From Sphingobacteriia bacterium (GTDB lineage: Bacteria; Bacteroidota; Bacteroidia; Bacteroidales; UBA7960): DNA of 64,000 nucleotides. Position 1 is the stretch's first letter. Each line of letters starts with the position of its first letter. Both the position numbers and the translations under genes were made by a program. The stretch is from the NCBI GenBank assembly GCA_011390785.1, contig JAABRR010000004.1, positions 62,001 through 126,000 on the forward strand. Reading direction: 5' to 3'. Under the pieces are notes generated by a model. That model had not been told where the DNA came from. It made no database searches and worked only from the letters and a program-made list of their open reading frames with translations. This document shows positions 1-64,000 of the stretch, in pieces.

Positions 1-2539
1 AAATTGAAGAACAGCCTGTTGCATTGGCCACCATCATACGGTCGCCATAAAGCTGGGTAATAAGCTTGATGTAGGGGGTTTCGCCACAACCTGCACAGGC
101 GCCGCTAAACTCGAACAATGGTTGAGCAAACTGACTGTTTTTAACTGTAGCTGCCTTATCTTGCAGTGTATCTTTGTAAGTTACATTATTAATGATAGTA
201 TCCCACCGTTGGTCTTCGTGCATTTGCGATTCGAGCGACTTCATTATGAGGGCCTTTTCAGGTGCCGGGCAAACATCAGCGCAGTTACCACAACCGGTGC
301 AGTCAAGCGGACTTACCTGCATGCGGTATTTATAACCAGCAAGCTTACCTTTTGTAATATCAATTACAGGGGTATCTTCACCAATTTTTTTCATTTCTTC
401 ATCATCCATCAGGAAAGGACGGATAACGGCATGTGGACAAACATAAGCACACTGGTTACACTGGATGCAGTGCTCTAGTTGCCATTCAGGAACATGCACA
501 GCAATACCACGCTTTTCATATGCAGTGGTTCCAGCTGGAAAAGTGCCATCTTCGCGATCCAGAAAGGCACTTACAGGCAGGTCGTCTCCCTTTTGCGCAT
601 TGATGGGGAATACCATATCGCGGATAAATTCAGGAATATCATCGCGTTTGGCTTCAGGTTTTATAACAATGTTTTTCCATTCAGCAGGAACATCAACTTT
701 AGTAACTTCAGCACCTTTGTCAACTGCAGCATTATTCATGTTTACAATCTCTTCCCCTTTCATTCCATAAGATTTCTTGATGGCATTTTTCATTTCTGTC
801 ATCGATTTTTCGTAAGGAATTACTTCAGTCACTTTGAAGAATGCAGATTGCATAATAGTATTGGTGCGGTTACCTAAACCAATTTCTTCTGCAATGGCTG
901 TAGCGTTTATGATATAAAACTTAACATCATTTTTAGCCATATATTTTTTCATATGGTCGGGAAGACGTTTTTTTGTTTCTTCCACATCCCATATTGAATT
1001 CAAAAGGAAAATACCACCTTTTTTCAAACCTTTAAGCATATCATATTTTTCGAGATATGCAGGTACGTGGCAAGCTACAAAATCGGCGCTATTTACCAGG
1101 TAAGGTGAGCGAATTGGGGAGTCACCAAAACGAAGGTGAGAAACAGTTATACCACCAGATTTTTTTGAATCGTAGCTAAAATATCCCTGTGCATATTTAT
1201 CGGTTGAGTCGCCAATAATTTTGATTGAGTTTTTATTGGCACCCACGGTACCATCAGAACCCAGACCATAAAATTTGGCTGCGTAGTTACCTTTGGGAGA
1301 CACGTCAACTTCTTCACCAAGAGGTAAAGATTTGAAAGTAACATCGTCATTAATACCCACGGTAAATTGGTTTTTAGGCTCATTCATTTTGCTGTTTTCA
1401 AATACAGCAATCATGTGTTGGGGAGTGGTATCTTTCGAACTGAGACCATAACGGCCACCATATACTTCAGGAGCATTGGGATTGCCATAATACATCTCGC
1501 GAATATCAAGATATAAAGGATCACCATTAGCACCAGGTTCTTTGGTACGGTCCAGTGCAGTAATTCTTTTTACCGTTTTTGGCATTACCTTGAGTAAATA
1601 TTTGGCGCTGAAAGGTCTGTATAAATGAACGCTAACCAAACCCACTTTTTCACCTTTAGCCATCAGGTAATCGATGGTTTCTTTAAGGGTTTCGGTGACA
1701 GATCCCATAGCTACAACTACATGTTCTGCATCAGCAGCACCGTAATAGCTAAATGGGTGGTATTCGCGTCCGGTAAGTTTTGTCATTTCCTGCATGTATT
1801 CTTCAACCATATCAGGAAGTACATCGTAAAAACGGTTGGCTGCTTCTCTTGATTGGAAGTAGATGTCAGGGTTTTGAGCGGTACCTCGGGTAACAGGATG
1901 TTCAGGGTTGAGCGCTCTGTCGCGAAATTCCTGAACTGCTTTCATATCTAAAAAGCCCTTAAGGTCATCCTGATCGCATGCTTCAACTTTTTGAATTTCA
2001 TGTGAAGTACGAAAACCATCAAAGAAATGCAGGAAAGGTACTCTTGATTTGATAGCAGCCAGGTGGGCAATAGGGGCAATATCCATTATTTCCTGAACAC
2101 TTCCGGTTGCCAGCATGGCGAAACCGGTTTGGCGGGTACTCATTACATCTGAATGGTCGCCAAAAATTGAAAGGGCCTGAGCAGCGAGGCTACGGGCCGA
2201 AACATGGAAAACTCCGGGAAGTAATTCACCCGAAATTTTGTACATATTAGGAATCATTAGCAACAAACCCTGAGAGGCTGTGTAGGTACTGGTAAGAGCA
2301 CCCGCTTGTAAAGAACCGTGCACTGCACCGGCAGCTCCCGCTTCCGATTGCATTTCAACAAGTTTTACTTCTTCCCCGAAGATGTTTTTGCGTCCTTTTG
2401 AAGCCCACTCATCAACATTTTCAGCCATATTGGATGAAGGGGTAATGGGGTAAATGGCCGCTACTTCACTAAACATGTATGCAACATGAGAAGCTGCATA
2501 GTTTCCGTCACATGTAATAAAATTTTTCTTTTTAGTCAT
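1..2539 (-). CDS. nifJ: Pyruvate:ferredoxin (flavodoxin) oxidoreductase, C-terminus cut by window edge
   Basis: Oxidatively decarboxylates pyruvate with CoA to acetyl-CoA and CO2, reducing ferredoxin; a cytoplasmic key enzyme of anaerobic metabolism. About 846 of the roughly 1180 residues typical of the single-chain family are present. The N-terminus reads MTKKKNFITCDGNYAASHVA, with the pyrimidine-binding motif AIYPITPSS soon after. Two ferredoxin clusters are visible near residues 690-750 (HCIQCNQCAYVCPH and DCTGCGNCADVCPA), followed by the start of the TPP domain with GACAGCGETP and NATGCSS, where the window ends. ATG at 2539 was chosen because it gives the conserved N-terminus and lies about 60 bases from a -7 promoter element on the same strand. 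The reading frame is intact as far as it can be followed; the TPP-binding GDGW region is outside the window. Identification is firm. Confidence 0.97.
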   Translation of the reverse strand, partial: MTKKKNFITCDGNYAASHVAYMFSEVAAIYPITPSSNMAENVDEWASKGRKNIFGEEVKLVEMQSEAGAAGAVHGSLQAGALTSTYTASQGLLLMIPNMYKISGELLPGVFHVSARSLAAQALSIFGDHSDVMSTRQTGFAMLATGSVQEIMDIAPIAHLAAIKSRVPFLHFFDGFRTSHEIQKVEACDQDDLKGFLDMKAVQEFRDRALNPEHPVTRGTAQNPDIYFQSREAANRFYDVLPDMVEEYMQEMTKLTGREYHPFSYYGAADAEHVVVAMGSVTETLKETIDYLMAKGEKVGLVSVHLYRPFSAKYLLKVMPKTVKRITALDRTKEPGANGDPLYLDIREMYYGNPNAPEVYGGRYGLSSKDTTPQHMIAVFENSKMNEPKNQFTVGINDDVTFKSLPLGEEVDVSPKGNYAAKFYGLGSDGTVGANKNSIKIIGDSTDKYAQGYFSYDSKKSGGITVSHLRFGDSPIRSPYLVNSADFVACHVPAYLEKYDMLKGLKKGGIFLLNSIWDVEETKKRLPDHMKKYMAKNDVKFYIINATAIAEEIGLGNRTNTIMQSAFFKVTEVIPYEKSMTEMKNAIKKSYGMKGEEIVNMNNAAVDKGAEVTKVDVPAEWKNIVIKPEAKRDDIPEFIRDMVFPINAQKGDDLPVSAFLDREDGTFPAGTTAYEKRGIAVHVPEWQLEHCIQCNQCAYVCPHAVIRPFLMDDEEMKKIGEDTPVIDITKGKLAGYKYRMQVSPLDCTGCGNCADVCPAPEKALIMKSLESQMHEDQRWDTIINNVTYKDTLQDKAATVKNSQFAQPLFEFSGACAGCGETPYIKLITQLYGDRMMVANATGCSSI

Positions 2540-2600
2540 AAGTTGTCTTTTTAAAAACAGTCATATATGTTAGGCATTTTGCTCTACCTGTTTCACGGCG

Positions 2601-2608
2601 CAAAATTA
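2601..2608 (-). promoter_or_regulatory. Candidate -7 promoter element for nifJ
   Basis: Read on the minus strand this is TAATTTTG, a perfect match to the Bacteroidota -7 consensus TAnnTTTG, about 60 bases upstream of the nifJ ATG. No clear TTG was found 19-21 bases further upstream, so the -33 half is weak. Confidence 0.5.
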
Positions 2609-2681
2609 CTAAAAAAGTTTAATGGTTTTATTCTTAATTCTTATTTATAACGATTATAGATAGCAATAAACAGGAGAGTTG

Positions 2682-4805
2682 TTAATTAAAAAACATCCAT
2701 GAAACCCCAAATTTAAACATTGATTCAGGAATAGGATAAAACGGAATGTCGTAATGTGGCCGAACATCAAATATCATCCCAAGTAGGTTTTGATATTTTA
2801 TGAACAACCTGGCGTTGCTGATCTTTCCGTTCCAGAAAAAATCTACCAGGTACTTGTTGTTCATCAAATGTTGATCCTGTATATAAAACCCCCTTGAAAC
2901 CGGCATATAGGCCATGGCATTATACCCGGTGTTGAAATGAAAATCGAAACCAAACTGATTTACCAGTGCATTATCGAAGAATCCAATATTAAAAGCGATA
3001 GAATGGTAGGAAATAAATGTGGGGTAGTCTTCAAAATTCTCGCTGGTGGATTGCTGCAGCAGAATATGGTTCCTGAATCCAAATCTTCCCAGCCTGACAT
3101 CGCTATATGCTCCCAGGCTGAAAAAACTAAGTTCAAAATTGTTTTGCACGGGTAATGCGTCTTTTCCCAGATATACCATTCTGTCGAGTAAATAATAATT
3201 GCCTTCGAGTTTTACCCAGGGTAAATATAACCGGGCTTTAAGGTTTACAATCTGCATTTTACGAAAGTTATTGTCCCAGCGAATATTGTTTACCGAAAGA
3301 TGGTTATAAAAATAAGGGGATTCCGTTAATGAATAATTGAGAGAAGATTCGAGATGATATTTTTTACCAGGTTGTCCTACGTTTAAGAAAACACCTGCAT
3401 GTAGGTCTTCATCGTTATAACCTCCAATGGTTGCATTGGCGTGGCCACCGAATGATAGAAAAAGTCGCTGGTCTGATTGCAATTCTATCCCCTGTATTAA
3501 GGAATTAAAGGTTTCACGCGAATGGTAGTAGATCCTATCTCCATCATCATTATTTACAGGGTCATCAGCGGGGCGCACATCGGGTTGCTGAATGGTATTA
3601 ATGCTGTGTTTTAAAAAAAGCTTGAAGTTAAAAGGGAAGGTACCCCTTCCGCTACTTAAAGGAAAGTTTGACCATGATATCTGATTTTCAATTCGATGCA
3701 CTGCAGTGGAATCGAATGTGCTTGTGGAATCGAGTCTCGGGAAATCATAAAATGAATAGGGCTCTGCCTGATCATTATGCACAAATGCAGTGCGTTGGTA
3801 AGTAAAATCATGATTGAATCTTCCCAGATTGATGAATCTTTCTGTTTCTGCAGAATCTCCATTAATATAAAAACCTGTTTGGTAAAAATGTCGCAGGTTA
3901 ACAGAAAGATCGCGTACCCATGATTCGGCCCGGTAAAGAAATACACTATCTCTGACAGGATCTTGCTCAAAACTTTCAAAATTCTTTAATCCACCACTTT
4001 CCTGATTTCTGACACGATTAAGTATAAAGCTGCCCAAAGCCTGGTATCTCTTATCCTGGCTAAGGTAATCTGCTGTAAGGTTTAGATTGGTATTTCCAGA
4101 TGCCAGCCGGCTGAAGGCTCCGGGAGATTGCACAATTCTGTATTGAAAAGCCATGGTAAAGTTTTCCATAAGTTTTTGGGCATGTTTGGCATAAAACAGC
4201 TGCTCACGATTGCCGCCTGTTATGTAAAACAGATCGGTAAAAACGTGTTTTGGACGATAAAACTTCAGATCATTATGGGCAATAAGGTAATTTCCATAGA
4301 GTTTTCTGTCGTTTATTTTAAGTCCTGTCGAAAGATCAGGAGAAAATTTCAAATATCTGTGTGCATGCCCGGGGTTTCCCTTATCAGCAAAAAAGTAAGT
4401 ATTTTCAGCAGCGAAATCATACATTTGAAACCCCAGCAAAGTAGTATCTACGTAATTTGGAGTAAGGGCAAACGGGTTTTGTAGTTGCTCTTCTGTATAC
4501 CAGGGAATTGCCGATTTAGGAAGATCAATTCCTGCAGAATCAGAAGGAATATTGATACTTCTGGTGGGGCGGTTGGCAGATCTTTGTGATACAGGTTCTC
4601 TGGCTGGTAATGAATCAATGACTGCAGAATCTAATGTTGCAGCAGGAGCTAAGGTATCGGGCGCAGAGAACGGACGTATTATCGTATCGTACACTGTACG
4701 CGGCTGTCCAAATGTTTGATAAATAGTTACTCTACCACCTGTTAAAAGGATAACCAGAACAATAAAGCTTTGTAGAATGATCAATATCCGAAAACAACGG
4801 TGCAT
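2682..4805 (-). CDS. Putative porin (Bacteroidota outer-membrane beta-barrel)
   Basis: Probably an outer-membrane barrel of the Bacteroidota 'putative porin' family. The reading frame extends to a TTG at 4826, but the ATG at 4805 gives a basic residue followed by a hydrophobic helix (MHRCFRILIILQSFIVLVIL), as expected for a signal peptide or anchor, so it is preferred (707 residues). A proline/serine-rich linker covers about residues 40-95. The rest is rich in alternating aromatic/polar strands (for example LSFFSLGAYSDVRLGRFGF), and the protein ends on FKFGVSWMFFN, a typical barrel-closing strand with terminal aromatic residues. No TonB plug domain is evident. It lies alone between nifJ and an S9 peptidase, all on the minus strand. 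Substrate cannot be read from sequence. Confidence 0.75.
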   Translation of the reverse strand: MHRCFRILIILQSFIVLVILLTGGRVTIYQTFGQPRTVYDTIIRPFSAPDTLAPAATLDSAVIDSLPAREPVSQRSANRPTRSINIPSDSAGIDLPKSAIPWYTEEQLQNPFALTPNYVDTTLLGFQMYDFAAENTYFFADKGNPGHAHRYLKFSPDLSTGLKINDRKLYGNYLIAHNDLKFYRPKHVFTDLFYITGGNREQLFYAKHAQKLMENFTMAFQYRIVQSPGAFSRLASGNTNLNLTADYLSQDKRYQALGSFILNRVRNQESGGLKNFESFEQDPVRDSVFLYRAESWVRDLSVNLRHFYQTGFYINGDSAETERFINLGRFNHDFTYQRTAFVHNDQAEPYSFYDFPRLDSTSTFDSTAVHRIENQISWSNFPLSSGRGTFPFNFKLFLKHSINTIQQPDVRPADDPVNNDDGDRIYYHSRETFNSLIQGIELQSDQRLFLSFGGHANATIGGYNDEDLHAGVFLNVGQPGKKYHLESSLNYSLTESPYFYNHLSVNNIRWDNNFRKMQIVNLKARLYLPWVKLEGNYYLLDRMVYLGKDALPVQNNFELSFFSLGAYSDVRLGRFGFRNHILLQQSTSENFEDYPTFISYHSIAFNIGFFDNALVNQFGFDFHFNTGYNAMAYMPVSRGFYIQDQHLMNNKYLVDFFWNGKISNARLFIKYQNLLGMIFDVRPHYDIPFYPIPESMFKFGVSWMFFN

Positions 4806-4909
4806 AGAATAACTTGTAGAAATCAATAAAATATCTGGATTATTTTTGGCAAAGGTTACTAAATTTTAGAAAAGAAACGTGAATATGATCAATAGATTGT
4901 CTTTTTTTA

Positions 4910-6946
4910 TTATAAGGTTTTCAACCACTGGTCCAACCATTTAAAAAATTCCCTTTGCCATAAAATGCCATTCTGAGGTTGCAGGATCCAATGATTTTCA
5001 TTGGGGAACACAACCAATTTGCTGGGTATACCTTTCATTTGGGCAATGTTGTATGCCTGCATACCCTCTGCTAAAGGTACCCGGTAATCAAGAGCTCCAT
5101 GGGTTATCATAATAGGTGTATCCCAATTTTGCACAAATCTGTGAGCAGAAAAATCGTAGCTGTGCGGGCGGGGTTGTTCCCAATATGGGCCACCTATATC
5201 ATGATTGGCAAAAAAAAGTTCTTCGGTGGTTCCATACCAACTTTCGAAATTAAACATGCCGCTGTGGGCAATAAATGCTTTAAACAATCCATCGTGGTTT
5301 CCTGCAAGCCAGAATACTGAGAATCCGCCATAACTGGCACCTACAGCGCCCAAACGGGTTTCGTCTATGTAGGATTCTTTACTCACTTCTCGGGCCGCTG
5401 TGAGCAAATCCTGCATATTTTGGCCGCCATAATCCTGACTTATCTGGTCGTTCCATTCCTGCCCGAATGTGGGTAAACCGCGTCGGTTGGGAGCAATTAT
5501 CACATAATCATTGGCAGCCATCATCTGGAAATTCCAACGATAGGAAAAAAACTGGCTAACAGCACTTTGCGGGCCGCCGCCGCAATAGAGCAATGCAGGA
5601 TACTTTTTATTGGGATTAAAATTTGGTGGAACAATTACCCAAACCAACATTTGCTTACCATCGGTAGTTTCAATCCACTTCTGCTCAACTCTTCCCATTT
5701 GAATTTTTTCAAATACGGGGGCATTTACCTGTGTAATCTGCTTTTGTTTGCCATCACTGATATTGATGCTGAAAATTTCAACCGGAGCTGACATGCTCAT
5801 TCGTTCACCAACCAATTTGTCTTGCGCCACGGCTATTGAATTGTAATTATGCCAACCATCGGTTATTTGTTTAATCTCTCCGGTGGCCATTGAAAGACTG
5901 TAAATTTGGTATGTAGCATTATGGCCGCTAATAAAGTACAAAGTTTGGCTGTCACCAGACCAGGTAAAACTTCCGGAACTCTGATCAAAGTTCTCGGTAT
6001 AATCACGATAAAAGCCTGTTTCCATATCCATTATCATGATCCGCTCTTTATCAGATTCAAAACCTGGAGTTTTCATACTAACCCACGCCATGTATTTTCC
6101 ATCAGGCGAAAAAACAGGATATTTGTCGTAGCCGGGATTAAAATCAGTAAGATTTGTTGATTGCTGGTTTTCAATATCATAGAGATAAATGTCTGAATTG
6201 GTGCTTATGGCAGCATCAATACCTGTTTCTTTTTTACTGGTGTAAGCTATTTTCTTTCCGTCGGGTGTAAAGCTTATCTGATCTATGCCACCAAAGGGCG
6301 GGAGTGGGGAATGGAATTTTTCTCCATCCATTAAATCAATATACCTGCCCACATTGCCATCAGAATATGGTGCAATAAAAACATGACTAAATGAATAATT
6401 GTGCCATTTGTCCCAGTGTCTATACATAAGATCATCATAAATTAATGCATCGGAAAGCGGGAGATCTTTATGAATATCTTTGGGGGAATTTTCAAGCTTT
6501 ACACTTTTTACAAAAAAGATGTGTTTCATGTCAGGGCTATAATTAAAACCGGAAATTCCCCCCGGAATTTGGCTTACCTGTGTTTGATCGGTTCCGTCAA
6601 TATTCATTTCCCAGAGTTGGTTATTTCCACTTTGAGCACTTATGTAGCCAATTTTTTTACCATCAGGCCGCCATTTCTCATTTGACTCACCCGTAGTAGT
6701 ATTGGTGAGGTTTACAGGAGTACCGCCTTCTGAAGCTATCAGATAAATATCGCGGTTACTTTTTCCTGTTTCTATATTATAATAGGTAACACCAAATATT
6801 ACATTTTTTTCGTCGGGCGATACTTCCAAGCCGCTTACACGGCCAAATTCCCATAAGGTTTCCGGTGTCATAGCTTGTTTTTGGGCAAAAATTGAATGTG
6901 TCATTAAAATGATAAAAACATAAATAATACTAATTGAAAGCTTCAT
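4910..6946 (-). CDS. S9 family serine peptidase (prolyl oligopeptidase/DPP-like), exported
   Basis: Predicted periplasmic peptidase cleaving short peptides, possibly a dipeptidyl or acylaminoacyl peptidase. Residues 1-21 form a signal peptide ending SIFAQ. Residues about 40-400 contain repeated WD40/PD40 propeller blades (SPDEKNVIFG, RPDGKKIGYI, SPDGKYMAWV). The C-terminal alpha/beta-hydrolase domain has the nucleophile motif GASYGG (Ser538), Asp620 in GALDYRVP and His652 in NENHW, a complete catalytic triad in the order expected for S9. The length of 678 residues fits the S9B/S9C families. It stands as its own unit; the ATG at 6946 begins a normal signal peptide. The exact peptide specificity cannot be decided. 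Confidence 0.93.
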   Translation of the reverse strand: MKLSISIIYVFIILMTHSIFAQKQAMTPETLWEFGRVSGLEVSPDEKNVIFGVTYYNIETGKSNRDIYLIASEGGTPVNLTNTTTGESNEKWRPDGKKIGYISAQSGNNQLWEMNIDGTDQTQVSQIPGGISGFNYSPDMKHIFFVKSVKLENSPKDIHKDLPLSDALIYDDLMYRHWDKWHNYSFSHVFIAPYSDGNVGRYIDLMDGEKFHSPLPPFGGIDQISFTPDGKKIAYTSKKETGIDAAISTNSDIYLYDIENQQSTNLTDFNPGYDKYPVFSPDGKYMAWVSMKTPGFESDKERIMIMDMETGFYRDYTENFDQSSGSFTWSGDSQTLYFISGHNATYQIYSLSMATGEIKQITDGWHNYNSIAVAQDKLVGERMSMSAPVEIFSINISDGKQKQITQVNAPVFEKIQMGRVEQKWIETTDGKQMLVWVIVPPNFNPNKKYPALLYCGGGPQSAVSQFFSYRWNFQMMAANDYVIIAPNRRGLPTFGQEWNDQISQDYGGQNMQDLLTAAREVSKESYIDETRLGAVGASYGGFSVFWLAGNHDGLFKAFIAHSGMFNFESWYGTTEELFFANHDIGGPYWEQPRPHSYDFSAHRFVQNWDTPIMITHGALDYRVPLAEGMQAYNIAQMKGIPSKLVVFPNENHWILQPQNGILWQREFFKWLDQWLKTL

Positions 6947-6983
6947 GGTAATTGATTTTACGGTTTGCTATTGTTTTTGCCAG

Positions 6984-6991
6984 CAAAAATA
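6984..6991 (-). promoter_or_regulatory. Candidate -7 element for the S9 peptidase
   Basis: Minus-strand TATTTTTG fits TAnnTTTG, about 40 bases upstream of the peptidase ATG. No well-spaced TTG was found. Confidence 0.4.
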
Positions 6992-7093
6992 ACAGGAAAA
7001 AACAAAATACCACTTAACTCATTGCAAATATTGGTTTTTTAGAGAACTTCTAAAATATATGAAAATTATCATCAATAATTGCCTTTAAGTCAT

Positions 7094-7101
7094 TACTTTT
7101 G
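7094..7101 (+). promoter_or_regulatory. Candidate -7 element for the cold-shock gene
   Basis: TACTTTTG fits TAnnTTTG. It lies about 178 bases before the ATG, implying a long untranslated leader. A -33 TTG at the proper distance is not evident. Confidence 0.4.
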
Positions 7102-7278
7102 TATCCAATTGTATTTGCATTGAATGGACTCCTAACTGCGTCCGAAATTTTTTTCCATAGCCATCTTACCCGGGAAGTATATTTAACAGGCAAATATCTG
7201 AAACCAAATTTTATTCTTCTGGCTCATTTTAAGATGTTGCCAGGTTATTCAATCACTAAATTATTATAACTATAAACT

Positions 7279-7734
7279 ATGGGTAGATCACAACAAACAT
7301 TTAATAAAAAGGAAAACGAGAAGAAAAAACTAAAAAAGAAAAAGGATAAAGAAAAAAAACGCGAAGAGCGTAAAGGTGATTCTGATAAGGGAAAAAGTGT
7401 AGAAGAAATGTTTGCTTATGTTGATGAGCACGGAAATATCACATCAACACCCCCTGATCCGGATAAGAAAACAGAGATCAATGCAGAAGATATTGAAATT
7501 GGTGTGTCGCGCCGGGATGATATTGAAGAAGATCCAATTCATCGTGGAACAGTTTCCTTTTTTAATGATTCCAAAGGATATGGATTTATTAAAGATCATG
7601 ACTCACAGGAGAGTATTTTTGTTCATATCAATAATATTCTCGATCCTGTAAAAGAAGGCAGTAAGGTTCAATTTGAAACAGAGAGAGGACCCAGGGGAAT
7701 GAATGCCATTAATGTAAAACTATCAGCTGAATAA
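7279..7734 (+). CDS. Cold-shock domain protein with lysine-rich N-terminal extension
   Basis: Predicted single-stranded nucleic-acid-binding protein, probably an RNA chaperone. Residues 1-40 are extremely lysine- and glutamate-rich (KKKLKKKKDKEKKREERK) and probably unstructured. Residues about 88-150 form a cold-shock domain, with RNP1 in KGYGFIKD and RNP2 in SIFVHINNI. The total of 151 residues is about twice a classical CspA and matches the longer Bacteroidota type. It is transcribed alone and converges on the acyl-CoA dehydrogenase gene with only 6 bases between the two stop codons. The long leader upstream is compatible with the RNA-structure control known for cold-shock genes, but that is inference. 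Confidence 0.93.
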   Translation: MGRSQQTFNKKENEKKKLKKKKDKEKKREERKGDSDKGKSVEEMFAYVDEHGNITSTPPDPDKKTEINAEDIEIGVSRRDDIEEDPIHRGTVSFFNDSKGYGFIKDHDSQESIFVHINNILDPVKEGSKVQFETERGPRGMNAINVKLSAE

Positions 7735-7740
7735 GCCATT

Positions 7741-9291
7741 TTAATGTTGAAAATAGTTCAGCCATGAGCTATTTTCCTCATAATTTTCAATTACCATGGG
7801 GGTTTCAGAATTGTGAAAACCATTTAGCAGAGCACTAACCTCATGTTTTAGAACTGATAGTCCATTCTCAATTAAATCATATCGAAAGCCTTTCTCTCCA
7901 AGATTAATTACCATTTCGAAAGATACTATTCTGCCTAATATCTGGCCCAATTCAACCATTTTTCGTTGTGGTAATTGGGTTTTTAGTTCAAAATCTACCA
8001 GATTTTTGATCTGACTTGCAGATTTGGAGGTAAGGCTAAATCTACTTAAAAATTGATAAAGATTACTTTCTTTACCTTTTTTCATCATCTTGATAAAATT
8101 TTCAGATATCTGTGTATATAAAATGTCATTAGAACCTTCAAATATCTGAAAGGGTCGGCTGTCTATCAGGCTTCGGCCGGCAATATGGTTTAAACGATAA
8201 GCAGTAGCTCCAAATAGTTGAGTTACTGATTGTGCAGCATCTTGCATCAGATCAGTAATTACACTTTTTATTGAATTTGCTTCAAAGCCATTACCAGACA
8301 AATCAGCATTTAGATCTTCTTTTTCACTGGTATTGAGGCACATGGCTGAGCATATTGTGTACGATGCCTGTAGTTTAGTTATTCTTTGCTGCACCTGATC
8401 ATGCTCGATAAGAGGCTTTCCACCAATCCGTCTTTCCTTTGTAAAGGCAATGGCTTCATCAAGCAATCGATGAAGAAACCCCATCGCCATACCCGGAAAT
8501 TGAAGTCTGCTGCGATGCAGAAGGTCAAGCATCATTTTGATACCAGTGGTATGGGGTACAAGTTTTTGGACTTCAGGGATTTGTACATTTATCCGGTTTC
8601 TTCCATAGGGAATCTGATAAAGTCCCAGATTTTTATATAACTCCTCTACTTCAATTTGTTGGCCGGGGCTGTTTACATCACATATAAAAAAGTCAATATC
8701 ACGCTTTAAATCTCCGGCAGGTGTTTTTTCCCTGGCTGTAAGCAACCAATATTCAGCCCATCCCGTAAGTCCTGCCCAGTGTTTTAAACCTTTTACGTTA
8801 TATCCATTACCTGAACGAATGTAGTACGATTGCATATTTAAGGCATCACTTCCATATCCAGGTTCAGTTATCATTAGCCCACCCATATGTTGATGATTAA
8901 GAAAGCGATCGAAGATAGGTTGTTTTACTTCTTCGCGGGCATACTTAACAACAGGTTGCAGAAAAAGAGCCAGGTTTATTCCAAAAGTAAGAGACATAGC
9001 AAACGATTCATATGATGCAGCAGCTAAGGTAGCAAGTACTTCGTTTGTTTTACCGCCACGCCCACCGTAGGCTTCTGGTATTGCAACTGCTAAGGGATTT
9101 GCTCCCATAATTTCTCTCATTACGAAAGGAGGCATACCCCTTTTTAAAGCCAACTCATCTATATTAGCGCGTGTGCGAAATACATTTTTCATTCTGGCTC
9201 TCAGATCATCTAAAAAATCATTGAAAGGGATAGATTGAAATACTGATGAAGAATTTTGGGTTTTAATTGATGGGCTGGTGGCTAAATTCAT
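7741..9291 (-). CDS. Acyl-CoA dehydrogenase family protein
   Basis: Flavoprotein predicted to introduce a trans-2,3 double bond into an acyl-CoA. The 516 residues contain an N-terminal helical part with AIPEAYGGRGGKTNEVLA (about 70-87), a middle beta domain with the FAD/substrate motif MITEPGYGSDALN (about 140) and KGLKHWAGLTGWAEYW, and a C-terminal helical domain with QIFEGSNDILYTQISE, whose Glu sits where the catalytic base lies in many family members. The protein is longer than a typical ~380-residue dehydrogenase and has an extra C-terminal helical segment. No electron-transfer flavoprotein genes are adjacent. Substrate chain length is unknown. Confidence 0.88.
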   Translation of the reverse strand: MNLATSPSIKTQNSSSVFQSIPFNDFLDDLRARMKNVFRTRANIDELALKRGMPPFVMREIMGANPLAVAIPEAYGGRGGKTNEVLATLAAASYESFAMSLTFGINLALFLQPVVKYAREEVKQPIFDRFLNHQHMGGLMITEPGYGSDALNMQSYYIRSGNGYNVKGLKHWAGLTGWAEYWLLTAREKTPAGDLKRDIDFFICDVNSPGQQIEVEELYKNLGLYQIPYGRNRINVQIPEVQKLVPHTTGIKMMLDLLHRSRLQFPGMAMGFLHRLLDEAIAFTKERRIGGKPLIEHDQVQQRITKLQASYTICSAMCLNTSEKEDLNADLSGNGFEANSIKSVITDLMQDAAQSVTQLFGATAYRLNHIAGRSLIDSRPFQIFEGSNDILYTQISENFIKMMKKGKESNLYQFLSRFSLTSKSASQIKNLVDFELKTQLPQRKMVELGQILGRIVSFEMVINLGEKGFRYDLIENGLSVLKHEVSALLNGFHNSETPMVIENYEENSSWLNYFQH

Positions 9292-9483
9292 TCTTAAAAT
9301 TTGAAACAGTTAAAATTCTTTTTTTACAACAAAAAAATAGTAAATAAAGGTAATATAAATTAAACAAACATTCAAAAGGATACTAATGAATTGGATTAAT
9401 TTAAAACAAACCCCAATCATTAATTTTTAAACCAAAAAACATTATCAATGGATTTAAAAAAAATTCTTAAAAGGAATAGTTGG

Positions 9484-10146
9484 CTAATCACCCATTCGAA
9501 TCTTGTCTCCCATAAAACGTGGTTGCTTCTTGGTAACCAGATCAATAAATACTTTTACACGGGCAAATACTTCTCTTATAAAGACCTTAAGGGATCTTTT
9601 GGTAGTTTCCGGATTATGAGCATTAAAACCAATTGCATTAATGCCATGGGCATTTGCCAGAAAGATAGCTCTTTGGTTATGAAATTTTTGAGACACAACT
9701 ATGATGCTATCCTGCCCAAAAATAGCTTTGCTTCTAACCATAGAGTCAAGAGTTCTTAGACCTGCATAATCAAGATAAAGTACACTATCCGGGACATTTT
9801 GCTTTACCAATTCGCGGCGCATTTGCTCCGGTTCATTGTAATACTTCGATCTGTTATCTCCACTTAAAATCAAATATTTCACTTTCTCTGAATGATATAG
9901 CAAAGCAGCTGCGGCAATTCTATTGGTAAACCAGGGGTTGGGTTCCCCGCCTTTAAGATTATAGCTTGTTCCTGGCACCACAGCAGTATTACGGGAGGGT
10001 ATTTCATCAATTTGATCGAATAATTGATTTCGGGTTGAAAAAATTATAATAATATTGCTGGAAATTATCACTATAATCAGTAATATTGTAAGCAAAATAA
10101 AACTTTTTATAAAAAAGTATAAGGCATAAGATAACTTTTTCTTCAT
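9484..10146 (-). CDS. SanA/YdcF-like DUF218 membrane-anchored protein
   Basis: Member of the DUF218 family (SanA, ElyC, YdcF), envelope proteins often linked to barrier function. One transmembrane helix covers residues about 13-33, followed by the extracytoplasmic domain: AVVPGTSYNLKGGEPNPWFTNRI, the family core YLILSGDNRSKYYNEPEQM, DYAGLRTLDSMVRSK and VVSQKFHNQRAIFLA. The NPWFTNR segment and 220-residue length fit SanA best. It stands alone, divergent from the 2-oxoacid oxidoreductase operon. No enzymatic reaction is established for this type. Confidence 0.85.
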   Translation of the reverse strand: MKKKLSYALYFFIKSFILLTILLIIVIISSNIIIIFSTRNQLFDQIDEIPSRNTAVVPGTSYNLKGGEPNPWFTNRIAAAALLYHSEKVKYLILSGDNRSKYYNEPEQMRRELVKQNVPDSVLYLDYAGLRTLDSMVRSKAIFGQDSIIVVSQKFHNQRAIFLANAHGINAIGFNAHNPETTKRSLKVFIREVFARVKVFIDLVTKKQPRFMGDKIRMGD

Positions 10147-10179
10147 TACTGTAAATCAATCATTAGAATGGATATTTAG

Positions 10180-10187
10180 CAAAAATA
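10180..10187 (-). promoter_or_regulatory. Candidate -7 element for the SanA-like gene
   Basis: Minus-strand TATTTTTG fits TAnnTTTG about 34 bases before the start codon. A matching -33 TTG is not clear. Confidence 0.4.
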
Positions 10188-10242
10188 CACAATACTTTTT
10201 CATTATATCCAGAACTTATAACGAAAAATAATTATCAAATAA

Positions 10243-10274
10243 TTGAGCAATCTGAATAAATAATTATAGATTTG
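10243..10274 (+). promoter_or_regulatory. Promoter of the 2-oxoacid oxidoreductase operon
   Basis: TTG at 10243-10245 and TAGATTTG at 10267-10274 are separated by 21 bases, matching both halves of the Bacteroidota housekeeping promoter. The first start codon is at 10333, implying a leader of about 50 bases. Confidence 0.65.
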
Positions 10275-10332
10275 CCTATATCTGTCAATAATTTTAAGCA
10301 TAACATATATCACTCCTAAAACGAATCAAATT

Positions 10333-10548
10333 ATGGCAAAACATGGAGATATTGTAATAGACATAGAACGGTGCAAGGGTTGTGAGGTTTGCCTGGCAGC
10401 CTGTCCCCATAGTGTATTGGCTTTGTCACCCGAAGTAAATAAAAAAGGTTATCATTACACGGTAAAAGTAAACGAAGATTGCACGGGTTGCACCAATTGC
10501 GCCATTGTATGCCCTGATGCTGTAATAACGGTATACAGAGAGAAATAA
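10333..10548 (+). CDS. korD: 2-oxoacid:ferredoxin oxidoreductase delta subunit (2x[4Fe-4S] ferredoxin)
   Basis: A 71-residue ferredoxin subunit that passes electrons from the TPP centre of a 2-oxoacid oxidoreductase to soluble ferredoxin. Two complete cluster motifs are visible, CKGCEVCLAACPHS near residue 15 and CTGCTNCAIVCPDA near residue 50. It is the first gene of a four-gene unit in the order delta-alpha-beta-gamma; the next gene starts 107 bases downstream. The Kor/Vor naming is uncertain, since closely similar complexes oxidise 2-oxoglutarate or branched-chain 2-oxoacids. Confidence 0.9.
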   Translation: MAKHGDIVIDIERCKGCEVCLAACPHSVLALSPEVNKKGYHYTVKVNEDCTGCTNCAIVCPDAVITVYREK

Positions 10549-10655
10549 ATCAGAAAGGGGATTATTTTGTCAAAACTCCCCAAAGAAAATAATTCAGTAA
10601 TAGCTGTCATAGATTCTTCACCTTACAAAAATCATCAAATCAAATCCAAAATAAA

Positions 10656-11723
10656 ATGAAAGAATTAAGATTAATGAAGGGTAATGAAGCTTTAGCAGAA
10701 GCTGCTATTCGGGCAGGTGCTGATGCTTATTTTGGATATCCTATAACGCCACAATCGGAGGTTATAGAATATCTTATGGCTGCCCGCACTGAAGATCGCA
10801 CAGGAATGATTGTATTACAAGCCGAAAGTGAAATTGCTGCTATAAATATGGTTTATGGTGCAGCCGGTTGCGGAAAAAGAGCTTTTACATCATCTTCGAG
10901 TCCGGGAATTAGTCTTAAACAGGAAGGAATTTCCTATATTGCAGGGGCTGAGTTGCCCTGTGTCATTGTTAATGTAGTAAGGGGAGGCCCTGGTTTAGGA
11001 ACTATACAGCCTTCACAGTCTGATTATTTTCAATCGGTAAAAGGTGGCGGACATGGCGATTATAAACTTATTGTTCTGGCACCCGCCACCGTACAGGAAA
11101 GTGTTGATTATATGAAGCTTGCTTTTGAGCTGGCTTTTAAATACCGTAATCCGGTTATGATACAATCAGACGGTATTATCGGGCAAATGATGGAAAAAGT
11201 TGAACTTTTTGAGCAAATGCCCCGTTTAGAGCCTGATTATGAATGGGCTACCACAGGAAAGAAACCCGGTAAACCTTCTACAATTGTTACTTCTTTACAG
11301 TTGGAATCAGAAGAGCAGGAAAAGGTTAATCACAGATTACAGGCCAAATACCGTGAAGTTGAAAAAAATGAAGTACGCTATGAGCAGTTTCACTGCGAAG
11401 ATGCTGAATATCTTTTTACTGCATTTGGCTCATCGGCCCGTATAACCCGAAAAGCCATGGAGATGGCTCGTGAAAAAGGGATTAAAGTGGGCCTGTTAAG
11501 ACCACAAACTCTTTATCCATTTCCATCCAAGGCATTTTATGATCTCGCTGATCAGTTGAAAGGGATCTTATGTGTGGAAATGAATGCAGGCCAAATGATT
11601 GAAGATGTAAGACTCTCGGTGAATGGAAAAACCCGGGTTGAACATTTTGGACGCTTTGGCGGGGTTATTCCTAATCCGGATGAAATTCTTAAGGCTTTTG
11701 AACAAAAAATTATTGGAGGTTAA
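10656..11723 (+). CDS. korA: 2-oxoacid:ferredoxin oxidoreductase alpha subunit (VorB/KorA type)
   Basis: Carries the pyrimidine-binding and transketolase-C-like domains of the complex. Visible: GNEALAEAAIRAGADAYFGYPITPQSEV at the N-terminus (the YPITP motif that senses TPP), SSSSPGISLKQEGISY, VRGGPGLGTIQPSQSDY, and a C-terminal domain with GLLRPQTLYPFP and VEMNAGQM. The length of 355 residues fits the separate alpha subunit. It lies 2 bases before the beta gene, so translational coupling is likely. Related proteins are often named VorB (branched-chain 2-oxoacids) or KorA (2-oxoglutarate); sequence alone does not settle the substrate. Confidence 0.92.
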   Translation: MKELRLMKGNEALAEAAIRAGADAYFGYPITPQSEVIEYLMAARTEDRTGMIVLQAESEIAAINMVYGAAGCGKRAFTSSSSPGISLKQEGISYIAGAELPCVIVNVVRGGPGLGTIQPSQSDYFQSVKGGGHGDYKLIVLAPATVQESVDYMKLAFELAFKYRNPVMIQSDGIIGQMMEKVELFEQMPRLEPDYEWATTGKKPGKPSTIVTSLQLESEEQEKVNHRLQAKYREVEKNEVRYEQFHCEDAEYLFTAFGSSARITRKAMEMAREKGIKVGLLRPQTLYPFPSKAFYDLADQLKGILCVEMNAGQMIEDVRLSVNGKTRVEHFGRFGGVIPNPDEILKAFEQKIIGG

Positions 11724-11725
11724 TT

Positions 11726-12502
11726 ATGGCAGAAAATCTTATAAAACCTGAAAATCTGGTATATAAAAAGTCCGGTATAATGACTGATCGTGTTTTGCAT
11801 TATTGCCCGGGCTGCGGGCATGGCACCGCACATCGCATTCTTGCCGAAGTTATTGAAGAACTCGGTATCCAAAACGAGACCATAGGAGTGGCTCCGGTAG
11901 GTTGCTCTGTTCTGGCCTACTATTATTTCGATGTTGATATGCAGGAAGCTGCCCACGGCAGGGCTCCAGCCGTTGCCACAGGAATTAAAAGAGTTATGCC
12001 TGAAAAATATGTCTTTACCTATCAGGGAGATGGAGATCTGGCTGCCATAGGTACAGCAGAAACCATACATGCCTGTAACCGCGGAGAAAATATTCTTATT
12101 GTTTTTGTTAACAATGGCATTTATGGTATGACCGGAGGGCAAATGGCTCCTACGACATTGATTGGAATGAAAAGTTCTACATCACCTTTTGGACGTGATA
12201 TAAAAACTATGGGAAGCCCTATTAAAATGACAGAACTTGTTGCCCAGTTACCAGGTACTTATTATGTTACCAGACAAGCTGTGCACAAACCGGCCAATGT
12301 AAGAAAAGCTAAAAAAGCTTTAAAAAAAGCATTGGAATATCAAAAGCTTAATAAGGGAACCTGCTTTGTTGAGATTGTGTCCAATTGCCCTTCAAACTGG
12401 AAAATGACACCGGTACAATCTAATGAATGGATGGAAGAAAATATGTTTCCCTACTATCCTTTAGGAGATATTAAATTACCACAGGACGAAAATAAAAAAT
12501 AG
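11726..12502 (+). CDS. korB: 2-oxoacid:ferredoxin oxidoreductase beta subunit (TPP-binding)
   Basis: Binds thiamine diphosphate. The Mg/TPP motif GDGDLAAIG (about residue 95) is followed at the usual distance by FVNNGIYGMTGGQMAPTT. The N-terminal HYCPGCGHGTAHR supplies cysteines typical of this subunit type. The length of 258 residues is normal. It starts 2 bases after the alpha gene and ends 6 bases before the gamma gene. Function depends on the whole complex. Confidence 0.93.
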   Translation: MAENLIKPENLVYKKSGIMTDRVLHYCPGCGHGTAHRILAEVIEELGIQNETIGVAPVGCSVLAYYYFDVDMQEAAHGRAPAVATGIKRVMPEKYVFTYQGDGDLAAIGTAETIHACNRGENILIVFVNNGIYGMTGGQMAPTTLIGMKSSTSPFGRDIKTMGSPIKMTELVAQLPGTYYVTRQAVHKPANVRKAKKALKKALEYQKLNKGTCFVEIVSNCPSNWKMTPVQSNEWMEENMFPYYPLGDIKLPQDENKK

Positions 12503-12508
12503 TTTGTT

Positions 12509-13063
12509 ATGACCGAAGAAATAATAATAGCCGGATTTGGCGGACAGGGTGTTCTTTCAATGGGTCAAATACTCTGCTACAGTGGTGTAATGCAAAACCT
12601 TGAAGTGAGCTGGATGCCCTCATACGGACCTGAAATGCGGGGTGGTACTGCCAACTGTACTGCCATAATCAGTGATAGTGAAATCAGTTCGCCTGTATTA
12701 CATACTTTTGATACAGCCATTGTTTTAAATCAACCATCGATGGATAAATTTGAAGATGCCGTAAAACCAGGTGGGTTGCTTATATACGAAAGCAATGGTA
12801 TGATCAGAAAACCCCGTAGAAAAGACATCAATATTTGTGTTATTAACGCGTATGACGAATCCATAAAAATGAAGAATACAAAAGTTTTTAACATGATTGT
12901 AATTGGTGGATTTTTAAAGATAAAACCCATTCTTGATATGGAGCATGTTATACTGGGTTTAAAAAAAGTTTTACCCGAAAGGTATCATCACCTTATTCCC
13001 CTAAACGAGCAAGCCATCAGAAAAGGTATGGATATTATCCAGACAGAACATAGCCTGAATTAA
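12509..13063 (+). CDS. korC: 2-oxoacid:ferredoxin oxidoreductase gamma subunit
   Basis: The 184-residue gamma subunit of the same complex, thought to take part in CoA binding. Typical landmarks are IIAGFGGQGVLSMGQIL at the N-terminus, the conserved SWMPSYGPEMRGGTANC near residue 35, and PVLHTFDTAIVLNQPS. It completes a full delta-alpha-beta-gamma set; with nifJ nearby the strain can run at least two ferredoxin-linked 2-oxoacid oxidations. Confidence 0.92.
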   Translation: MTEEIIIAGFGGQGVLSMGQILCYSGVMQNLEVSWMPSYGPEMRGGTANCTAIISDSEISSPVLHTFDTAIVLNQPSMDKFEDAVKPGGLLIYESNGMIRKPRRKDINICVINAYDESIKMKNTKVFNMIVIGGFLKIKPILDMEHVILGLKKVLPERYHHLIPLNEQAIRKGMDIIQTEHSLN

Positions 13064-13085
13064 CAGATCTATTATTTAAAATCTT

Positions 13086-13112
13086 CCTTCAAACTCTTGG
13101 GAAGGCTTTTTA
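13086..13112 (+). terminator. Weak candidate terminator after the korDABC operon
   Basis: A short stem (CCTTC/GAAGG, 10-base loop) is followed by CTTTTTAA. Only five base pairs are seen, so this is a weak call. Confidence 0.3.
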
Positions 13113-13143
13113 ACTTATTAAATTTTTTAAGTTTAGGGTTTGT

Positions 13144-13569
13144 ATGCGATATCAAATACCCGTAAAAATAATTCCTCTGCCTCCTCATGGTTGCCATATT
13201 ATGTGCTTTGGAAAGCTTTATTCCTACAAACTTAACTTACTGGTTGATACAGGGGCATCTATGACTGTTATGGATATTAACAGAATAAAAATGATTTGTC
13301 CCGATTGTATTTTTACCCCATACAAACAGCTTTTTACAGGAATCGGTAGTTCTGATGTAGAAACCTTTTCAACTAAACTTGATGTATACTCTCTTGGGAA
13401 CTATGAGTTAAAAAATCAGGAGGTATTGCTCATTGACATGCAAATATTGAATAAAGCATACGCCAGTTATGATCTCGACCGGATTGATGGGGTTTTGGGG
13501 GGTGATTTCCTTCTTACACATGGTGCTCGTATCGATTATGAGCTGCAACTTTTAGAAATCTTAAAATAA
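13144..13569 (+). CDS. Retropepsin-like aspartic protease family protein
   Basis: A small protein (141 residues) with the signature of single-domain, clan AA aspartic proteases: LLVDTGASMTVMD (catalytic Asp35) near the N-terminus and LGGDFLLTHGARIDYE near the C-terminus, where retropepsins carry the second hydrophobic-Gly motif. Such proteins act as dimers. There is no signal peptide, so it is probably cytoplasmic. It follows korC by 81 bases and may be read from the same transcript. Substrate unknown. Confidence 0.8.
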   Translation: MRYQIPVKIIPLPPHGCHIMCFGKLYSYKLNLLVDTGASMTVMDINRIKMICPDCIFTPYKQLFTGIGSSDVETFSTKLDVYSLGNYELKNQEVLLIDMQILNKAYASYDLDRIDGVLGGDFLLTHGARIDYELQLLEILK

Positions 13570-13628
13570 CTTGTTTGGTATGAGATTTTTATAATCCACA
13601 TTTTTTTAAAATGATACCAAAAAACGTC

Positions 13629-13636
13629 TAAATTTG
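13629..13636 (+). promoter_or_regulatory. Isolated -7-like element upstream of secDF
   Basis: TAAATTTG fits TAnnTTTG, but no TTG is seen at the required distance. A better promoter lies about 130 bases downstream, so this may be a chance match or a second promoter. Confidence 0.25.
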
Positions 13637-13740
13637 CGATCAGTTAGTAAAAAATATAATTTCTTCGGGTAATTAAAAAGCATTGGGAAGTTTTGAATTT
13701 GTGCGTTTTACAAAAAGTTAAGACTATTTGAAATATTACT

Positions 13741-13771
13741 TTGTAAATTACCATACGAAGTTCTATCTTTG
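13741..13771 (+). promoter_or_regulatory. Promoter of secDF
   Basis: TTG at 13741-13743 and TATCTTTG at 13764-13771 are separated by 20 bases, a good match to the Bacteroidota consensus. The start codon at 13864 implies a leader of about 85 bases. Confidence 0.7.
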
Positions 13772-13863
13772 CAGCCTTTTTAGAGAAGTATTTCAGCAAA
13801 TATATTATTATAAAGAATTCCACCAAGTCGGAACCAAAAAATTAAATTTTAAAAACAGATAAC

Positions 13864-16800
13864 ATGCAGAACAAAGGTTTAATTAGATTTTTTGCCATAG
13901 CATTTGCTTTGGTAAGTCTGTACCAGTTGTCGTTTACCTATTTTGCCCGTAAAGTAGAACGTGATGCAAAGGCCTACGCTCAAAGCGAAAGAGTGCAAAG
14001 TATTGCAGGGCAATTGGCAGATGGCGATGAAATTGTAGAAATGGTCCTTATGGATTCTCTCAGAAGAAGCAATGAAAGATTCTACCTGGATTCAATGGCC
14101 AACGAAGTTGTTTTCAACCTTGGTATCAGAAAATATACTTTTAAGGAAGTAAAGGACAGAGAAATAAACCTTGGTCTCGACCTGAGAGGAGGTATGAATG
14201 TTACTCTTGAAATTTCCGTTCCTGCAATTGTAAGGGCACTATCCGGTAATAGTCAGGATCCAACATTTGTACTTGCTATGGAAAATGCTATTGAAGCCAA
14301 CCGGACAAGCCGCGAAAACTTTGTTACTCTTTTTGGAAGAGCTTTTGAAGAAGCAGATCCGAATGCAAGTCTTGCAGCAATATTTTCTACTCCTGAAATG
14401 CGCGATAGGATTAGCTTTAACGCTTCTAACAATGAAGTTCTTAATGTGCTCAACAATGAAGTAGATGCTGCTATAGACAGATCTTTTCAAATTCTTCGAA
14501 CAAGGATTGACCGTTTTGGTGTAGCACAGCCCAATATTCAGAAATTACAAACATCGGGTAGAATTCTTGTTGAGCTCCCTGGAATTAAAGAACAGGAACG
14601 TGTAAGAAGGCTTTTACAGGGTACTGCACGCCTTGAATTCTGGGAAACTTACGAGTTTTCAGAGCTTTATCCATTCTTTGCTGAAGCTAATGACCTGCTT
14701 CGCGATACCCAGCCTGGTGCCACTGATGAAGAAGACTCTGCAGTTGAAGAGCTATTGGAAACTGCTGAAGGAGAGATATCGGATGTTCTCAATACGGATA
14801 CGCTGGAAGCAGGAACTGACGATGAGCTTATGGATCTTTTGGGTACTGATTTGGATGAAGAGCTTGATGTAAACGAAGATATGGCACGAAACAACCCATT
14901 ATTTGCTGTTCTTAATATGAATATATTCATGGATCCACAAACCGGCCAACCTTTCTTAGGTAACGGACCTATAGTAGGAGCTGCCGCCGTTCAGGATACA
15001 GCAAGAGTAAACAGATATCTGCGTCAACCGAATATAAGATCATTATTTCCCCGTGAATTGAAATTGTTGTGGACTATTAAACCACAAAGAGATGAAAGTA
15101 ACGTACTTCAACTTATTGCTATTAAGGTACCTACCAGGGGTGAACCACCTTTAACCGGTGAAGTAATTGTAGATGCCCGTCAGGATTTCAGCCCCAATGG
15201 ATCACCTGAAATTTCTATGACGATGAACAGTGAGGGAGCGCGTGAATGGAGACGTTTAACTGCTGCAAATATTCAAAAATCAATAGCTATTGTTCTGGAT
15301 GATTATGTATATTCTTTCCCCAATGTAAACCAGGAAATATCTGGTGGGCGGTCATCAATTACCGGGAATTTTACAGTAGCAGAAGCACAGGACCTTGCCA
15401 ATATTTTACGGGCTGGATCGTTGCCGGCACCTGCCCGAATTGTAGAAGAAGCCATTGTAGGTCCATCATTGGGTAGAGAGGCTATTTCAAGCGGTCTTAC
15501 ATCTTTCCTTATTGCCTTTTTATTGGTACTTATTTATATGGTTGTTTATTATAACAGAGCAGGTTTTGTATCAGACCTTGCATTGATAACCAATATATTC
15601 TTCATCTTTGGCGTACTTGCCTCTTTGGGAGCAGTTCTGACATTGCCCGGTATTGCTGGTATTGTTCTTACACTAGGTATGGCAGTTGATGCCAATGTTA
15701 TTATCTATGAAAGGATTCTTGAAGAAATAAGAGCCGGCAAGGGACAAAAGCTTGCCATATCAGATGGATACAAAAATGCCTATTCTGCAATTATAGACGG
15801 TAACGTTACAACATTGCTTACAGGTATTGTATTGTATGTATTCGGTTCAGGCCCGGTGCAAGGTTTTGCCACAACCCTGATCATTGGTATTATCTCTTCT
15901 TTATTCACAGCTATTTTCATTTCCAGGCTGATTTTCACCTATTGGATTGATCGTAATATTCCTATTGCTTTTGATACAAAGCTTTCAAAAGATGTGCTTA
16001 CAAAAGTTCATATTGATTTTCTTGGATTGCGTAAGAAATTTTATATTGTTTCTTCTATCGTAATCATTATTGGCTTGGGCTCTTTGGCAATCAGGGGTTT
16101 AAGTTATGGAGTCGATTTTTCAGGTGGGCGTTCATACGTAATTCGTTTCGATCAGGATATAAATACCGTTCAGATGCGTGCTGCATTAATTGATGAGTTT
16201 GGTGAAGCACCAGAAGTGAAAACATTTGGCCCTTCTAACCAGGTAAAAATAACCACCACCTTTATGATTGATGATGAATCTACAACTGCAGATTCATTGG
16301 CCGAAAGAAAACTTTATGAAGGCATAAGTGACTTTTTTGCAGAACCACTCACTTTTAATGAGTTTGTTTCAGATGATGACGAGAAACTATTGGGCCGGAT
16401 GAGCTCGCAAAAGGTTGGTCCTACTGTGGCCGTGGATATTAAGCGTGGTGCTGTTATTAGTGTAATCGTGGCGCTTGTTATAATCTTCCTTTATGTTGCT
16501 TCCCGGTTCAGAAAATGGCAGTTTGGTGTGGGGGGGCTTGTAACGTTGTTCCACGACTCGCTCATCGTAATTTCTTTGTACTCATTGCTCTATAACATAG
16601 TTCCCTGGACAATGGAAATTGATCAGACCTTTATTGCCGCCATTCTTACCATAATTGGTTATTCTATTAATGATACGGTAATTATCTTTGACCGGATCAG
16701 GGAAAACACGACACTTTTCCCTAAACGCGATTTGAAAACCAATATTAACCTGGCTTTGAATTCTACTCTGTCACGCACATTAAATACCTCAGGTACCACT

Positions 16801-16968
16801 TTAGCAGTACTCCTTATAATCTTTCTATTTGGTGGTGAAGTAATTCGTGGTTTTTCATTTGCGCTAATGATGGGTATTGCCATTGGTACATATTCTTCTT
16901 TGTTTAATGCTACACCTATTGCATACGACCTAATTATGCGCAAGAAAAAAAATAGTAGTAGGAAATAG
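13864..16968 (+). CDS. secDF: Protein translocase SecDF (SecD-SecF fusion)
   Basis: Inner-membrane RND-type factor that uses proton-motive force to pull exported proteins from the Sec channel. The SecD half has an N-terminal helix (about 8-25), the LGLDLRGGMNVTLE motif (about 103-116), an extracytoplasmic P1 domain, five further helices and LGMAVDANVIIYERILEE. The SecF half has YGVDFSGGRSYVIRF and IGYSINDTVIIFDRIREN. The 1034 residues fit the fused form common in Bacteroidota. Residues about 281-342 form a strongly acidic insert within P1 (Asp/Glu-rich, with TDEEDSAVEELLE and DLDEELDVNED). It has its own promoter and a strong terminator. Identification is firm. Confidence 0.98.
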   Translation: MQNKGLIRFFAIAFALVSLYQLSFTYFARKVERDAKAYAQSERVQSIAGQLADGDEIVEMVLMDSLRRSNERFYLDSMANEVVFNLGIRKYTFKEVKDREINLGLDLRGGMNVTLEISVPAIVRALSGNSQDPTFVLAMENAIEANRTSRENFVTLFGRAFEEADPNASLAAIFSTPEMRDRISFNASNNEVLNVLNNEVDAAIDRSFQILRTRIDRFGVAQPNIQKLQTSGRILVELPGIKEQERVRRLLQGTARLEFWETYEFSELYPFFAEANDLLRDTQPGATDEEDSAVEELLETAEGEISDVLNTDTLEAGTDDELMDLLGTDLDEELDVNEDMARNNPLFAVLNMNIFMDPQTGQPFLGNGPIVGAAAVQDTARVNRYLRQPNIRSLFPRELKLLWTIKPQRDESNVLQLIAIKVPTRGEPPLTGEVIVDARQDFSPNGSPEISMTMNSEGAREWRRLTAANIQKSIAIVLDDYVYSFPNVNQEISGGRSSITGNFTVAEAQDLANILRAGSLPAPARIVEEAIVGPSLGREAISSGLTSFLIAFLLVLIYMVVYYNRAGFVSDLALITNIFFIFGVLASLGAVLTLPGIAGIVLTLGMAVDANVIIYERILEEIRAGKGQKLAISDGYKNAYSAIIDGNVTTLLTGIVLYVFGSGPVQGFATTLIIGIISSLFTAIFISRLIFTYWIDRNIPIAFDTKLSKDVLTKVHIDFLGLRKKFYIVSSIVIIIGLGSLAIRGLSYGVDFSGGRSYVIRFDQDINTVQMRAALIDEFGEAPEVKTFGPSNQVKITTTFMIDDESTTADSLAERKLYEGISDFFAEPLTFNEFVSDDDEKLLGRMSSQKVGPTVAVDIKRGAVISVIVALVIIFLYVASRFRKWQFGVGGLVTLFHDSLIVISLYSLLYNIVPWTMEIDQTFIAAILTIIGYSINDTVIIFDRIRENTTLFPKRDLKTNINLALNSTLSRTLNTSGTTLAVLLIIFLFGGEVIRGFSFALMMGIAIGTYSSLFNATPIAYDLIMRKKKNSSRK

Positions 16969-16994
16969 TTAATCATTTTTATGGTTATATGATT

Positions 16995-17020
16995 AAAGCC
17001 GCTTGAATAAGCGGCTTTTT
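16995..17020 (+). terminator. Rho-independent terminator of secDF
   Basis: Ten-base stem AAAGCCGCTT/AAGCGGCTTT with a GAAT loop, followed by T residues, 26 bases after the secDF stop codon. Confidence 0.85.
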
Positions 17021-17075
17021 CATATAGTTGAATTAAAAAAACACAACCGACATGTGTTTATTGCCAGCAATGTTT

Positions 17076-17083
17076 TAAATTTG
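17076..17083 (+). promoter_or_regulatory. Candidate -7 element for the tatA-like gene
   Basis: TAAATTTG fits TAnnTTTG. The start codon lies only 17 bases downstream, implying a very short leader; the upstream TTG (17061) is at a shorter spacing than usual. Confidence 0.35.
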
Positions 17084-17100
17084 TCCTATATTTACTTTAT

Positions 17101-17556
17101 ATGAGCACTAGTTTATCTTTAATTCTATTATTTGGTATTAGCGGAGGCGAAATTCTTGTTGTTTTGCTGCTGGTTTTGATTCTTTTTGGACCCAAAAAAA
17201 TTCCTGAAATTGCCCGCACGTTTGGCAAAGCAATTAATGAGGTTAAAAAGGTACAACGCGATATTAATACCGAAATTAACCGATATGCCGCTGAAGTGGA
17301 AAAACCTGCCAAACAAATTACGGAGGATATTGAAGGTTACAGAAAGGGAATTAATGATCAGATCAATAAGGCTATGAGTGATGATGATATAACAGCAGGC
17401 CAGACAGCCACAACTGAAAATCAGACTGAAAAATCTGATGAGTCACAAAGTGATGATCTTCCTTACCCATATAATCAGATGGAGTCAAATTCCGGCAAAA
17501 AGACACAACCTGTTGAAGATAATGGGGAAATCGTAAAAAAAGATGATGAGAAATAG
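17101..17556 (+). CDS. tatA: TatA/TatB-type twin-arginine translocase subunit
   Basis: Predicted membrane subunit of the Tat pathway for folded proteins. One helix (about residues 8-28, GEILVVLLLVLILFGPKKIPEIAR) with the characteristic FGPKKIPE hinge is followed by an amphipathic helix (GKAINEVKKVQRDINTEINR) and a disordered acidic tail to residue 151. The tail is longer than in most TatA proteins and approaches TatB. No tatC is in the window, so the partner must be elsewhere. It lies between secDF and the OmpA-family gene, suggesting an export/envelope neighbourhood. Confidence 0.88.
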   Translation: MSTSLSLILLFGISGGEILVVLLLVLILFGPKKIPEIARTFGKAINEVKKVQRDINTEINRYAAEVEKPAKQITEDIEGYRKGINDQINKAMSDDDITAGQTATTENQTEKSDESQSDDLPYPYNQMESNSGKKTQPVEDNGEIVKKDDEK

Positions 17557-17682
17557 TTTTGTAGCATAAATGTTACAACAATTTTTTATTACCGGTGTCG
17601 TTATGTAATTTAAATCATATTCGTACAAAAACAGAGCAAGCTACTAAACCTTTATTGTTAACAGAACTTTCCCCAATACCCT

Positions 17683-19701
17683 ATGAAGAAATTCTTCATC
17701 CTTTTATTATCTTTTTTCCTGCTTTTTATTTCATCTGAAAGTTACAGCCAAAACCGACGTACTTTGCGAGCCGATGCTGCTTTTGAATTAAAACAATATA
17801 ATACTGCACTTGAGCATTATCAAAAGGCTTATAATAAGGCCAGAAGAAAAGATAAAGTTGAAGCCACACGGATTCTTTTTCAGACAGCTATGTGTTATCG
17901 GTATCTTAATGATTCCCGTCGGGCAGAACTTTTTTTTAAGCGTGCCATTAGAGGAAGATACCCCGACTCAAAAGCTATACTATATCTGGCCGAAGCATTG
18001 GTTCAGAATGAGAAATTTGAAGATGCCCTTGAGCAGTATAATCTATATCTTGAGAAAGAACCTGATGATTGGCAGGCAAAGGTGGGAATTCAATCACTTC
18101 AGAAAAGGGAGTTCTTTGAAGAAAATCCTGGTTTGTATGAAGTAAATTTTGAAAGGAACTTTAATTCAAGAAACAATGATTTCACCCCAGCTTTTGGAGA
18201 TGTTAGAAATAGTATTTTGATTTTTGCTTCATCACGAGATGAAGCCCTTGGTTCGAAAAATGATCTCTGGACCGGGCAAAAACATACTTCCTTATTTGTT
18301 TCTTTTCTTGACAGGCAAGGGGAATGGAGTAAACCAACTTTGCTTGATGAAGGGCCTGTAAACACTGAATTTAATGAAGGTGCACCAGCTATAAATACCG
18401 TTGGAACAGAGCTGTATTTTACGCGGTGCCAGTCAATACCCGATGCAGACATCGGTTGCCGTATTTATGTTTCCGATCGTAAAGGGGCGGACTGGGCTGA
18501 TCCCCGGGAAATCAATCTTGTGACAGATAGTACGTTATCTGTGGGACATCCTGCTTTGAGTCCTGATGACATGTCATTGTATTTTGTTACTGAGATGGAA
18601 GGTGGAATAGGTGGGAAAGATATTTGGGTTGCAGAACGTGAATCCCCTGGTGGTGAATTTCTGAATCCGCGTAATCTGGGGGAAATCATCAATACTCCTG
18701 GCGATGAAATGTTTCCTCATTTTAAAGATGATGGAACTTTATATTTTTCATCCAATGGTCATCCCGGCCTGGGAGGACTTGATATTTTCTTTACGCGGCA
18801 GGATGGTAATTCATGGTCAGATCCTGAAAATTTAAGTACCCCGGTAAACAGTGTTGCTGATGATTTTGGAATCACCTTTAGAAAGGGCGCCAACTCTGGC
18901 TTCTTTTCTTCCAACAGGAAGGAGAGAGGGGCACGTGGAGATGCTATTTACTCGTTATATCTGGCACCTGTAGAGTTTACATTACAGGGCACAGTGCGCA
19001 ACGATAGTACCAAAACAGCTATAGCGCAAGCCCAGATACAGCTCATTGGTTCTGATGGTTCTTTTGCAGAAACACAAACATCAGAAACAGGAGAATATTA
19101 CTTTGATAATAACATCATAAGACAGAATACCAATTATGAAATCCTTGTAAGTAAAGAAAAGTATTTTAATGCCCGTGGTCAGGAAACAACTGTTGATATA
19201 GTAAGAAGCCGTGATTTTGTATATGATTTTTATCTGATGCCCATTCCCGAAAAACCTATTGCCCTACCCGAAATATTATATGAATTTGGGCGTTGGGAAT
19301 TGCTAACCCAGTATCAGGATTCACTTAATGGTTTGATAACCACTTTGGAAGAAAATCCAGAAATAGTTATTGAGCTGGCATCGCACACTGATAGCCGTGG
19401 TTCTGTTGAAGTAAACGATACCTTATCTCAGAAAAGAGCGCAATCTGTTGTAGATTATCTCATAGAAAGAGGTATTGACAGCAGTAGATTGGTGGCAAAG
19501 GGTTATGGCAAAACCATACCCAGGATTATTGAAAAAACAATTGAAAGACAAGGTTTTGTTTTTGAAGAAGGAACTATTCTTAACGAAGGATACATTAACT
19601 CATTACCCTCCGAAGAGCACCGTGATGCAGCTCATCAATTAAACCGACGAACAGAATTCAGGGTGTTAATGGAAGACGATGATGATGTTGATGATCCCTG
19701 A
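17683..19701 (+). CDS. OmpA-family envelope protein with TPR, beta-propeller and CRD domains (PorE-like)
   Basis: Predicted outer-membrane-associated periplasmic protein that grips peptidoglycan. Domains in order: signal peptide (about 1-22, ending SYSQ), TPR region (about 25-130, with DAAFELKQYNTALEHYQKAY), PD40/WD40-type propeller (about 160-430, repeated SPDDMSLYFV-type blades), a carboxypeptidase-regulatory-like beta-sandwich (about 435-520, GTVRNDSTKTAIAQAQIQL), and a C-terminal OmpA domain with ELASHTDSRG and LSQKRAQSV carrying the Asp and Arg that bind diaminopimelate. This exact order is that of PorE of the Porphyromonas type IX secretion system, but many Bacteroidota have paralogues, and no lipobox cysteine is present. 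The 672-residue length fits. Confidence 0.85.
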   Translation: MKKFFILLLSFFLLFISSESYSQNRRTLRADAAFELKQYNTALEHYQKAYNKARRKDKVEATRILFQTAMCYRYLNDSRRAELFFKRAIRGRYPDSKAILYLAEALVQNEKFEDALEQYNLYLEKEPDDWQAKVGIQSLQKREFFEENPGLYEVNFERNFNSRNNDFTPAFGDVRNSILIFASSRDEALGSKNDLWTGQKHTSLFVSFLDRQGEWSKPTLLDEGPVNTEFNEGAPAINTVGTELYFTRCQSIPDADIGCRIYVSDRKGADWADPREINLVTDSTLSVGHPALSPDDMSLYFVTEMEGGIGGKDIWVAERESPGGEFLNPRNLGEIINTPGDEMFPHFKDDGTLYFSSNGHPGLGGLDIFFTRQDGNSWSDPENLSTPVNSVADDFGITFRKGANSGFFSSNRKERGARGDAIYSLYLAPVEFTLQGTVRNDSTKTAIAQAQIQLIGSDGSFAETQTSETGEYYFDNNIIRQNTNYEILVSKEKYFNARGQETTVDIVRSRDFVYDFYLMPIPEKPIALPEILYEFGRWELLTQYQDSLNGLITTLEENPEIVIELASHTDSRGSVEVNDTLSQKRAQSVVDYLIERGIDSSRLVAKGYGKTIPRIIEKTIERQGFVFEEGTILNEGYINSLPSEEHRDAAHQLNRRTEFRVLMEDDDDVDDP

Positions 19702-19779
19702 TAAAGTTTTGTTGGTTTTCAGAAAGATTTCAGCATTACTATTTCTGTGAAAATATGAGTGTATTTAAAGCAAAAGATT

Positions 19780-20958
19780 ATGGAGTTCTCGGGTAACTAT
19801 GATAAAAGAGGAGTTTCAGCATCAAAAAAAGATGTGCATAATGCTATAAAAAATATTGACAAAGGGATTTTTCCCAAAGCTTTCTGTAAAGTAGTTCCCG
19901 ATTATCTCGGCCAGGATCCAGTCTGGTGTAATGTGATGCATGCTGATGGGGCTGGCACGAAATCTTCACTAGCATACATTTATTGGAAAGAAACAGGTGA
20001 TATTTCTGTGTGGAAAGGTATTGCTCAAGATGCTATTGTAATGAATCTGGATGATCTGCTTTGTGTGGGTATTATTGATAACATAATTATTTCATCTACC
20101 ATTGGACGAAACAAGAGAATAATTCCCGGTAAAGTAATCAGTGCAATAATTGAAGGAACAGAAGAGTTTCTCGAAAAAATGCGCGGCCATGGTATTAACA
20201 TCTGGTCAACAGGAGGAGAAACCGCTGATGTAGGCGATCTGGTAAAAACAATTATTGTTGATTCTACAGTTACAGCCCGAGTTAAGCGCGAGTCTGTTAT
20301 TACCAATGAAAAAATAGGAGATGGAGATGTAATTATAGGTCTTACATCTTATGGTCAGGCTGTTTATGAAGATGAATATAATGGAGGTATGGGTAGTAAT
20401 GGGCTTACATCTGCAAGGCACGATGTTTTTAATAAAATATACGCCCAAAAATATCCTGAAAGCTATGATAATTCACTAGCCAATAATTTAGTTTACATTG
20501 GGTCGAAAAGGCTTACTGACACTTTAGAAGGACTTGCGGGGACCGATGTTGGCAAGCTGGTTCTTTCCCCAACAAGAACATACGCGCCAGTAATGAAAGA
20601 AATACTATATCAATATAAACCTTATATCAATGGCATAATTCATAATAGCGGCGGTGCTCAAACCAAAGTTTTAAATTTTATTGAAGATCTCCACGTAGTT
20701 AAAAACAATTTATTTCCCATTCCTCCGCTTTTTGAGCTCATTCAGAAAGAGTCAAAAACTTCATGGCAGGAAATGTATCAGGTTTTTAATATGGGACATC
20801 GTATGGAGATCTATATTGATAAAAGGTATGCAGAACAGATTATACAAATTAGCAAAGGTTTTGGTGTTGATGCCCGTGTAATAGGATTTTGTGAAAAGGG
20901 AAAAGGCCGAAACCTTACCATCCATTCCCCATCGGGTATTTTCAAATACACATTGTAA
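19780..20958 (+). CDS. purM: Phosphoribosylformylglycinamidine cyclo-ligase (AIR synthetase)
   Basis: Catalyses ATP-dependent ring closure of FGAM to aminoimidazole ribonucleotide in purine synthesis. The sequence contains KRGVSASKKDVHNAI, MHADGAGTKSSLAYIYWKETGD and NLDDLLCVGIIDNI, plus IGLTSYGQAVYEDEYNGGMGSNGLTSARHD, all typical of the Bacteroidota PurM. The frame can be opened at a GTG at 19759, but ATG at 19780 gives the usual N-terminus (MEFSGNYDKRGVSAS), so it is preferred (392 residues). Bacteroidota PurM lacks nothing obvious here. The prfA promoter overlaps the end of this gene. Confidence 0.93.
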   Translation: MEFSGNYDKRGVSASKKDVHNAIKNIDKGIFPKAFCKVVPDYLGQDPVWCNVMHADGAGTKSSLAYIYWKETGDISVWKGIAQDAIVMNLDDLLCVGIIDNIIISSTIGRNKRIIPGKVISAIIEGTEEFLEKMRGHGINIWSTGGETADVGDLVKTIIVDSTVTARVKRESVITNEKIGDGDVIIGLTSYGQAVYEDEYNGGMGSNGLTSARHDVFNKIYAQKYPESYDNSLANNLVYIGSKRLTDTLEGLAGTDVGKLVLSPTRTYAPVMKEILYQYKPYINGIIHNSGGAQTKVLNFIEDLHVVKNNLFPIPPLFELIQKESKTSWQEMYQVFNMGHRMEIYIDKRYAEQIIQISKGFGVDARVIGFCEKGKGRNLTIHSPSGIFKYTL

Positions 20959-20982
20959 AACCGCTGCTTTTTAGTAATTTTG
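20953..20982 (+). promoter_or_regulatory. Promoter of prfA-pyrF
   Basis: TTG at 20953-20955, inside the last codons of purM, and TAATTTTG at 20975-20982 are separated by 19 bases. prfA starts at 21062. Confidence 0.65.
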
Positions 20983-21061
20983 CGGCCATATATATATATT
21001 ACTTATAGCTAAAATCTGTTAGCTTTAAGTAATCTTACAAATTATTTTTTTAAGAATTGCC

Positions 21062-22135
21062 ATGCTATTAGATAAACTTGAAGCTATATATAACAGGTTT
21101 AAAGAAGTTTCTCAGCTTATTACTGATCCCGGTATTATCGCCGATATGAAAAGATATATTCAGCTTAATAAGGAGTACAAAGATCTGGAAGAAATTGTAG
21201 AAGCCTACATGGAGTACAAAAATGTGGTTGAAAATATTCAATCTTCAAAAGATATTCTTGCCAACGAAAAGGATGAAGAATTTCGTGAAATGGCAAAGCA
21301 GGAATTAGAAGAACTAACTGAAAGAGAAGATGAACTGGAAGAGAAGATAAAAATTCTCCTTGTACCTTCTGATCCACAAGATGGTAAAAATGCCATTGTT
21401 GAAATACGTGGAGGTACTGGTGGAGACGAAGCCGCTATATTTGCCGGTGATCTGTTCAGAATGTATATTAAATACTGTGAGAAAAAAGGTTGGAAAACCG
21501 AAATAGTTGATACCAACGAAGGAACTTCAGGCGGTTTTAAAGAAATTGTTTTTAATGTTTCGGGAAATAAGGTTTATGGAACGCTAAAATACGAATCAGG
21601 AGTACATCGTGTTCAGCGGGTACCCCAAACAGAAACACAGGGTCGTGTTCATACTTCTGCTGCCACTGTTGCAGTATTGCCTGAAGCCGATGAGTTTGAT
21701 ATCGATTTGAAAGCCAGTGATATACGAAAAGATACCTACTGTTCTTCCGGGCCTGGCGGTCAGTCTGTAAATACTACTTATTCTGCCGTTAGATTAACGC
21801 ATATTCCTTCAGGATTGGTAGTTACCTGCCAGGATCAGAAATCGCAGATCAAAAACCTTGAAAAAGCCATGACTGTGCTTAGAACACGGCTCTTTGATAT
21901 GGAATACAAAAAGTATCTTGATGATATTGCCTCAAAAAGGAAAACTATGGTTTCTACCGGAGATCGTTCGGCAAAAATCCGTACCTATAATTATCCACAG
22001 GGGAGGGTTACCGATCATCGCATCGGACTTACCTTATACAACCTTTCAGCCATTATTGATGGTGAGATTGAAGATATTATTGATGCGCTGAAAGTAGCTG
22101 AAAATGCGGAAAAACTCAAAGAAGGGGTGGCCTAA
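21062..22135 (+). CDS. prfA: Peptide chain release factor 1
   Basis: Recognises UAA and UAG stop codons and triggers peptide release on the ribosome. The 357 residues contain the catalytic GGQ at 232-234 ([12 protein letters not shown]) and the decoding loop at 188-190, which reads PQT instead of the textbook PAT ([16 protein letters not shown]). The acidic linker [26 protein letters not shown] is typical. It is followed 11 bases later by pyrF and the two are probably cotranscribed. Confidence 0.97.
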
Positions 22136-22146
22136 TTTCACATACT

Positions 22147-23007
22147 ATGAATAAAACCCAGCTGTTAAATTTAATAAAAAGAAAAAGATCTTTTCTTTGT
22201 GTTGGGCTTGATACCGATATTAGAAAAATACCTGAATTTCTGCTTGAGAACGATGATCCAATATTCGAATTTAACAGGCATATCATAGATGCAACCTTAC
22301 CTTTCGTTATTTCTTATAAACCCAATTTAGCTTTTTATGAAGCCATGGGAAGTAAGGGTTTGGTTAGCCTTGAAAAAACAATGAATTATATCAATAATTT
22401 GTCAGAAGAAGTTTTTACGATTGCCGATGCAAAAAGAGGAGATATTGGAAATTCAGCATCATATTATGCCAGGGCCTTTTTCGAATTAATGAATTTTGAT
22501 GCTGTAACCGTAAGTCCATATATGGGTTATGATTCTTTGCAACCTTTTCTTGCTTATAAAGATAAATGGGCAATTGCTTTAGCGCTTACATCTAATACTG
22601 GCTCATCGGATTTTCAACTTTTGCCAATTAAGGAAGAGAGAAATAATACGGAAGAGTTTGCAGAAAAATTTTTATTTGAGGCAGTCCTCGAAAAGGCCAG
22701 TTTGTGGGAAAACAGCAACCGGCTAATGTTTGTTGTGGGAGCCACACAGGGTGAATTGTTCAAAAAGGTCAGAAGGGCAGCACCTGAATCATTTCTACTT
22801 GTTCCAGGAGTTGGAGCCCAGGGTGGAAGTCTTGAACAGGTGGCTTCTTTAGGAATGACAGACGAATGCGGCCTTATCGTTAATGCATCCAGAAGCATAA
22901 TATTTGCTTCAGGCGGTAAAGATTTTTCAGAGAAAGCCGCTCAGGAAGCTTACTCCACTCAAAAAGAAATGGAGCAGCTTCTGATAAACAAGGGGATTAT
23001 TTCGTAA
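22147..23007 (+). CDS. pyrF: Orotidine 5'-phosphate decarboxylase, type 2
   Basis: Last step of de novo UMP synthesis, decarboxylation of OMP. The active-site motif IADAKRGDIGNSASYYA holds the Asp-Lys-Asp core. Other family marks are LCVGLDTDIRKIPEF, SYKPNLAFYEA, LVPGVGAQGG and VNASRSIIFA, and the length of 286 residues is that of the type 2 subfamily, longer than E. coli PyrF. It ends 3 bases from the convergent ilvE stop codon, with no room for a conventional terminator between them. Confidence 0.95.
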   Translation: MNKTQLLNLIKRKRSFLCVGLDTDIRKIPEFLLENDDPIFEFNRHIIDATLPFVISYKPNLAFYEAMGSKGLVSLEKTMNYINNLSEEVFTIADAKRGDIGNSASYYARAFFELMNFDAVTVSPYMGYDSLQPFLAYKDKWAIALALTSNTGSSDFQLLPIKEERNNTEEFAEKFLFEAVLEKASLWENSNRLMFVVGATQGELFKKVRRAAPESFLLVPGVGAQGGSLEQVASLGMTDECGLIVNASRSIIFASGGKDFSEKAAQEAYSTQKEMEQLLINKGIIS

Positions 23008-23010
23008 GAA

Positions 23011-24030
23011 TTAATCCAGTATAGTAACCCAGTTATGAGAATCTTTTTCTTCTCCAAACTGAATAGCCTGAAGTTTTTCATAAAGTTTCTGTGATACAGG
23101 ACCCGCTTTACCATCTTTACAAAACAGGTATTCCATTCCACTTTCGCGATCAACAATTTTTTTAATAGGTGAAATAATGGCTGCAGTGCCACATGCACCC
23201 ACTTCATCAAATTCAGAAAGTTCATCAACAGCAACAGGCCTTCTTTCAACTTCAAGACCCATATTCTGGGCTAGTTGCATCAGGCTTTTATTGGTAATAG
23301 AGGGTAAAATAGAATCCGACTTTGGTGTTATATATTTGTTTCCTTTAATGGCAAAAAAATTGGCCGGACCTGCTTCATCAATATACTTCTTTTCTTTGGC
23401 TTCGAGAAAGAGAACGGCAGAAAATCCTTCTTTTTTAGCTCTTTCAGAAGCTCTCAGACTTCCGGCATAATTACCACCTACCTTTATGTGCCCGGTTCCC
23501 AGTGGAGCAGCTCTATCTATATCTTTCACAATTTGCATGGTAACGGGATTAAAACCTTCTTTAAAATAAGGGCCTACCGGACCTACGAATACCATAAATA
23601 GGTATTCATGGGCAGGATTAACACCTACCTGAACGCCGGTGCCGATTAAAAGGGGGCGTATATAAAGAGAGGCTCCATGACCAAAAGGAGGAACATAACC
23701 TGCATTTAACATTACCGCCTTAGAGATCATTTTAAAAAATAATTCATCAGATACTTCAGCCATCAGAATACCCTCGGATGATGTACGAAGCCTTGCTGCA
23801 TTTTCCTGCCAGCGAAACAGTCTTATTTTACCATCTTTCCCTTTATATGCTTTCATTCCTTCAAATGCTTCCTGACCATAATGAAGGGTAGTAGCCGCCA
23901 TATGAATATTGATGTACTCTGATGATGAAACTTCTATTTCGCCCCAGTTTTCATTGCGGTAATAGCACCTTACATTATAATCTGTTTTAAAATACGCAAA
24001 TGGTAACCTATCCCAATTAATATTTTGCAT
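23011..24030 (-). CDS. ilvE: Branched-chain amino acid aminotransferase
   Basis: PLP enzyme that interconverts leucine, isoleucine and valine with their 2-oxoacids. The 339 residues match the class IV, eukaryote-like BCAT group: YGQEAFEGMKAYKGKDG, RPLLIGTGVQVGVNP, the PLP lysine in HIKVGGNYAGSL, and DEVGACGTAAIISPI near the C-terminus. It stands alone upstream of the hybrid kinase gene on the same strand. Its products, branched 2-oxoacids, are possible substrates of the korDABC-encoded complex if that is of the Vor type. Confidence 0.94.
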   Translation of the reverse strand: MQNINWDRLPFAYFKTDYNVRCYYRNENWGEIEVSSSEYINIHMAATTLHYGQEAFEGMKAYKGKDGKIRLFRWQENAARLRTSSEGILMAEVSDELFFKMISKAVMLNAGYVPPFGHGASLYIRPLLIGTGVQVGVNPAHEYLFMVFVGPVGPYFKEGFNPVTMQIVKDIDRAAPLGTGHIKVGGNYAGSLRASERAKKEGFSAVLFLEAKEKKYIDEAGPANFFAIKGNKYITPKSDSILPSITNKSLMQLAQNMGLEVERRPVAVDELSEFDEVGACGTAAIISPIKKIVDRESGMEYLFCKDGKAGPVSQKLYEKLQAIQFGEEKDSHNWVTILD

Positions 24031-24081
24031 AACTGTTTGTTTAAAAATTTAATTTGATATTTTTTTTAAGGATTTTGTTCG

Positions 24082-26442
24082 TTAATTACTTATCAAATCA
24101 TGAATAATCTCCAATAATTTGTTTTCGTTGATGGGTTTTGATACATAGTCATCCATACCTGCATTCAGAAATCTCTCCCGGTCTCCAGGTATTGCATATC
24201 CTGTAATAGCTATGATGGGAATCGGCTTATTAACATTGGTTTCATTTTCTAATTCCCTGATCTTTCTGGTTGTTTCAAAGCCGTCCATTTTAGGCATTTG
24301 ACCGTCCATTAGAATAATGTCGAATTGGTCCTTTTTATACTTTTCAAGAGCAATTAACCCATTTGATGCTGTATCTACAAGCCATCCCTGTGCTTTTAGA
24401 AACCCGGCAAGATATAGCTGATTAATGGCATCATCTTCTGCGATAAGAATTTTAAATTTTCTGTTGCTCACTTTTTCTTCATTTTTAGCGGTATTGACAT
24501 CTGTATGATCTGTATTTTGAAGTGCTGAATTGGTAACAATAAGTGGAATTTCGAATGCTACAACACTTCCTTCTCCCAAAATACTTTCAAAGCTTACTTT
24601 TCCATTCATCATCTCTGCAAGACTTTTAACAATACTTAGTCCCAGTCCCGTACCCTGAAATTCTTTTTTTGCCGAAATATCCAACTGACGAAATGATTCA
24701 AACATTTTGGGAATGTCTTCTTTCTTAACGCCAATACCCGTATCATATACTTTGAATTCGAGAGTAACTGTATCCGACTGTATTTTTTTACATGAAATAT
24801 TCAGGGTAACTTCACCTTCGTTAGTAAATTTAATGGCGTTGCTCAGAAGGTTATTCAAAATTTGAATGATTTTTTTTTCATCACCATAAAGATGGTCAGG
24901 AACATTAGGTTCAACATGAAAATCAATATTTAATTCTTTAGATAATATCTGGGGTTGAAAAGAATCTATCACATGTTTTATCATTTCATTTAGCTTGAAA
25001 CTGGCAAATATAAGGTCTACCTTATTAGCTTCAATCTTTGAGAAATCTAGAATATCATTAAGAATATTCAATAAATTGGAAGATGATACTGAAATGGAGT
25101 TTAAATAATTTTTCTGATCCTGGGTTAAAGGAGTTTTAGAAAGAGTACTGGTCATTCCAATAATAGCATTTAACGGATTTCGGATTTCATGACTCATATT
25201 TGCCAGAAATTCTGATTTTGCTTTATTGGCCCTTTCCGCTACTTCTTTAGCTTTTAGTAATTCTTCTTTTTCTTTTCTTTCGGTAATATCGCGCGAAACA
25301 CATACTATTTCCTGGACCAGGCTGGTGTTTTGGTTATAAATTACCTGGTTGTTCGTTTCGAACCAGATGTAAGTGTTATCCTTTTTCCTGATCCTGTAAC
25401 TTTCTATAAATGAATTGGTTCTGTTTTCAAGAAGAAGTATGTGGTTTTTTCTAATATTTTCTACATCCTCCGGATGAATTAGTTGATAGGCAGACAGACC
25501 CGTAAGCTCATCAGGAATATAACCCAAAAGTTTTGAACATGCCGGAGAAACATAAAGATAAGTACGATCCCAGTTATGTTTTGAGATCATATCGCTGGAA
25601 TTTTCTGCCAGAATCCGGTATCTTTCTTCACTATGCCTGATAACCTCTTCGGCTTGCTTACGTTCTGTAATATTCCTTATGGTACCAATTATTTTACTGG
25701 GATTACCTTGCGGGTCGTAAATAAACTTACAGGTAAAGGATGTAGGAAGTTTTTGGCCATTTTCTTTTCTCAGGTAGATCTCATAGTCGGAAACCACACC
25801 TTTTTTTTTGATAAAATCCAGAAATTGATACTCTTCATTTTTATCGTTAAACAGGTGATTGTTTATTAAATCTTCTCTGTTTATTGAGAGCATATTCTCT
25901 ACTGATGGTGAAATTTCCAAAATCTCTCCTTTAAGAGAAATTTCGAAATAAACATCCTGGATATTTTCAAAAATACTTCGATGCTTTTCTTCACTTTTCT
26001 TTAAAGCCTGCTGCGATTCATAAAGCTTATTTTCAATATCTATGTGATTAATAACCTGCTTTACAATAGTTGGCAAAAGATCAATGAAGTTGCTATCTTT
26101 TACCATATAATCCAATGCGCCCAGCTTCATCATTTCTACCGCTGTTTTTTCATCGCCATGACCTGTAATAATAACAAAAGGAATATCAATATTGTCCTTT
26201 CTTAGAATTTTAATAACCTGCTCGCCACTCATTTCATAGAGTTGATAATCGAGCAACAGGAGAATATCCATTCGGCTATTTTCTTTGAGCCATTCAATGG
26301 CTTCATTACCTGTATAAAAACCTTTTGTTTTATGGTTATTTTTTTGCAAAGTTTTTTGGATGAGGGTATTTAAAGCCACATCATCTTCTACAACAACGAT
26401 TGAAAAATTGGATGCATAATCTTTATTTGAAAGGTTTTGCAT
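24082..26442 (-). CDS. Hybrid sensor histidine kinase (REC-PAS-PAS-HisKA-HATPase-REC)
   Basis: Predicted cytoplasmic phosphorelay protein; no transmembrane helix is seen. Order: N-terminal receiver (about 12-130, phosphoacceptor Asp65 in LLLLDYQLYE), a PAS domain (about 150-265), a second PAS (about 270-390, with YLYVSPACSKLLGY), HisKA with His418 in NMSHEIRNPLNAI, HATPase with NLLSNAIKFTNEG and DTGIGVKKEDIPKMFESF, and a C-terminal receiver with LMDGQMPKMDGFETT. The N-terminal receiver suggests it is itself a phosphotransfer target of another kinase. A well-formed promoter lies upstream. No output regulator is adjacent except single-domain receivers. Confidence 0.92.
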   Translation of the reverse strand: MQNLSNKDYASNFSIVVVEDDVALNTLIQKTLQKNNHKTKGFYTGNEAIEWLKENSRMDILLLLDYQLYEMSGEQVIKILRKDNIDIPFVIITGHGDEKTAVEMMKLGALDYMVKDSNFIDLLPTIVKQVINHIDIENKLYESQQALKKSEEKHRSIFENIQDVYFEISLKGEILEISPSVENMLSINREDLINNHLFNDKNEEYQFLDFIKKKGVVSDYEIYLRKENGQKLPTSFTCKFIYDPQGNPSKIIGTIRNITERKQAEEVIRHSEERYRILAENSSDMISKHNWDRTYLYVSPACSKLLGYIPDELTGLSAYQLIHPEDVENIRKNHILLLENRTNSFIESYRIRKKDNTYIWFETNNQVIYNQNTSLVQEIVCVSRDITERKEKEELLKAKEVAERANKAKSEFLANMSHEIRNPLNAIIGMTSTLSKTPLTQDQKNYLNSISVSSSNLLNILNDILDFSKIEANKVDLIFASFKLNEMIKHVIDSFQPQILSKELNIDFHVEPNVPDHLYGDEKKIIQILNNLLSNAIKFTNEGEVTLNISCKKIQSDTVTLEFKVYDTGIGVKKEDIPKMFESFRQLDISAKKEFQGTGLGLSIVKSLAEMMNGKVSFESILGEGSVVAFEIPLIVTNSALQNTDHTDVNTAKNEEKVSNRKFKILIAEDDAINQLYLAGFLKAQGWLVDTASNGLIALEKYKKDQFDIILMDGQMPKMDGFETTRKIRELENETNVNKPIPIIAITGYAIPGDRERFLNAGMDDYVSKPINENKLLEIIHDLISN

Positions 26443-26496
26443 TATAGGATGTTTTATAGTATTTAAAACGTAAGGATTGACTGATCAAAATTCGCA

Positions 26497-26527
26497 CAAA
26501 TTTAGCACAAACAATTTGCAATAACAA
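26497..26527 (-). promoter_or_regulatory. Promoter of the hybrid histidine kinase gene
   Basis: On the minus strand, TTG (26527-26525) and TAAATTTG (26504-26497) are separated by 20 bases. A second -7-like TATCTTTG overlaps at 26532-26525 but lacks a -33 partner. Confidence 0.65.
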
Positions 26528-26714
26528 AGATAGAATTATGTGCTTTAAATGATTGAATTATTGATAAAGATAGCTTAAATTAACTTCTGTTTTTGTAAAC
26601 CAATAATTGCTAAAATCTTTGAAATCATAATAGTAAGCTTTTATTGTCTTAAACTATCCAGATTATGATTTCTTTTAGGAGGGTTTTGGTTGTATTTGTA
26701 TCAAGAAGTGCTTA

Positions 26715-27152
26715 CTATATTGGGTTCGGTATTTCAATTATATCAAGATAATAACCTAATCTTTTAACAATTTCAATGAATCTCTGGTAATCTATGGGTT
26801 TTACAATGTAGCTGTTACATCCTAAAGCATGGCAGGCTTCAATTTCTTTGGGATTGTCGGTTGTAGTGATCATTATTACCGGAATTTTTTTTGTTTCATC
26901 AGCATTTTTTAGTTTTTCCAGTACTTCGATTCCGTCAACTTTGGGCATCTTAATATCTAATAAGATAACATATGCAGAATCTTTATTAATAAAGTATTCT
27001 GATCCTTCATTAAAAAAGAATGACAAAACATCTTCGCCGTTTTTGAAGTGTAAAATTGGATTAACTATACCCGATCGCTTTAAATTTCTTTTTATTAATA
27101 AGGCATGTCCTTCATCATCCTCAACAATTACTATATTGATATTTTTTTTCAT
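26715..27152 (-). CDS. Single-domain response regulator (Rcp1-like)
   Basis: A 145-residue protein consisting only of a receiver domain, with the acidic pair in IVEDDEGHA, phosphoacceptor Asp in LLDIKMPKVDG (about residue 68), switch Thr in MITTTDNP and Lys in SYIVKPID. Its length and form resemble the Rcp1 type, which partners with phytochrome-like or PAS kinases. There is no output domain, so it would pass a phosphoryl group on or act by binding. It lies between the hybrid kinase and CheB-CheR-PAS genes, which are plausible partners. Confidence 0.92.
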   Translation of the reverse strand: MKKNINIVIVEDDEGHALLIKRNLKRSGIVNPILHFKNGEDVLSFFFNEGSEYFINKDSAYVILLDIKMPKVDGIEVLEKLKNADETKKIPVIMITTTDNPKEIEACHALGCNSYIVKPIDYQRFIEIVKRLGYYLDIIEIPNPI

Positions 27153-27443
27153 GTATTTGTAGTTTTATTCAATAGCCACATTGCTTTCCCGTTTTCAAGG
27201 AAAAAGATCCAGTTAATTGTTGAAAATAGTACTTACCGGCAAGCTACCATACTTTGCATACTTTTTTCTAAGAATATAAATTGATTTAAATGATGCTGGC
27301 CTTTATAGTAATTTTTAAGGCTTTGAAAGTATTAAAAATATATTAAATAAAACAGGGTAAAAACTCCTGATTTATCTTTTTTTTTCTGTTGAAATAATGG
27401 GTTAGTTTGCATTTATACAGATAAATAACAAAATCATGAATAG

Positions 27444-30400
27444 CTAAAGTAGTTTTTCAAAGTAAATTATGGCTCCAATGGGCTGCTTCTTTTTATTAAG
27501 AATAACTTCTGTTTCTTGAGCCAATAAATGAATTTCTTTCTTTTTTGTTTCAATGAACAGTTTCTTGCAGAAAGCCTTATCTATAGAATCATTTTTTACG
27601 AAACATGGAACTCTGCTTTGTTTTGATGATCCGTTATCCATTGAAAAGCATTTCTTTCCAATAATGGAACAGGATTTTACTTCTGTAATTTCTTCGGCTT
27701 TATTATTCCATGAAAGGACTGTTCCGGCAAGGTCAATAGAGAAGATAGCTTTTTCCAATTTATTACTCAGAATTTTTACCTGCTCTTCTCTTAATTCCGA
27801 TTTTATTATGGGATCGTTATGCTTATCGATAGTAATCACAACACCTTCTACATTTTTATACTCGTTAAAAGCCGGCGAAGCTGTTATAAGAAGTAATTCG
27901 GTGTAATTATCCTTGTTTACATATTGATGTCGAATATTAAGTTCAGTTGAACCTGTTTCGATTACCTTTTCGATAATATTGGTATAGGTACCAAGATACT
28001 GTGAAAGTTCAATTTTCAATTTCTTTAGATTTACTCCCAGCAAATTTTCTTTCTTTTCATAATTAAAAAGTTCAACAGCCAGATGGTTGGCAAAGGTTAT
28101 ATCGCCCTCTTTATCTGTTAATAACTGGGCATTATGACTATTTTCTAGTATGCGAAAAAGCAGGTTATGCTCTCGTATAAGCTTTTCTTCCATTTTGCGC
28201 TTTTCCGTAATATCTTCGATGGTGCAAACTATACCATCTACCTCCTGATTCTCGTTAAATATCGGTGACCCATTAATACTCAAAGTTTTTACAGTACTGT
28301 CTGGCCATTGTATATTATGAACGATGTCGAATACAGGTTTTCCTGTTTTTTTAATAAGAGCAAAGGGTAGGCTTTCATCAGGAAAAGGATTACCCAACTC
28401 ATCGGTAATTCTCCATGTTGCCGCGTTATGATCTCTTGAAAGTATTTCTTTTTTAGTAATTCCCAATACTTTCTCAGCCAAACGGTTGGCATAGGTAATT
28501 CTTCCTTTATTATCAAGAATGGTACTTGCAATGGGGCTATTATCGAGAACTGAAATAAGAAGTTTTGATTTTCTTTCTATTTCTTCTTCGAATTTTTTTC
28601 TTTCTGTAATATCAAAAAATGTAATGACAACACCGTCAATAGCGTTTTCCAGGGTGCGGTAGGGGAGTATACGCATTAAAAACCAGTTATTTTTTTTGCC
28701 CTGTACTTCTACTTCTCTGGGTACAAGGGAACGCAATACATTTTCAATATCTTCAAGAAAGTTATTATATGATGTATTATGAGAAATATGATGTATAGGC
28801 CTGCCAATATCCATATCTAAAATATTGATAGCACTTGTTACTGCAGGAGTAAATTTTCGGATTAAAAGATTGCGATCAAGAAATACGGTACCAATATTTG
28901 TGTTTTTAAGTAGGTTGTTAATGTCATTGTTGAGCTGGGTAAGAATATCAATTTTATTCTGATACTCGCTGTTAACTGTGTATAGTTCTTCATTAACAGA
29001 TTGAAGCTCCTCATTGGTTGATTGTAACTCTTCGTTTGATGAAATGAGCTCTTCGTTAGTTGCCTGCAGTTCTTCATTTGATGTACCCAGCTCCTCTATA
29101 GTGGCCTGTAAATTCTCTTTTGTATAATTTAATTCCAGCTCCAGATCTTTAATTTGCTGTGAAGAACCATATTCAATAACTTCTTCATTATGTTTTGATT
29201 GCGATATCTTTTCCTTCTTTATTTCTTCGAAGAAAATAAAGAGAAGTCTTCGGGATCTTATTTTTTCTTTAAGCGGTTTAACTTTTATGTTCAGATGACT
29301 GATTTCATCTCCATCTTTGAGTTTAAAATCATTATATATCACTTCTTTATTTTCTTTGAGTGCCTTATGGACTGAGACAGATACGGTAGTATTCAGTTCT
29401 TTTCTAACGAGAGAGAGTATGTCGTACGTTACTTTACCTGTTTTAAGTTTTATATATCTATTTACATCTTTGTAAATATGAACAATTTCAAAATTCTCAT
29501 CAATAATTACAGATGGCGGTATAAATTCTTCTATAATGCTATTGTATACACTTTCTGGAATTTCATTGGTATTTTTACCTGTTTTTCTAACTGGTATATC
29601 AGATAAAGCGGGGCTACTTCTCCCTGATGTTAATGTTGGAAGAATAATATTTCCCAACATTTCTTTTGAATAGGATTCTTTATAACTGTAAATTTTCCAT
29701 TTCGAATTTATGGTGGTAAAACTTTTTGATAGGTCACCTAAAGACTCACTGGAACCTAAAAACAAAAATCCTTTCATATTTAGCGAGAAATGGAATAATG
29801 ACAGAACCTTTTTTTGCATAACAGGTTTCAGATAAATAAGCATATTTCTACAACTGAGCAGATCAATTTTAGAAAAAGGCGGATCTTTAATAATATTGTG
29901 CGTTGCAAAAATTACCATTTTTCTGATAATTTCCTTTACCTGGTATCCCTTATCTTTCTTAATAAAATATTTCTTAAGACGCTCGGCTGACACATCTGCA
30001 ATAATACTTTCGGTATAAAATCCCATACTACCATATTCGATTGATTCCTTATCGAGATCGGTGGCAAAAATCTTAATATCATGGTTTTTGCCTGTTTTAT
30101 CCATTTGCTCTCTGAGCAATATGGCAAGGCTGTATGCTTCTTCACCGGTGCTGCAACCAACTGACCATAACCTAACAGATTCCTCATTATTTTTTTCTTT
30201 AAATATTGCAGGTATAACGGTTTCTTTTAATATTTCAAAGCTTTCCTGATCACGAAAGAATTTTGTGACACCAATAAGGAGTTCTTTGTACAGTATATTA
30301 ATTTCCTTTTCTGAGTTTTCAAGGAAGCTAACATAATTTTCGTAAGTACTGATCTGATTAATACTTATACGTCGTTCTAAACGGCGGGTGATTGTGTTAG

Positions 30401-31172
30401 GCTTATAGTATGTAAAATCTACACCGGTTGTTCTTCTTATTAAAGCCAAAATTTTACCTAGAGAACTTTCCGGACCATTAATCCCTTGTCTTTCTTCGCC
30501 TTTTGAAGTTAGAGGATGTTTTACATATTTCAGTAATTCTTCAGGCATCTTTTCTGCGGGAAGTATATAATCAACCAGGCCTGTAGCAATAGCACTTTTA
30601 GGCATTCCATCAAACTTTGCACTGCTATCGTCCTGCGCCATTACCATACCCCCAATTCCTTTAATAGCCCTTATACCTAACGTTCCATCACTACCAGTGC
30701 CGGATAGAACAATACCTATAGACCTATCTGAATAGTCTTCAGCCAGGGAGCGTAAAAAGATATCAATTGGTAAATTAATTCCATGATGGTGATCTTGTTC
30801 GGTAAGAAATAGTTTACCGTGAAAAACTGTCATGTTTTTTTTGGGTGGAATAAGATAAATGCAATTGGGTAAGATGGTCATTCCGTCTTCTGCACGATAA
30901 ACCATCATTTGTGTATGTTTAGATAGTAATTCAACCATCAAACTTTTATAGTCAGGCGACAAGTGTTGAACTACAACGAAAGAAAGGCCACTATCGTTAG
31001 GCATATTTTTAAAAAATTGTTCCAGAGCTTCCAGCCCACCTGCTGAAGCCCCTATTCCAACACAAAAACCAAGAGGTTCAGTTATATCGGTATTTTCTAC
31101 ATATTGCTCGGAAAGTGATTCTGATGCTGGTGTTACACTTGTTTCGGCTTTACTGATTTTGGGGCTTTTCAT
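27444..31172 (-). CDS. CheB-CheR-coiled coil-PAS multidomain protein
   Basis: A 1242-residue fusion of a protein-glutamate methylesterase and methyltransferase with sensory PAS domains. The CheB domain (about 35-220) shows the triad Ser43 (GASAGG), His70 (VVVQH) and Asp162 (SGTGSDG). The CheR domain (about 235-500) shows [10 protein letters not shown] and the SAM-binding [13 protein letters not shown] coiled coil of the repeated form [12 protein letters not shown] follows (about 690-760), then four PAS-like modules to the C-terminus. No histidine kinase domain follows the PAS modules, unlike many such fusions. No methyl-accepting receptor or other chemotaxis gene is in the window, so a non-chemotactic role is likely. 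Confidence 0.9.
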
Positions 31173-31404
31173 AAATAAATTACTTTGCTATGGTAATAGT
31201 AAAATTCGTTTATCTGATTTCCTGGTCAGTGTTTAAATATTCTGAGAATTAATCTGCAATTTTTAGAACAAAAAGAAAACTTCTGATTATAGAAAAATAA
31301 TATTATAATAAAGATAAAAAATATAGGGCTAAATAATAAATTTTCTTTTGTTAATGATTTTGCCAGCTGTAGACGATAGAAGTATTATGTGGCAAATAAG
31401 GGAC

Positions 31405-31433
31405 AAAAAAAAACGGGTTATACAACCCGTTTT
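31405..31433 (-). terminator. Rho-independent terminator after the 130-residue response regulator
   Basis: Read on the minus strand, AAACGGGTT/AACCCGTTT forms a 9-base stem followed by a run of T residues, about 20 bases after the stop codon of the regulator gene. It separates that gene from the CheB-CheR-PAS gene. Confidence 0.85.
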
Positions 31434-31453
31434 ACGCAGAATAAATTTTACCA

Positions 31454-31846
31454 TTATCTTTTATGATCTATTAAAAATGTAAGATCTTCAATAGCCAGCT
31501 GCAGAGACTCCATGCAGGTTTCACTTTTTACCAGGTAGTTATAAATTTTTAATTCCTGAAGACGGGCAATCATATCAATATCTTTTTGTGCAGAAACTAC
31601 AATTACTTCAGTATTGGGATTGTTCTCTTTTATTGCCATTACAAGTTCTTCTCCTGAAATATCGGGGAGAATTATATCGACAATTACAATTTCAGGATCC
31701 TGGTGCAGATTGTCCAATAATTCCTGACCCAGAGAAAAGTTCGATATAACAATATTTTTAACTGAACCTAAGCAAAGTTTAAGGAGCATTCCCTCCGTTT
31801 TATTGTCTTCGATAACAAAAATTTTCTTTTGCTTAATTTTTTTCAT
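31454..31846 (-). CDS. Single-domain response regulator
   Basis: A 130-residue receiver-only protein: FVIEDNKTEG at the N-terminus, phosphoacceptor Asp in IVIVDIILPDISG (about residue 57), VVSAQKD and YLVKSE near the C-terminus. It is followed by a strong terminator, and lies 118 bases downstream of the small secreted protein of the Sia-like operon, so it may be the last gene of that transcript or have its own promoter. No output domain; partner unknown. Confidence 0.9.
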   Translation of the reverse strand: MKKIKQKKIFVIEDNKTEGMLLKLCLGSVKNIVISNFSLGQELLDNLHQDPEIVIVDIILPDISGEELVMAIKENNPNTEVIVVSAQKDIDMIARLQELKIYNYLVKSETCMESLQLAIEDLTFLIDHKR

Positions 31847-31964
31847 ATAAACACCTTTTCAATATGCTTTGCTTCGAAAGTAATCAAAAAACCAGTGGTT
31901 CCTTTTAAGCGTTTCACTTAAAAGCAATTTAGTTATCAACCAATATATATCTTTCTGTAAGAAA

Positions 31965-32402
31965 TTATTTTTCACTAGAAACCACACCAACGGCGCAACC
32001 TTCCTTTCCATCTTCAAAATAGAAACTAAATGTGTAGATCCCGCTCATAGCAACAGGAAACATAATTAAAGGCAAGTGTCTTTTCTCTTCAACCAGATAG
32101 GAAGTTATAACGAGATCTTCATTATGGTTTCGAATACTTATAATTACTTTTCCAGGAAGTTCTTCTGCGCTGCAGGCAAATATTTTGTAGGTATTACCAC
32201 TTGATAAAGGCATTTTAAAGCTTACCTGCGGAAGTGCTTCACCTCGTTCCTGTTCGGGTAACTGTATGGGCCAGCTTTTAAGGAAACGTGCATTATCCAG
32301 TTTTCCATGGCAGATATCAAGTAATGAACCGCATTGGGAGTAGGTTTTAGTGGCAAAAAACATTACAAAGAATAAAATGGGGAAAATTATTATCTTTTTC
32401 AT
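31965..32402 (-). CDS. Small secreted protein, function unknown
   Basis: A 145-residue protein with a clear signal peptide (about 1-22, ending TYSQ). The mature part is probably a beta-sandwich: SSGNTYKIFACSAEELPGKVIIS and MSGIYTFSFYFEDGKEGCAVGVVS resemble pre-peptidase C-terminal (PPC)-like folds. Cysteines at about 24, 30, 77 and 136 could form disulphides. It lies 64 bases downstream of the lipoprotein gene on the same strand, as the likely distal part of the Sia/ABC operon. I do not recognise a named family. Confidence 0.65.
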   Translation of the reverse strand: MKKIIIFPILFFVMFFATKTYSQCGSLLDICHGKLDNARFLKSWPIQLPEQERGEALPQVSFKMPLSSGNTYKIFACSAEELPGKVIISIRNHNEDLVITSYLVEEKRHLPLIMFPVAMSGIYTFSFYFEDGKEGCAVGVVSSEK

Positions 32403-32466
32403 AGTATTAAACGTTTAAGAGTTCTAATGTGAAAATTAAAATCTGTTTTTTCTTACTTTCTATTTG

Positions 32467-33375
32467 CTAATTTATTATTTTATTCCTTATTATTGCTACC
32501 GAAGCAGCAATTTGATCAACAATATCCTGGTCAATATTCACTTCACTTCTTGAATTATCAACTAAAACAACCATTCCATTTATTTCCTGTATAGTTGGTT
32601 CATTATAAACATAGGTAATGGTAACTTTTTCAAATTCCTTTTTTAAAATCATTAAATCATCAATCAGTTCTGCGAATGCAGGATCTTGTTTAAAGGTATT
32701 CATAAGAAGGATAATATTATCCAGAACCCTTTTTTGCTCGCCAATACGCATATTAATTGTTTCGCGATGTGGAGGTACAGTTTTTAAATGCGTGGCAATA
32801 TAAATGCTTTCTATCCATGTACCAAATGATATCAGTACGGCAAGATTTCCTCTTTGCTGCTCAATAAGGTAACGACTCATATTATCAAATCCGCTATTGG
32901 TTATAAACAACACCGAGTCAATGTTTCGACTACTTTCTGAAAGTCTGTTAAGTGTTTTATAATCAAAGAACTGCTCTACTCTTAGGTCGGCGGCCAATTC
33001 TCTGACATTGCTCAGGTATTTTAAAGTGGCAATGGTACGATCATAAATATTCATGTAAACGAGATCGGTACCATAAACCCCTATGTTAATGGCTCTTTTG
33101 AAATTTGTATTATAGTTTTTGATGTTTTCAACCGGGTTTAACAATTCCTGGGAGTAAACCACCCCCGATTTTTGCAATAAGGCTGACATTTCAACAGGGT
33201 TAGGTATGGATGAAATCATTTCACCGATCAATTTATCATCCATCCTGACTTTTGCTGAAATCAATGTATCGTTGAGCAAATCTGTTGCTTCTCCTTTGGG
33301 GCCCTGTCTGCATGATGAAAGGGATAGGATACCCAAAGCTAAAAATACGATCGAAATTAGTTTTAATTTTTTCAT
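32467..33375 (-). CDS. Predicted lipoprotein, function unknown
   Basis: A 302-residue protein with a lipoprotein signal peptide; the lipobox LSSC places the lipidated cysteine at residue 22. The remainder is predicted mostly alpha-helical and acidic, with ENIKNYNTNFKRAINIGVYGTDLVYMN and NMSRYLIEQQRGNLAVLISFGTWIESIYIAT as notable segments. It follows the ABC transporter gene by 37 bases, so it is probably an envelope partner of that transporter, which is inference from position. No named family was recognised. Confidence 0.75.
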   Translation of the reverse strand: MKKLKLISIVFLALGILSLSSCRQGPKGEATDLLNDTLISAKVRMDDKLIGEMISSIPNPVEMSALLQKSGVVYSQELLNPVENIKNYNTNFKRAINIGVYGTDLVYMNIYDRTIATLKYLSNVRELAADLRVEQFFDYKTLNRLSESSRNIDSVLFITNSGFDNMSRYLIEQQRGNLAVLISFGTWIESIYIATHLKTVPPHRETINMRIGEQKRVLDNIILLMNTFKQDPAFAELIDDLMILKKEFEKVTITYVYNEPTIQEINGMVVLVDNSRSEVNIDQDIVDQIAASVAIIRNKIIN

Positions 33376-33412
33376 ACTAATGGTAGTTTTAAAGTAAATA
33401 TGTGATAATATT

Positions 33413-36400
33413 TTAATAAGTTGTTTTTTCTGATATTTTTTGTGTATAAATGGCTAACCTACCTGTAACCTTTTCGGCTTTGCCACTCAATTGTGCTAAT
33501 TTGTTAAGTAGCCTTTTTAATCCATTAAAATATAAAAGAATATAGGCGATAATGGTAAAAAGCCATATTATCATTACATTAAAATAAAATGTGGGTATCA
33601 GTTTTCCCAAAAAATTTTTGTAGGGAGATAAAAAGTGAGTTCTAAAACTTAATAATCTTCGGTCTTGTGGATCAAGATATATAGGGTCAATTTTTTGAAT
33701 TAGTTCGTTATCAAGTCTTACCAATGGCATTGGAACCATTGTGTTACGCGCAAAATGCGATAGGTAGGTATTAAAATAATTATTATAAAGTTGCTGATAC
33801 TCTTTTTGCTTTTTGGGTGTACTTACCATACTACTTATCTTCTGATCGATAGCCTCATTGAAGTTATTAAAATTAATCCTGTAATAATTTTGCAGATCGT
33901 CTAGATAAATTAATATTTCGGCTGCAAGTTCCATAGAGAAATCTGCAGGATTAATATGATCTGTTTTATCGAAAATTATATTATGATTTAGTGCAAACGG
34001 CAAATTATTTTCTTTGGTTATTTCATTGTAGAGTAACTCTATATTGTTCTTGCTGATTGGAATACTATCATTGGTCATTATTTTTGCCCGGTAATTTTCA
34101 ACAAATCCTTTGAGTTCAGATATGTAATATACATTTTTATAATTGAACTGACTTTCCAATTTTCGAATTTCGTAAAACTGTTTTTCATAGTTGTTGTTAA
34201 CAAACTGGTTAACAACCAATGCTTCAAACGCCCATCTGGTAGGCATAATTTCGGCAATTACAGGAACTTTTTCTTGCCCACCACCAATCCTTCTGTTGAT
34301 TTTATCAAAACTGAACATGGCTCCTGTAAGCACCATTTGGGGAATAATAAGAAAAGGTATAATAATATAAATGGTAACGGCCGAGTTGAATGCCGCCGAA
34401 ATGTTAAGTCCTAAAACGTTGGCCAGGGCAGAAACAGAAAAAAATATCAGCCAATATTCGAAGTACATTCCTTTTATACCCAGTATTGAGTTTCCTATCA
34501 GAATAAAAAGAAGAGCCTGAATAGCTGATATGATAAAAAGGATGCTAAGTTTGGAGAATAAATAGCTGCTTCTGCTGAGATTCAGAAAGCTTTCTCTTTT
34601 AAGTATTTTCCGATCCTTATAGATATCTTCTGCACTTACAATAAGGCCAACAAATAAAGCTACAATAGTTATCATAAAAAGGTAAGGCATTATGTTTTCA
34701 TTATCTCTGAAAATATAAATATCAGAAGCAGGATTGTCGATATACCTGATTACATATGCAAGTAAAAATGCAAGTACAGGAGCTTCTAAGAAATTCAACA
34801 CCATGTATTGGGTGTTTGCCATCTTGCTGAAAAGATCTCTTGAAAAAAATATTTTTAACTGATTGAACCAGTTGGGCTTTTTAAAAGCATCGGGTAGGGG
34901 GTCAAACTCTTTCTGTTCTCCAGATAATTTATTATTTCTTTTATAATACCGCGACCATTCCTGTGGAAGAACCTTTCTTGTATTGGTTGTTCGGCCATAT
35001 TCATCAACAATTCTTGATTCGATGATAGAGAAAATTGTTTCCGGATTTACGTTACCGCACTGTGAGCATTCACCAATATCACTGTTAATTTGGTTGTCTA
35101 ATTTCTTGAAATAAATAACCGCTTCCAGGGGATTGCCGTAATAAATCTGATGTCCGCCTTCGTCAAGTATAATAACATTATCAAACATTTTATAGATTTC
35201 GGACGAAGGTTGGTGGATAACCACAAAAACCAGCTTTCCTCTAACGGTAAGCTCGCGAAGCAGCTCCATTATATTCTCTGAATCGCGCGAAGAAAGTCCT
35301 GAAGTGGGCTCATCAACAAAAAGTATTGCTGGTTCACGAATAAGCTCCAGTCCCATATTCAGTCTTTTCCTTTGACCACCACTAATTTTTTTATCAAGAA
35401 GATTTCCTACTTTCATGTTCCTACTTTGATAAAGACCCAGGCTTGTTAGCACTTTATCTACCTTCTTATTAATTTGCACTTCGGTAAGATCACGATAGAC
35501 CAGCCTGGTGCTATAATAAAGGTTTTCGTAAACGGTAAGATCTTCAACAAGCAGATCGTCCTGAGGTATGTAACCAATGATTCCCTTTATCTTTTCTTTT
35601 TCATGGTGTAGATTTATACCGTTTATCTTTACGATACCGGTAGTAGGATCGTCAATTCCTGAAAGAACATTGATAAGAATTGTTTTGCCTACTCCGCTGC
35701 CTCCCATAATGGCAATCATTTTCCCCGATTGTTCTTCTATATTGATATTTCGTAAACCCACATGTCTGTTAGGAAATGTTAAACCAATATTTTCTGCGGT
35801 AAAACTCACATTTACAACGGAAGAGTCAGAAAAAAATTTAGCTGCAATATCGGTGTAGAAAATAGGTTTGCCATTAGGTTGCTTTAATACACTTCCATTG
35901 GCGAAAAGGTAAATTCTTTGGTTGCTGATGGGTAATCCGTTTAACAATAACTCACTTTCCCGGGTAATGCGAAGAAAATAAAGATCAACACTCTTAACTC
36001 TAAGTATAATAATACGTCCGTTAAGTTGAGAAGATTTTATGAAGTGTGAGTGTTTGTTATCAATTTCTTCAGATTGAATAAAAAGGACATCAGGAAAATC
36101 AAGTTTATCAGATTTATTCTCGCCTACGAAAGAAGCAATTGCATTTAACTCTTCCTTAGAAATATTGAAAACTTCGGCAGCAGTATCTACAATAGCCATG
36201 CGCTGCGGGGTGAAATTTTTGTCTGAGTTAACCAGCTCAAACAATCTTACCAGTACCACAACTTTTTGCTTTTGGGTGAGAGTTTTATTAATTTTTTTTG
36301 CAATGCCCAATGTTTTTACAGAATCCTTTACCGAAGTAAGCTTAGGCTTATTATCAATCTCAGGATCAGCGGTGATTTGTTCTAAAGGCCTGCCAGCCTT

Positions 36401-36565
36401 ACTGAAACTATCAAAAAGAGCAAGATATTCCTTTACAGCACTTTCATTAAGTTGCTGTTTAAGAAAATTTTCTACAAATTTTCTTTCGTTTTCAGTTAAC
36501 CCTACATCCTGCTTTGCAATAATTGCAAATAGTTGCATGAGCGCCTTTAGAATCTCTTCACTCAT
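33413..36565 (-). CDS. ABCG-type ABC transporter with TerB-like and FHA-like N-terminal region
   Basis: A 1050-residue exporter carrying its own ATPase and membrane domain. Residues about 1-145 are helical and TerB-like. About 155-255 look like an FHA-type beta domain (GRIIILRVKSVDLYFLRI). The ATPase follows with Walker A GGSGVGKT (about 290), signature ISGGQRKRLNMG (about 395) and Walker B ILFVDEPTSGLSS (about 418). A CSQCGNVNPE motif lies near 498. An ABC-2-type membrane domain (about 610-790) precedes a long extracytoplasmic segment and a last helix near 1000. It starts 17 bases after siaC. Substrate unknown; the position suggests that the Sia switch controls it. Confidence 0.88.
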   Translation of the reverse strand: MSEEILKALMQLFAIIAKQDVGLTENERKFVENFLKQQLNESAVKEYLALFDSFSKAGRPLEQITADPEIDNKPKLTSVKDSVKTLGIAKKINKTLTQKQKVVVLVRLFELVNSDKNFTPQRMAIVDTAAEVFNISKEELNAIASFVGENKSDKLDFPDVLFIQSEEIDNKHSHFIKSSQLNGRIIILRVKSVDLYFLRITRESELLLNGLPISNQRIYLFANGSVLKQPNGKPIFYTDIAAKFFSDSSVVNVSFTAENIGLTFPNRHVGLRNINIEEQSGKMIAIMGGSGVGKTILINVLSGIDDPTTGIVKINGINLHHEKEKIKGIIGYIPQDDLLVEDLTVYENLYYSTRLVYRDLTEVQINKKVDKVLTSLGLYQSRNMKVGNLLDKKISGGQRKRLNMGLELIREPAILFVDEPTSGLSSRDSENIMELLRELTVRGKLVFVVIHQPSSEIYKMFDNVIILDEGGHQIYYGNPLEAVIYFKKLDNQINSDIGECSQCGNVNPETIFSIIESRIVDEYGRTTNTRKVLPQEWSRYYKRNNKLSGEQKEFDPLPDAFKKPNWFNQLKIFFSRDLFSKMANTQYMVLNFLEAPVLAFLLAYVIRYIDNPASDIYIFRDNENIMPYLFMITIVALFVGLIVSAEDIYKDRKILKRESFLNLSRSSYLFSKLSILFIISAIQALLFILIGNSILGIKGMYFEYWLIFFSVSALANVLGLNISAAFNSAVTIYIIIPFLIIPQMVLTGAMFSFDKINRRIGGGQEKVPVIAEIMPTRWAFEALVVNQFVNNNYEKQFYEIRKLESQFNYKNVYYISELKGFVENYRAKIMTNDSIPISKNNIELLYNEITKENNLPFALNHNIIFDKTDHINPADFSMELAAEILIYLDDLQNYYRINFNNFNEAIDQKISSMVSTPKKQKEYQQLYNNYFNTYLSHFARNTMVPMPLVRLDNELIQKIDPIYLDPQDRRLLSFRTHFLSPYKNFLGKLIPTFYFNVMIIWLFTIIAYILLYFNGLKRLLNKLAQLSGKAEKVTGRLAIYTQKISEKTTY

Positions 36566-36582
36566 TTATTAATAAAGATGTA

Positions 36583-36957
36583 TTAATAGCTATGTATTTT
36601 AAAAGGTATATCAACAATTTCTGAATACTCTTCGCCTGCTTCGCCCATATCTTCATCATCTTTTTCAAAATACCAATGTACCATTACTTCATTTCCATTT
36701 TTATGAATGTCTTCGAAAATCAGGAGGATATCAAGAAGAATTTTAGAAGATGCAGTATTAAAATAATCCAGCCTGAATATTACTTCGGTTTTTTTATTGG
36801 GCGACTTAGCGTATTGTTCAACCCATTTAATTAGCGGTTCATAAAAGGTTACCACATCTTCTGGCAACGATCTACCCGAAAATTCCAGAATACTGCTTCC
36901 AGCGTCAAGAATTATATTTGGAGTATCATCTGTTCCTTTAATTTCTACTTTTTTCAT
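36583..36957 (-). CDS. siaC: SiaC family regulatory phosphoprotein (DUF1987)
   Basis: A 124-residue switch protein. In Pseudomonas aeruginosa, SiaC is phosphorylated on Thr68 by SiaB, dephosphorylated by SiaA, and in its unphosphorylated form activates the diguanylate cyclase SiaD. Here the family core LDYFNTASSKILLDIL places a threonine at exactly residue 68. The N-terminal TPNIILDAGSSILEFSGRSLPED and the acidic tail near 100-115 also fit. It sits between siaB-like and ABC transporter genes with gaps of 31 and 17 bases. No diguanylate cyclase is encoded in the window, so the output partner is probably different. Confidence 0.92.
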   Translation of the reverse strand: MKKVEIKGTDDTPNIILDAGSSILEFSGRSLPEDVVTFYEPLIKWVEQYAKSPNKKTEVIFRLDYFNTASSKILLDILLIFEDIHKNGNEVMVHWYFEKDDEDMGEAGEEYSEIVDIPFKIHSY

Positions 36958-36988
36958 AATACTTATTTAATTGTTGGAAAAAACGGAT

Positions 36989-37564
36989 TTAATTTCGGGT
37001 AATTTTGGTTCTGAGAATGAAAAATGAGTTCTGATCATCAATATCAATAAAATTATACTCCAGCTTTTCACCGGTTTTTCTGGCAACATCGATCAATCCG
37101 AGACTTGCTCCACCTTTTTCGGATAGTGAGCCTTCGCGAATTTGCTTTTTGAAGAGTTCTTTAAGACCGTTTTTATCGAGATGGTTTATTTCTTCGAGCA
37201 AAGCTTTTAGTTCTGGTATTTTCATATTTTCTACCATATTTCCTGTAAGGATCTGGTAATCTTTATCTTCGTTACCTAATCTCCCAACGATAAAAATACC
37301 GTTTCCGGAAAAGCCAGCTTTCAAACCTGGTGAATTATCATTGGCATGTTTGCTCAAATTCTGAAGACACTCAATCAAAACATGAAACACTTTCTTTTTA
37401 ATGCTGGTATTTTCACTGTAACTATCCATCTTTGTTTCAGTTAAAGATGCAAACGCCTTGGTAACCTGGTGTGTAATTTCTCCTTCGTAAACAAGCGTAA
37501 ATTTGTTGACAAGCAATTCATTATAAAAGTCATAAACCAATTTCATATAATCCTTATTTTCCAT
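36989..37564 (-). CDS. siaB: SiaB family protein kinase
   Basis: A 191-residue GHKL-fold protein kinase expected to phosphorylate SiaC. The N-box equivalent ECLQNLSKHAN (Glu65, Asn69, His73) and the Gly-rich KGGASLGLIDVARKTGE (about 155-172) are as seen in the family, as is the beta strand SFFILRTKI at the end. It lies 56 bases after the phosphatase gene and 31 bases before siaC, the arrangement of a complete kinase-phosphatase-substrate module. Confidence 0.9.
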   Translation of the reverse strand: MENKDYMKLVYDFYNELLVNKFTLVYEGEITHQVTKAFASLTETKMDSYSENTSIKKKVFHVLIECLQNLSKHANDNSPGLKAGFSGNGIFIVGRLGNEDKDYQILTGNMVENMKIPELKALLEEINHLDKNGLKELFKKQIREGSLSEKGGASLGLIDVARKTGEKLEYNFIDIDDQNSFFILRTKITRN

Positions 37565-37620
37565 TTTTCAAGGCTTTTCAATTTCTTACCTGAGCTAAAA
37601 TTTTGATTATTTCTTATTAT

Positions 37621-40212
37621 TTAAAACCTGATACCAATTAAAAGAACATCATCAATAGGTATTTGATCTCCTACCCATTGCTGGTAATCGTTTTTAAAAA
37701 AGGTGTAGATTTTATCCATCGGAGTATCCAGATTATTTAAAATATGCTGCTTAATTCTCTTTGGGAAATATTTTTTCTTTTCGGGGCCACCAAACTGATC
37801 AGGCAAACCATCAGAAAAAAAGTAAATACAATCGTTTTTGGCAAAGTCAATAACATGATTATCAAAGCTAACCGAAGGTTTTCCTTCCTTTGAAATACCC
37901 CCAATGGAAGATCGTGTTCCCTTATATTCAATCAGCTCTTTATCACGAATAAAATACAGCGGCCTGTGTGCACCTGAATACTGGAGTTGCATTTCTTTGA
38001 AATTTACCTTGCAAAGAGCTATATCCATCCCATCGCGGGCAATGGCGCCTTTAATATCCTGCTTTAGAGTTTGCTGAACTCCGGCGTGAAGCCGGTCAAG
38101 TATTTCACCGGGAGTGAGTACTCCGGGCTGGCTAAGAATCTGGTTCATTATAAAAAATCCAACAATCGATAAAATGGCTCCTGGCACACCATGGCCTGTG
38201 CAGTCTACAACGGCTATATAAACATCATCGTCTTTTTCATATATCCATGGAAAGTCACCACTTATAATATCTTTGGGGCGATAAAACATGAATGAATCGG
38301 GAAATGCTTGCTTTATTATTTTTTGGCTGGGTAAAATAGCATTTTGTAATCTGAATGCATAATTGATTGAATCTGTGATGTTGGCATTTTTTTCTTTGAT
38401 TTCATCTTCTATTTCCTTTTGTGTAGTAATATCATGAAGAATAAAAAGAATGGTTTCCAGCTTCGATTCTTCATTGAACTCGGGAATAGCATTAAGATTC
38501 ATTACTTTTCTCGCTTTATTTATCGAAAAATTGATCTCTTTTTGAATTTTCTCCCCGGTATTTGCAATCTCTTCTACAATGTTGTCAATAGCTACAATAA
38601 TCTCTTCAATCAATCCAATTTCATTAATGTGTTTTTTATTGAGTTCTTCGGCTTTGCCATCTAAAAATGATTCGATAGCCGGATTGGCATAAAAAACAAT
38701 CCGGTTAAGATCAACACGCATTATGATATCAGGTGAGTTGTCTGAAAGGGTTTGCATTTGCCCTCTCATTCTTTGTTCCTTTTCAGCCCTTTTACGTTCG
38801 GTTATATCACTGGTATTTAGTATAAGCCCTGCTATGGCCGAATCGTGTTGCAGGTTTCTCCCCGTGGTTTCCAGATACATTATATTGCCAGGCTTGTTAA
38901 GATAGGCGTATTGTATTTTTTGCGAAAAACCTGGTTTTCCCAATAAGTCTTCAAACATTTTATCGAAAATGATTTGTCCATTCTTGTTGATTCTGTCATA
39001 ATCTTTTCCGGCAAACATCTCCTCTTCAGAAAAACCTAAAATATTTGATACCGATGGACTTACATACTTTAATTGTTTTTTGTTATCGTATATGGTTATA
39101 AGCTCAGAAGCATTTTCCAATAAAGAGTATAGTCTTTTTTGACTTTGATTTACTTCATTAATTTTTTCTTCCAGATGGGTGTTTATTTTTTCGAGCTCTT
39201 CCTGGGTAATTCTCATCATCTGGGCATTTTGCCTGAGTTCTTCTTCGTTTTCCTTAAGTTCCTGCGTCATCTTCTGCGATTCGCGAAGGAGTTTTTCTGT
39301 TTTGGTGTTAATCTTAAGGTTGTAAATGGTACGTGCTACAATTTCGGCAATACTTTTTAAAAATTCTATTTCATAGGGTTTAAAATCTTTTAGAGATGCA
39401 AATTCAAACGCTCCCTGAAGTTTTTCTTCCATTAAAAGGGGGACAATAAGCAAACTTGCGGGTTTTTTTTCGCCTAATATACCTGATGTTATGCTAAGAT
39501 AATAATCGGGTATCTCTGTACGATGAATAATATCTTTCTCTATGGCTGCCTGTCCTACAAGTCCTTCACCAACTTTCAGCTCTGTTGCCAAATATTTTTT
39601 TCTGTTATAAGCATAGGAAGCTGAAATTTTAAGTAGGGATGAATCATCGTCAAAAATATAAAAAGCCCCCTGCACAACATTGATATACTTTATGAGTGTT
39701 TCCAGCACTTCATAACAAAGCATGTTTACATCGGTATGCATACGAAGTATTTGGCCAATTTGATCTTTACCACGCATTTCCCAGTTTTGCAGCGATTCCT
39801 TCTGGTTATTGTTATAAAGTTTATTGCGGAGGTTTTGCAAAGTTATTCCCAGCATATCAGAATTATCAGCAATTTCAAATTCGATTTCGTAGTTACCCTT
39901 TCCAATTTGCTCAGCAAATGTGGCAACTTTATGAATGCTTTGAATTTGTTGGGAAAGCTGATTGTTAACTTCAGCCAGTTCCTGATTCATTTTTGCAAAA
40001 TGCTGACTTAAAAACCATCCAACAATGAAAAAAACAACAGGAATAAAACTTATAATAATAAGAACCGGGTTGTTGCGGTAAATAGCGCTGATTGATGACA
40101 GGTTAAAGTCCATATTTAAACGGCTTAATTCGAACAGCCATGAAAATATCATGAACATCAAACCCATAGCAAGGGAAAATAATAGGATTTGTTTTCTGTC
40201 AAAAACTTGCAT
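37621..40212 (-). CDS. SiaA-like PP2C phosphatase with GAF and PAS domains
   Basis: An 863-residue membrane sensor phosphatase expected to dephosphorylate SiaC. Two transmembrane helices (about 9-29 and 48-68) precede a HAMP-like helix (about 75-135), a GAF domain (about 150-300), a coiled coil (about 300-360), two PAS domains (about 365-490 and 490-610), and a C-terminal SpoIIE/PP2C domain with PKDIISGDFPW, VVDCTGHGVPGA, GMDIALCKVN and FFSDGLPDQFGG carrying the metal-binding Asp residues. The sensor is cytoplasmic GAF/PAS, whereas P. aeruginosa SiaA has a periplasmic sensing domain with HAMP. It heads the operon after a GAF-only protein. Confidence 0.88.
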   Translation of the reverse strand: MQVFDRKQILLFSLAMGLMFMIFSWLFELSRLNMDFNLSSISAIYRNNPVLIIISFIPVVFFIVGWFLSQHFAKMNQELAEVNNQLSQQIQSIHKVATFAEQIGKGNYEIEFEIADNSDMLGITLQNLRNKLYNNNQKESLQNWEMRGKDQIGQILRMHTDVNMLCYEVLETLIKYINVVQGAFYIFDDDSSLLKISASYAYNRKKYLATELKVGEGLVGQAAIEKDIIHRTEIPDYYLSITSGILGEKKPASLLIVPLLMEEKLQGAFEFASLKDFKPYEIEFLKSIAEIVARTIYNLKINTKTEKLLRESQKMTQELKENEEELRQNAQMMRITQEELEKINTHLEEKINEVNQSQKRLYSLLENASELITIYDNKKQLKYVSPSVSNILGFSEEEMFAGKDYDRINKNGQIIFDKMFEDLLGKPGFSQKIQYAYLNKPGNIMYLETTGRNLQHDSAIAGLILNTSDITERKRAEKEQRMRGQMQTLSDNSPDIIMRVDLNRIVFYANPAIESFLDGKAEELNKKHINEIGLIEEIIVAIDNIVEEIANTGEKIQKEINFSINKARKVMNLNAIPEFNEESKLETILFILHDITTQKEIEDEIKEKNANITDSINYAFRLQNAILPSQKIIKQAFPDSFMFYRPKDIISGDFPWIYEKDDDVYIAVVDCTGHGVPGAILSIVGFFIMNQILSQPGVLTPGEILDRLHAGVQQTLKQDIKGAIARDGMDIALCKVNFKEMQLQYSGAHRPLYFIRDKELIEYKGTRSSIGGISKEGKPSVSFDNHVIDFAKNDCIYFFSDGLPDQFGGPEKKKYFPKRIKQHILNNLDTPMDKIYTFFKNDYQQWVGDQIPIDDVLLIGIRF

Positions 40213-40354
40213 GAGAAAATCTGTAATTTGTAAAATTTATCGGCCTGTAAGCTTCCGAAGGTTTGTATATTAATGATTCCAGAACTGACAACTGAGCAAA
40301 AATACATTTTAAAAGTCTGAAAAATCCCTGTGTTTTACGGTTAATTTATTTTTT

Positions 40355-41188
40355 TTAAACGTAGAATTCTACCAGTTTTACACCCAATTCTTCAATAAAC
40401 CTGATATCTTGCTTTGAAAACGACTTAAAGGATGCTAATTCAATTATAGCATAGGTTTCATTGATTTTATTCTTCCATGGAATTATAATCAGGTATGAAG
40501 GAGTTGCTGAACCCAGTCCTGATTTAACACTAATATAGCCATCCGGTAATTCGTTTAAATATAGGTATTCTCCAGACTTGGCTACCTGTCCAATAAGACC
40601 TTCACCCAATTCAAATTCAAAGATTTTTTCTTCTGGGATATAGAAAGCATAAGTTGCTGATAGAACGATTTTATCACTGTTATTGGAGTTTTTTCGAAGG
40701 AATATTTCAGCGTTAGTAATTTCATAAATCTGTGATATACAACTTAAAATAAGTTCAGATAAATTTTTTGTGCTTTCTGGTTTATTTATGCTGAGCTTTT
40801 TATTTAAACATACCATAAATTCGTTCCCCTTCTTTTCTAACTGTTCATTTTCATATAATTCCTTCTGTTTTTTAATTTCATCAGGGTCTTTCTTAGCTTT
40901 TTCCGATTTTGCCAAAGAATGCTCAAATGCTATTTGTTCCATTTCCCTTTTCGCTTTGTACAGTAAAATAACTTCATGGAAAACAAGAATAACCAATATA
41001 GCCAAGGGAATAAATAAGATCAATATCTGAAGGGTATAAAGATTTTGAATGTTACCTATTATTTGGTCAAAAACTGGTAATTCATTAATTGATAAACTGA
41101 TTTTTGAAATATTTGAAAATATAAACCATGCTATTATCATTACAGATACAATCCCTGTCAGGTAAGCATAAAGCTTAAATCTCTTCAT
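40355..41188 (-). CDS. Membrane-anchored GAF domain protein, paralogue of the SiaA-like sensor
   Basis: A 277-residue protein with two transmembrane helices (about 7-27 and 48-70), a charged helical linker (about 70-125) and a GAF domain (about 130-277). The GAF region resembles that of the neighbouring phosphatase motif by motif: VLSATYAFYIPEEK against ISASYAYNRKKY, GEGLIGQVAKSGE against GEGLVGQAAIEKD, and AIIELASFKSFSKQDI against GAFEFASLKDFKPYEI. It ends after the GAF and has no output domain. It lies 142 bases upstream of the phosphatase on the same strand. It may modulate or form heterodimers with it; this is inference. Confidence 0.78.
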   Translation of the reverse strand: MKRFKLYAYLTGIVSVMIIAWFIFSNISKISLSINELPVFDQIIGNIQNLYTLQILILFIPLAILVILVFHEVILLYKAKREMEQIAFEHSLAKSEKAKKDPDEIKKQKELYENEQLEKKGNEFMVCLNKKLSINKPESTKNLSELILSCISQIYEITNAEIFLRKNSNNSDKIVLSATYAFYIPEEKIFEFELGEGLIGQVAKSGEYLYLNELPDGYISVKSGLGSATPSYLIIIPWKNKINETYAIIELASFKSFSKQDIRFIEELGVKLVEFYV

Positions 41189-41681
41189 TTATGGCTATTA
41201 TTAATTGTTCTTAAATCTTATAAAAGCAAATTTTATAACGCTGTAAAGTACTATTCGAATATTTTTTTAAACTTCAGGCAAAGGTTGTAAATGTAAGATT
41301 GATAGCAGGCCTGAAGTGATTTTCAAAATTCTTAGCATTTAAAAAGCCAAAAGAATTATTTGCGCTAAAGATTCGTGCATATTTTTCTTATCTTACCAGG
41401 TTCGCAAATACTAATGCCTGTCTTTTGACTATTTTCCGATTCTTCCATAGGTTTTTTTAAAATCAAAAAAAACAAATGTAAGAAATAAAGTTTTGCATGT
41501 TTTACCGTAAATCACGGCATTTTTCCTGCATTTCCACCCAATTCCTTAAAAAAATATTTCTTGTTAATAATTGATAGTAAATAACTATTCAATGAATGGA
41601 TAAAAAGAAAAAACGATAAAAGCTATTTATGCTACTTTTGCCGATACATTTCTTTAAAAAAGTATCTGCTTTATCATAATA
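41189..41681. other. Divergent intergenic region
   Basis: About 490 bases between the GAF-protein gene (minus) and the NadR-like gene (plus). It contains a plus-strand -7 element at 41633-41640 and a possible minus-strand -7 match (TACATTTG) at 41480-41473, far upstream of the GAF gene. It is very A+T-rich, and no RNA gene, repeat or coding region is apparent. Confidence 0.6.
41633..41640 (+). promoter_or_regulatory. Candidate -7 element for the NadR-like gene
   Basis: TACTTTTG fits TAnnTTTG, 41 bases before the start codon. No -33 TTG at the expected distance. Confidence 0.4.
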
Positions 41682-42254
41682 ATGAATGAATGGTTTATTA
41701 ATGAATGCTGTTGTATGAGTCCTGATAACTATTATAAGATAGCCATTACAGGCCCTGAATCAACAGGGAAATCTGCCCTTGCTAAAGAATTGGCAAACCA
41801 TTATAATGCAAGCTTTGTTCCTGAGTTTGCCCGTGAATATATTGCAACACTTGAACGCGATTATACATATGAAGACATACTTTTTATTGCTAAGAAACAA
41901 ATTGAAAATGAGCAAATTAAAACAAAATCAATAACAGGAAATTTCCTTTTTTGCGATACCGAACTGCTGGTTACCCGAATCTGGAGTCTACATAAATATA
42001 GTACTTGCCACCCATGGATTGATAAACAAATACATAAAAACCATTACCATTTATTTCTTCTATGTAATATTGACCTATCCTGGCAGTTTGATGAACAGAG
42101 AGAACACCCTCACTTAAGGGGTTATTTTTTTAATTGGTATAAAAGCGAACTGGAAAGATATGGTTTTCCATACCGTGTTGTTTCAGGCGCAGGAAAAAAG
42201 CGGACAGAAAATGCAATCAATATCATAAATTCTGTTTTTAAAATAAATAAATAA
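41682..42254 (+). CDS. NadR-like AAA ATPase / nicotinamide riboside kinase-like
   Basis: A 190-residue P-loop kinase related to the C-terminal ribosylnicotinamide kinase part of NadR. Walker A is ITGPESTGKSALAKELA (about residue 20-36), followed by FVPEFAREYIATL, typical of this family, and FLFCDTELLVTRIW, the Walker B region. The LWSHPHL-like part reads REHPHLRG. An alternative start at 41715 (MSPDNYYKIAITGPE) would remove an untypical 11-residue cysteine-rich leader and may be the true one. It precedes the permease gene by 8 bases, suggesting one transcript and possibly uptake and phosphorylation of a shared substrate, which is inference. Confidence 0.83.
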   Translation: MNEWFINECCCMSPDNYYKIAITGPESTGKSALAKELANHYNASFVPEFAREYIATLERDYTYEDILFIAKKQIENEQIKTKSITGNFLFCDTELLVTRIWSLHKYSTCHPWIDKQIHKNHYHLFLLCNIDLSWQFDEQREHPHLRGYFFNWYKSELERYGFPYRVVSGAGKKRTENAINIINSVFKINK

Positions 42255-42262
42255 GAAAAAGT

Positions 42263-43150
42263 ATGGCCAATTTGCGACTAGCTGGTCAGTATCTGCATCT
42301 TCACTTTATTGTGGTGCTATTAGGCTTTACAGCTATATTGGGAGCTCTGATTTCTATGGATGCCATATCATTGGTTTGGTTTCGGCTTCTTTTTGCTATT
42401 GCCGGATTGGGTGCTTATATAATTTACCGCAGGATTTCATTCAAGATTTCCCTCAGACAGTGGTTGCATTTATCTTTTATTGGTTTGCTGGTGGCACTGC
42501 ACTGGATCACTTTTTTTCAGGCGATAAAAGTTTCCAATGTGTCGGTTACACTGGGTGTATTTGCATCAACAACCTTATTTACAAGTTTTCTTGAACCCCT
42601 TTTGCAGAATAGAAAAATACTCTGGCTGGAAGTTTTTATTGGCTTGGTTATTATTTTGGGAATTTATCTTATTTTTCAGTATGAAACGCAATATACCAAA
42701 GGGATAATTTTTTCTTTAATTTCTGCTTTACTCAATGCACTTTTTGTGATACTAAACAGAAATATTAGCCAAAAATGGCATCCTACGGTTATAAGTTTTT
42801 ATGAGTTGACAGGCGGTTTTGCTGCAATAACTTTTTTTTATCTTTTTATCGAACAACCGGATATAATTACTTTTTTTGTGCTTACCAGAAATGATCTTAT
42901 CTGGTTGTTGTTGCTGAGTTTATTATGCACTTCTTACGCTTTTACGGCCATTGTTGAAATAATGAAAGAACTCTCTGCCTACACGGTAGTTTTATCAATA
43001 AACCTTGAACCAGTATATGGAATTTTACTGGCTTACGCTATTTTTGGGGAGAGTGAAACAATGTCATCAGGTTTTTATATGGGGACAATGGTTATTCTTT
43101 TGTCAGTTTTTTCTTACCCTTTCCTTCGTCGCCGAAAATATTTTAGTTAG
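42263..43150 (+). CDS. EamA family (drug/metabolite) transporter
   Basis: An inner-membrane permease of 295 residues with about ten hydrophobic helices in two repeats of five, as expected for EamA proteins. The first repeat holds MDAISLVWFRLLFAIAGLGAY and LHWITFFQAIKVSNVSVTLG, the second FYELTGGFAAITFFYLF and LSINLEPVYGILLAYAIFGE, the latter being the typical EPV...GE end motif. Substrate cannot be inferred from sequence. It is 8 bases downstream of the NadR-like gene. Confidence 0.9.
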   Translation: MANLRLAGQYLHLHFIVVLLGFTAILGALISMDAISLVWFRLLFAIAGLGAYIIYRRISFKISLRQWLHLSFIGLLVALHWITFFQAIKVSNVSVTLGVFASTTLFTSFLEPLLQNRKILWLEVFIGLVIILGIYLIFQYETQYTKGIIFSLISALLNALFVILNRNISQKWHPTVISFYELTGGFAAITFFYLFIEQPDIITFFVLTRNDLIWLLLLSLLCTSYAFTAIVEIMKELSAYTVVLSINLEPVYGILLAYAIFGESETMSSGFYMGTMVILLSVFSYPFLRRRKYFS

Positions 43151-43288
43151 ATCTAATTTACATTAGAACTCAATTTATTATTTTTTTCTCTTCAAACCTT
43201 TTGAGCCTATTGTTGTTTAAAACGGTGATTAAACTTTATATAAACATTTCAAAATCAAAATATTAAAAAACTTTAAATTAATATTATT

Positions 43289-43855
43289 ATGAAAATGATT
43301 TTCAATTATAACAGACGATTTTTTGTTCTTTTCATCTTTACGTTTATTTTTTCTGGATCATTGATGGCCGCAAATCCTAAGTCTTTGCATGATTTTACGG
43401 TTACCGACATTTACGGCGATGAATTTAATCTTTCTGAACTTAAGGGTAAGAAAGTAATGATCGTAAATACAGCTTCCAAATGTGGTTTAACACCACAGTA
43501 TAAATCTCTTGAGCAGTTATATAAAGATAATGCTGATAATAATTTTGTTATCATAGGCTTTCCTGCCAATAACTTCATGAACCAGGAACCGGGCACCGAA
43601 GAAGAAATAATAACCTTTTGTGAGGTAAATTATGGTGTAACCTTTCCTATGATGTCTAAGATTTCTGTTAAGGGTGACGATATGCATCCTCTTTACCAGT
43701 GGCTTACTCAGAAAGACCAAAATGGTGTAATGGATTCTGAAGTATCATGGAATTTTCAAAAATATTTAGTTAATGAAGAAGGTCAGCTGGTACAGGTTTT
43801 CAAACCCCGCCAGGATCCTCTTTCTGACGAAATTGTAGCATGGATTAAGGAATAA
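43289..43855 (+). CDS. Glutathione peroxidase family thiol peroxidase, exported
   Basis: Predicted to reduce peroxides with thioredoxin-type donors. Residues 1-28 form a signal peptide ending LMAAN, so the protein is periplasmic. The peroxidatic Cys65 lies in TASKCGLTPQ, and the Trp/Asn region in VSWNFQKYLV. The catalytic-Gln motif usually written FPCNQF reads FPANNF (Asn95), a replacement of Gln by Asn. A second cysteine in EEIITFCEVNYGVTFPM is a candidate resolving residue. The length of 188 residues is normal with a signal. A strong terminator follows. Confidence 0.92.
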   Translation: MKMIFNYNRRFFVLFIFTFIFSGSLMAANPKSLHDFTVTDIYGDEFNLSELKGKKVMIVNTASKCGLTPQYKSLEQLYKDNADNNFVIIGFPANNFMNQEPGTEEEIITFCEVNYGVTFPMMSKISVKGDDMHPLYQWLTQKDQNGVMDSEVSWNFQKYLVNEEGQLVQVFKPRQDPLSDEIVAWIKE

Positions 43856-43879
43856 ATGTATTTTTCCTTGTGGTAAACA

Positions 43880-43911
43880 AGCCCGGCATCTTAGGTTGCC
43901 GGGCTTTTTTT
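43880..43911 (+). terminator. Rho-independent terminator of the peroxidase gene
   Basis: Nine-base stem AGCCCGGCA/TGCCGGGCT with an 8-base loop, followed by seven T residues, 24 bases after the stop codon. Confidence 0.9.
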
Positions 43912-44001
43912 GTCTGTAAAAATTTTGAAAAGAAATAATGATGGCTTTAAGACAGAATAGTTATTTTTACGGGTTATTATAATCCAGTCTTATTATTTAT
44001 T

Positions 44002-47000
44002 ATGAATCTCGAGAAAAGCAGCCAAAGTAATTTTGAATATGAACTGGTTTTTGCCATAACCTTTCATCCGGTTTTAGGGTACCTTATTGAAGCATTTGCT
44101 GCTATGCGCAATAATAACGACCAGTTTGAATATGGTTTTAAAAAGGTAGTAAAAAGTACTTTATGGGATTATTTTACTGAACTTCCCGAACCTCAGCGCA
44201 TATTAATGGATAAGCTTCATGAGCTTTCTGATGAGCAGCTTCATAAACGTTTTGGCTCGCGAGCTTCTAAAATCAGCAGATTTTATGAGCTTCTTGAAAG
44301 TGAATATGTGGATAGACACATCAGGCCGTTTATCGAAAAAGTATTGTACAATAGCGTAGATTTTATGATTCAGCATAAAATACAGATTTACTATAAAGGA
44401 GAAAGTGGTGAAAGAATTAGAGAGACACCCTTAATTAGTAAGCCAAAAATTGCTGAAACCTGTTTTCATTTTGAACGCCAGCCAGATAAAACCCTTTACC
44501 GACTGGAAGTCAGGTATGGTGAGCAAGATTTGTATCTCTACCAGAAAAAAGCCCGTCTTATTACCCAAAAACCCTGTTTATTGATGCACGGAATTTACCT
44601 TCTACGTTTTGAACCTTCGTGGGATGGTAAAAAACTAGTGCCCTTTTTCGATAAAGAGTTTTTGGTTGTTCCAAAAAGTTCAGAAAAGCAGTTTTTTCAA
44701 AAATTCGTTCAGAAAAGTATTTCGAATTATCCTTATAAAGCCCTTGGCTTTACCGTAAATATTCTGGATCAAATACCTACGCCGGTTTTAAAGATGGAAG
44801 AGCACTGGCAGGGAGGGGTAATTCTGGGGTTATACTTTTCCTATGCCGATGGATCGGTTTTCAGAATGGATGATCCTGCCCGGGAAAAAATTAAATTCAG
44901 GGAAGAGAATGATGATCTGGTTTTTGATAAGGTTGTGAGAAACATGAGCTTTGAAACTGAAATGCAATCATTCTTAAAGTCTTTGAACCTAACCAAGATT
45001 GATGGCCCCTGGTTTTCTTTGTTCCCAACTGTAGGTAATGCTTTAGATCAAAAGGTTTATAATATTGAAAAACAAGTCTCTAAAACAGTAGATTGGTTCA
45101 ATGCAAATCATCAGTTATTACAGGATAAGGGGTTTGTTTGCGAAAAATCCATTTTCAACAAAACCTATCATACCGGTGAATATTCCTTAAACCTGAAAGT
45201 AGAAGAAAAAAACGACTGGTTCGATCTGTATGGCATGGTGAAGTTTGGCAAAGTGGAAGTACCTTTTGTCTATCTCACCGATAACATCCTAAATGGCAAC
45301 CGCGAATATGAGCTTAAAGATGGTTCCATTGCCCTGATACCCGAAGAATGGATGACCAGCTATAAGGATCTTTTTAAGTTCAGTCACAGAAAAGGGCGCG
45401 AAATAAAAGTCAGGAAGTTTCATTATACTTTGCTTTCTTCATTACAGCATCAGGGTGTTCGGCTGCCTGCCTTCTATAAAAAGAGTATTGAAAAAAGATA
45501 CGGTTTACCTGAATTGCTCCAGGCAGAGCTGCGTCCCTATCAATACGACGGTTTTAACTGGATGATGTTTTTACAATCGAACCGGCTGGGCGGTTGCCTG
45601 GCCGATGATATGGGGCTGGGGAAAACACTACAGGCTTTGGCTATACTAACGCATATGCATGGCAGGAAACAATCAGACGTAAGTGAAAACGGAAATTATT
45701 TTATTCCAACTAAAGCAAATAGTGAAAAGACAGGCCAATTATCCCTTTTTGGAGATTCTACAGACAAATCCGAAATGCCGGAACAGGAAATAGCAGAATC
45801 CAGAAGTTCTTTAATTGTAATGCCTTTATCGCTTATTCATAACTGGATGGAAGAGATACGGCATTTCTCGCCTTCACTCAGGGTTTATCAGCACACTGGG
45901 GGCGGACGTACCAATGATCTAAGCGTTTTTAATCGTTACGACCTGATTCTTGCCACTTACGGTACAGTGCGAAACGATATCCAAATGCTGGAAAAATACT
46001 TCTTCAAATACATTATTCTGGATGAGAGCCAATTGATAAAAAACGCTTCATCAAGAATTTTTGGGGCGATAAAAAAACTACAATCAGATCACAGGTTGGT
46101 ACTAACAGGAACACCCATTGAGAATTCACTGGCTGATCTGTGGTCGCAATTTGCTTTTATCAATCCGGGCATGTTGGGTAGCTTAAGCTTTTTCAAAAGA
46201 GAATTTGTTACCCCGGTAGAAAAGCGTAATGATGATATTGCCGGCCAGAAATTACAGAAGCTGGTTGAGCCTTTTATTCTGAGAAGAACCAAAAGCCAGG
46301 TTGCCAAAGAACTACCCCCGCTATCAGAAAAAATACATTTTTGTGAAATGACTCCCGAGCAGGCGCTGTATTACGAAACCAAAAAATCGCAAATCAGAAA
46401 TGCCATTGCGCAAAGCCTGAAAGACAAAGGGGAGGATAAGTCGCGATTCTTTATTTTGAGCGGGCTTACGCGGCTTAGGTTAATTGCCAATCACCCGGGA
46501 ATTATTGATCAGGAATACATGCATGAATCAGGCAAATTCATTGAAATAAAACGGAACATCGAGAAAATTCTTGCTGAAGACCACAAGGTGCTTATCTTTT
46601 CGCAGTTTGTAAAATATCTCAATCTTTTTGCCAGAGATTTTCAAAATGAAAACCTGCCCTTTAGCCTGTTAACCGGCAAAGTTGCTGAAAAGAACCGCCA
46701 GGAAGTAATTCAGAATTTCCAATTGAACGATTGGGTCAGGCTATTTTTAATATCGCTTAAAGCAGGGGGTGTAGGATTGAATCTTACAGGGGCCGATTAC
46801 GTTTTTATGCTCGACCCCTGGTGGAATCCGGCCATTGAGCAGCAGGCCATCAACAGGGCACATCGTATTGGTCAGGATAAGAATGTTTTTGTTTACAAAT
46901 TCATTACCCGAAACACGGTAGAAGAAAAAATCCTAAAGTTACAGCAGAAAAAATCTGACCTGGCCAGTATGTTTATCAATGACAACAACCCGCTGAAATC

Positions 47001-47034
47001 ACTATCGTTTGAAGAGCTCTCGGAGTTGATTTAG
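44002..47034 (+). CDS. Snf2/Rad54-family DEAD/DEAH helicase-like ATPase
   Basis: A 1010-residue DNA translocase-like ATPase. The first ~500 residues are not obviously related to known domains and are mostly mixed alpha/beta. The RecA-like motor then shows motif I DDMGLGKTLQALA (about 535), motif II ILDESQLIKN, motif III LTGTPIENSLADLWSQF, and the C-terminal lobe VLIFSQFVKYL, GGVGLNLTGADYVFMLDPWWNP and AINRAHRIGQDKNVFVYKF. An acidic insert (about 560-600) lies between motifs I and Ia. It ends 8 bases from the convergent TPR gene. Such enzymes are thought to remodel protein-DNA complexes. Confidence 0.95.
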   Translation: MNLEKSSQSNFEYELVFAITFHPVLGYLIEAFAAMRNNNDQFEYGFKKVVKSTLWDYFTELPEPQRILMDKLHELSDEQLHKRFGSRASKISRFYELLESEYVDRHIRPFIEKVLYNSVDFMIQHKIQIYYKGESGERIRETPLISKPKIAETCFHFERQPDKTLYRLEVRYGEQDLYLYQKKARLITQKPCLLMHGIYLLRFEPSWDGKKLVPFFDKEFLVVPKSSEKQFFQKFVQKSISNYPYKALGFTVNILDQIPTPVLKMEEHWQGGVILGLYFSYADGSVFRMDDPAREKIKFREENDDLVFDKVVRNMSFETEMQSFLKSLNLTKIDGPWFSLFPTVGNALDQKVYNIEKQVSKTVDWFNANHQLLQDKGFVCEKSIFNKTYHTGEYSLNLKVEEKNDWFDLYGMVKFGKVEVPFVYLTDNILNGNREYELKDGSIALIPEEWMTSYKDLFKFSHRKGREIKVRKFHYTLLSSLQHQGVRLPAFYKKSIEKRYGLPELLQAELRPYQYDGFNWMMFLQSNRLGGCLADDMGLGKTLQALAILTHMHGRKQSDVSENGNYFIPTKANSEKTGQLSLFGDSTDKSEMPEQEIAESRSSLIVMPLSLIHNWMEEIRHFSPSLRVYQHTGGGRTNDLSVFNRYDLILATYGTVRNDIQMLEKYFFKYIILDESQLIKNASSRIFGAIKKLQSDHRLVLTGTPIENSLADLWSQFAFINPGMLGSLSFFKREFVTPVEKRNDDIAGQKLQKLVEPFILRRTKSQVAKELPPLSEKIHFCEMTPEQALYYETKKSQIRNAIAQSLKDKGEDKSRFFILSGLTRLRLIANHPGIIDQEYMHESGKFIEIKRNIEKILAEDHKVLIFSQFVKYLNLFARDFQNENLPFSLLTGKVAEKNRQEVIQNFQLNDWVRLFLISLKAGGVGLNLTGADYVFMLDPWWNPAIEQQAINRAHRIGQDKNVFVYKFITRNTVEEKILKLQQKKSDLASMFINDNNPLKSLSFEELSELI

Positions 47035-47042
47035 CCAATGTA

Positions 47043-47669
47043 TTAATCGATCAGTTTTAGCCCTTCTAAAGCCGATTCACTTGAAGGGGTATTCAACAAT
47101 GCTTTTTGAAAAAGCACTTTCGCTTCCCGATATTTTTTTTGCTGAAAGTTTGTCCAGCCCAGCATTAACAATCCATCATAATCAAAAGGATAAAGATTTA
47201 CAATTTTCTTGAAGTATTTCTCCGCTTCATCGTACTGCAATCTGTTGTAGTAAATTAACCCCATATTATACAAAGACAATGTGTTAGATGGGGCTATTTC
47301 GAGTACATGTTTATATTGTTGAATAATGGCATCCCAGTTACCGGTAACTGAAAGGGGGTAGGTAATGCCCAATTTAGGTTCTATGGAAAAAGGCTTTAAC
47401 CGAATGGCACGCTCGTAGTAGTTTACGGATTCGCCCTGGTAGCCAGCCAGATAGGATAACCACCCCAGTCGGATATTCATTTCGTATGATTCCTGGTCGT
47501 AAACGGATTTAATTGCATTAATAGCCAGATCAAATTTCTGTTCTGTTTCGTAAATGTAGCTTTGGGAAAAAGATTCCAGCGTTTTTTCGTTGTCGAATCT
47601 TGCGGCATGCAAGCTAGCCGAAGTCGCAAGCAGAATAAAAAATATAGTTGTTCTTCTTATAGTTTCCAT
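47043..47669 (-). CDS. Exported TPR protein, last gene of the PqqD/ATP-grasp operon
   Basis: A 208-residue protein with a short signal peptide (about 1-22, SASLHAAR) and about four tetratricopeptide repeats, such as AGYQGESVNYYERAIRLKP, YNMGLIYYNRLQYDEAEKYFKKIVNLYP and FQQKKYREAKVLFQKALLN. It is likely a periplasmic assembly or scaffold protein. Its start codon lies inside the end of the preceding 451-residue gene (13-base overlap), so the two are translationally coupled. Function unknown. Confidence 0.8.
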   Translation of the reverse strand: METIRRTTIFFILLATSASLHAARFDNEKTLESFSQSYIYETEQKFDLAINAIKSVYDQESYEMNIRLGWLSYLAGYQGESVNYYERAIRLKPFSIEPKLGITYPLSVTGNWDAIIQQYKHVLEIAPSNTLSLYNMGLIYYNRLQYDEAEKYFKKIVNLYPFDYDGLLMLGWTNFQQKKYREAKVLFQKALLNTPSSESALEGLKLID

Positions 47670-49012
47670 ATGAGCCCTCCGGAAATGTTTATAGTCGAAT
47701 AATTTTGTTGATTTTCAAATTGTAGTGGTTCCAAATCTGTCCGATATTCACTCGAACTGTTGGTATACGAAAAGCTCCCAACCCATTGCAGATTTTTAGA
47801 AGGCATGGGAATAATAGCTCTTATGATTAGTGGATTGGTGGTAGTTTCAAGTGCATTAAAAAGGATGTTATTGTTAATATCGTACCAGTTCGACAGGTCT
47901 CCTGCAATTGTTTCAGCTTCCAGCCAGAGTGATCGGGACACTTTGAATCCCAATTTGTGCTGATGGATATAGGATGACAGTTTTGTGCTTCCGCTTTCCT
48001 GTTGGTGATAGTACCCACTAACCGAGTAATAAAGGTTAAGATTGGCGAAAGGATAGATTTTCAGGTGCGCTCCTGCCTGGGTGGCACGAACCGAATTAAC
48101 AGTTCCTGTGGCTCCAGATAAACCGGTGGCAAATCGGGCAAAATCTTTTTCCAGACTAAGAAATGAAAGGAAATGGGTTTCATTGTAATAGCCGATGGTT
48201 GAATAACCGTTCCTCCCAAATCCGGAAAAAACCGTGCTATAAATTGGAATATTGGTGTGCGATACAATGAAGCCAGGAGATATCCTAAATCCATAAACAG
48301 GTGTTATGTGTAAGGCGAGCATGTATTCCAGCAAATTAATGGATTGATCAGTATTAATTACCATTTCCTGATCATCTTTTAAAAGACTGAATTCATTTTT
48401 CCTCATGTATCCCACCCTGTGTTCAGCCAAAATGCTATTGCCTCCCAGTTTGTGAGTAAGGCCTATTTGTGGAAAAAAATAACTTTTCATAGCTTTTTGT
48501 ACGCCATCTTGTTCAGGGTTGAAATTATTGATGATGGTAGAAATTGCATTCCCAGAAGAAGCATTGCCATAAGTTAAAAAGAAGTAAAAATCAGTAATCT
48601 GCTTTGTATATCGTTGATATACGGCAAGGTTGTTTCTGAAATTGATTTTTGATGAAGCTTTAATGGCGTCGTTTTTTCTTCCACCAAATTCATAACTATT
48701 TAAAAGAAAGTTTAAAGCAATCGGATCCTGGCTGTTAAACGCAAGAGCTTTCTCATAATGCCGGGCTGCCAGTCTGTATTTACCCTGGGCGTAATAAGAC
48801 CAGGCAACACGCATACGCAGGTAATAATAATCCAGACCATTGTCTATAGAATGCTTCGCGGTTTTTCTCAGCCCTTCCCAATCGCCAGCCAGGTATTGCT
48901 GGTAAGTAAGCGAATCAACCGAAGGGAAGTGAACACTTTGCTGAGCGTTCAGATCAAAAAATCCGGTAAAGCTTACTATGGTAAGTAAAATGATTAAACT
49001 GTATCTGCGCAT
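47657..49012 (-). CDS. Outer-membrane protein with TPR N-terminus and beta-barrel (YaiO-like architecture)
   Basis: A 451-residue protein with a signal peptide (about 1-24, FDLNAQQS), two or three TPR units (about 30-130: YYAQGKYRLAARHYEKALAFNSQDP) and a C-terminal barrel of strands rich in aromatic residues, ending ISGGLIWKL. The overall plan resembles YaiO-type outer-membrane proteins, but the match is not firm. It overlaps the UT-M23 gene by 19 bases and the next TPR gene by 13 bases. It may form the outer-membrane part of the operon's product path, which is inference. Confidence 0.72.
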   Translation of the reverse strand: MRRYSLIILLTIVSFTGFFDLNAQQSVHFPSVDSLTYQQYLAGDWEGLRKTAKHSIDNGLDYYYLRMRVAWSYYAQGKYRLAARHYEKALAFNSQDPIALNFLLNSYEFGGRKNDAIKASSKINFRNNLAVYQRYTKQITDFYFFLTYGNASSGNAISTIINNFNPEQDGVQKAMKSYFFPQIGLTHKLGGNSILAEHRVGYMRKNEFSLLKDDQEMVINTDQSINLLEYMLALHITPVYGFRISPGFIVSHTNIPIYSTVFSGFGRNGYSTIGYYNETHFLSFLSLEKDFARFATGLSGATGTVNSVRATQAGAHLKIYPFANLNLYYSVSGYYHQQESGSTKLSSYIHQHKLGFKVSRSLWLEAETIAGDLSNWYDINNNILFNALETTTNPLIIRAIIPMPSKNLQWVGSFSYTNSSSEYRTDLEPLQFENQQNYSTINISGGLIWKL

Positions 49013-51210
49013 CTTTCTAGAGTCAATTTTTTATCGGGTTTGAAAATGGTAAAAGAACATAAGCCAAATTCCGTTATTTTAATGGAATACTTTTTCCTGG
49101 AAATTTCTTTTTTTAATATTTTGTTTATAGCATTGGAATTCAGTGTTATAGATGATTGGTCAAAAGAGTTGTCGTAAGTACTGTACTGCAGTAAATACAC
49201 CGATTTGGTAAATATTTTAAAGGGGCTTATGAAATCCTGAAACCACAAGTATTTTTTGGGGAAATGAAGGTGCAGGGGATAACTGTCATTAATTTCAAGA
49301 TTCTTGTAAAACCCTTTCTGAATTTTGTAAGCTCCCAGAAAAAATTCGTACAAAAATCCATTTCTATCTCCATAAAACTGGGTAAAGTAAAACAAGCTTT
49401 CATGATTCTCGAAATAGGCAAGACTTCGGGTTTCCCGACAATAAAGGTACGATTGGTTGAGGGGATTAACTTTCACCTCCCAGGTAACTTCGCCAATTTC
49501 TTTATTATTTTCTTTTATTTTAAAATTAAATAACTGTCCGGGAACCAGCTGAAAAGCATTTTTCAACAATTCGTTTACATCTACATTAGAAACCAGGTCA
49601 TCTTTATGGGGCCTTGCATAACTCATATAGTCCGTAGATTCGGGATTGTGCTTAATATAGTTCATGAAGGGGTAATCCATTGTAAAAGAGCCAATCCAGG
49701 GGTTTTCCTGCATCTGAAAATGAAGGTGGGGGTAAGGTGATCTGCCGGAATTGCCACAACGGCCCAGCATTTGTCCGGCAGTAACTTTATCTCCTTCTTT
49801 TACTTCGATGGAATCTTTTTTCAAATGACTTAATTTGGAATAGGTGTGGTCATCGTGCTTTAAAATCACCGTATTACCCCAGTTATCCTTCAGATTTACC
49901 TGCCCGATAACATTGTCTTCAATATCGTTGGTTACTTTCTCTACAACTCCGTCAGCCGGAGCAATGACAGGTTTGTTGAAGCAATAGTAGTCTTCTGCGT
50001 AGTTGCCTTTATTGCTGAATTGCTTATTTTCATTATCTACAATGACAAAATCAAAAGCATGTTTCCACTTGTCCTGATGGGTATATTCACCATCATGTGC
50101 CTGCGAAACCTGCCAGGTACCCCAAAAAGGCAACTTAACCGGAATCAGATGATGATAACGGAACCGTTCTATTTTATTATAAAACGTATAGAGATTCTTT
50201 TCGGGCGAATTGAACTGGAAAAAAACTTCTGAAAGCTTGTGTGAATAATCTACCCTGAATTTCAAAATGTATAAATACAGTAAGGTAACAAGGGTAAAGG
50301 GTAGTGAATACAAGGGTAATCTGAAGGTATAAAAGATTCCACTCAAACTCAACGTAATCACCGCCACCATAGGGATAAGAACAACCACACTCAGGTAGGA
50401 CCGTTTGGAAGGTATAAGAAAAAAACCACCTACTGCAATAGATGTAAGGATGTAATTAAACCCAATATAGCTGTAATCGTAACTATTTATCTGAACCCCA
50501 ATGAGCGAGTAAAATGTCCAGGCTACCAAAAAACCCAGTACAGCCAGTGTGAAGCCAATCCGGCTAAACCAAAGCAACCCCAACGCTATTACAATACCGG
50601 CAATAATGTTATACTGAAAGAATATGGCACTCAGCGATACAAGGAAAGATTTTGGAATTTCTGGCATTGGAAGAGCTGAAAATGATTCGTAAATTCTTAC
50701 CAGGGGCAATCCCCCCAGGGCATAAAACTCATTGAGGGTATAAATGCCCCGCTCGTTTATACCTAACACAGTAAAATTCGAAGATGCCATGAAAAAGGCC
50801 CATATAGTGAGCAAAAAAGGAAAACTCAGAAAGGGCAAGTGATATTTCCCGATAACGCCCTGTAGCGATACAGATACAAACAAGCTGAAGATGGAGGCAA
50901 TAATAATGATAAACACCAGGTGTGGGGAAAAATAGTAATAAACCCCCAGGCCCAAACCGGTAAGAAGACTGTTAAACCCATAAAGCCCTTTGGCTATTAC
51001 CGATCGGTCGAAGTTTAGAGCAAACCCCACAATTGAAGTGGTAATTACGGCCAGTAAACCAGCCAATCCGGCAAAAGGATCAAAAAACGAAATAACGATT
51101 AATAAGGTGGCAAACCCTCGGTGATCAGAAAAGAAAACCTGGGAGTAACTGTTAAAGATACTCCGCAGGAAGTGATCGAAATCCGTTTTGGTCATTGGAA
51201 ATACTTTCAT
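48994..51210 (-). CDS. Urea-transporter-family protein fused to an M23 metallopeptidase-like domain
   Basis: A 738-residue inner-membrane protein. Residues about 30-335 carry many hydrophobic helices with the UT-family style SYSQVFFSDHRGFATLLIVISFFDPFAG, and NSLLTGLGLGVYYYF repeated as a related half near 205-260. Residues about 370-515 form a LytM/M23 domain: HAFDFVIVD supplies the His/Asp pair, and GRCGNSGRSPYPHLHFQM the HxH zinc motif; GVVEKV and NTVILKHDDHTYSKLSHL fit too. The final ~220 residues are unrecognised. Urea transport and peptidoglycan cleavage are known for the separate families; the role of the fusion is inference. Confidence 0.8.
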   Translation of the reverse strand: MKVFPMTKTDFDHFLRSIFNSYSQVFFSDHRGFATLLIVISFFDPFAGLAGLLAVITTSIVGFALNFDRSVIAKGLYGFNSLLTGLGLGVYYYFSPHLVFIIIIASIFSLFVSVSLQGVIGKYHLPFLSFPFLLTIWAFFMASSNFTVLGINERGIYTLNEFYALGGLPLVRIYESFSALPMPEIPKSFLVSLSAIFFQYNIIAGIVIALGLLWFSRIGFTLAVLGFLVAWTFYSLIGVQINSYDYSYIGFNYILTSIAVGGFFLIPSKRSYLSVVVLIPMVAVITLSLSGIFYTFRLPLYSLPFTLVTLLYLYILKFRVDYSHKLSEVFFQFNSPEKNLYTFYNKIERFRYHHLIPVKLPFWGTWQVSQAHDGEYTHQDKWKHAFDFVIVDNENKQFSNKGNYAEDYYCFNKPVIAPADGVVEKVTNDIEDNVIGQVNLKDNWGNTVILKHDDHTYSKLSHLKKDSIEVKEGDKVTAGQMLGRCGNSGRSPYPHLHFQMQENPWIGSFTMDYPFMNYIKHNPESTDYMSYARPHKDDLVSNVDVNELLKNAFQLVPGQLFNFKIKENNKEIGEVTWEVKVNPLNQSYLYCRETRSLAYFENHESLFYFTQFYGDRNGFLYEFFLGAYKIQKGFYKNLEINDSYPLHLHFPKKYLWFQDFISPFKIFTKSVYLLQYSTYDNSFDQSSITLNSNAINKILKKEISRKKYSIKITEFGLCSFTIFKPDKKLTLERCADTV

Positions 51211-51259
51211 CCGCTATGCTGATAATGCCAAAAAATGGCGGCGTATCATTTGATGATTT

Positions 51260-52618
51260 TTAAAGTGTGAATTTACGCAAATGTTCTGGTACCCGATCAA
51301 GAGCATTCATGGTTTCATGGTTTTCATTTTCCCTTACGATATAAGGTTTGCCATCCATACCAATCATCACTACTTTGGGCCGGTAGGTAATGAATTGAAG
51401 CCACTGGGTCATATTGTAGGCGCCAATTCTGGGTATTACAACGTGTTCTCCTTTTTCGATTACCGGAAATTGCACAGCACTCCTGATTACATCAATATTC
51501 ATACACAAAGGGCCGTAGATAGTGGTGTCGTCCATGTCGGTGTATTGCTCCTGAGCCGGCATAATGGTATGCTCATACCAAAAAGAAGTAAAAAGGTTGT
51601 TGATGCCTATATCGATGATCATGGAACGGCGCCCGTCGGCAAGTCGTTTGTTGGCAAGCACTGTTCCCAGAAGATAGCCAGCATCATCAATAAGGGCTCG
51701 TCCGGTTTCCAGAATAAGGGTGGGCATTTTATCATACTGAATATCAGAATTATTGAGTGCCTGTGAAATGGCTTCGGCATATTCATCAAATGATGGGCAA
51801 GTATCTGAACCTGGTAAATATGCCCCTTTTAATGTGTTTTTCGATGCAAATCCACCACCCATGTCAATGTACTTTATGTAATGGTTGAACTTGCGAAAAG
51901 TTTTTACCGCCAGTTCTGCCAGCTTACTGGTAGCAACAGAGTAGGGCATAGGGCTCATGATATAGGTGCCAATATGTGTATGGAGACCCAGTAAATCCAG
52001 ATTGGGCTGCGTCATAATTTTATTTATAGCCGACCAGGCTTCGCCGTTTTCATAATTGAATCCAAAACGATCCCATTGCGGATAAATACCTGTATCCATA
52101 TTTACCCTGATGGCAACTTTGGCTTTTTTCTTCAGTTTTTCGGTAATGGCAATCAGTGCGTGTAATTCATCAAAATGATCTAAATGAATGTAAGATCCAT
52201 TTTCTACGGCAATGGTAAGGTCTTCGTCTGATTTATCGGGGCCATTAAAAATGATATTGCTTCCGGGCACTCCGTTGGCAATAGCCTTCTGGTATTCAAA
52301 CCCTGACACTACCTCTGCCCATGATCCTTCCTGATGATAAACGTTGCAAACAGCATTGAGATAGTTAGTTTTGTACGACCAGGCCATCTGCACTTTTGGA
52401 TACCTGGTTGTGAAAGCTCTAAGCACAGACTGATAAGTATTCCGAATGGTTTTTTCAGAGATAATGTACAAGGGTGAGCCGAATTCTTTAATCAGATCGG
52501 CAACCAAATTATTATCGATATGTGTTAGGGGTTTAATTTGTGATTTCATCCCGTATTTATCGGGAACTCCTGCTTTTATGCGGGTAATTAGCGGTCTTTC
52601 AAATTTTTTCTTTTCCAT
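51260..52618 (-). CDS. Fold-type III PLP decarboxylase (diaminopimelate/ornithine decarboxylase-like)
   Basis: A 452-residue PLP enzyme of the alanine-racemase-fold decarboxylase group. The PLP lysine is Lys83 in MAWSYKTNYLNA. The barrel carries HTHIGTY-type LLGLHTHIGTYI, GGGFASKN and ETGRALIDDAGYLLG, the last being the phosphate-binding ExGR motif. The C-terminal domain has GPLCMNIDVI, with the cysteine that reaches into the partner active site, and IGAYNMTQWLQF. It could act on diaminopimelate, but the family also includes enzymes working on carrier-bound amino acids. It lies 11 bases after the ATP-grasp gene, so a shared pathway is likely. Confidence 0.87.
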   Translation of the reverse strand: MEKKKFERPLITRIKAGVPDKYGMKSQIKPLTHIDNNLVADLIKEFGSPLYIISEKTIRNTYQSVLRAFTTRYPKVQMAWSYKTNYLNAVCNVYHQEGSWAEVVSGFEYQKAIANGVPGSNIIFNGPDKSDEDLTIAVENGSYIHLDHFDELHALIAITEKLKKKAKVAIRVNMDTGIYPQWDRFGFNYENGEAWSAINKIMTQPNLDLLGLHTHIGTYIMSPMPYSVATSKLAELAVKTFRKFNHYIKYIDMGGGFASKNTLKGAYLPGSDTCPSFDEYAEAISQALNNSDIQYDKMPTLILETGRALIDDAGYLLGTVLANKRLADGRRSMIIDIGINNLFTSFWYEHTIMPAQEQYTDMDDTTIYGPLCMNIDVIRSAVQFPVIEKGEHVVIPRIGAYNMTQWLQFITYRPKVVMIGMDGKPYIVRENENHETMNALDRVPEHLRKFTL

Positions 52619-52629
52619 TGGGTGGTTAT

Positions 52630-53673
52630 TTATATTTCTCCGTCTATTGATATTTTTCTAAAATCGTTGATGTCGGCAATAAGATCGTAAGAATATCTTA
52701 CAAACATTTTTCCTATGTCATACTGCGTCATAGGTTCAACCTTTTTGCCAATAGCCAATAGGGCAAGAGCTTCCGGAATATTCTGGCCAGCACCTACCGC
52801 CAGGTAAACCCATGCCGGAATGCGCGGATTGATTTCAATCAGGTAATACTCTCCGGCTGCTGTTTTAATCATTTCGAGTTCCATGCCCCCTTTCCATTTC
52901 GACTTTTCAATCAAACTATGGGTAATATCAAGGAGTTTCTTATCGGCAATGGTGATACCGCTCCATGCCTTTCCCTTGTCGGTAATAAACTGTTTTCGCA
53001 TAGGCACCGCCGCGATGGTTTGGCCTTGTCCGTCGCCCAGTGCTACAACATTTACCTCTGTACCTTTTACATACTGCTGAATAATAACAGGCAGGCCCCA
53101 TTTGGCGTTAAGAGAATGAAAATACCCGGCAACCTGGTCAGGATTATAGGCCAGATGAGCATCATAAAATTTCCCTTTCACAAAAACCGGGTAGTCGAAA
53201 TGATCGGTTATCTTGGCGATGTCTGCAGCAGATGTCAATGATATACTCTTTGGAACCAGCACGTTGTATTTTTCACCGTACTTTTCGAGTACGTTTTTCT
53301 GTCTCTCTTCAAACTGCGAAAACCCGGGTAAGAAAGCCTTTATACCTTGCTGATTGAGCAAAGATTCTGCCTTCATAAAAGTAAAAAGCTCGGCATCGAG
53401 ATTAGGGATAATCAAATCGAAGGCTGTTTTCTGGTAAATTTCTATCAGCCTGTTAAGAAAAGCTTCGGCTCCGCCTGATGGGTAGGGAATCATGTAAATC
53501 TTGTCGGTTAGCTCCTTCATGTAAATGCCGGGTTCCAGATTTTCATAAACCAACCCAATGATTTTTACATTGAGTTTTGTAGATTCCTTCAACCCCCGTA
53601 TTACCGGAACTCCCGGACCCGGATTGTCTGTATTGTTAAGCCCCGTTATGGCTATGGTTACATCCTTCTTCAT
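52630..53673 (-). CDS. ATP-grasp domain ligase
   Basis: A 347-residue ATP-dependent carboxylate ligase of the carbamoyl-phosphate-synthase-like ATP-grasp type. Residues 1-110 form a preATP-grasp domain beginning AITGLNNTDNPGPGVPVIRG. The ATP site is seen in DYPVFVKGKFYDAHLAY, VIIQQYVKGTEVNVVALG and, near the C-terminus, YYLIEINPRIPAWVYL, whose Glu and Asn bind Mg2+. It lies 5 bases after the PqqD-like gene. Substrates unknown; a peptide- or amino-acid-joining role is inference from the family and neighbours. Confidence 0.88.
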   Translation of the reverse strand: MKKDVTIAITGLNNTDNPGPGVPVIRGLKESTKLNVKIIGLVYENLEPGIYMKELTDKIYMIPYPSGGAEAFLNRLIEIYQKTAFDLIIPNLDAELFTFMKAESLLNQQGIKAFLPGFSQFEERQKNVLEKYGEKYNVLVPKSISLTSAADIAKITDHFDYPVFVKGKFYDAHLAYNPDQVAGYFHSLNAKWGLPVIIQQYVKGTEVNVVALGDGQGQTIAAVPMRKQFITDKGKAWSGITIADKKLLDITHSLIEKSKWKGGMELEMIKTAAGEYYLIEINPRIPAWVYLAVGAGQNIPEALALLAIGKKVEPMTQYDIGKMFVRYSYDLIADINDFRKISIDGEI

Positions 53674-53678
53674 GCTAA

Positions 53679-53930
53679 TTATTCTCCTTCTGCTTCAAAA
53701 AGTTCGTAACGCTTTAGCATATTTACAAAATCATCGATATAATGTATGAGCATGGACTTCTCCACATCGTATTCTTCCATTATTTTTTTAGCAATTTCTT
53801 CATTCTCCTTACCTTCTTTTATCATAGCAAGAATAACCTGTCCTGTTTTGTTTACTGTGTAAGAATCACCAGTATTAGCATCAAAGAGAAATCCCGAGTC
53901 ACTAATGGCAATATTACTTTTTATTGACAT
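53679..53930 (-). CDS. PqqD family protein (peptide chaperone-like)
   Basis: An 83-residue protein with the PqqD fold signature: a beta-strand start (SNIAISDSGFLFDANTGDSYTVN), helix TGQVILAMIKEGKENEEIAKKIMEEYDVEKSMLIHYIDDFVNML and a short acidic end. In known systems PqqD-like proteins bind ribosomally made precursor peptides and deliver them to modifying enzymes. It is the first gene of the six-gene operon; no precursor peptide was found near. Strong in fold, weak in exact role. Confidence 0.82.
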   Translation of the reverse strand: MSIKSNIAISDSGFLFDANTGDSYTVNKTGQVILAMIKEGKENEEIAKKIMEEYDVEKSMLIHYIDDFVNMLKRYELFEAEGE

Positions 53931-54421
53931 TTTTTAGAAAATTAAAAGTTAAATATTTGGGTTAGAAATCTGACCTTAAAATTAGTTGTTAAATAAGAGA
54001 AAAAAAACAGTAGTAACACGCTTTTTCTGCTTAAAAAAACACCTGGTTATGCAGATAGTAACATATCTGAATGTGAGATTAGATAGTGAAAAACTGTAAT
54101 GGTTTAATTTGGCGAAAAAAAAACTGAAAAGTATTTTTGGGGGTTGTTTATAGCTGCAGGATATCAGGCAAAACCTGATGCTCAAAGAACGGTTAACGAT
54201 TAAATATATCTTTTTTCGTTTAATTTATTACACGAAAATATTTCATAATAGACAACAAGCATTTTCTTTTTTTTATCTTTCTATAAGCCCTTGAAGCACA
54301 AGAACAGGATCAATAGTTGAATGAATACCTGCAGATTAAAGATGCATGCATGAAGATGTTTCGACTGATTTAGCTATTGTAATTTAATATTCAAATTTCA
54401 CAAAATTCAAAATAAGATATT
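53931..54421. other. Intergenic region upstream of the PqqD operon and the broken toxin-antitoxin pair
   Basis: About 490 bases, very A+T-rich. No perfect TAnnTTTG element was seen on the minus strand ahead of the PqqD-like gene. A short minus-strand open frame (53982-54185) looks accidental. No tRNA, repeat or attachment site was recognised. It may contain further decayed sequence belonging to the toxin-antitoxin locus. Confidence 0.5.
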
Positions 54422-54659
54422 ATGTACACAACATATCATTTAAAATCAGCTCTGGAAGTAAGCTCCGATATTTTAGATGCGATTAAAGCTACATTTGAAA
54501 GTAAACCTATTACTATAAATTATGAAAGAAGACGAAGACGAGCTTGACCTTATGCAAGATTTGAAAACTGTTTTGGATGAACGTCTTCAGGAGGATGAAA
54601 CCACCTATCTGACTGTCGAAGAATCGATCAACCAACTCAATAAAAAGTATGGCTTATAA
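54422..54659 (+). pseudogene. Frameshifted antitoxin of a RelE/ParE-type module
   Basis: Two short open frames together make one plausible antitoxin of about 76 residues. The first (54422-54547) begins MYTTYHLKSALEVSSDILDA and continues through ITIN before going out of frame and stopping at 54545-54547. The second, in another frame (54522-54659), reads MKEDEDELDLMQ and ends SINQLNKKYGL, the usual form of the C-terminal end in these antitoxins. The break falls near 54515-54525. The 3' end overlaps the toxin start by 11 bases, as in intact modules. The alternative is that the 45-residue second frame alone is expressed. Confidence 0.65.
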
Positions 54660-54944
54660 AATCATGATTTCGCCACGCGCTCAAAAGGAAATTGAAAACG
54701 CCATTGATTACTACGCTTTATATAGCGTTGATGCTCCTGAAAATGTCATAGCTGTTCTTAAAGAAAATTATGCAACATTGGAAATAAACCCATTTTTTAA
54801 GGTACGTTAAAAAATGTTCGTTCCTTCAAACTCAAAAAGTTTCGACATTCTATTTATTTTGTAATCAAAAAAAACCAAAACATCATTAAGGTGCTTTCCT
54901 GCTTCCACAATAAACGAAACCCAAATAAAAGACCGGGATTATAA
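54649..54944 (+). pseudogene. Frameshifted RelE/ParE-type toxin
   Basis: An ORF of 53 residues (54649-54810) begins MAYKIMISPRAQKEIENAID and reads INPFFKVR before a TAA at 54808-54810. Restoring one base there (TAT instead of TA) reopens the frame to KNVRSFKLKKF, HSIYFVIKKN, IIKVLSCFHNKRNP and a stop at 54944, giving a normal toxin of about 98 residues. The core ending SCFHNKRNP is the family's usual C-terminus. Hence a one-base loss has inactivated the toxin. The gene overlaps the antitoxin by 11 bases. Confidence 0.78.
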
Positions 54945-55079
54945 TATGAAATATGCATGAAAAATCACCTGATGGTGTGCCTCCTTTCCATTATTTGAAT
55001 TTTACCCCAGGATTTTAGATGGTCAAAAAGATTTCTGAAACTTTCACCCCCCCAATTATTATTTCTACTCAACTGACAT

Positions 55080-55116
55080 AAAAAAAGCCCTGTAACAATT
55101 GTCGTCACAGGGCTTT
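55080..55116 (-). terminator. Rho-independent terminator of gyrB
   Basis: On the minus strand, AAAGCCCTGT/ACAGGGCTTT forms a 10-base stem followed by a run of T residues, 21 bases after the gyrB stop codon. Confidence 0.88.
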
Positions 55117-55136
55117 CAAGGATTATGCAAAACGCT

Positions 55137-57161
<2,025 letters not shown>

Positions 57162-57287
57162 TTATTTGCAGAAAAACAGAGCATTTTTTAGTTTTTTTCA
57201 GTAGATTTATTTATTTGAATTTCAACTTGTTACGTATTTATCAACGATTTGTTAATAACTCTTGAATACTGAGTAGAAATGGATCAT

Positions 57288-57322
57288 AAAAAAAGCCCCA
57301 TTTCAGAAACAAATGGGGCTTT
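57288..57322 (-). terminator. Rho-independent terminator of the TPR/barrel operon
   Basis: On the minus strand, AAAGCCCCATTT/AAATGGGGCTTT forms a 12-base stem with a 7-base loop, followed by T residues, 19 bases after the stop codon of the barrel gene. Confidence 0.92.
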
Positions 57323-57340
57323 AAGCTAATATAATAATGT

Positions 57341-59056
57341 TTAAAATGCGTAGGTAACACCACCAAGAACATTAAATCTTTGTGAGGGATAGTTGTACCA
57401 TCTTTCTAAGGGTTGATTCTGCATGTTGTTTAACATAAGAAAAACGGAGAGAATTTTTGTATAGCGGTATTCTACCCCAAGGTTTACATCAACGTGAAAT
57501 CCATGTATTTCTTCGCTTCTAACACCTAAAGGTGATGTAGAGTCAGGAATTCTGGCATAAACGGAATTTCTGGCAAAAGCATCTGCATTAAAAATAATTT
57601 TATCCTGTAGGTTATACTTTACATTGAGATTTAAACGTAATGTGGGCTCGTGCCATGCGTTGAGCTCATTGTCCAAAGTATATTGAAAGTAGTCTGATCC
57701 AAAACCAATTTTCAACCGTTCGCCAACATTGGAGAAAATTTCAGCACGGAAATTAAAAACACGTATATCGTCATAAATAACAGAAAACTGGTTTTGTAAT
57801 GGGGTAGAGAAATCGGTTACAAAAAACGGGTAATTGTCGATAATACTGTTACTCAAAGAAATATTATACGAAGCAAATGAACTTACTGATCCTTTGAAGC
57901 CACCTCTGATCTCTGATTTCTTGTTCATAAATGCATAAGGAACAGATGTTTGCATAAAAGGATTTCTTTGTGAAAGTTCTCTCATATTGTTTTTTGTTAA
58001 TTCGCCACTCAAACTTGCATAGGCAAATAAAACGTTTTGTATCAAACTGATTTCTCCACCTGCCAACGGGTAAAATCTCATATAGCTGGCTGTATCTGCC
58101 TGAATGGAAGCATTAACACCGATATAAAAGTTGAAATTCTTAAATTTTGCCGAAAGTTTCGGTGCTAGTTTAAACAGGGCTGTGTGTGCGGTGTCAGCCA
58201 AATGATTGTTGTTGTAATAATCGGCAGCTAAATCAAGATGAAATGTTTGTCTTTCGGCAAACCCCATAGGGTCATCTCTGAGTGTTTTTCTAAGACTACC
58301 GGCAAATCTAACCTGTTGTTCTGATGCATCATAAGAGTCTCCCAGGTACTGATATCCTAAAGTAAAACTATGTTGTAGCTTCATGCTATCCAGATAATTG
58401 CTTTTAACTTCCACTACAGGAGAAACGAAGTTAAATCTTTGTCGGTACTGACTACCCTTAAGCGTGTCAATTAAGGCCTGATCTGTAAGTGTATCGGGAT
58501 TGAAGCCATAATAATGGTTCATATTTCGCTGGTATCCAAGATCGGCCTGGAGTGTGTGGTTTCTTAAAAACCGCATCCCTCTTAGGTTTATCTCATTATC
58601 GCTATAGGCACTGTTAGCCAAATCGTTGATTCCGCCGGCCGAAGACATGTGTTTAACGTGGGCGCCGAAATGATATTCATTGGATCTGAGTGTGTTATAA
58701 AACGCCTCTGCATAGGGTGTCGTGTAATTACCCAGACCACCTCTCACATAACCTTTGTATAACTTGGGAAGGGGCTCACCTCTCATCCTTGCCGGATTAA
58801 GGGGTTCCATATGAAACCGCACAGGTATTTGCTGTGGGGAAATACTATAGTCAAAGGCAATATCTACCGTCATTGTATCTTCTACCGAAGGATTAAAATT
58901 GATTTTAAAGGCATCGGAGATGGTTGGCTCATAAGGAGCAATAACCTGTACTTCCTGAAATTCAAGTTCTTCCTGTGCTGTAAGGCTCGTAGGCAACAAA
59001 TTTATTATTAAGAGAGTTGCTAAAAAAACAAGTTGAAAGGCAGACAACCTTTTCAT
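57341..59056 (-). CDS. Conserved outer-membrane beta-barrel protein
   Basis: Predicted outer-membrane barrel. ATG at 59056 gives a standard signal peptide (MKRLSAFQLVFLATLLIINL, ending LTAQ), so it is preferred to the ATG at 59089 (571 residues). A short N-terminal region with EVQVIAPYEPTISDAFKINF and SPQQIPVRFHMEPLNPARMRGE precedes about 16 aromatic-rich strands, ending RFNVLGGVTYAF. The N-terminal segment resembles that seen in a conserved Bacteroidota family, sometimes annotated as TonB-dependent receptor, but no plug domain is obvious. It lies just after the 1031-residue TPR gene, with which it probably works. Confidence 0.75.
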   Translation of the reverse strand: MKRLSAFQLVFLATLLIINLLPTSLTAQEELEFQEVQVIAPYEPTISDAFKINFNPSVEDTMTVDIAFDYSISPQQIPVRFHMEPLNPARMRGEPLPKLYKGYVRGGLGNYTTPYAEAFYNTLRSNEYHFGAHVKHMSSAGGINDLANSAYSDNEINLRGMRFLRNHTLQADLGYQRNMNHYYGFNPDTLTDQALIDTLKGSQYRQRFNFVSPVVEVKSNYLDSMKLQHSFTLGYQYLGDSYDASEQQVRFAGSLRKTLRDDPMGFAERQTFHLDLAADYYNNNHLADTAHTALFKLAPKLSAKFKNFNFYIGVNASIQADTASYMRFYPLAGGEISLIQNVLFAYASLSGELTKNNMRELSQRNPFMQTSVPYAFMNKKSEIRGGFKGSVSSFASYNISLSNSIIDNYPFFVTDFSTPLQNQFSVIYDDIRVFNFRAEIFSNVGERLKIGFGSDYFQYTLDNELNAWHEPTLRLNLNVKYNLQDKIIFNADAFARNSVYARIPDSTSPLGVRSEEIHGFHVDVNLGVEYRYTKILSVFLMLNNMQNQPLERWYNYPSQRFNVLGGVTYAF

Positions 59057-59092
59057 AATTTTTATATCTAAACGACAATAAGTTATCATGGG

Positions 59093-62000
59093 TTAAAATG
59101 TTTCGGGGTTTGTTTGATCCTGGTTTCCAAAATTTATTTCAAGGGTATCCGGCGATCCCTGGTTTATTTTTAACTCTTCCTGCCGATCAATTGCTGCAAG
59201 TTTTTCAATCGCTTCGCTTTTTAAATCCTCACCTTCATAATTATCAATTATACTTTGAAGGGTATGGCGCGCCTGAAAAATATTGTCCTGAATAAGATAG
59301 TTATCAGCCAATAGAATAAATGTTCTGGCCAGCCAGTAATCGTAAGAAGTTAAAAGATTTATATTGTCAAAGATCAATTGTTCAGTTTCTTCGTAGTTGC
59401 CTTGTCTGAATTCGATTAGCGCCAGATGATATTTTGCTTCAGCAGCCATTGTATTTTCCGCCACTTTATTGGTTTGCATATAATACTGTCGGGCCTGACT
59501 TAATTCATTTAATCCAAGGTATGATCTGGCCATTACAAGGTAAGATTCCTGTTGAATCTCTCTGGATATTTTGTCAATTTCCAGAAGTTTACGGGCGGTA
59601 GAAATAGCTTGTTCGTATCTCTCGAGCTTGTCGAGCGAGCGCATCTGACCAATTACAGCTTCGGTGATATTGCTGGGAAACTCTGCTATTTCTTCTAAAA
59701 GAATATAATTGTCTAATGCATCCTGAAACTGTTTGAGCCTAAAATTGATTTGAGCTGCTCTAAGGGCAGCATTTTCTGAGAATTTTGATTTGGGTCTTTC
59801 CAGTACAAATTCGTAGGAACTGAGAGCCTCTGGAAATTTGTTAAAACGAAAATCGCATTCCGCTTTGTAAAAATGTGAATTTAAAGAGAAAATACCACGG
59901 GGAAATTTCTCCAGGTAGTTTTGAAAGCTTTGTGTGGCGTTTGTGCAATCACCTTGCATATAGCGGTTTTCGGCGGCAATGTATGTTAGCGAGTCTTGTT
60001 GGGAAGCAGAAATATTTCCTAACCCTAATTGTTCTCTGAAAGCAACAAAATCATCAACCCGATCAAGGGAAACATATATTATTTGCATACTTTGCAAGGC
60101 ATCGCGCGATTCGGGGGTTCCGGGATAGCTTTCAGCCACATTTCTGAAAATTTCCAGTGCCAACTCATCCTCATTTTGGTTGTAGCGAATCAAGCCACTT
60201 TGCAACATGGCACTTTTTACATAACTGGAGTTGGGAAATTGATTGATCACTTCATTGTAGTATCTGAGCGCCATGGCGTTATTTTCCAGTAGTACATAGC
60301 TGTTTGCCAATTCATAGCGTGCATTGTCTGCATAATTGGTATTCGGATATTTTACGATTAATGCTTCAAGTGTGGCAATTTTGCTATTAAAATTACCGGT
60401 TACCCCATACGAAACCGCTTTTTGAAAAGTTGCATAATCAGCATCACGACTTTCGAGAGCAATTGCCCTGTCGTAGAAATCTATAGCAGCCGGATAGTCT
60501 TTTGTAATGAAGTAACTATCTGCTAACCTTAAATAAGCATCATTGCGCAATTCCTTTGTGAGATTCCGTTCTTGCACAAATTTTCTCAGTGAGGTAATAG
60601 CTGCGGGGTAATTGGTAAGTTTAAAGTTGGAGTATCCAATGGTATAATTGGCAAGATTATACTCTGGCAAACTAAAAGCACCCTGCATAAGCTGGAATTC
60701 TGCATGTTTGGAAATTGCTTCTTCATATTGATTGAGCCTGAAATAAGCTTCTCCTTCCCAAAAAATTGCCTGTGCCCTTATTGTCCGATTTTCTGGATAT
60801 TGCCGTGATTTTTTAAAACTTTCTACCGATGCGGTAAAATCACCATTATTGAATTGTTCTATTCCCCTGTAATAGGCAACGCGCTGATAGGCAGATTTAA
60901 GCATGGGAGTATTCAGTGTAATGGCTTCCAGGCTTTTAAGTGCATCTTTATAATTTTTAGATGTGAGGTATAAATCGATCAAATGTCGGTAAGCATCTTC
61001 GGTTTGGGGTGCATTGGGGTATTTATCTACATATTCCTGAAATGCCAAAATCGCTTCATTAAAGGGATTCATTGAAAGTTCAAAAGACAATTTTGCATAG
61101 TTGAATAGAGAATTCTGACTTATTTCTGGGATAAGTTCCATTTTGTAGGCAGCCTGAAATGCAATACGGGCAGATCTTTTCTTGTCGGTTTTAAGGTATG
61201 AATCAGCAAGGTGATACAAGGCATTTTGTGCCAAAGAATCTGCAAGGTTATTGGATGTAACTTTTTCAAAACCCGAAACAGCTTTTTCAAATTCGTCAAC
61301 TTTATAATAAGCAAAAGCCAATTGGTAATGATCTTCGCGATTAATTCCCTGGCGGGTGTCTCGGTGAAAAGTTTCAAGATAGGGGATGGCTTCTGTAAAT
61401 TGTCCTGTATTATAATATGCTTCGCCAATCATTCGTGATATTTCCGCTGCTCTTTTTGTGCTGGACTCTTCCATAACTGAAGGAGCAAATTCCAGCAATT
61501 CGTCATATTTTTCCTGCAGGAAATAAATATGGGTTATATAATAAGGAACAATGGGACCAAAATTCTCATCGTTGGTGAGTTTCTGGAAATTAATCAGTGC
61601 TGTTTCATAATTTCCTTCGCTGTAAACGATATGCCCGTAATAGTAGGATGCAGGCGAATAGTAAACAGATTGTGGGTCTCTTATTTCAAAAAAATACTGT
61701 TTTGCCTGATCAAAATTTTCGGTCATAAAATAGCTGTAACCGGTTTTGAATTGAATCTCTACCCTTTGTTCAGGAGTCAGGTCCCATGAATCTACTCTTT
61801 TGTACCAGTGAATGGCATCGTCATAATTTCTTTTACGATATTGCAGATTTCCCATCTGGAAGCTGGCTGTTCCCTGAAGCGAGTGTGTGGGGTGATTAAA
61901 AATGAAATCGGTTAGCAGTTTTTCAGCATCAGGATGAAAGAGTTCTACAGCGCAAATAGCTGCATAATACTCCGAATTTATGCGTGTTTTCGATTCCCTG

Positions 62001-62188
62001 TCGTCTATCACAGCCGCAGTTTCTTCAAAGAGTTTTCTGGCAGCGCCATATTTTCCTTTGTTGTAAAGCTCCATAGCCAGCTGATAATCAGCATTGGGAT
62101 TATCAAAAACTGAGCTTCTCTGTGCTAAAAGTACCGTAGGAAAAAACACGGCAAAAAAAATGATTAAATTGCTAATATTTCTGTTCAT
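59093..62188 (-). CDS. Large exported tetratricopeptide-repeat protein
   Basis: A 1031-residue protein with a signal peptide (about 1-22, LLAQRS) followed almost entirely by TPR units, for example NPNADYQLAMELYNKGKYGAARKLFEE, YRKRNYDDAIHWYKRV, YFRLNQYEEAISKHAEF, YNEVINQFPNSSYVKSAML and QGDCTNATQSFQNYLEKFPRG. Such a superhelix usually acts as a periplasmic or outer-membrane-associated scaffold. It is 3 bases upstream of the longer version of the barrel frame, or 36 bases from its preferred start, and the pair shares one terminator. No enzyme domain is visible. Confidence 0.85.
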   Translation of the reverse strand: MNRNISNLIIFFAVFFPTVLLAQRSSVFDNPNADYQLAMELYNKGKYGAARKLFEETAAVIDDRESKTRINSEYYAAICAVELFHPDAEKLLTDFIFNHPTHSLQGTASFQMGNLQYRKRNYDDAIHWYKRVDSWDLTPEQRVEIQFKTGYSYFMTENFDQAKQYFFEIRDPQSVYYSPASYYYGHIVYSEGNYETALINFQKLTNDENFGPIVPYYITHIYFLQEKYDELLEFAPSVMEESSTKRAAEISRMIGEAYYNTGQFTEAIPYLETFHRDTRQGINREDHYQLAFAYYKVDEFEKAVSGFEKVTSNNLADSLAQNALYHLADSYLKTDKKRSARIAFQAAYKMELIPEISQNSLFNYAKLSFELSMNPFNEAILAFQEYVDKYPNAPQTEDAYRHLIDLYLTSKNYKDALKSLEAITLNTPMLKSAYQRVAYYRGIEQFNNGDFTASVESFKKSRQYPENRTIRAQAIFWEGEAYFRLNQYEEAISKHAEFQLMQGAFSLPEYNLANYTIGYSNFKLTNYPAAITSLRKFVQERNLTKELRNDAYLRLADSYFITKDYPAAIDFYDRAIALESRDADYATFQKAVSYGVTGNFNSKIATLEALIVKYPNTNYADNARYELANSYVLLENNAMALRYYNEVINQFPNSSYVKSAMLQSGLIRYNQNEDELALEIFRNVAESYPGTPESRDALQSMQIIYVSLDRVDDFVAFREQLGLGNISASQQDSLTYIAAENRYMQGDCTNATQSFQNYLEKFPRGIFSLNSHFYKAECDFRFNKFPEALSSYEFVLERPKSKFSENAALRAAQINFRLKQFQDALDNYILLEEIAEFPSNITEAVIGQMRSLDKLERYEQAISTARKLLEIDKISREIQQESYLVMARSYLGLNELSQARQYYMQTNKVAENTMAAEAKYHLALIEFRQGNYEETEQLIFDNINLLTSYDYWLARTFILLADNYLIQDNIFQARHTLQSIIDNYEGEDLKSEAIEKLAAIDRQEELKINQGSPDTLEINFGNQDQTNPETF

Positions 62189-62459
62189 ATAAAGATGTAT
62201 TTAATCTGCGAAATTAGTAATAAAAACTTGACCCTATTGAAGTTGCTTATTAACAAAACAGGCTATTTTTCAACAATTGGCTATTTGGGATCATCTGTTT
62301 TTTTGACGCTGTTTTAACGTTTAATTTCCAGGAATATTTGATATTAGACCAGAAAATTATTTTCTATTTTGAAATAGCTTCTTTATACTAAAACTTTACA
62401 TATTTTTGTGGCTTTATTTGATTAATTTATGCACAAAACGAAACTTATTCCAAAAACTT
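62189..62459. other. Divergent intergenic region before the GHL10 gene
   Basis: About 270 bases between the TPR gene (minus) and the GHL10 start (plus). A plus-strand -7 element lies at 62401-62408. On the minus strand only an imperfect TAATTTCG is seen near 62206-62213. Nothing else recognised. Confidence 0.5.
62401..62408 (+). promoter_or_regulatory. Candidate -7 element for the GHL10 gene
   Basis: TATTTTTG fits TAnnTTTG, 51 bases before the ATG at 62460. It overlaps a TTG that would be the alternative start at 62406, which argues against that start. Confidence 0.45.
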
Positions 62460-63980
62460 ATGATTCAAATTCCTAAACACAGAGATTTTATTGCAGTTAT
62501 GCTGCTTATTCTCCTTGCTCATTTTTCTTATAGTAGTCCTAAAAGGGAAATGCGTGCAGTTTGGATTGCTACGGTTGTAAACATCGACTGGCCGAGCCGC
62601 AGCGGGCTTTCTTCAGCAGATCAGCAACGGGAACTGGTTGAATTACTCGATCTGGTTAAGGAATATAATATGAATACGGTTATACTGCAGGTAAGGCCGG
62701 CAACAGATGCTTTTTATCCTTCTACAATGGAACCGTGGTCGCAATGGCTTACCGGCAAGCAGGGACAGGCACCATCGCCCTTTTATGATCCCCTTGCTTA
62801 TGCTATACAGGAATGCAGACGGCGAGGAATTAATATTCATTTGTGGCTAAATCCTTACCGTGCCGAAATGGATACATTGCAAGATGCTTTGGCAGATAAT
62901 CATCCGTTTAAGAAAAATCCGAATTGGTTTGTATCTTATGGAAAACAAAGATTTTTTAACCCAGGCATGCCACAAACACGAAATCATGTTTCTAAGGTAG
63001 TTGCCGAACTGGTGAGAAAATATGATATAGATGCTATTCATTTTGATGATTATTTTTATCCTTATCCCATAGCAGGGCAGGAGTTTCCGGATAGTATGGC
63101 CTTTAAGCAATATCCAAGGGGTTTTACAGCTGACAAGAAGGATGCCTGGAGAAGAGATAATGTTGATCTGATCATAAAACAATTAAGCGATACCATAAAA
63201 TCGATTAAGCCGCATGTTGAATTTGGGATTTCTCCCTTTGGCGTGTGGCGCAATTATTCCGTTGATTCGAGAGGGTCGGAAACACAGGCCGGAGCATCTA
63301 ATTACGATGCTTTGTATGCCGATATTCTTAAATGGCAACGCGAAGGCTGGATCGATTATGTTACTCCTCAGATTTACTGGTTTATTGGCATGGAGGCTGC
63401 TGATTATACCGTACTTTCGCAATGGTGGAGTCAGAATTCTTTTGGTTGTCCTCTTTATATTGGCCATGGATTATACCGTATTGATCCGGATTCTCCTAAT
63501 GAAGCATGGCGAACTTCAGAAGAAATATCTTTGCAACTTGATATTTTAAGAGCTACTCCCAACATACAGGGAAGCATGTTCTTTAGTGCCAAACACCTGC
63601 GAACAAATCCTTTGGGTTTAAAGCAGAGGTTGATTTCTAATCATTACAGATATCCTGCTCTTCCACCTTCAAATCCGAGAGTACGGCAAATTACTGCTGA
63701 ACCACCGGCAGATGCAACCATGAAAGTAGCTGGTAGTAAACTTATTCTATCGTGGGATTCCCAACCAGGGCATAAAGGTTACGTTGTTTATAAGCTTAGA
63801 TTGGGAAGGCCCGAATCAATTGAAAAAGCAGAAAATATCTTTTCAATTACCGGAGAAACGAATTTAACAATCGATATAACTCAGCAAACAAGGCCGGATT
63901 GGTATTACTACATGGTAACATCTTTAAGTCCGAGTAACCAGGAATCGGTACCTGTGTTTTTTAATGAAGTTTATGACTAG
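62460..63980 (+). CDS. GHL10 (DUF187) family glycoside hydrolase-like protein
   Basis: Predicted exported carbohydrate-active or peptidoglycan-related protein of the GHL10/YngK type. ATG at 62460 gives a normal signal peptide (MIQIPKHRDFIAVMLLILLAHFSYSS), so the upstream TTG at 62406 is rejected (506 residues). The TIM-barrel domain begins REMRAVWIATVVNIDWPSRSG and shows NTVILQVRPATDAFYPS, NIHLWLNPYR, IDAIHFDDYFYPYP, VEFGISPFGVWR and WIDYVTPQIYWF. The last ~110 residues (about 400 on) look like a fibronectin-III-type beta-sandwich. Substrate is not known. The gene ends 20 bases before the window edge. Confidence 0.9.
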   Translation: MIQIPKHRDFIAVMLLILLAHFSYSSPKREMRAVWIATVVNIDWPSRSGLSSADQQRELVELLDLVKEYNMNTVILQVRPATDAFYPSTMEPWSQWLTGKQGQAPSPFYDPLAYAIQECRRRGINIHLWLNPYRAEMDTLQDALADNHPFKKNPNWFVSYGKQRFFNPGMPQTRNHVSKVVAELVRKYDIDAIHFDDYFYPYPIAGQEFPDSMAFKQYPRGFTADKKDAWRRDNVDLIIKQLSDTIKSIKPHVEFGISPFGVWRNYSVDSRGSETQAGASNYDALYADILKWQREGWIDYVTPQIYWFIGMEAADYTVLSQWWSQNSFGCPLYIGHGLYRIDPDSPNEAWRTSEEISLQLDILRATPNIQGSMFFSAKHLRTNPLGLKQRLISNHYRYPALPPSNPRVRQITAEPPADATMKVAGSKLILSWDSQPGHKGYVVYKLRLGRPESIEKAENIFSITGETNLTIDITQQTRPDWYYYMVTSLSPSNQESVPVFFNEVYD

Positions 63981-64000
63981 ATTTTTTACAGTTCATAATG

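Follow-up and report, generated by a model that had tools for sequence, protein, structure and literature searches.

A six-gene unit recurring through Bacteroidota combines an ATP-grasp ligase and a fold-III decarboxylase with a urea-transporter-type channel fused to an M23 domain

Based on our results, we conclude that six adjacent genes, encoding a PqqD-like protein, an ATP-grasp ligase, a fold-III PLP decarboxylase, a urea-transporter (UT) channel fused to an M23 domain, a 14-strand beta-barrel protein and a TPR protein, form one unit whose order recurs through Bacteroidota. The unit, its gene order, the co-occurrence of its members, their conserved active-site residues and their folds are all results of computation. 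The explanation that we tentatively favour is a dedicated small-molecule pathway, whose amine-bearing product would be moved through the M23-fused inner-membrane channel and the outer-membrane channel. A pathway that both makes and moves a small molecule is favoured because the proteins serve every compartment, with three soluble-looking proteins, a predicted inner-membrane channel, a predicted periplasmic TPR protein and a predicted outer-membrane channel.

The six open reading frames (ORFs) lie on the minus strand at positions 47043-53930 of the window, the whole 64,000-nucleotide stretch of DNA that was analysed. They are separated by gaps of 5, 11 and 49 bases or overlap by 19 and 13 bases, exactly as a sequence-only reading had described before this analysis, and the six protein identities proposed there hold as well: Pfam recovers the PqqD, ATP-grasp, fold-III decarboxylase, UT/M23 and TPR families, and AlphaFold together with porin matches recovers the barrel. 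None of the six proteins scored above the cut-off of an NCBIfam model, and no Rfam family reached its gathering score within 46900-55300. An opposite-strand ORF, helicase-like and of SNF2 type when read from its translation, ends 8 bases downstream of the operon. The upstream neighbour of pqqD, 1.2 kb away, is a putative gyrB, also read from its translation.

The distribution of the unit was determined in a survey sample of 392 genomes, each at least 90% complete and spread evenly over the phylum Bacteroidota. At an E value of 1e-60, the ATP-grasp profile and the UT-M23 profile match the identical 35 genomes and none of the other 357. In all 34 survey loci outside the genome of the window, the ATP-grasp, decarboxylase and UT-M23 genes share a strand, with spacings of at most 268 and at most 690 bases, and 4-base overlaps occur at numerous junctions. 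The TPR protein is matched in 31 of these loci and the PqqD-like protein in at least 32, one locus (L161) seemingly being without the latter. Additionally, 80 named loci were examined, which are the best 80 of at least 533 matches from a genome scan and for that reason not a random sample. The exact six-gene order is found in 47 of these 80, whereas contig ends truncate 25 and the other eight are without some genes despite room for them (600 nt upstream and 900 nt downstream). Draconibacterium, Maribellus and Labilibaculum are among the genera with complete sets. Among the eight, L093 and L106 have no UT-M23 gene in the next 5-6 kb, and L095 has no decarboxylase gene within 4.6 kb. The PqqD-like protein is matched in 76 of the 80, and the other four have the ATP-grasp gene at most 435 nt from the contig start. 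Insertions in the 80 loci fall mostly at the ligase/decarboxylase or decarboxylase/UT-M23 junction.

Closer relatives give a similar picture. Clear orthologues of the ATP-grasp protein (51-66% identity, one partial) were found in 12 of 58 other relatives, of which the genus itself contributes only the partial one, and the distribution of the set across relatives is patchy. Beside these 12 ATP-grasp genes the remaining genes keep their order where the contig permits, with three exceptions: L030, where the UT-M23 gene is on the opposite strand, as it is in L096 (perhaps the same contig), and L029 and L037, where additional genes are inserted in the set. As the pair L030/L096 illustrates, the named (80), relative (12) and survey (34) loci may overlap in a few genomes. 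Pairwise distances of the ATP-grasp, decarboxylase, UT-M23 and TPR proteins correlate at 0.87-0.92 (69-102 loci), as expected of co-inherited genes. The 480 flanking ORFs form few common clusters, the two largest covering 37 and 19 of the 80 named loci and the others at most seven. The sequence-only reading had taken the six genes for one unit and had named in advance, as the observation that would speak against it, a scattering of the genes in relatives. No such scattering was seen; where the genes are present they are together, and the same set recurs in order. A chance neighbourhood is ruled out by the perfect co-occurrence across the 392 genomes and the fixed order.

The decarboxylase (51260..52618, minus strand, 452 aa) is a PLP enzyme of the alanine-racemase fold (Pfam Orn_Arg_deC_N, 107 bits; Orn_DAP_Arg_deC, 48 bits), and its nearest solved relative is the N-citrylornithine decarboxylase 7kh2 (186 bits), followed by diaminopimelate (DAP) decarboxylases (143 bits) and BtrK (87 bits). 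The NCBIfam models for FslC (223 bits) and LysA (217 bits) score nearly equally, both below cut-off. That this enzyme is simply the DAP decarboxylase of its genome, the second outcome that had been named beforehand as damaging to the earlier reading, is ruled out by a separate LysA, which scores 393 bits against TIGR01048 (cut-off 297.9) and overlaps a putative aspartate kinase ORF recognised from its translation. Residue conservation was counted in 101 PqqD-like, 113 ligase, 102 decarboxylase and 84 UT-M23 sequences, length limits having left out shorter or split ones. In the decarboxylase, the PLP lysine K83 and residues H215, C372, M373, D376 and Y401 are invariant (102/102).

In the ligand model of the N-citrylornithine decarboxylase FigC, as given in PMC7857480, M355 and Y383 stack, R290 and Y331 make a water-mediated contact to the amide, and H357 and R387 hold the citrate. 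In a sequence alignment, FigC M355, Y383 and R290 correspond to M373, Y401 and R307 in 102 of 102 operon decarboxylases, while T327 corresponds to T344 (101/102) and Y331 to Y348 (99/102). The citrate-binding pocket itself is not retained: H357 and R387 are replaced by I375 and Q405 in all 102, and T330 likewise by W347. With its amide side kept and its citrate contacts lost, the pocket would fit an amide-linked amino acid with a non-citrate partner, and these residues suggest that an amino acid is likely attached to such a partner and then decarboxylated. Besides DAP decarboxylase, the non-polyamine members of the fold named in the consulted portion of PMC8503589 are three citryl-amino-acid decarboxylases, MccE and BtrK; as presented there, the members that are neither polyamine nor lysine enzymes appear to act on an attached group, which supports ligation preceding decarboxylation.

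The candidate for that ligation is the 347-aa ATP-grasp protein (52630..53673, minus strand), which belongs to a CPS-like (PRK12767) group by Pfam and, below cut-off, by NCBIfam. It scores 38.8 bits against ATPgrasp_Ter (cut-off 29.1) and 25.3 bits against ATP-grasp_3 (cut-off 23.2). Residues K166, E265, E267, E280, N282 and R284, which we take to be the expected catalytic residues of an ATP-grasp enzyme, are invariant in all 113 sequences, and K168 varies (73 of 113). The earlier reading had modelled the enzyme pair on BtrJ/BtrK, with a product built on a peptide or a carrier. The attach-then-decarboxylate logic of that model survives as our best guess; its carrier finds no support within the operon, where Pfam detects no carrier protein among the six products, and the nearest solved decarboxylase is 7kh2 and not BtrK.

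The first gene of the operon (53679..53930, minus strand) encodes a stand-alone PqqD/RRE-type recognition protein of 83 aa (Pfam PqqD, 36.6 bits, cut-off 23.4), in which G13, F14, F16, G21 and N27 are kept in 101 of 101 sequences. Its C-terminal tail is not conserved, so that a role as a LysW-like carrier, which would need a conserved acidic residue at its C-terminus, is ruled out. In RiPP pathways, PqqD proteins chaperone peptides, and one alternative is accordingly a precursor peptide, whose gene would lie elsewhere or which would be part of a secreted companion; the PqqD-like protein would bind it, the ligase and decarboxylase would modify it and the M23 domain would cut it, much like the peptidase of peptidase-fused exporters. 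MccE, a member of the decarboxylase fold, acts on a peptide-nucleotide, according to PMC8503589. In 13 of the 34 survey loci, pqqD is preceded by the gene of a candidate companion (companion B, secreted, with a type IX sorting tail), which is immediately adjacent in 10; the N-domain profile of this protein matches 14 of the 392 genomes, all of them among the 35 with the operon (Fisher 1e-16), although in one (G182) the gene is far from the operon.

The genome of the window, however, has neither companion B nor the other companion described below, and the pore of a UT channel is too narrow to pass a peptide. Moreover, the conserved small ORF that the sequence-only reading had proposed to look for did not appear: no conserved ORF of 18-90 aa on the operon strand was found in the gaps, in 1.5 kb upstream or in 1.2 kb downstream at 115 loci, within the first 25 clusters. 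The clusters found were pqqD, regulator pieces and groups of two to four loci, and a fast-changing or distant precursor gene could escape such a search. All RiPP-specific NCBIfam models of PqqD were below cut-off for the 83-aa protein. We consider a RiPP-type pathway unlikely.

A different protein with a T9SS sorting tail, companion A, is encoded near 15 other loci. It is ruled out as a general partner, occurring in six of the 392 genomes, only one with the operon. Between the N-domains of companions A and B, hhalign detects no relationship (probability 1.6%), and the relatedness suggested by an iterated full-length profile is attributed to the common sorting tail. All 35 operon genomes have such tails (E 1e-3). 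At E 1e-10, 220 of the 296 genomes sampled have them: all 27 that carry the operon and 193 of the 269 that do not (Fisher 3e-4). With kinship ignored in this test, the case for dependence of the operon on T9SS is weak.

The fourth gene of the operon encodes the 738-aa UT-M23 protein (48994..51210, minus strand), which comprises a UT channel (~1-320), an M23 domain (~355-517) and a C-terminal beta-rich part. Pfam assigns UT at 206 bits (cut-off 25) and Peptidase_M23 at 66 bits. In the AlphaFold model (pLDDT 87.3), the UT part matches urea-transporter structures over ~310 residues with Z ~35, so that fold and Pfam agree on the family, and the M23 part matches LytM-domain M23 structures with Z ~14, the nearest being wall enzymes or activators of the ShyA, DipM and EnvC type. 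No clear match was found beyond ~residue 540 in the structure alignment list for the full-protein model. The expected zinc-ligand and catalytic-histidine positions H378, D387, H462, H495 and H497 are invariant in all 84 sequences of 660-790 aa. H378 would serve as a zinc ligand, with a spacing of nine to D387 that is unlike the HxxxD motif.

Several features bear on which side of the membrane the M23 domain occupies. Counts of K+R in the UT loops alternate, with helix limits taken from one AlphaFold model, and both ends of the UT domain fall on the positive side. The loop at 144-183 carries a net negative charge (2.0 K+R versus 3.75 D+E) and comes to lie opposite. The counterpart of this loop in known urea transporters, the T5a-Pb loop, is periplasmic according to PMC4357013. 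Read with this portion of the known UT topology, the charge pattern places the M23 domain, most likely, in the cytoplasm. Such a location would be unusual, since most M23 proteins, the nearest structures found here included, belong to the envelope. A split of the gene within the linker in L133, where the M23 half starts without a signal sequence, is a weak hint at a cytoplasmic domain, with a frameshift or assembly error possible.

The two remaining genes encode predicted envelope proteins. The 451-aa protein (47657..49012, minus strand) has in Pfam only sub-threshold TPR matches; its AlphaFold model (pLDDT 90.4, pTM 0.84) consists of N-terminal TPR helices and 14 long strands that form an outer-membrane barrel of the FadL/CymA/OmpG kind. 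The barrel aligns with CymD (6z34) at Z 20.0 (rmsd 3.8, 252 residues aligned), with CymA at Z 18.7 and with OmpG at Z 18.0; TodX and FadL are also among the closest structures. CymD, TodX, FadL, CymA and OmpG are channels for small molecules, but with 6-10% sequence identity to the matched channels only the barrel fold is supported. As modelled, the barrel could possibly transport in either direction. The 208-aa TPR protein (47043..47669, minus strand) has Pfam TPR repeats and a signal-like hydrophobic N-terminus by eye, and is probably periplasmic. It is matched in 50 of the 80 named loci (the best 80 of at least 533), and its gene directly follows that of UT-M23 in 17 of 34 survey loci. A protein of the window's barrel type is matched in 11 of the 34. 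In those of the 17 loci that were inspected (L139, L140, L143, L149 and L160), the next gene after the TPR gene is a barrel-like ORF of ~275 aa without the TPR part; such short barrels have at best a sub-threshold porin match in Pfam (L162).

These envelope components invite a second alternative, in which an amine or amide is attached to peptidoglycan, a periplasmic M23 domain opens the wall, and the TPR protein and barrel anchor or sense. The invariant M23 active site, the wall enzymes and activators among its nearest structures, and the envelope nature of the TPR protein and barrel would all fit. Against this, the charge pattern puts the M23 domain inside, where its target need not be the cell wall. 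In addition, haloarchaea, which are without peptidoglycan, have relatives of the M23 region, a weak hint at a cytoplasmic domain: they account for seven of the 20 matches listed (82 plasmid records), among which the commonest genera are bacterial and the best match is from Thermus. A Haloferax relative has the stretches SH...YA.DF, YC.....APADG and HLHFQ in common with the M23 region; by eye it has no obvious cleavable signal. We regard modification of the wall as improbable. The envelope link drawn in the earlier reading is retained in the three envelope proteins, with the M23 domain now placed, most likely, in the cytoplasm.

A third alternative, which we judge distinctly improbable, is metal or iron handling by a small metal-binding compound, with the ATP-grasp ligase in place of a rhizoferrin-type NIS synthetase. 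No NIS (IucA/IucC) synthetase was found among the six proteins by Pfam or NCBIfam. The kinship of the decarboxylase to the rhizoferrin enzyme favours this idea, as do two flanking genes whose counts stand without a genome background. The first, for an AraC-type regulator whose N-terminus bears a CC motif, ends no more than 2 kb before the operon in 29 of 62 named loci with at least 1.2 kb of upstream sequence, and in three shorter loci; it is on the operon strand in 30 of these 32, and makes up the 37-locus flanking cluster together with response regulators and one large protein. The second, a DUF2202 gene presumably for a ferritin-like protein, lies close by in 20 of 114 loci. No relevant paper on either was found among the open-licence literature. 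However, the citrate-binding residues of the decarboxylase are lost in 102 of 102 sequences, the six proteins include no TonB-dependent receptor, and the regulator lies within 2 kb in only one of 34 survey loci. The genome of the window has no DUF2202 gene and only a distant AraC-type regulator elsewhere; like the companions, these genes are thus accessories of some lineages. The regulator was also considered as a metal sensor and rejected, the reading of an HMA domain being weak (Pfam HMA in 3 of 21 regulators, best E 0.029).

Finally, it is very improbable that the barrel and UT channel take up urea or a similar nitrogen compound for use by the enzymes: the UT fold is present and dvUT Q24 (75/84) and F27 (83/84) are largely kept, but the selectivity filter is partly changed (the E187 position is Ala in 64/84, T130 is Ser in 82/84), urease and amidase are absent from the six proteins, and urea use needs neither ligase nor decarboxylase.

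The small-molecule pathway that we tentatively favour would proceed as follows; its sequence of reactions, the side on which the M23 domain lies and what that domain cuts, the way in which transport runs and the product itself are what we infer. First, the cytosolic ATP-grasp enzyme would link an amino acid side chain to an acyl partner with the help of the PqqD-like protein. The fold-III decarboxylase would then take off the free alpha-carboxylate to leave an amine-bearing amide. At the cytoplasmic face of the UT channel, the M23 domain would cut the conjugate or gate the channel, the channel would pass the small product over the inner membrane, and the TPR protein and 14-strand barrel would bring it over the outer membrane. 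UT channels conduct very small neutral solutes, and a charged amine product therefore fits the channel badly. A more specific proposal, and a speculative one that we think unlikely, is that a cytoplasmic M23 domain cuts a small product loose from a conjugate held by PqqD and releases it through the UT channel, which would represent a new type of peptidase-fused channel. If true, this would add a further coupling of final maturation with export besides peptidase-fused ABC exporters, in scattered Bacteroidota.

No description of the six-gene combination was found in the open-licence literature, in line with the earlier statement that no described system has the full set, nor was the set seen in the consulted passages of PMC10352776 and PMC8939145. 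A six-protein system that stays together across a phylum and is present in 35 of 392 genomes is thus a promising candidate to produce a widespread, undescribed metabolite. The ligase, decarboxylase and PqqD-like protein are small and soluble-looking, which makes the chemistry accessible to direct test. The UT-M23 protein raises a structural question, namely the role of a metallopeptidase at the mouth of a urea-type, probably inner-membrane, channel.

Parts of this arrangement have precedents in known systems. Like PqqD/RRE proteins of PQQ, lasso-peptide and other RiPP pathways, the 83-aa protein is a stand-alone small member of its family encoded beside modifying enzymes, but the operon is without a radical-SAM enzyme, and no precursor-peptide gene was found nearby. 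The UT part shares its fold and two-repeat topology with the urea transporters dvUT and UT-B, and differs in its altered filter and in the fusion to M23 and a C-terminal beta part. C39-ABC exporters have a cytoplasmic peptidase domain joined to an export channel; the UT-M23 protein would resemble them in this respect if its predicted topology, on which the likeness rests, is right, although the channel and peptidase families are unrelated. In butirosin synthesis, BtrI/BtrJ/BtrK pair an ATP-grasp-type ligase with a fold-III decarboxylase and attach before decarboxylating. The operon follows the same pairing and logic, with a more distant decarboxylase, no acyl carrier protein among its six products and a dedicated membrane route. 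For rhizoferrin (FslA/FslC, FigA/FigC), we know of no counterpart of the PqqD, UT-M23, TPR and barrel proteins, and the ligase there is an NIS synthetase instead of an ATP-grasp enzyme, with citrate-binding residues that are replaced here. Similarly to what we propose, however, that ligase joins an acid to a side-chain amine before a fold-III decarboxylase removes the carboxylate, and this decarboxylase, the nearest solved relative, resembles the operon enzyme in its CM motif and in some of its pocket residues.

Several loci that hold the operon in other genomes carry extra proteins beside or inside it. A DUF4405-type membrane protein lies within or next to the operon at L085 (2382-3251), L116 (7090-7923) and L078 (12753-13568), the type having been assigned with Pfam for the L078 copy only and the L085 and L116 copies being similar to it by eye. 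At L161 (8106-8564) and L164 (9272-9766), which are among the most distant operon loci, a small secreted-looking protein is encoded upstream of the operon. Both of these small proteins have a FEAAVW...C motif, recognized by eye, and the L161 copy had no match in Pfam.

Two further observations concern the genes of the operon itself. At L133, in a genome assembled as a single contig, the urea-transporter and M23 parts are two ORFs with a 4-base overlap (9944-12198), resulting either from a genuine split or from a frameshift. In genome G182, two equally scoring copies of the ATP-grasp gene are found at opposite ends of contig C1 (3928-4956 and 3735344-3736372), an arrangement that is probably a circular assembly overlap left uncut.

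The N-terminal domain of companion A, a T9SS-tailed protein found near some operon loci, also occurs in G315, a genome that lacks the operon and encodes this domain three times in each of two open frames (571 and 537 aa, on contigs C44 and C6).

In the window, a 45-aa ORF followed by a 53-aa ORF lies on the plus strand between gyrB and the operon (54522-54810). The 45-aa ORF had no Pfam match, and the 53-aa ORF weakly resembles a ParE toxin (Pfam, 19.4 bits versus a cut-off of 23); together they are perhaps a decayed toxin-antitoxin pair.

Finally, the genome to which the window belongs encodes a further fold-III decarboxylase (contig C129, 42364-43071), adjoined by an ORF that we take to be GNAT-like from our reading of it. 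With the LysA model, whose cut-off is 297.9, this decarboxylase reaches 193 bits.
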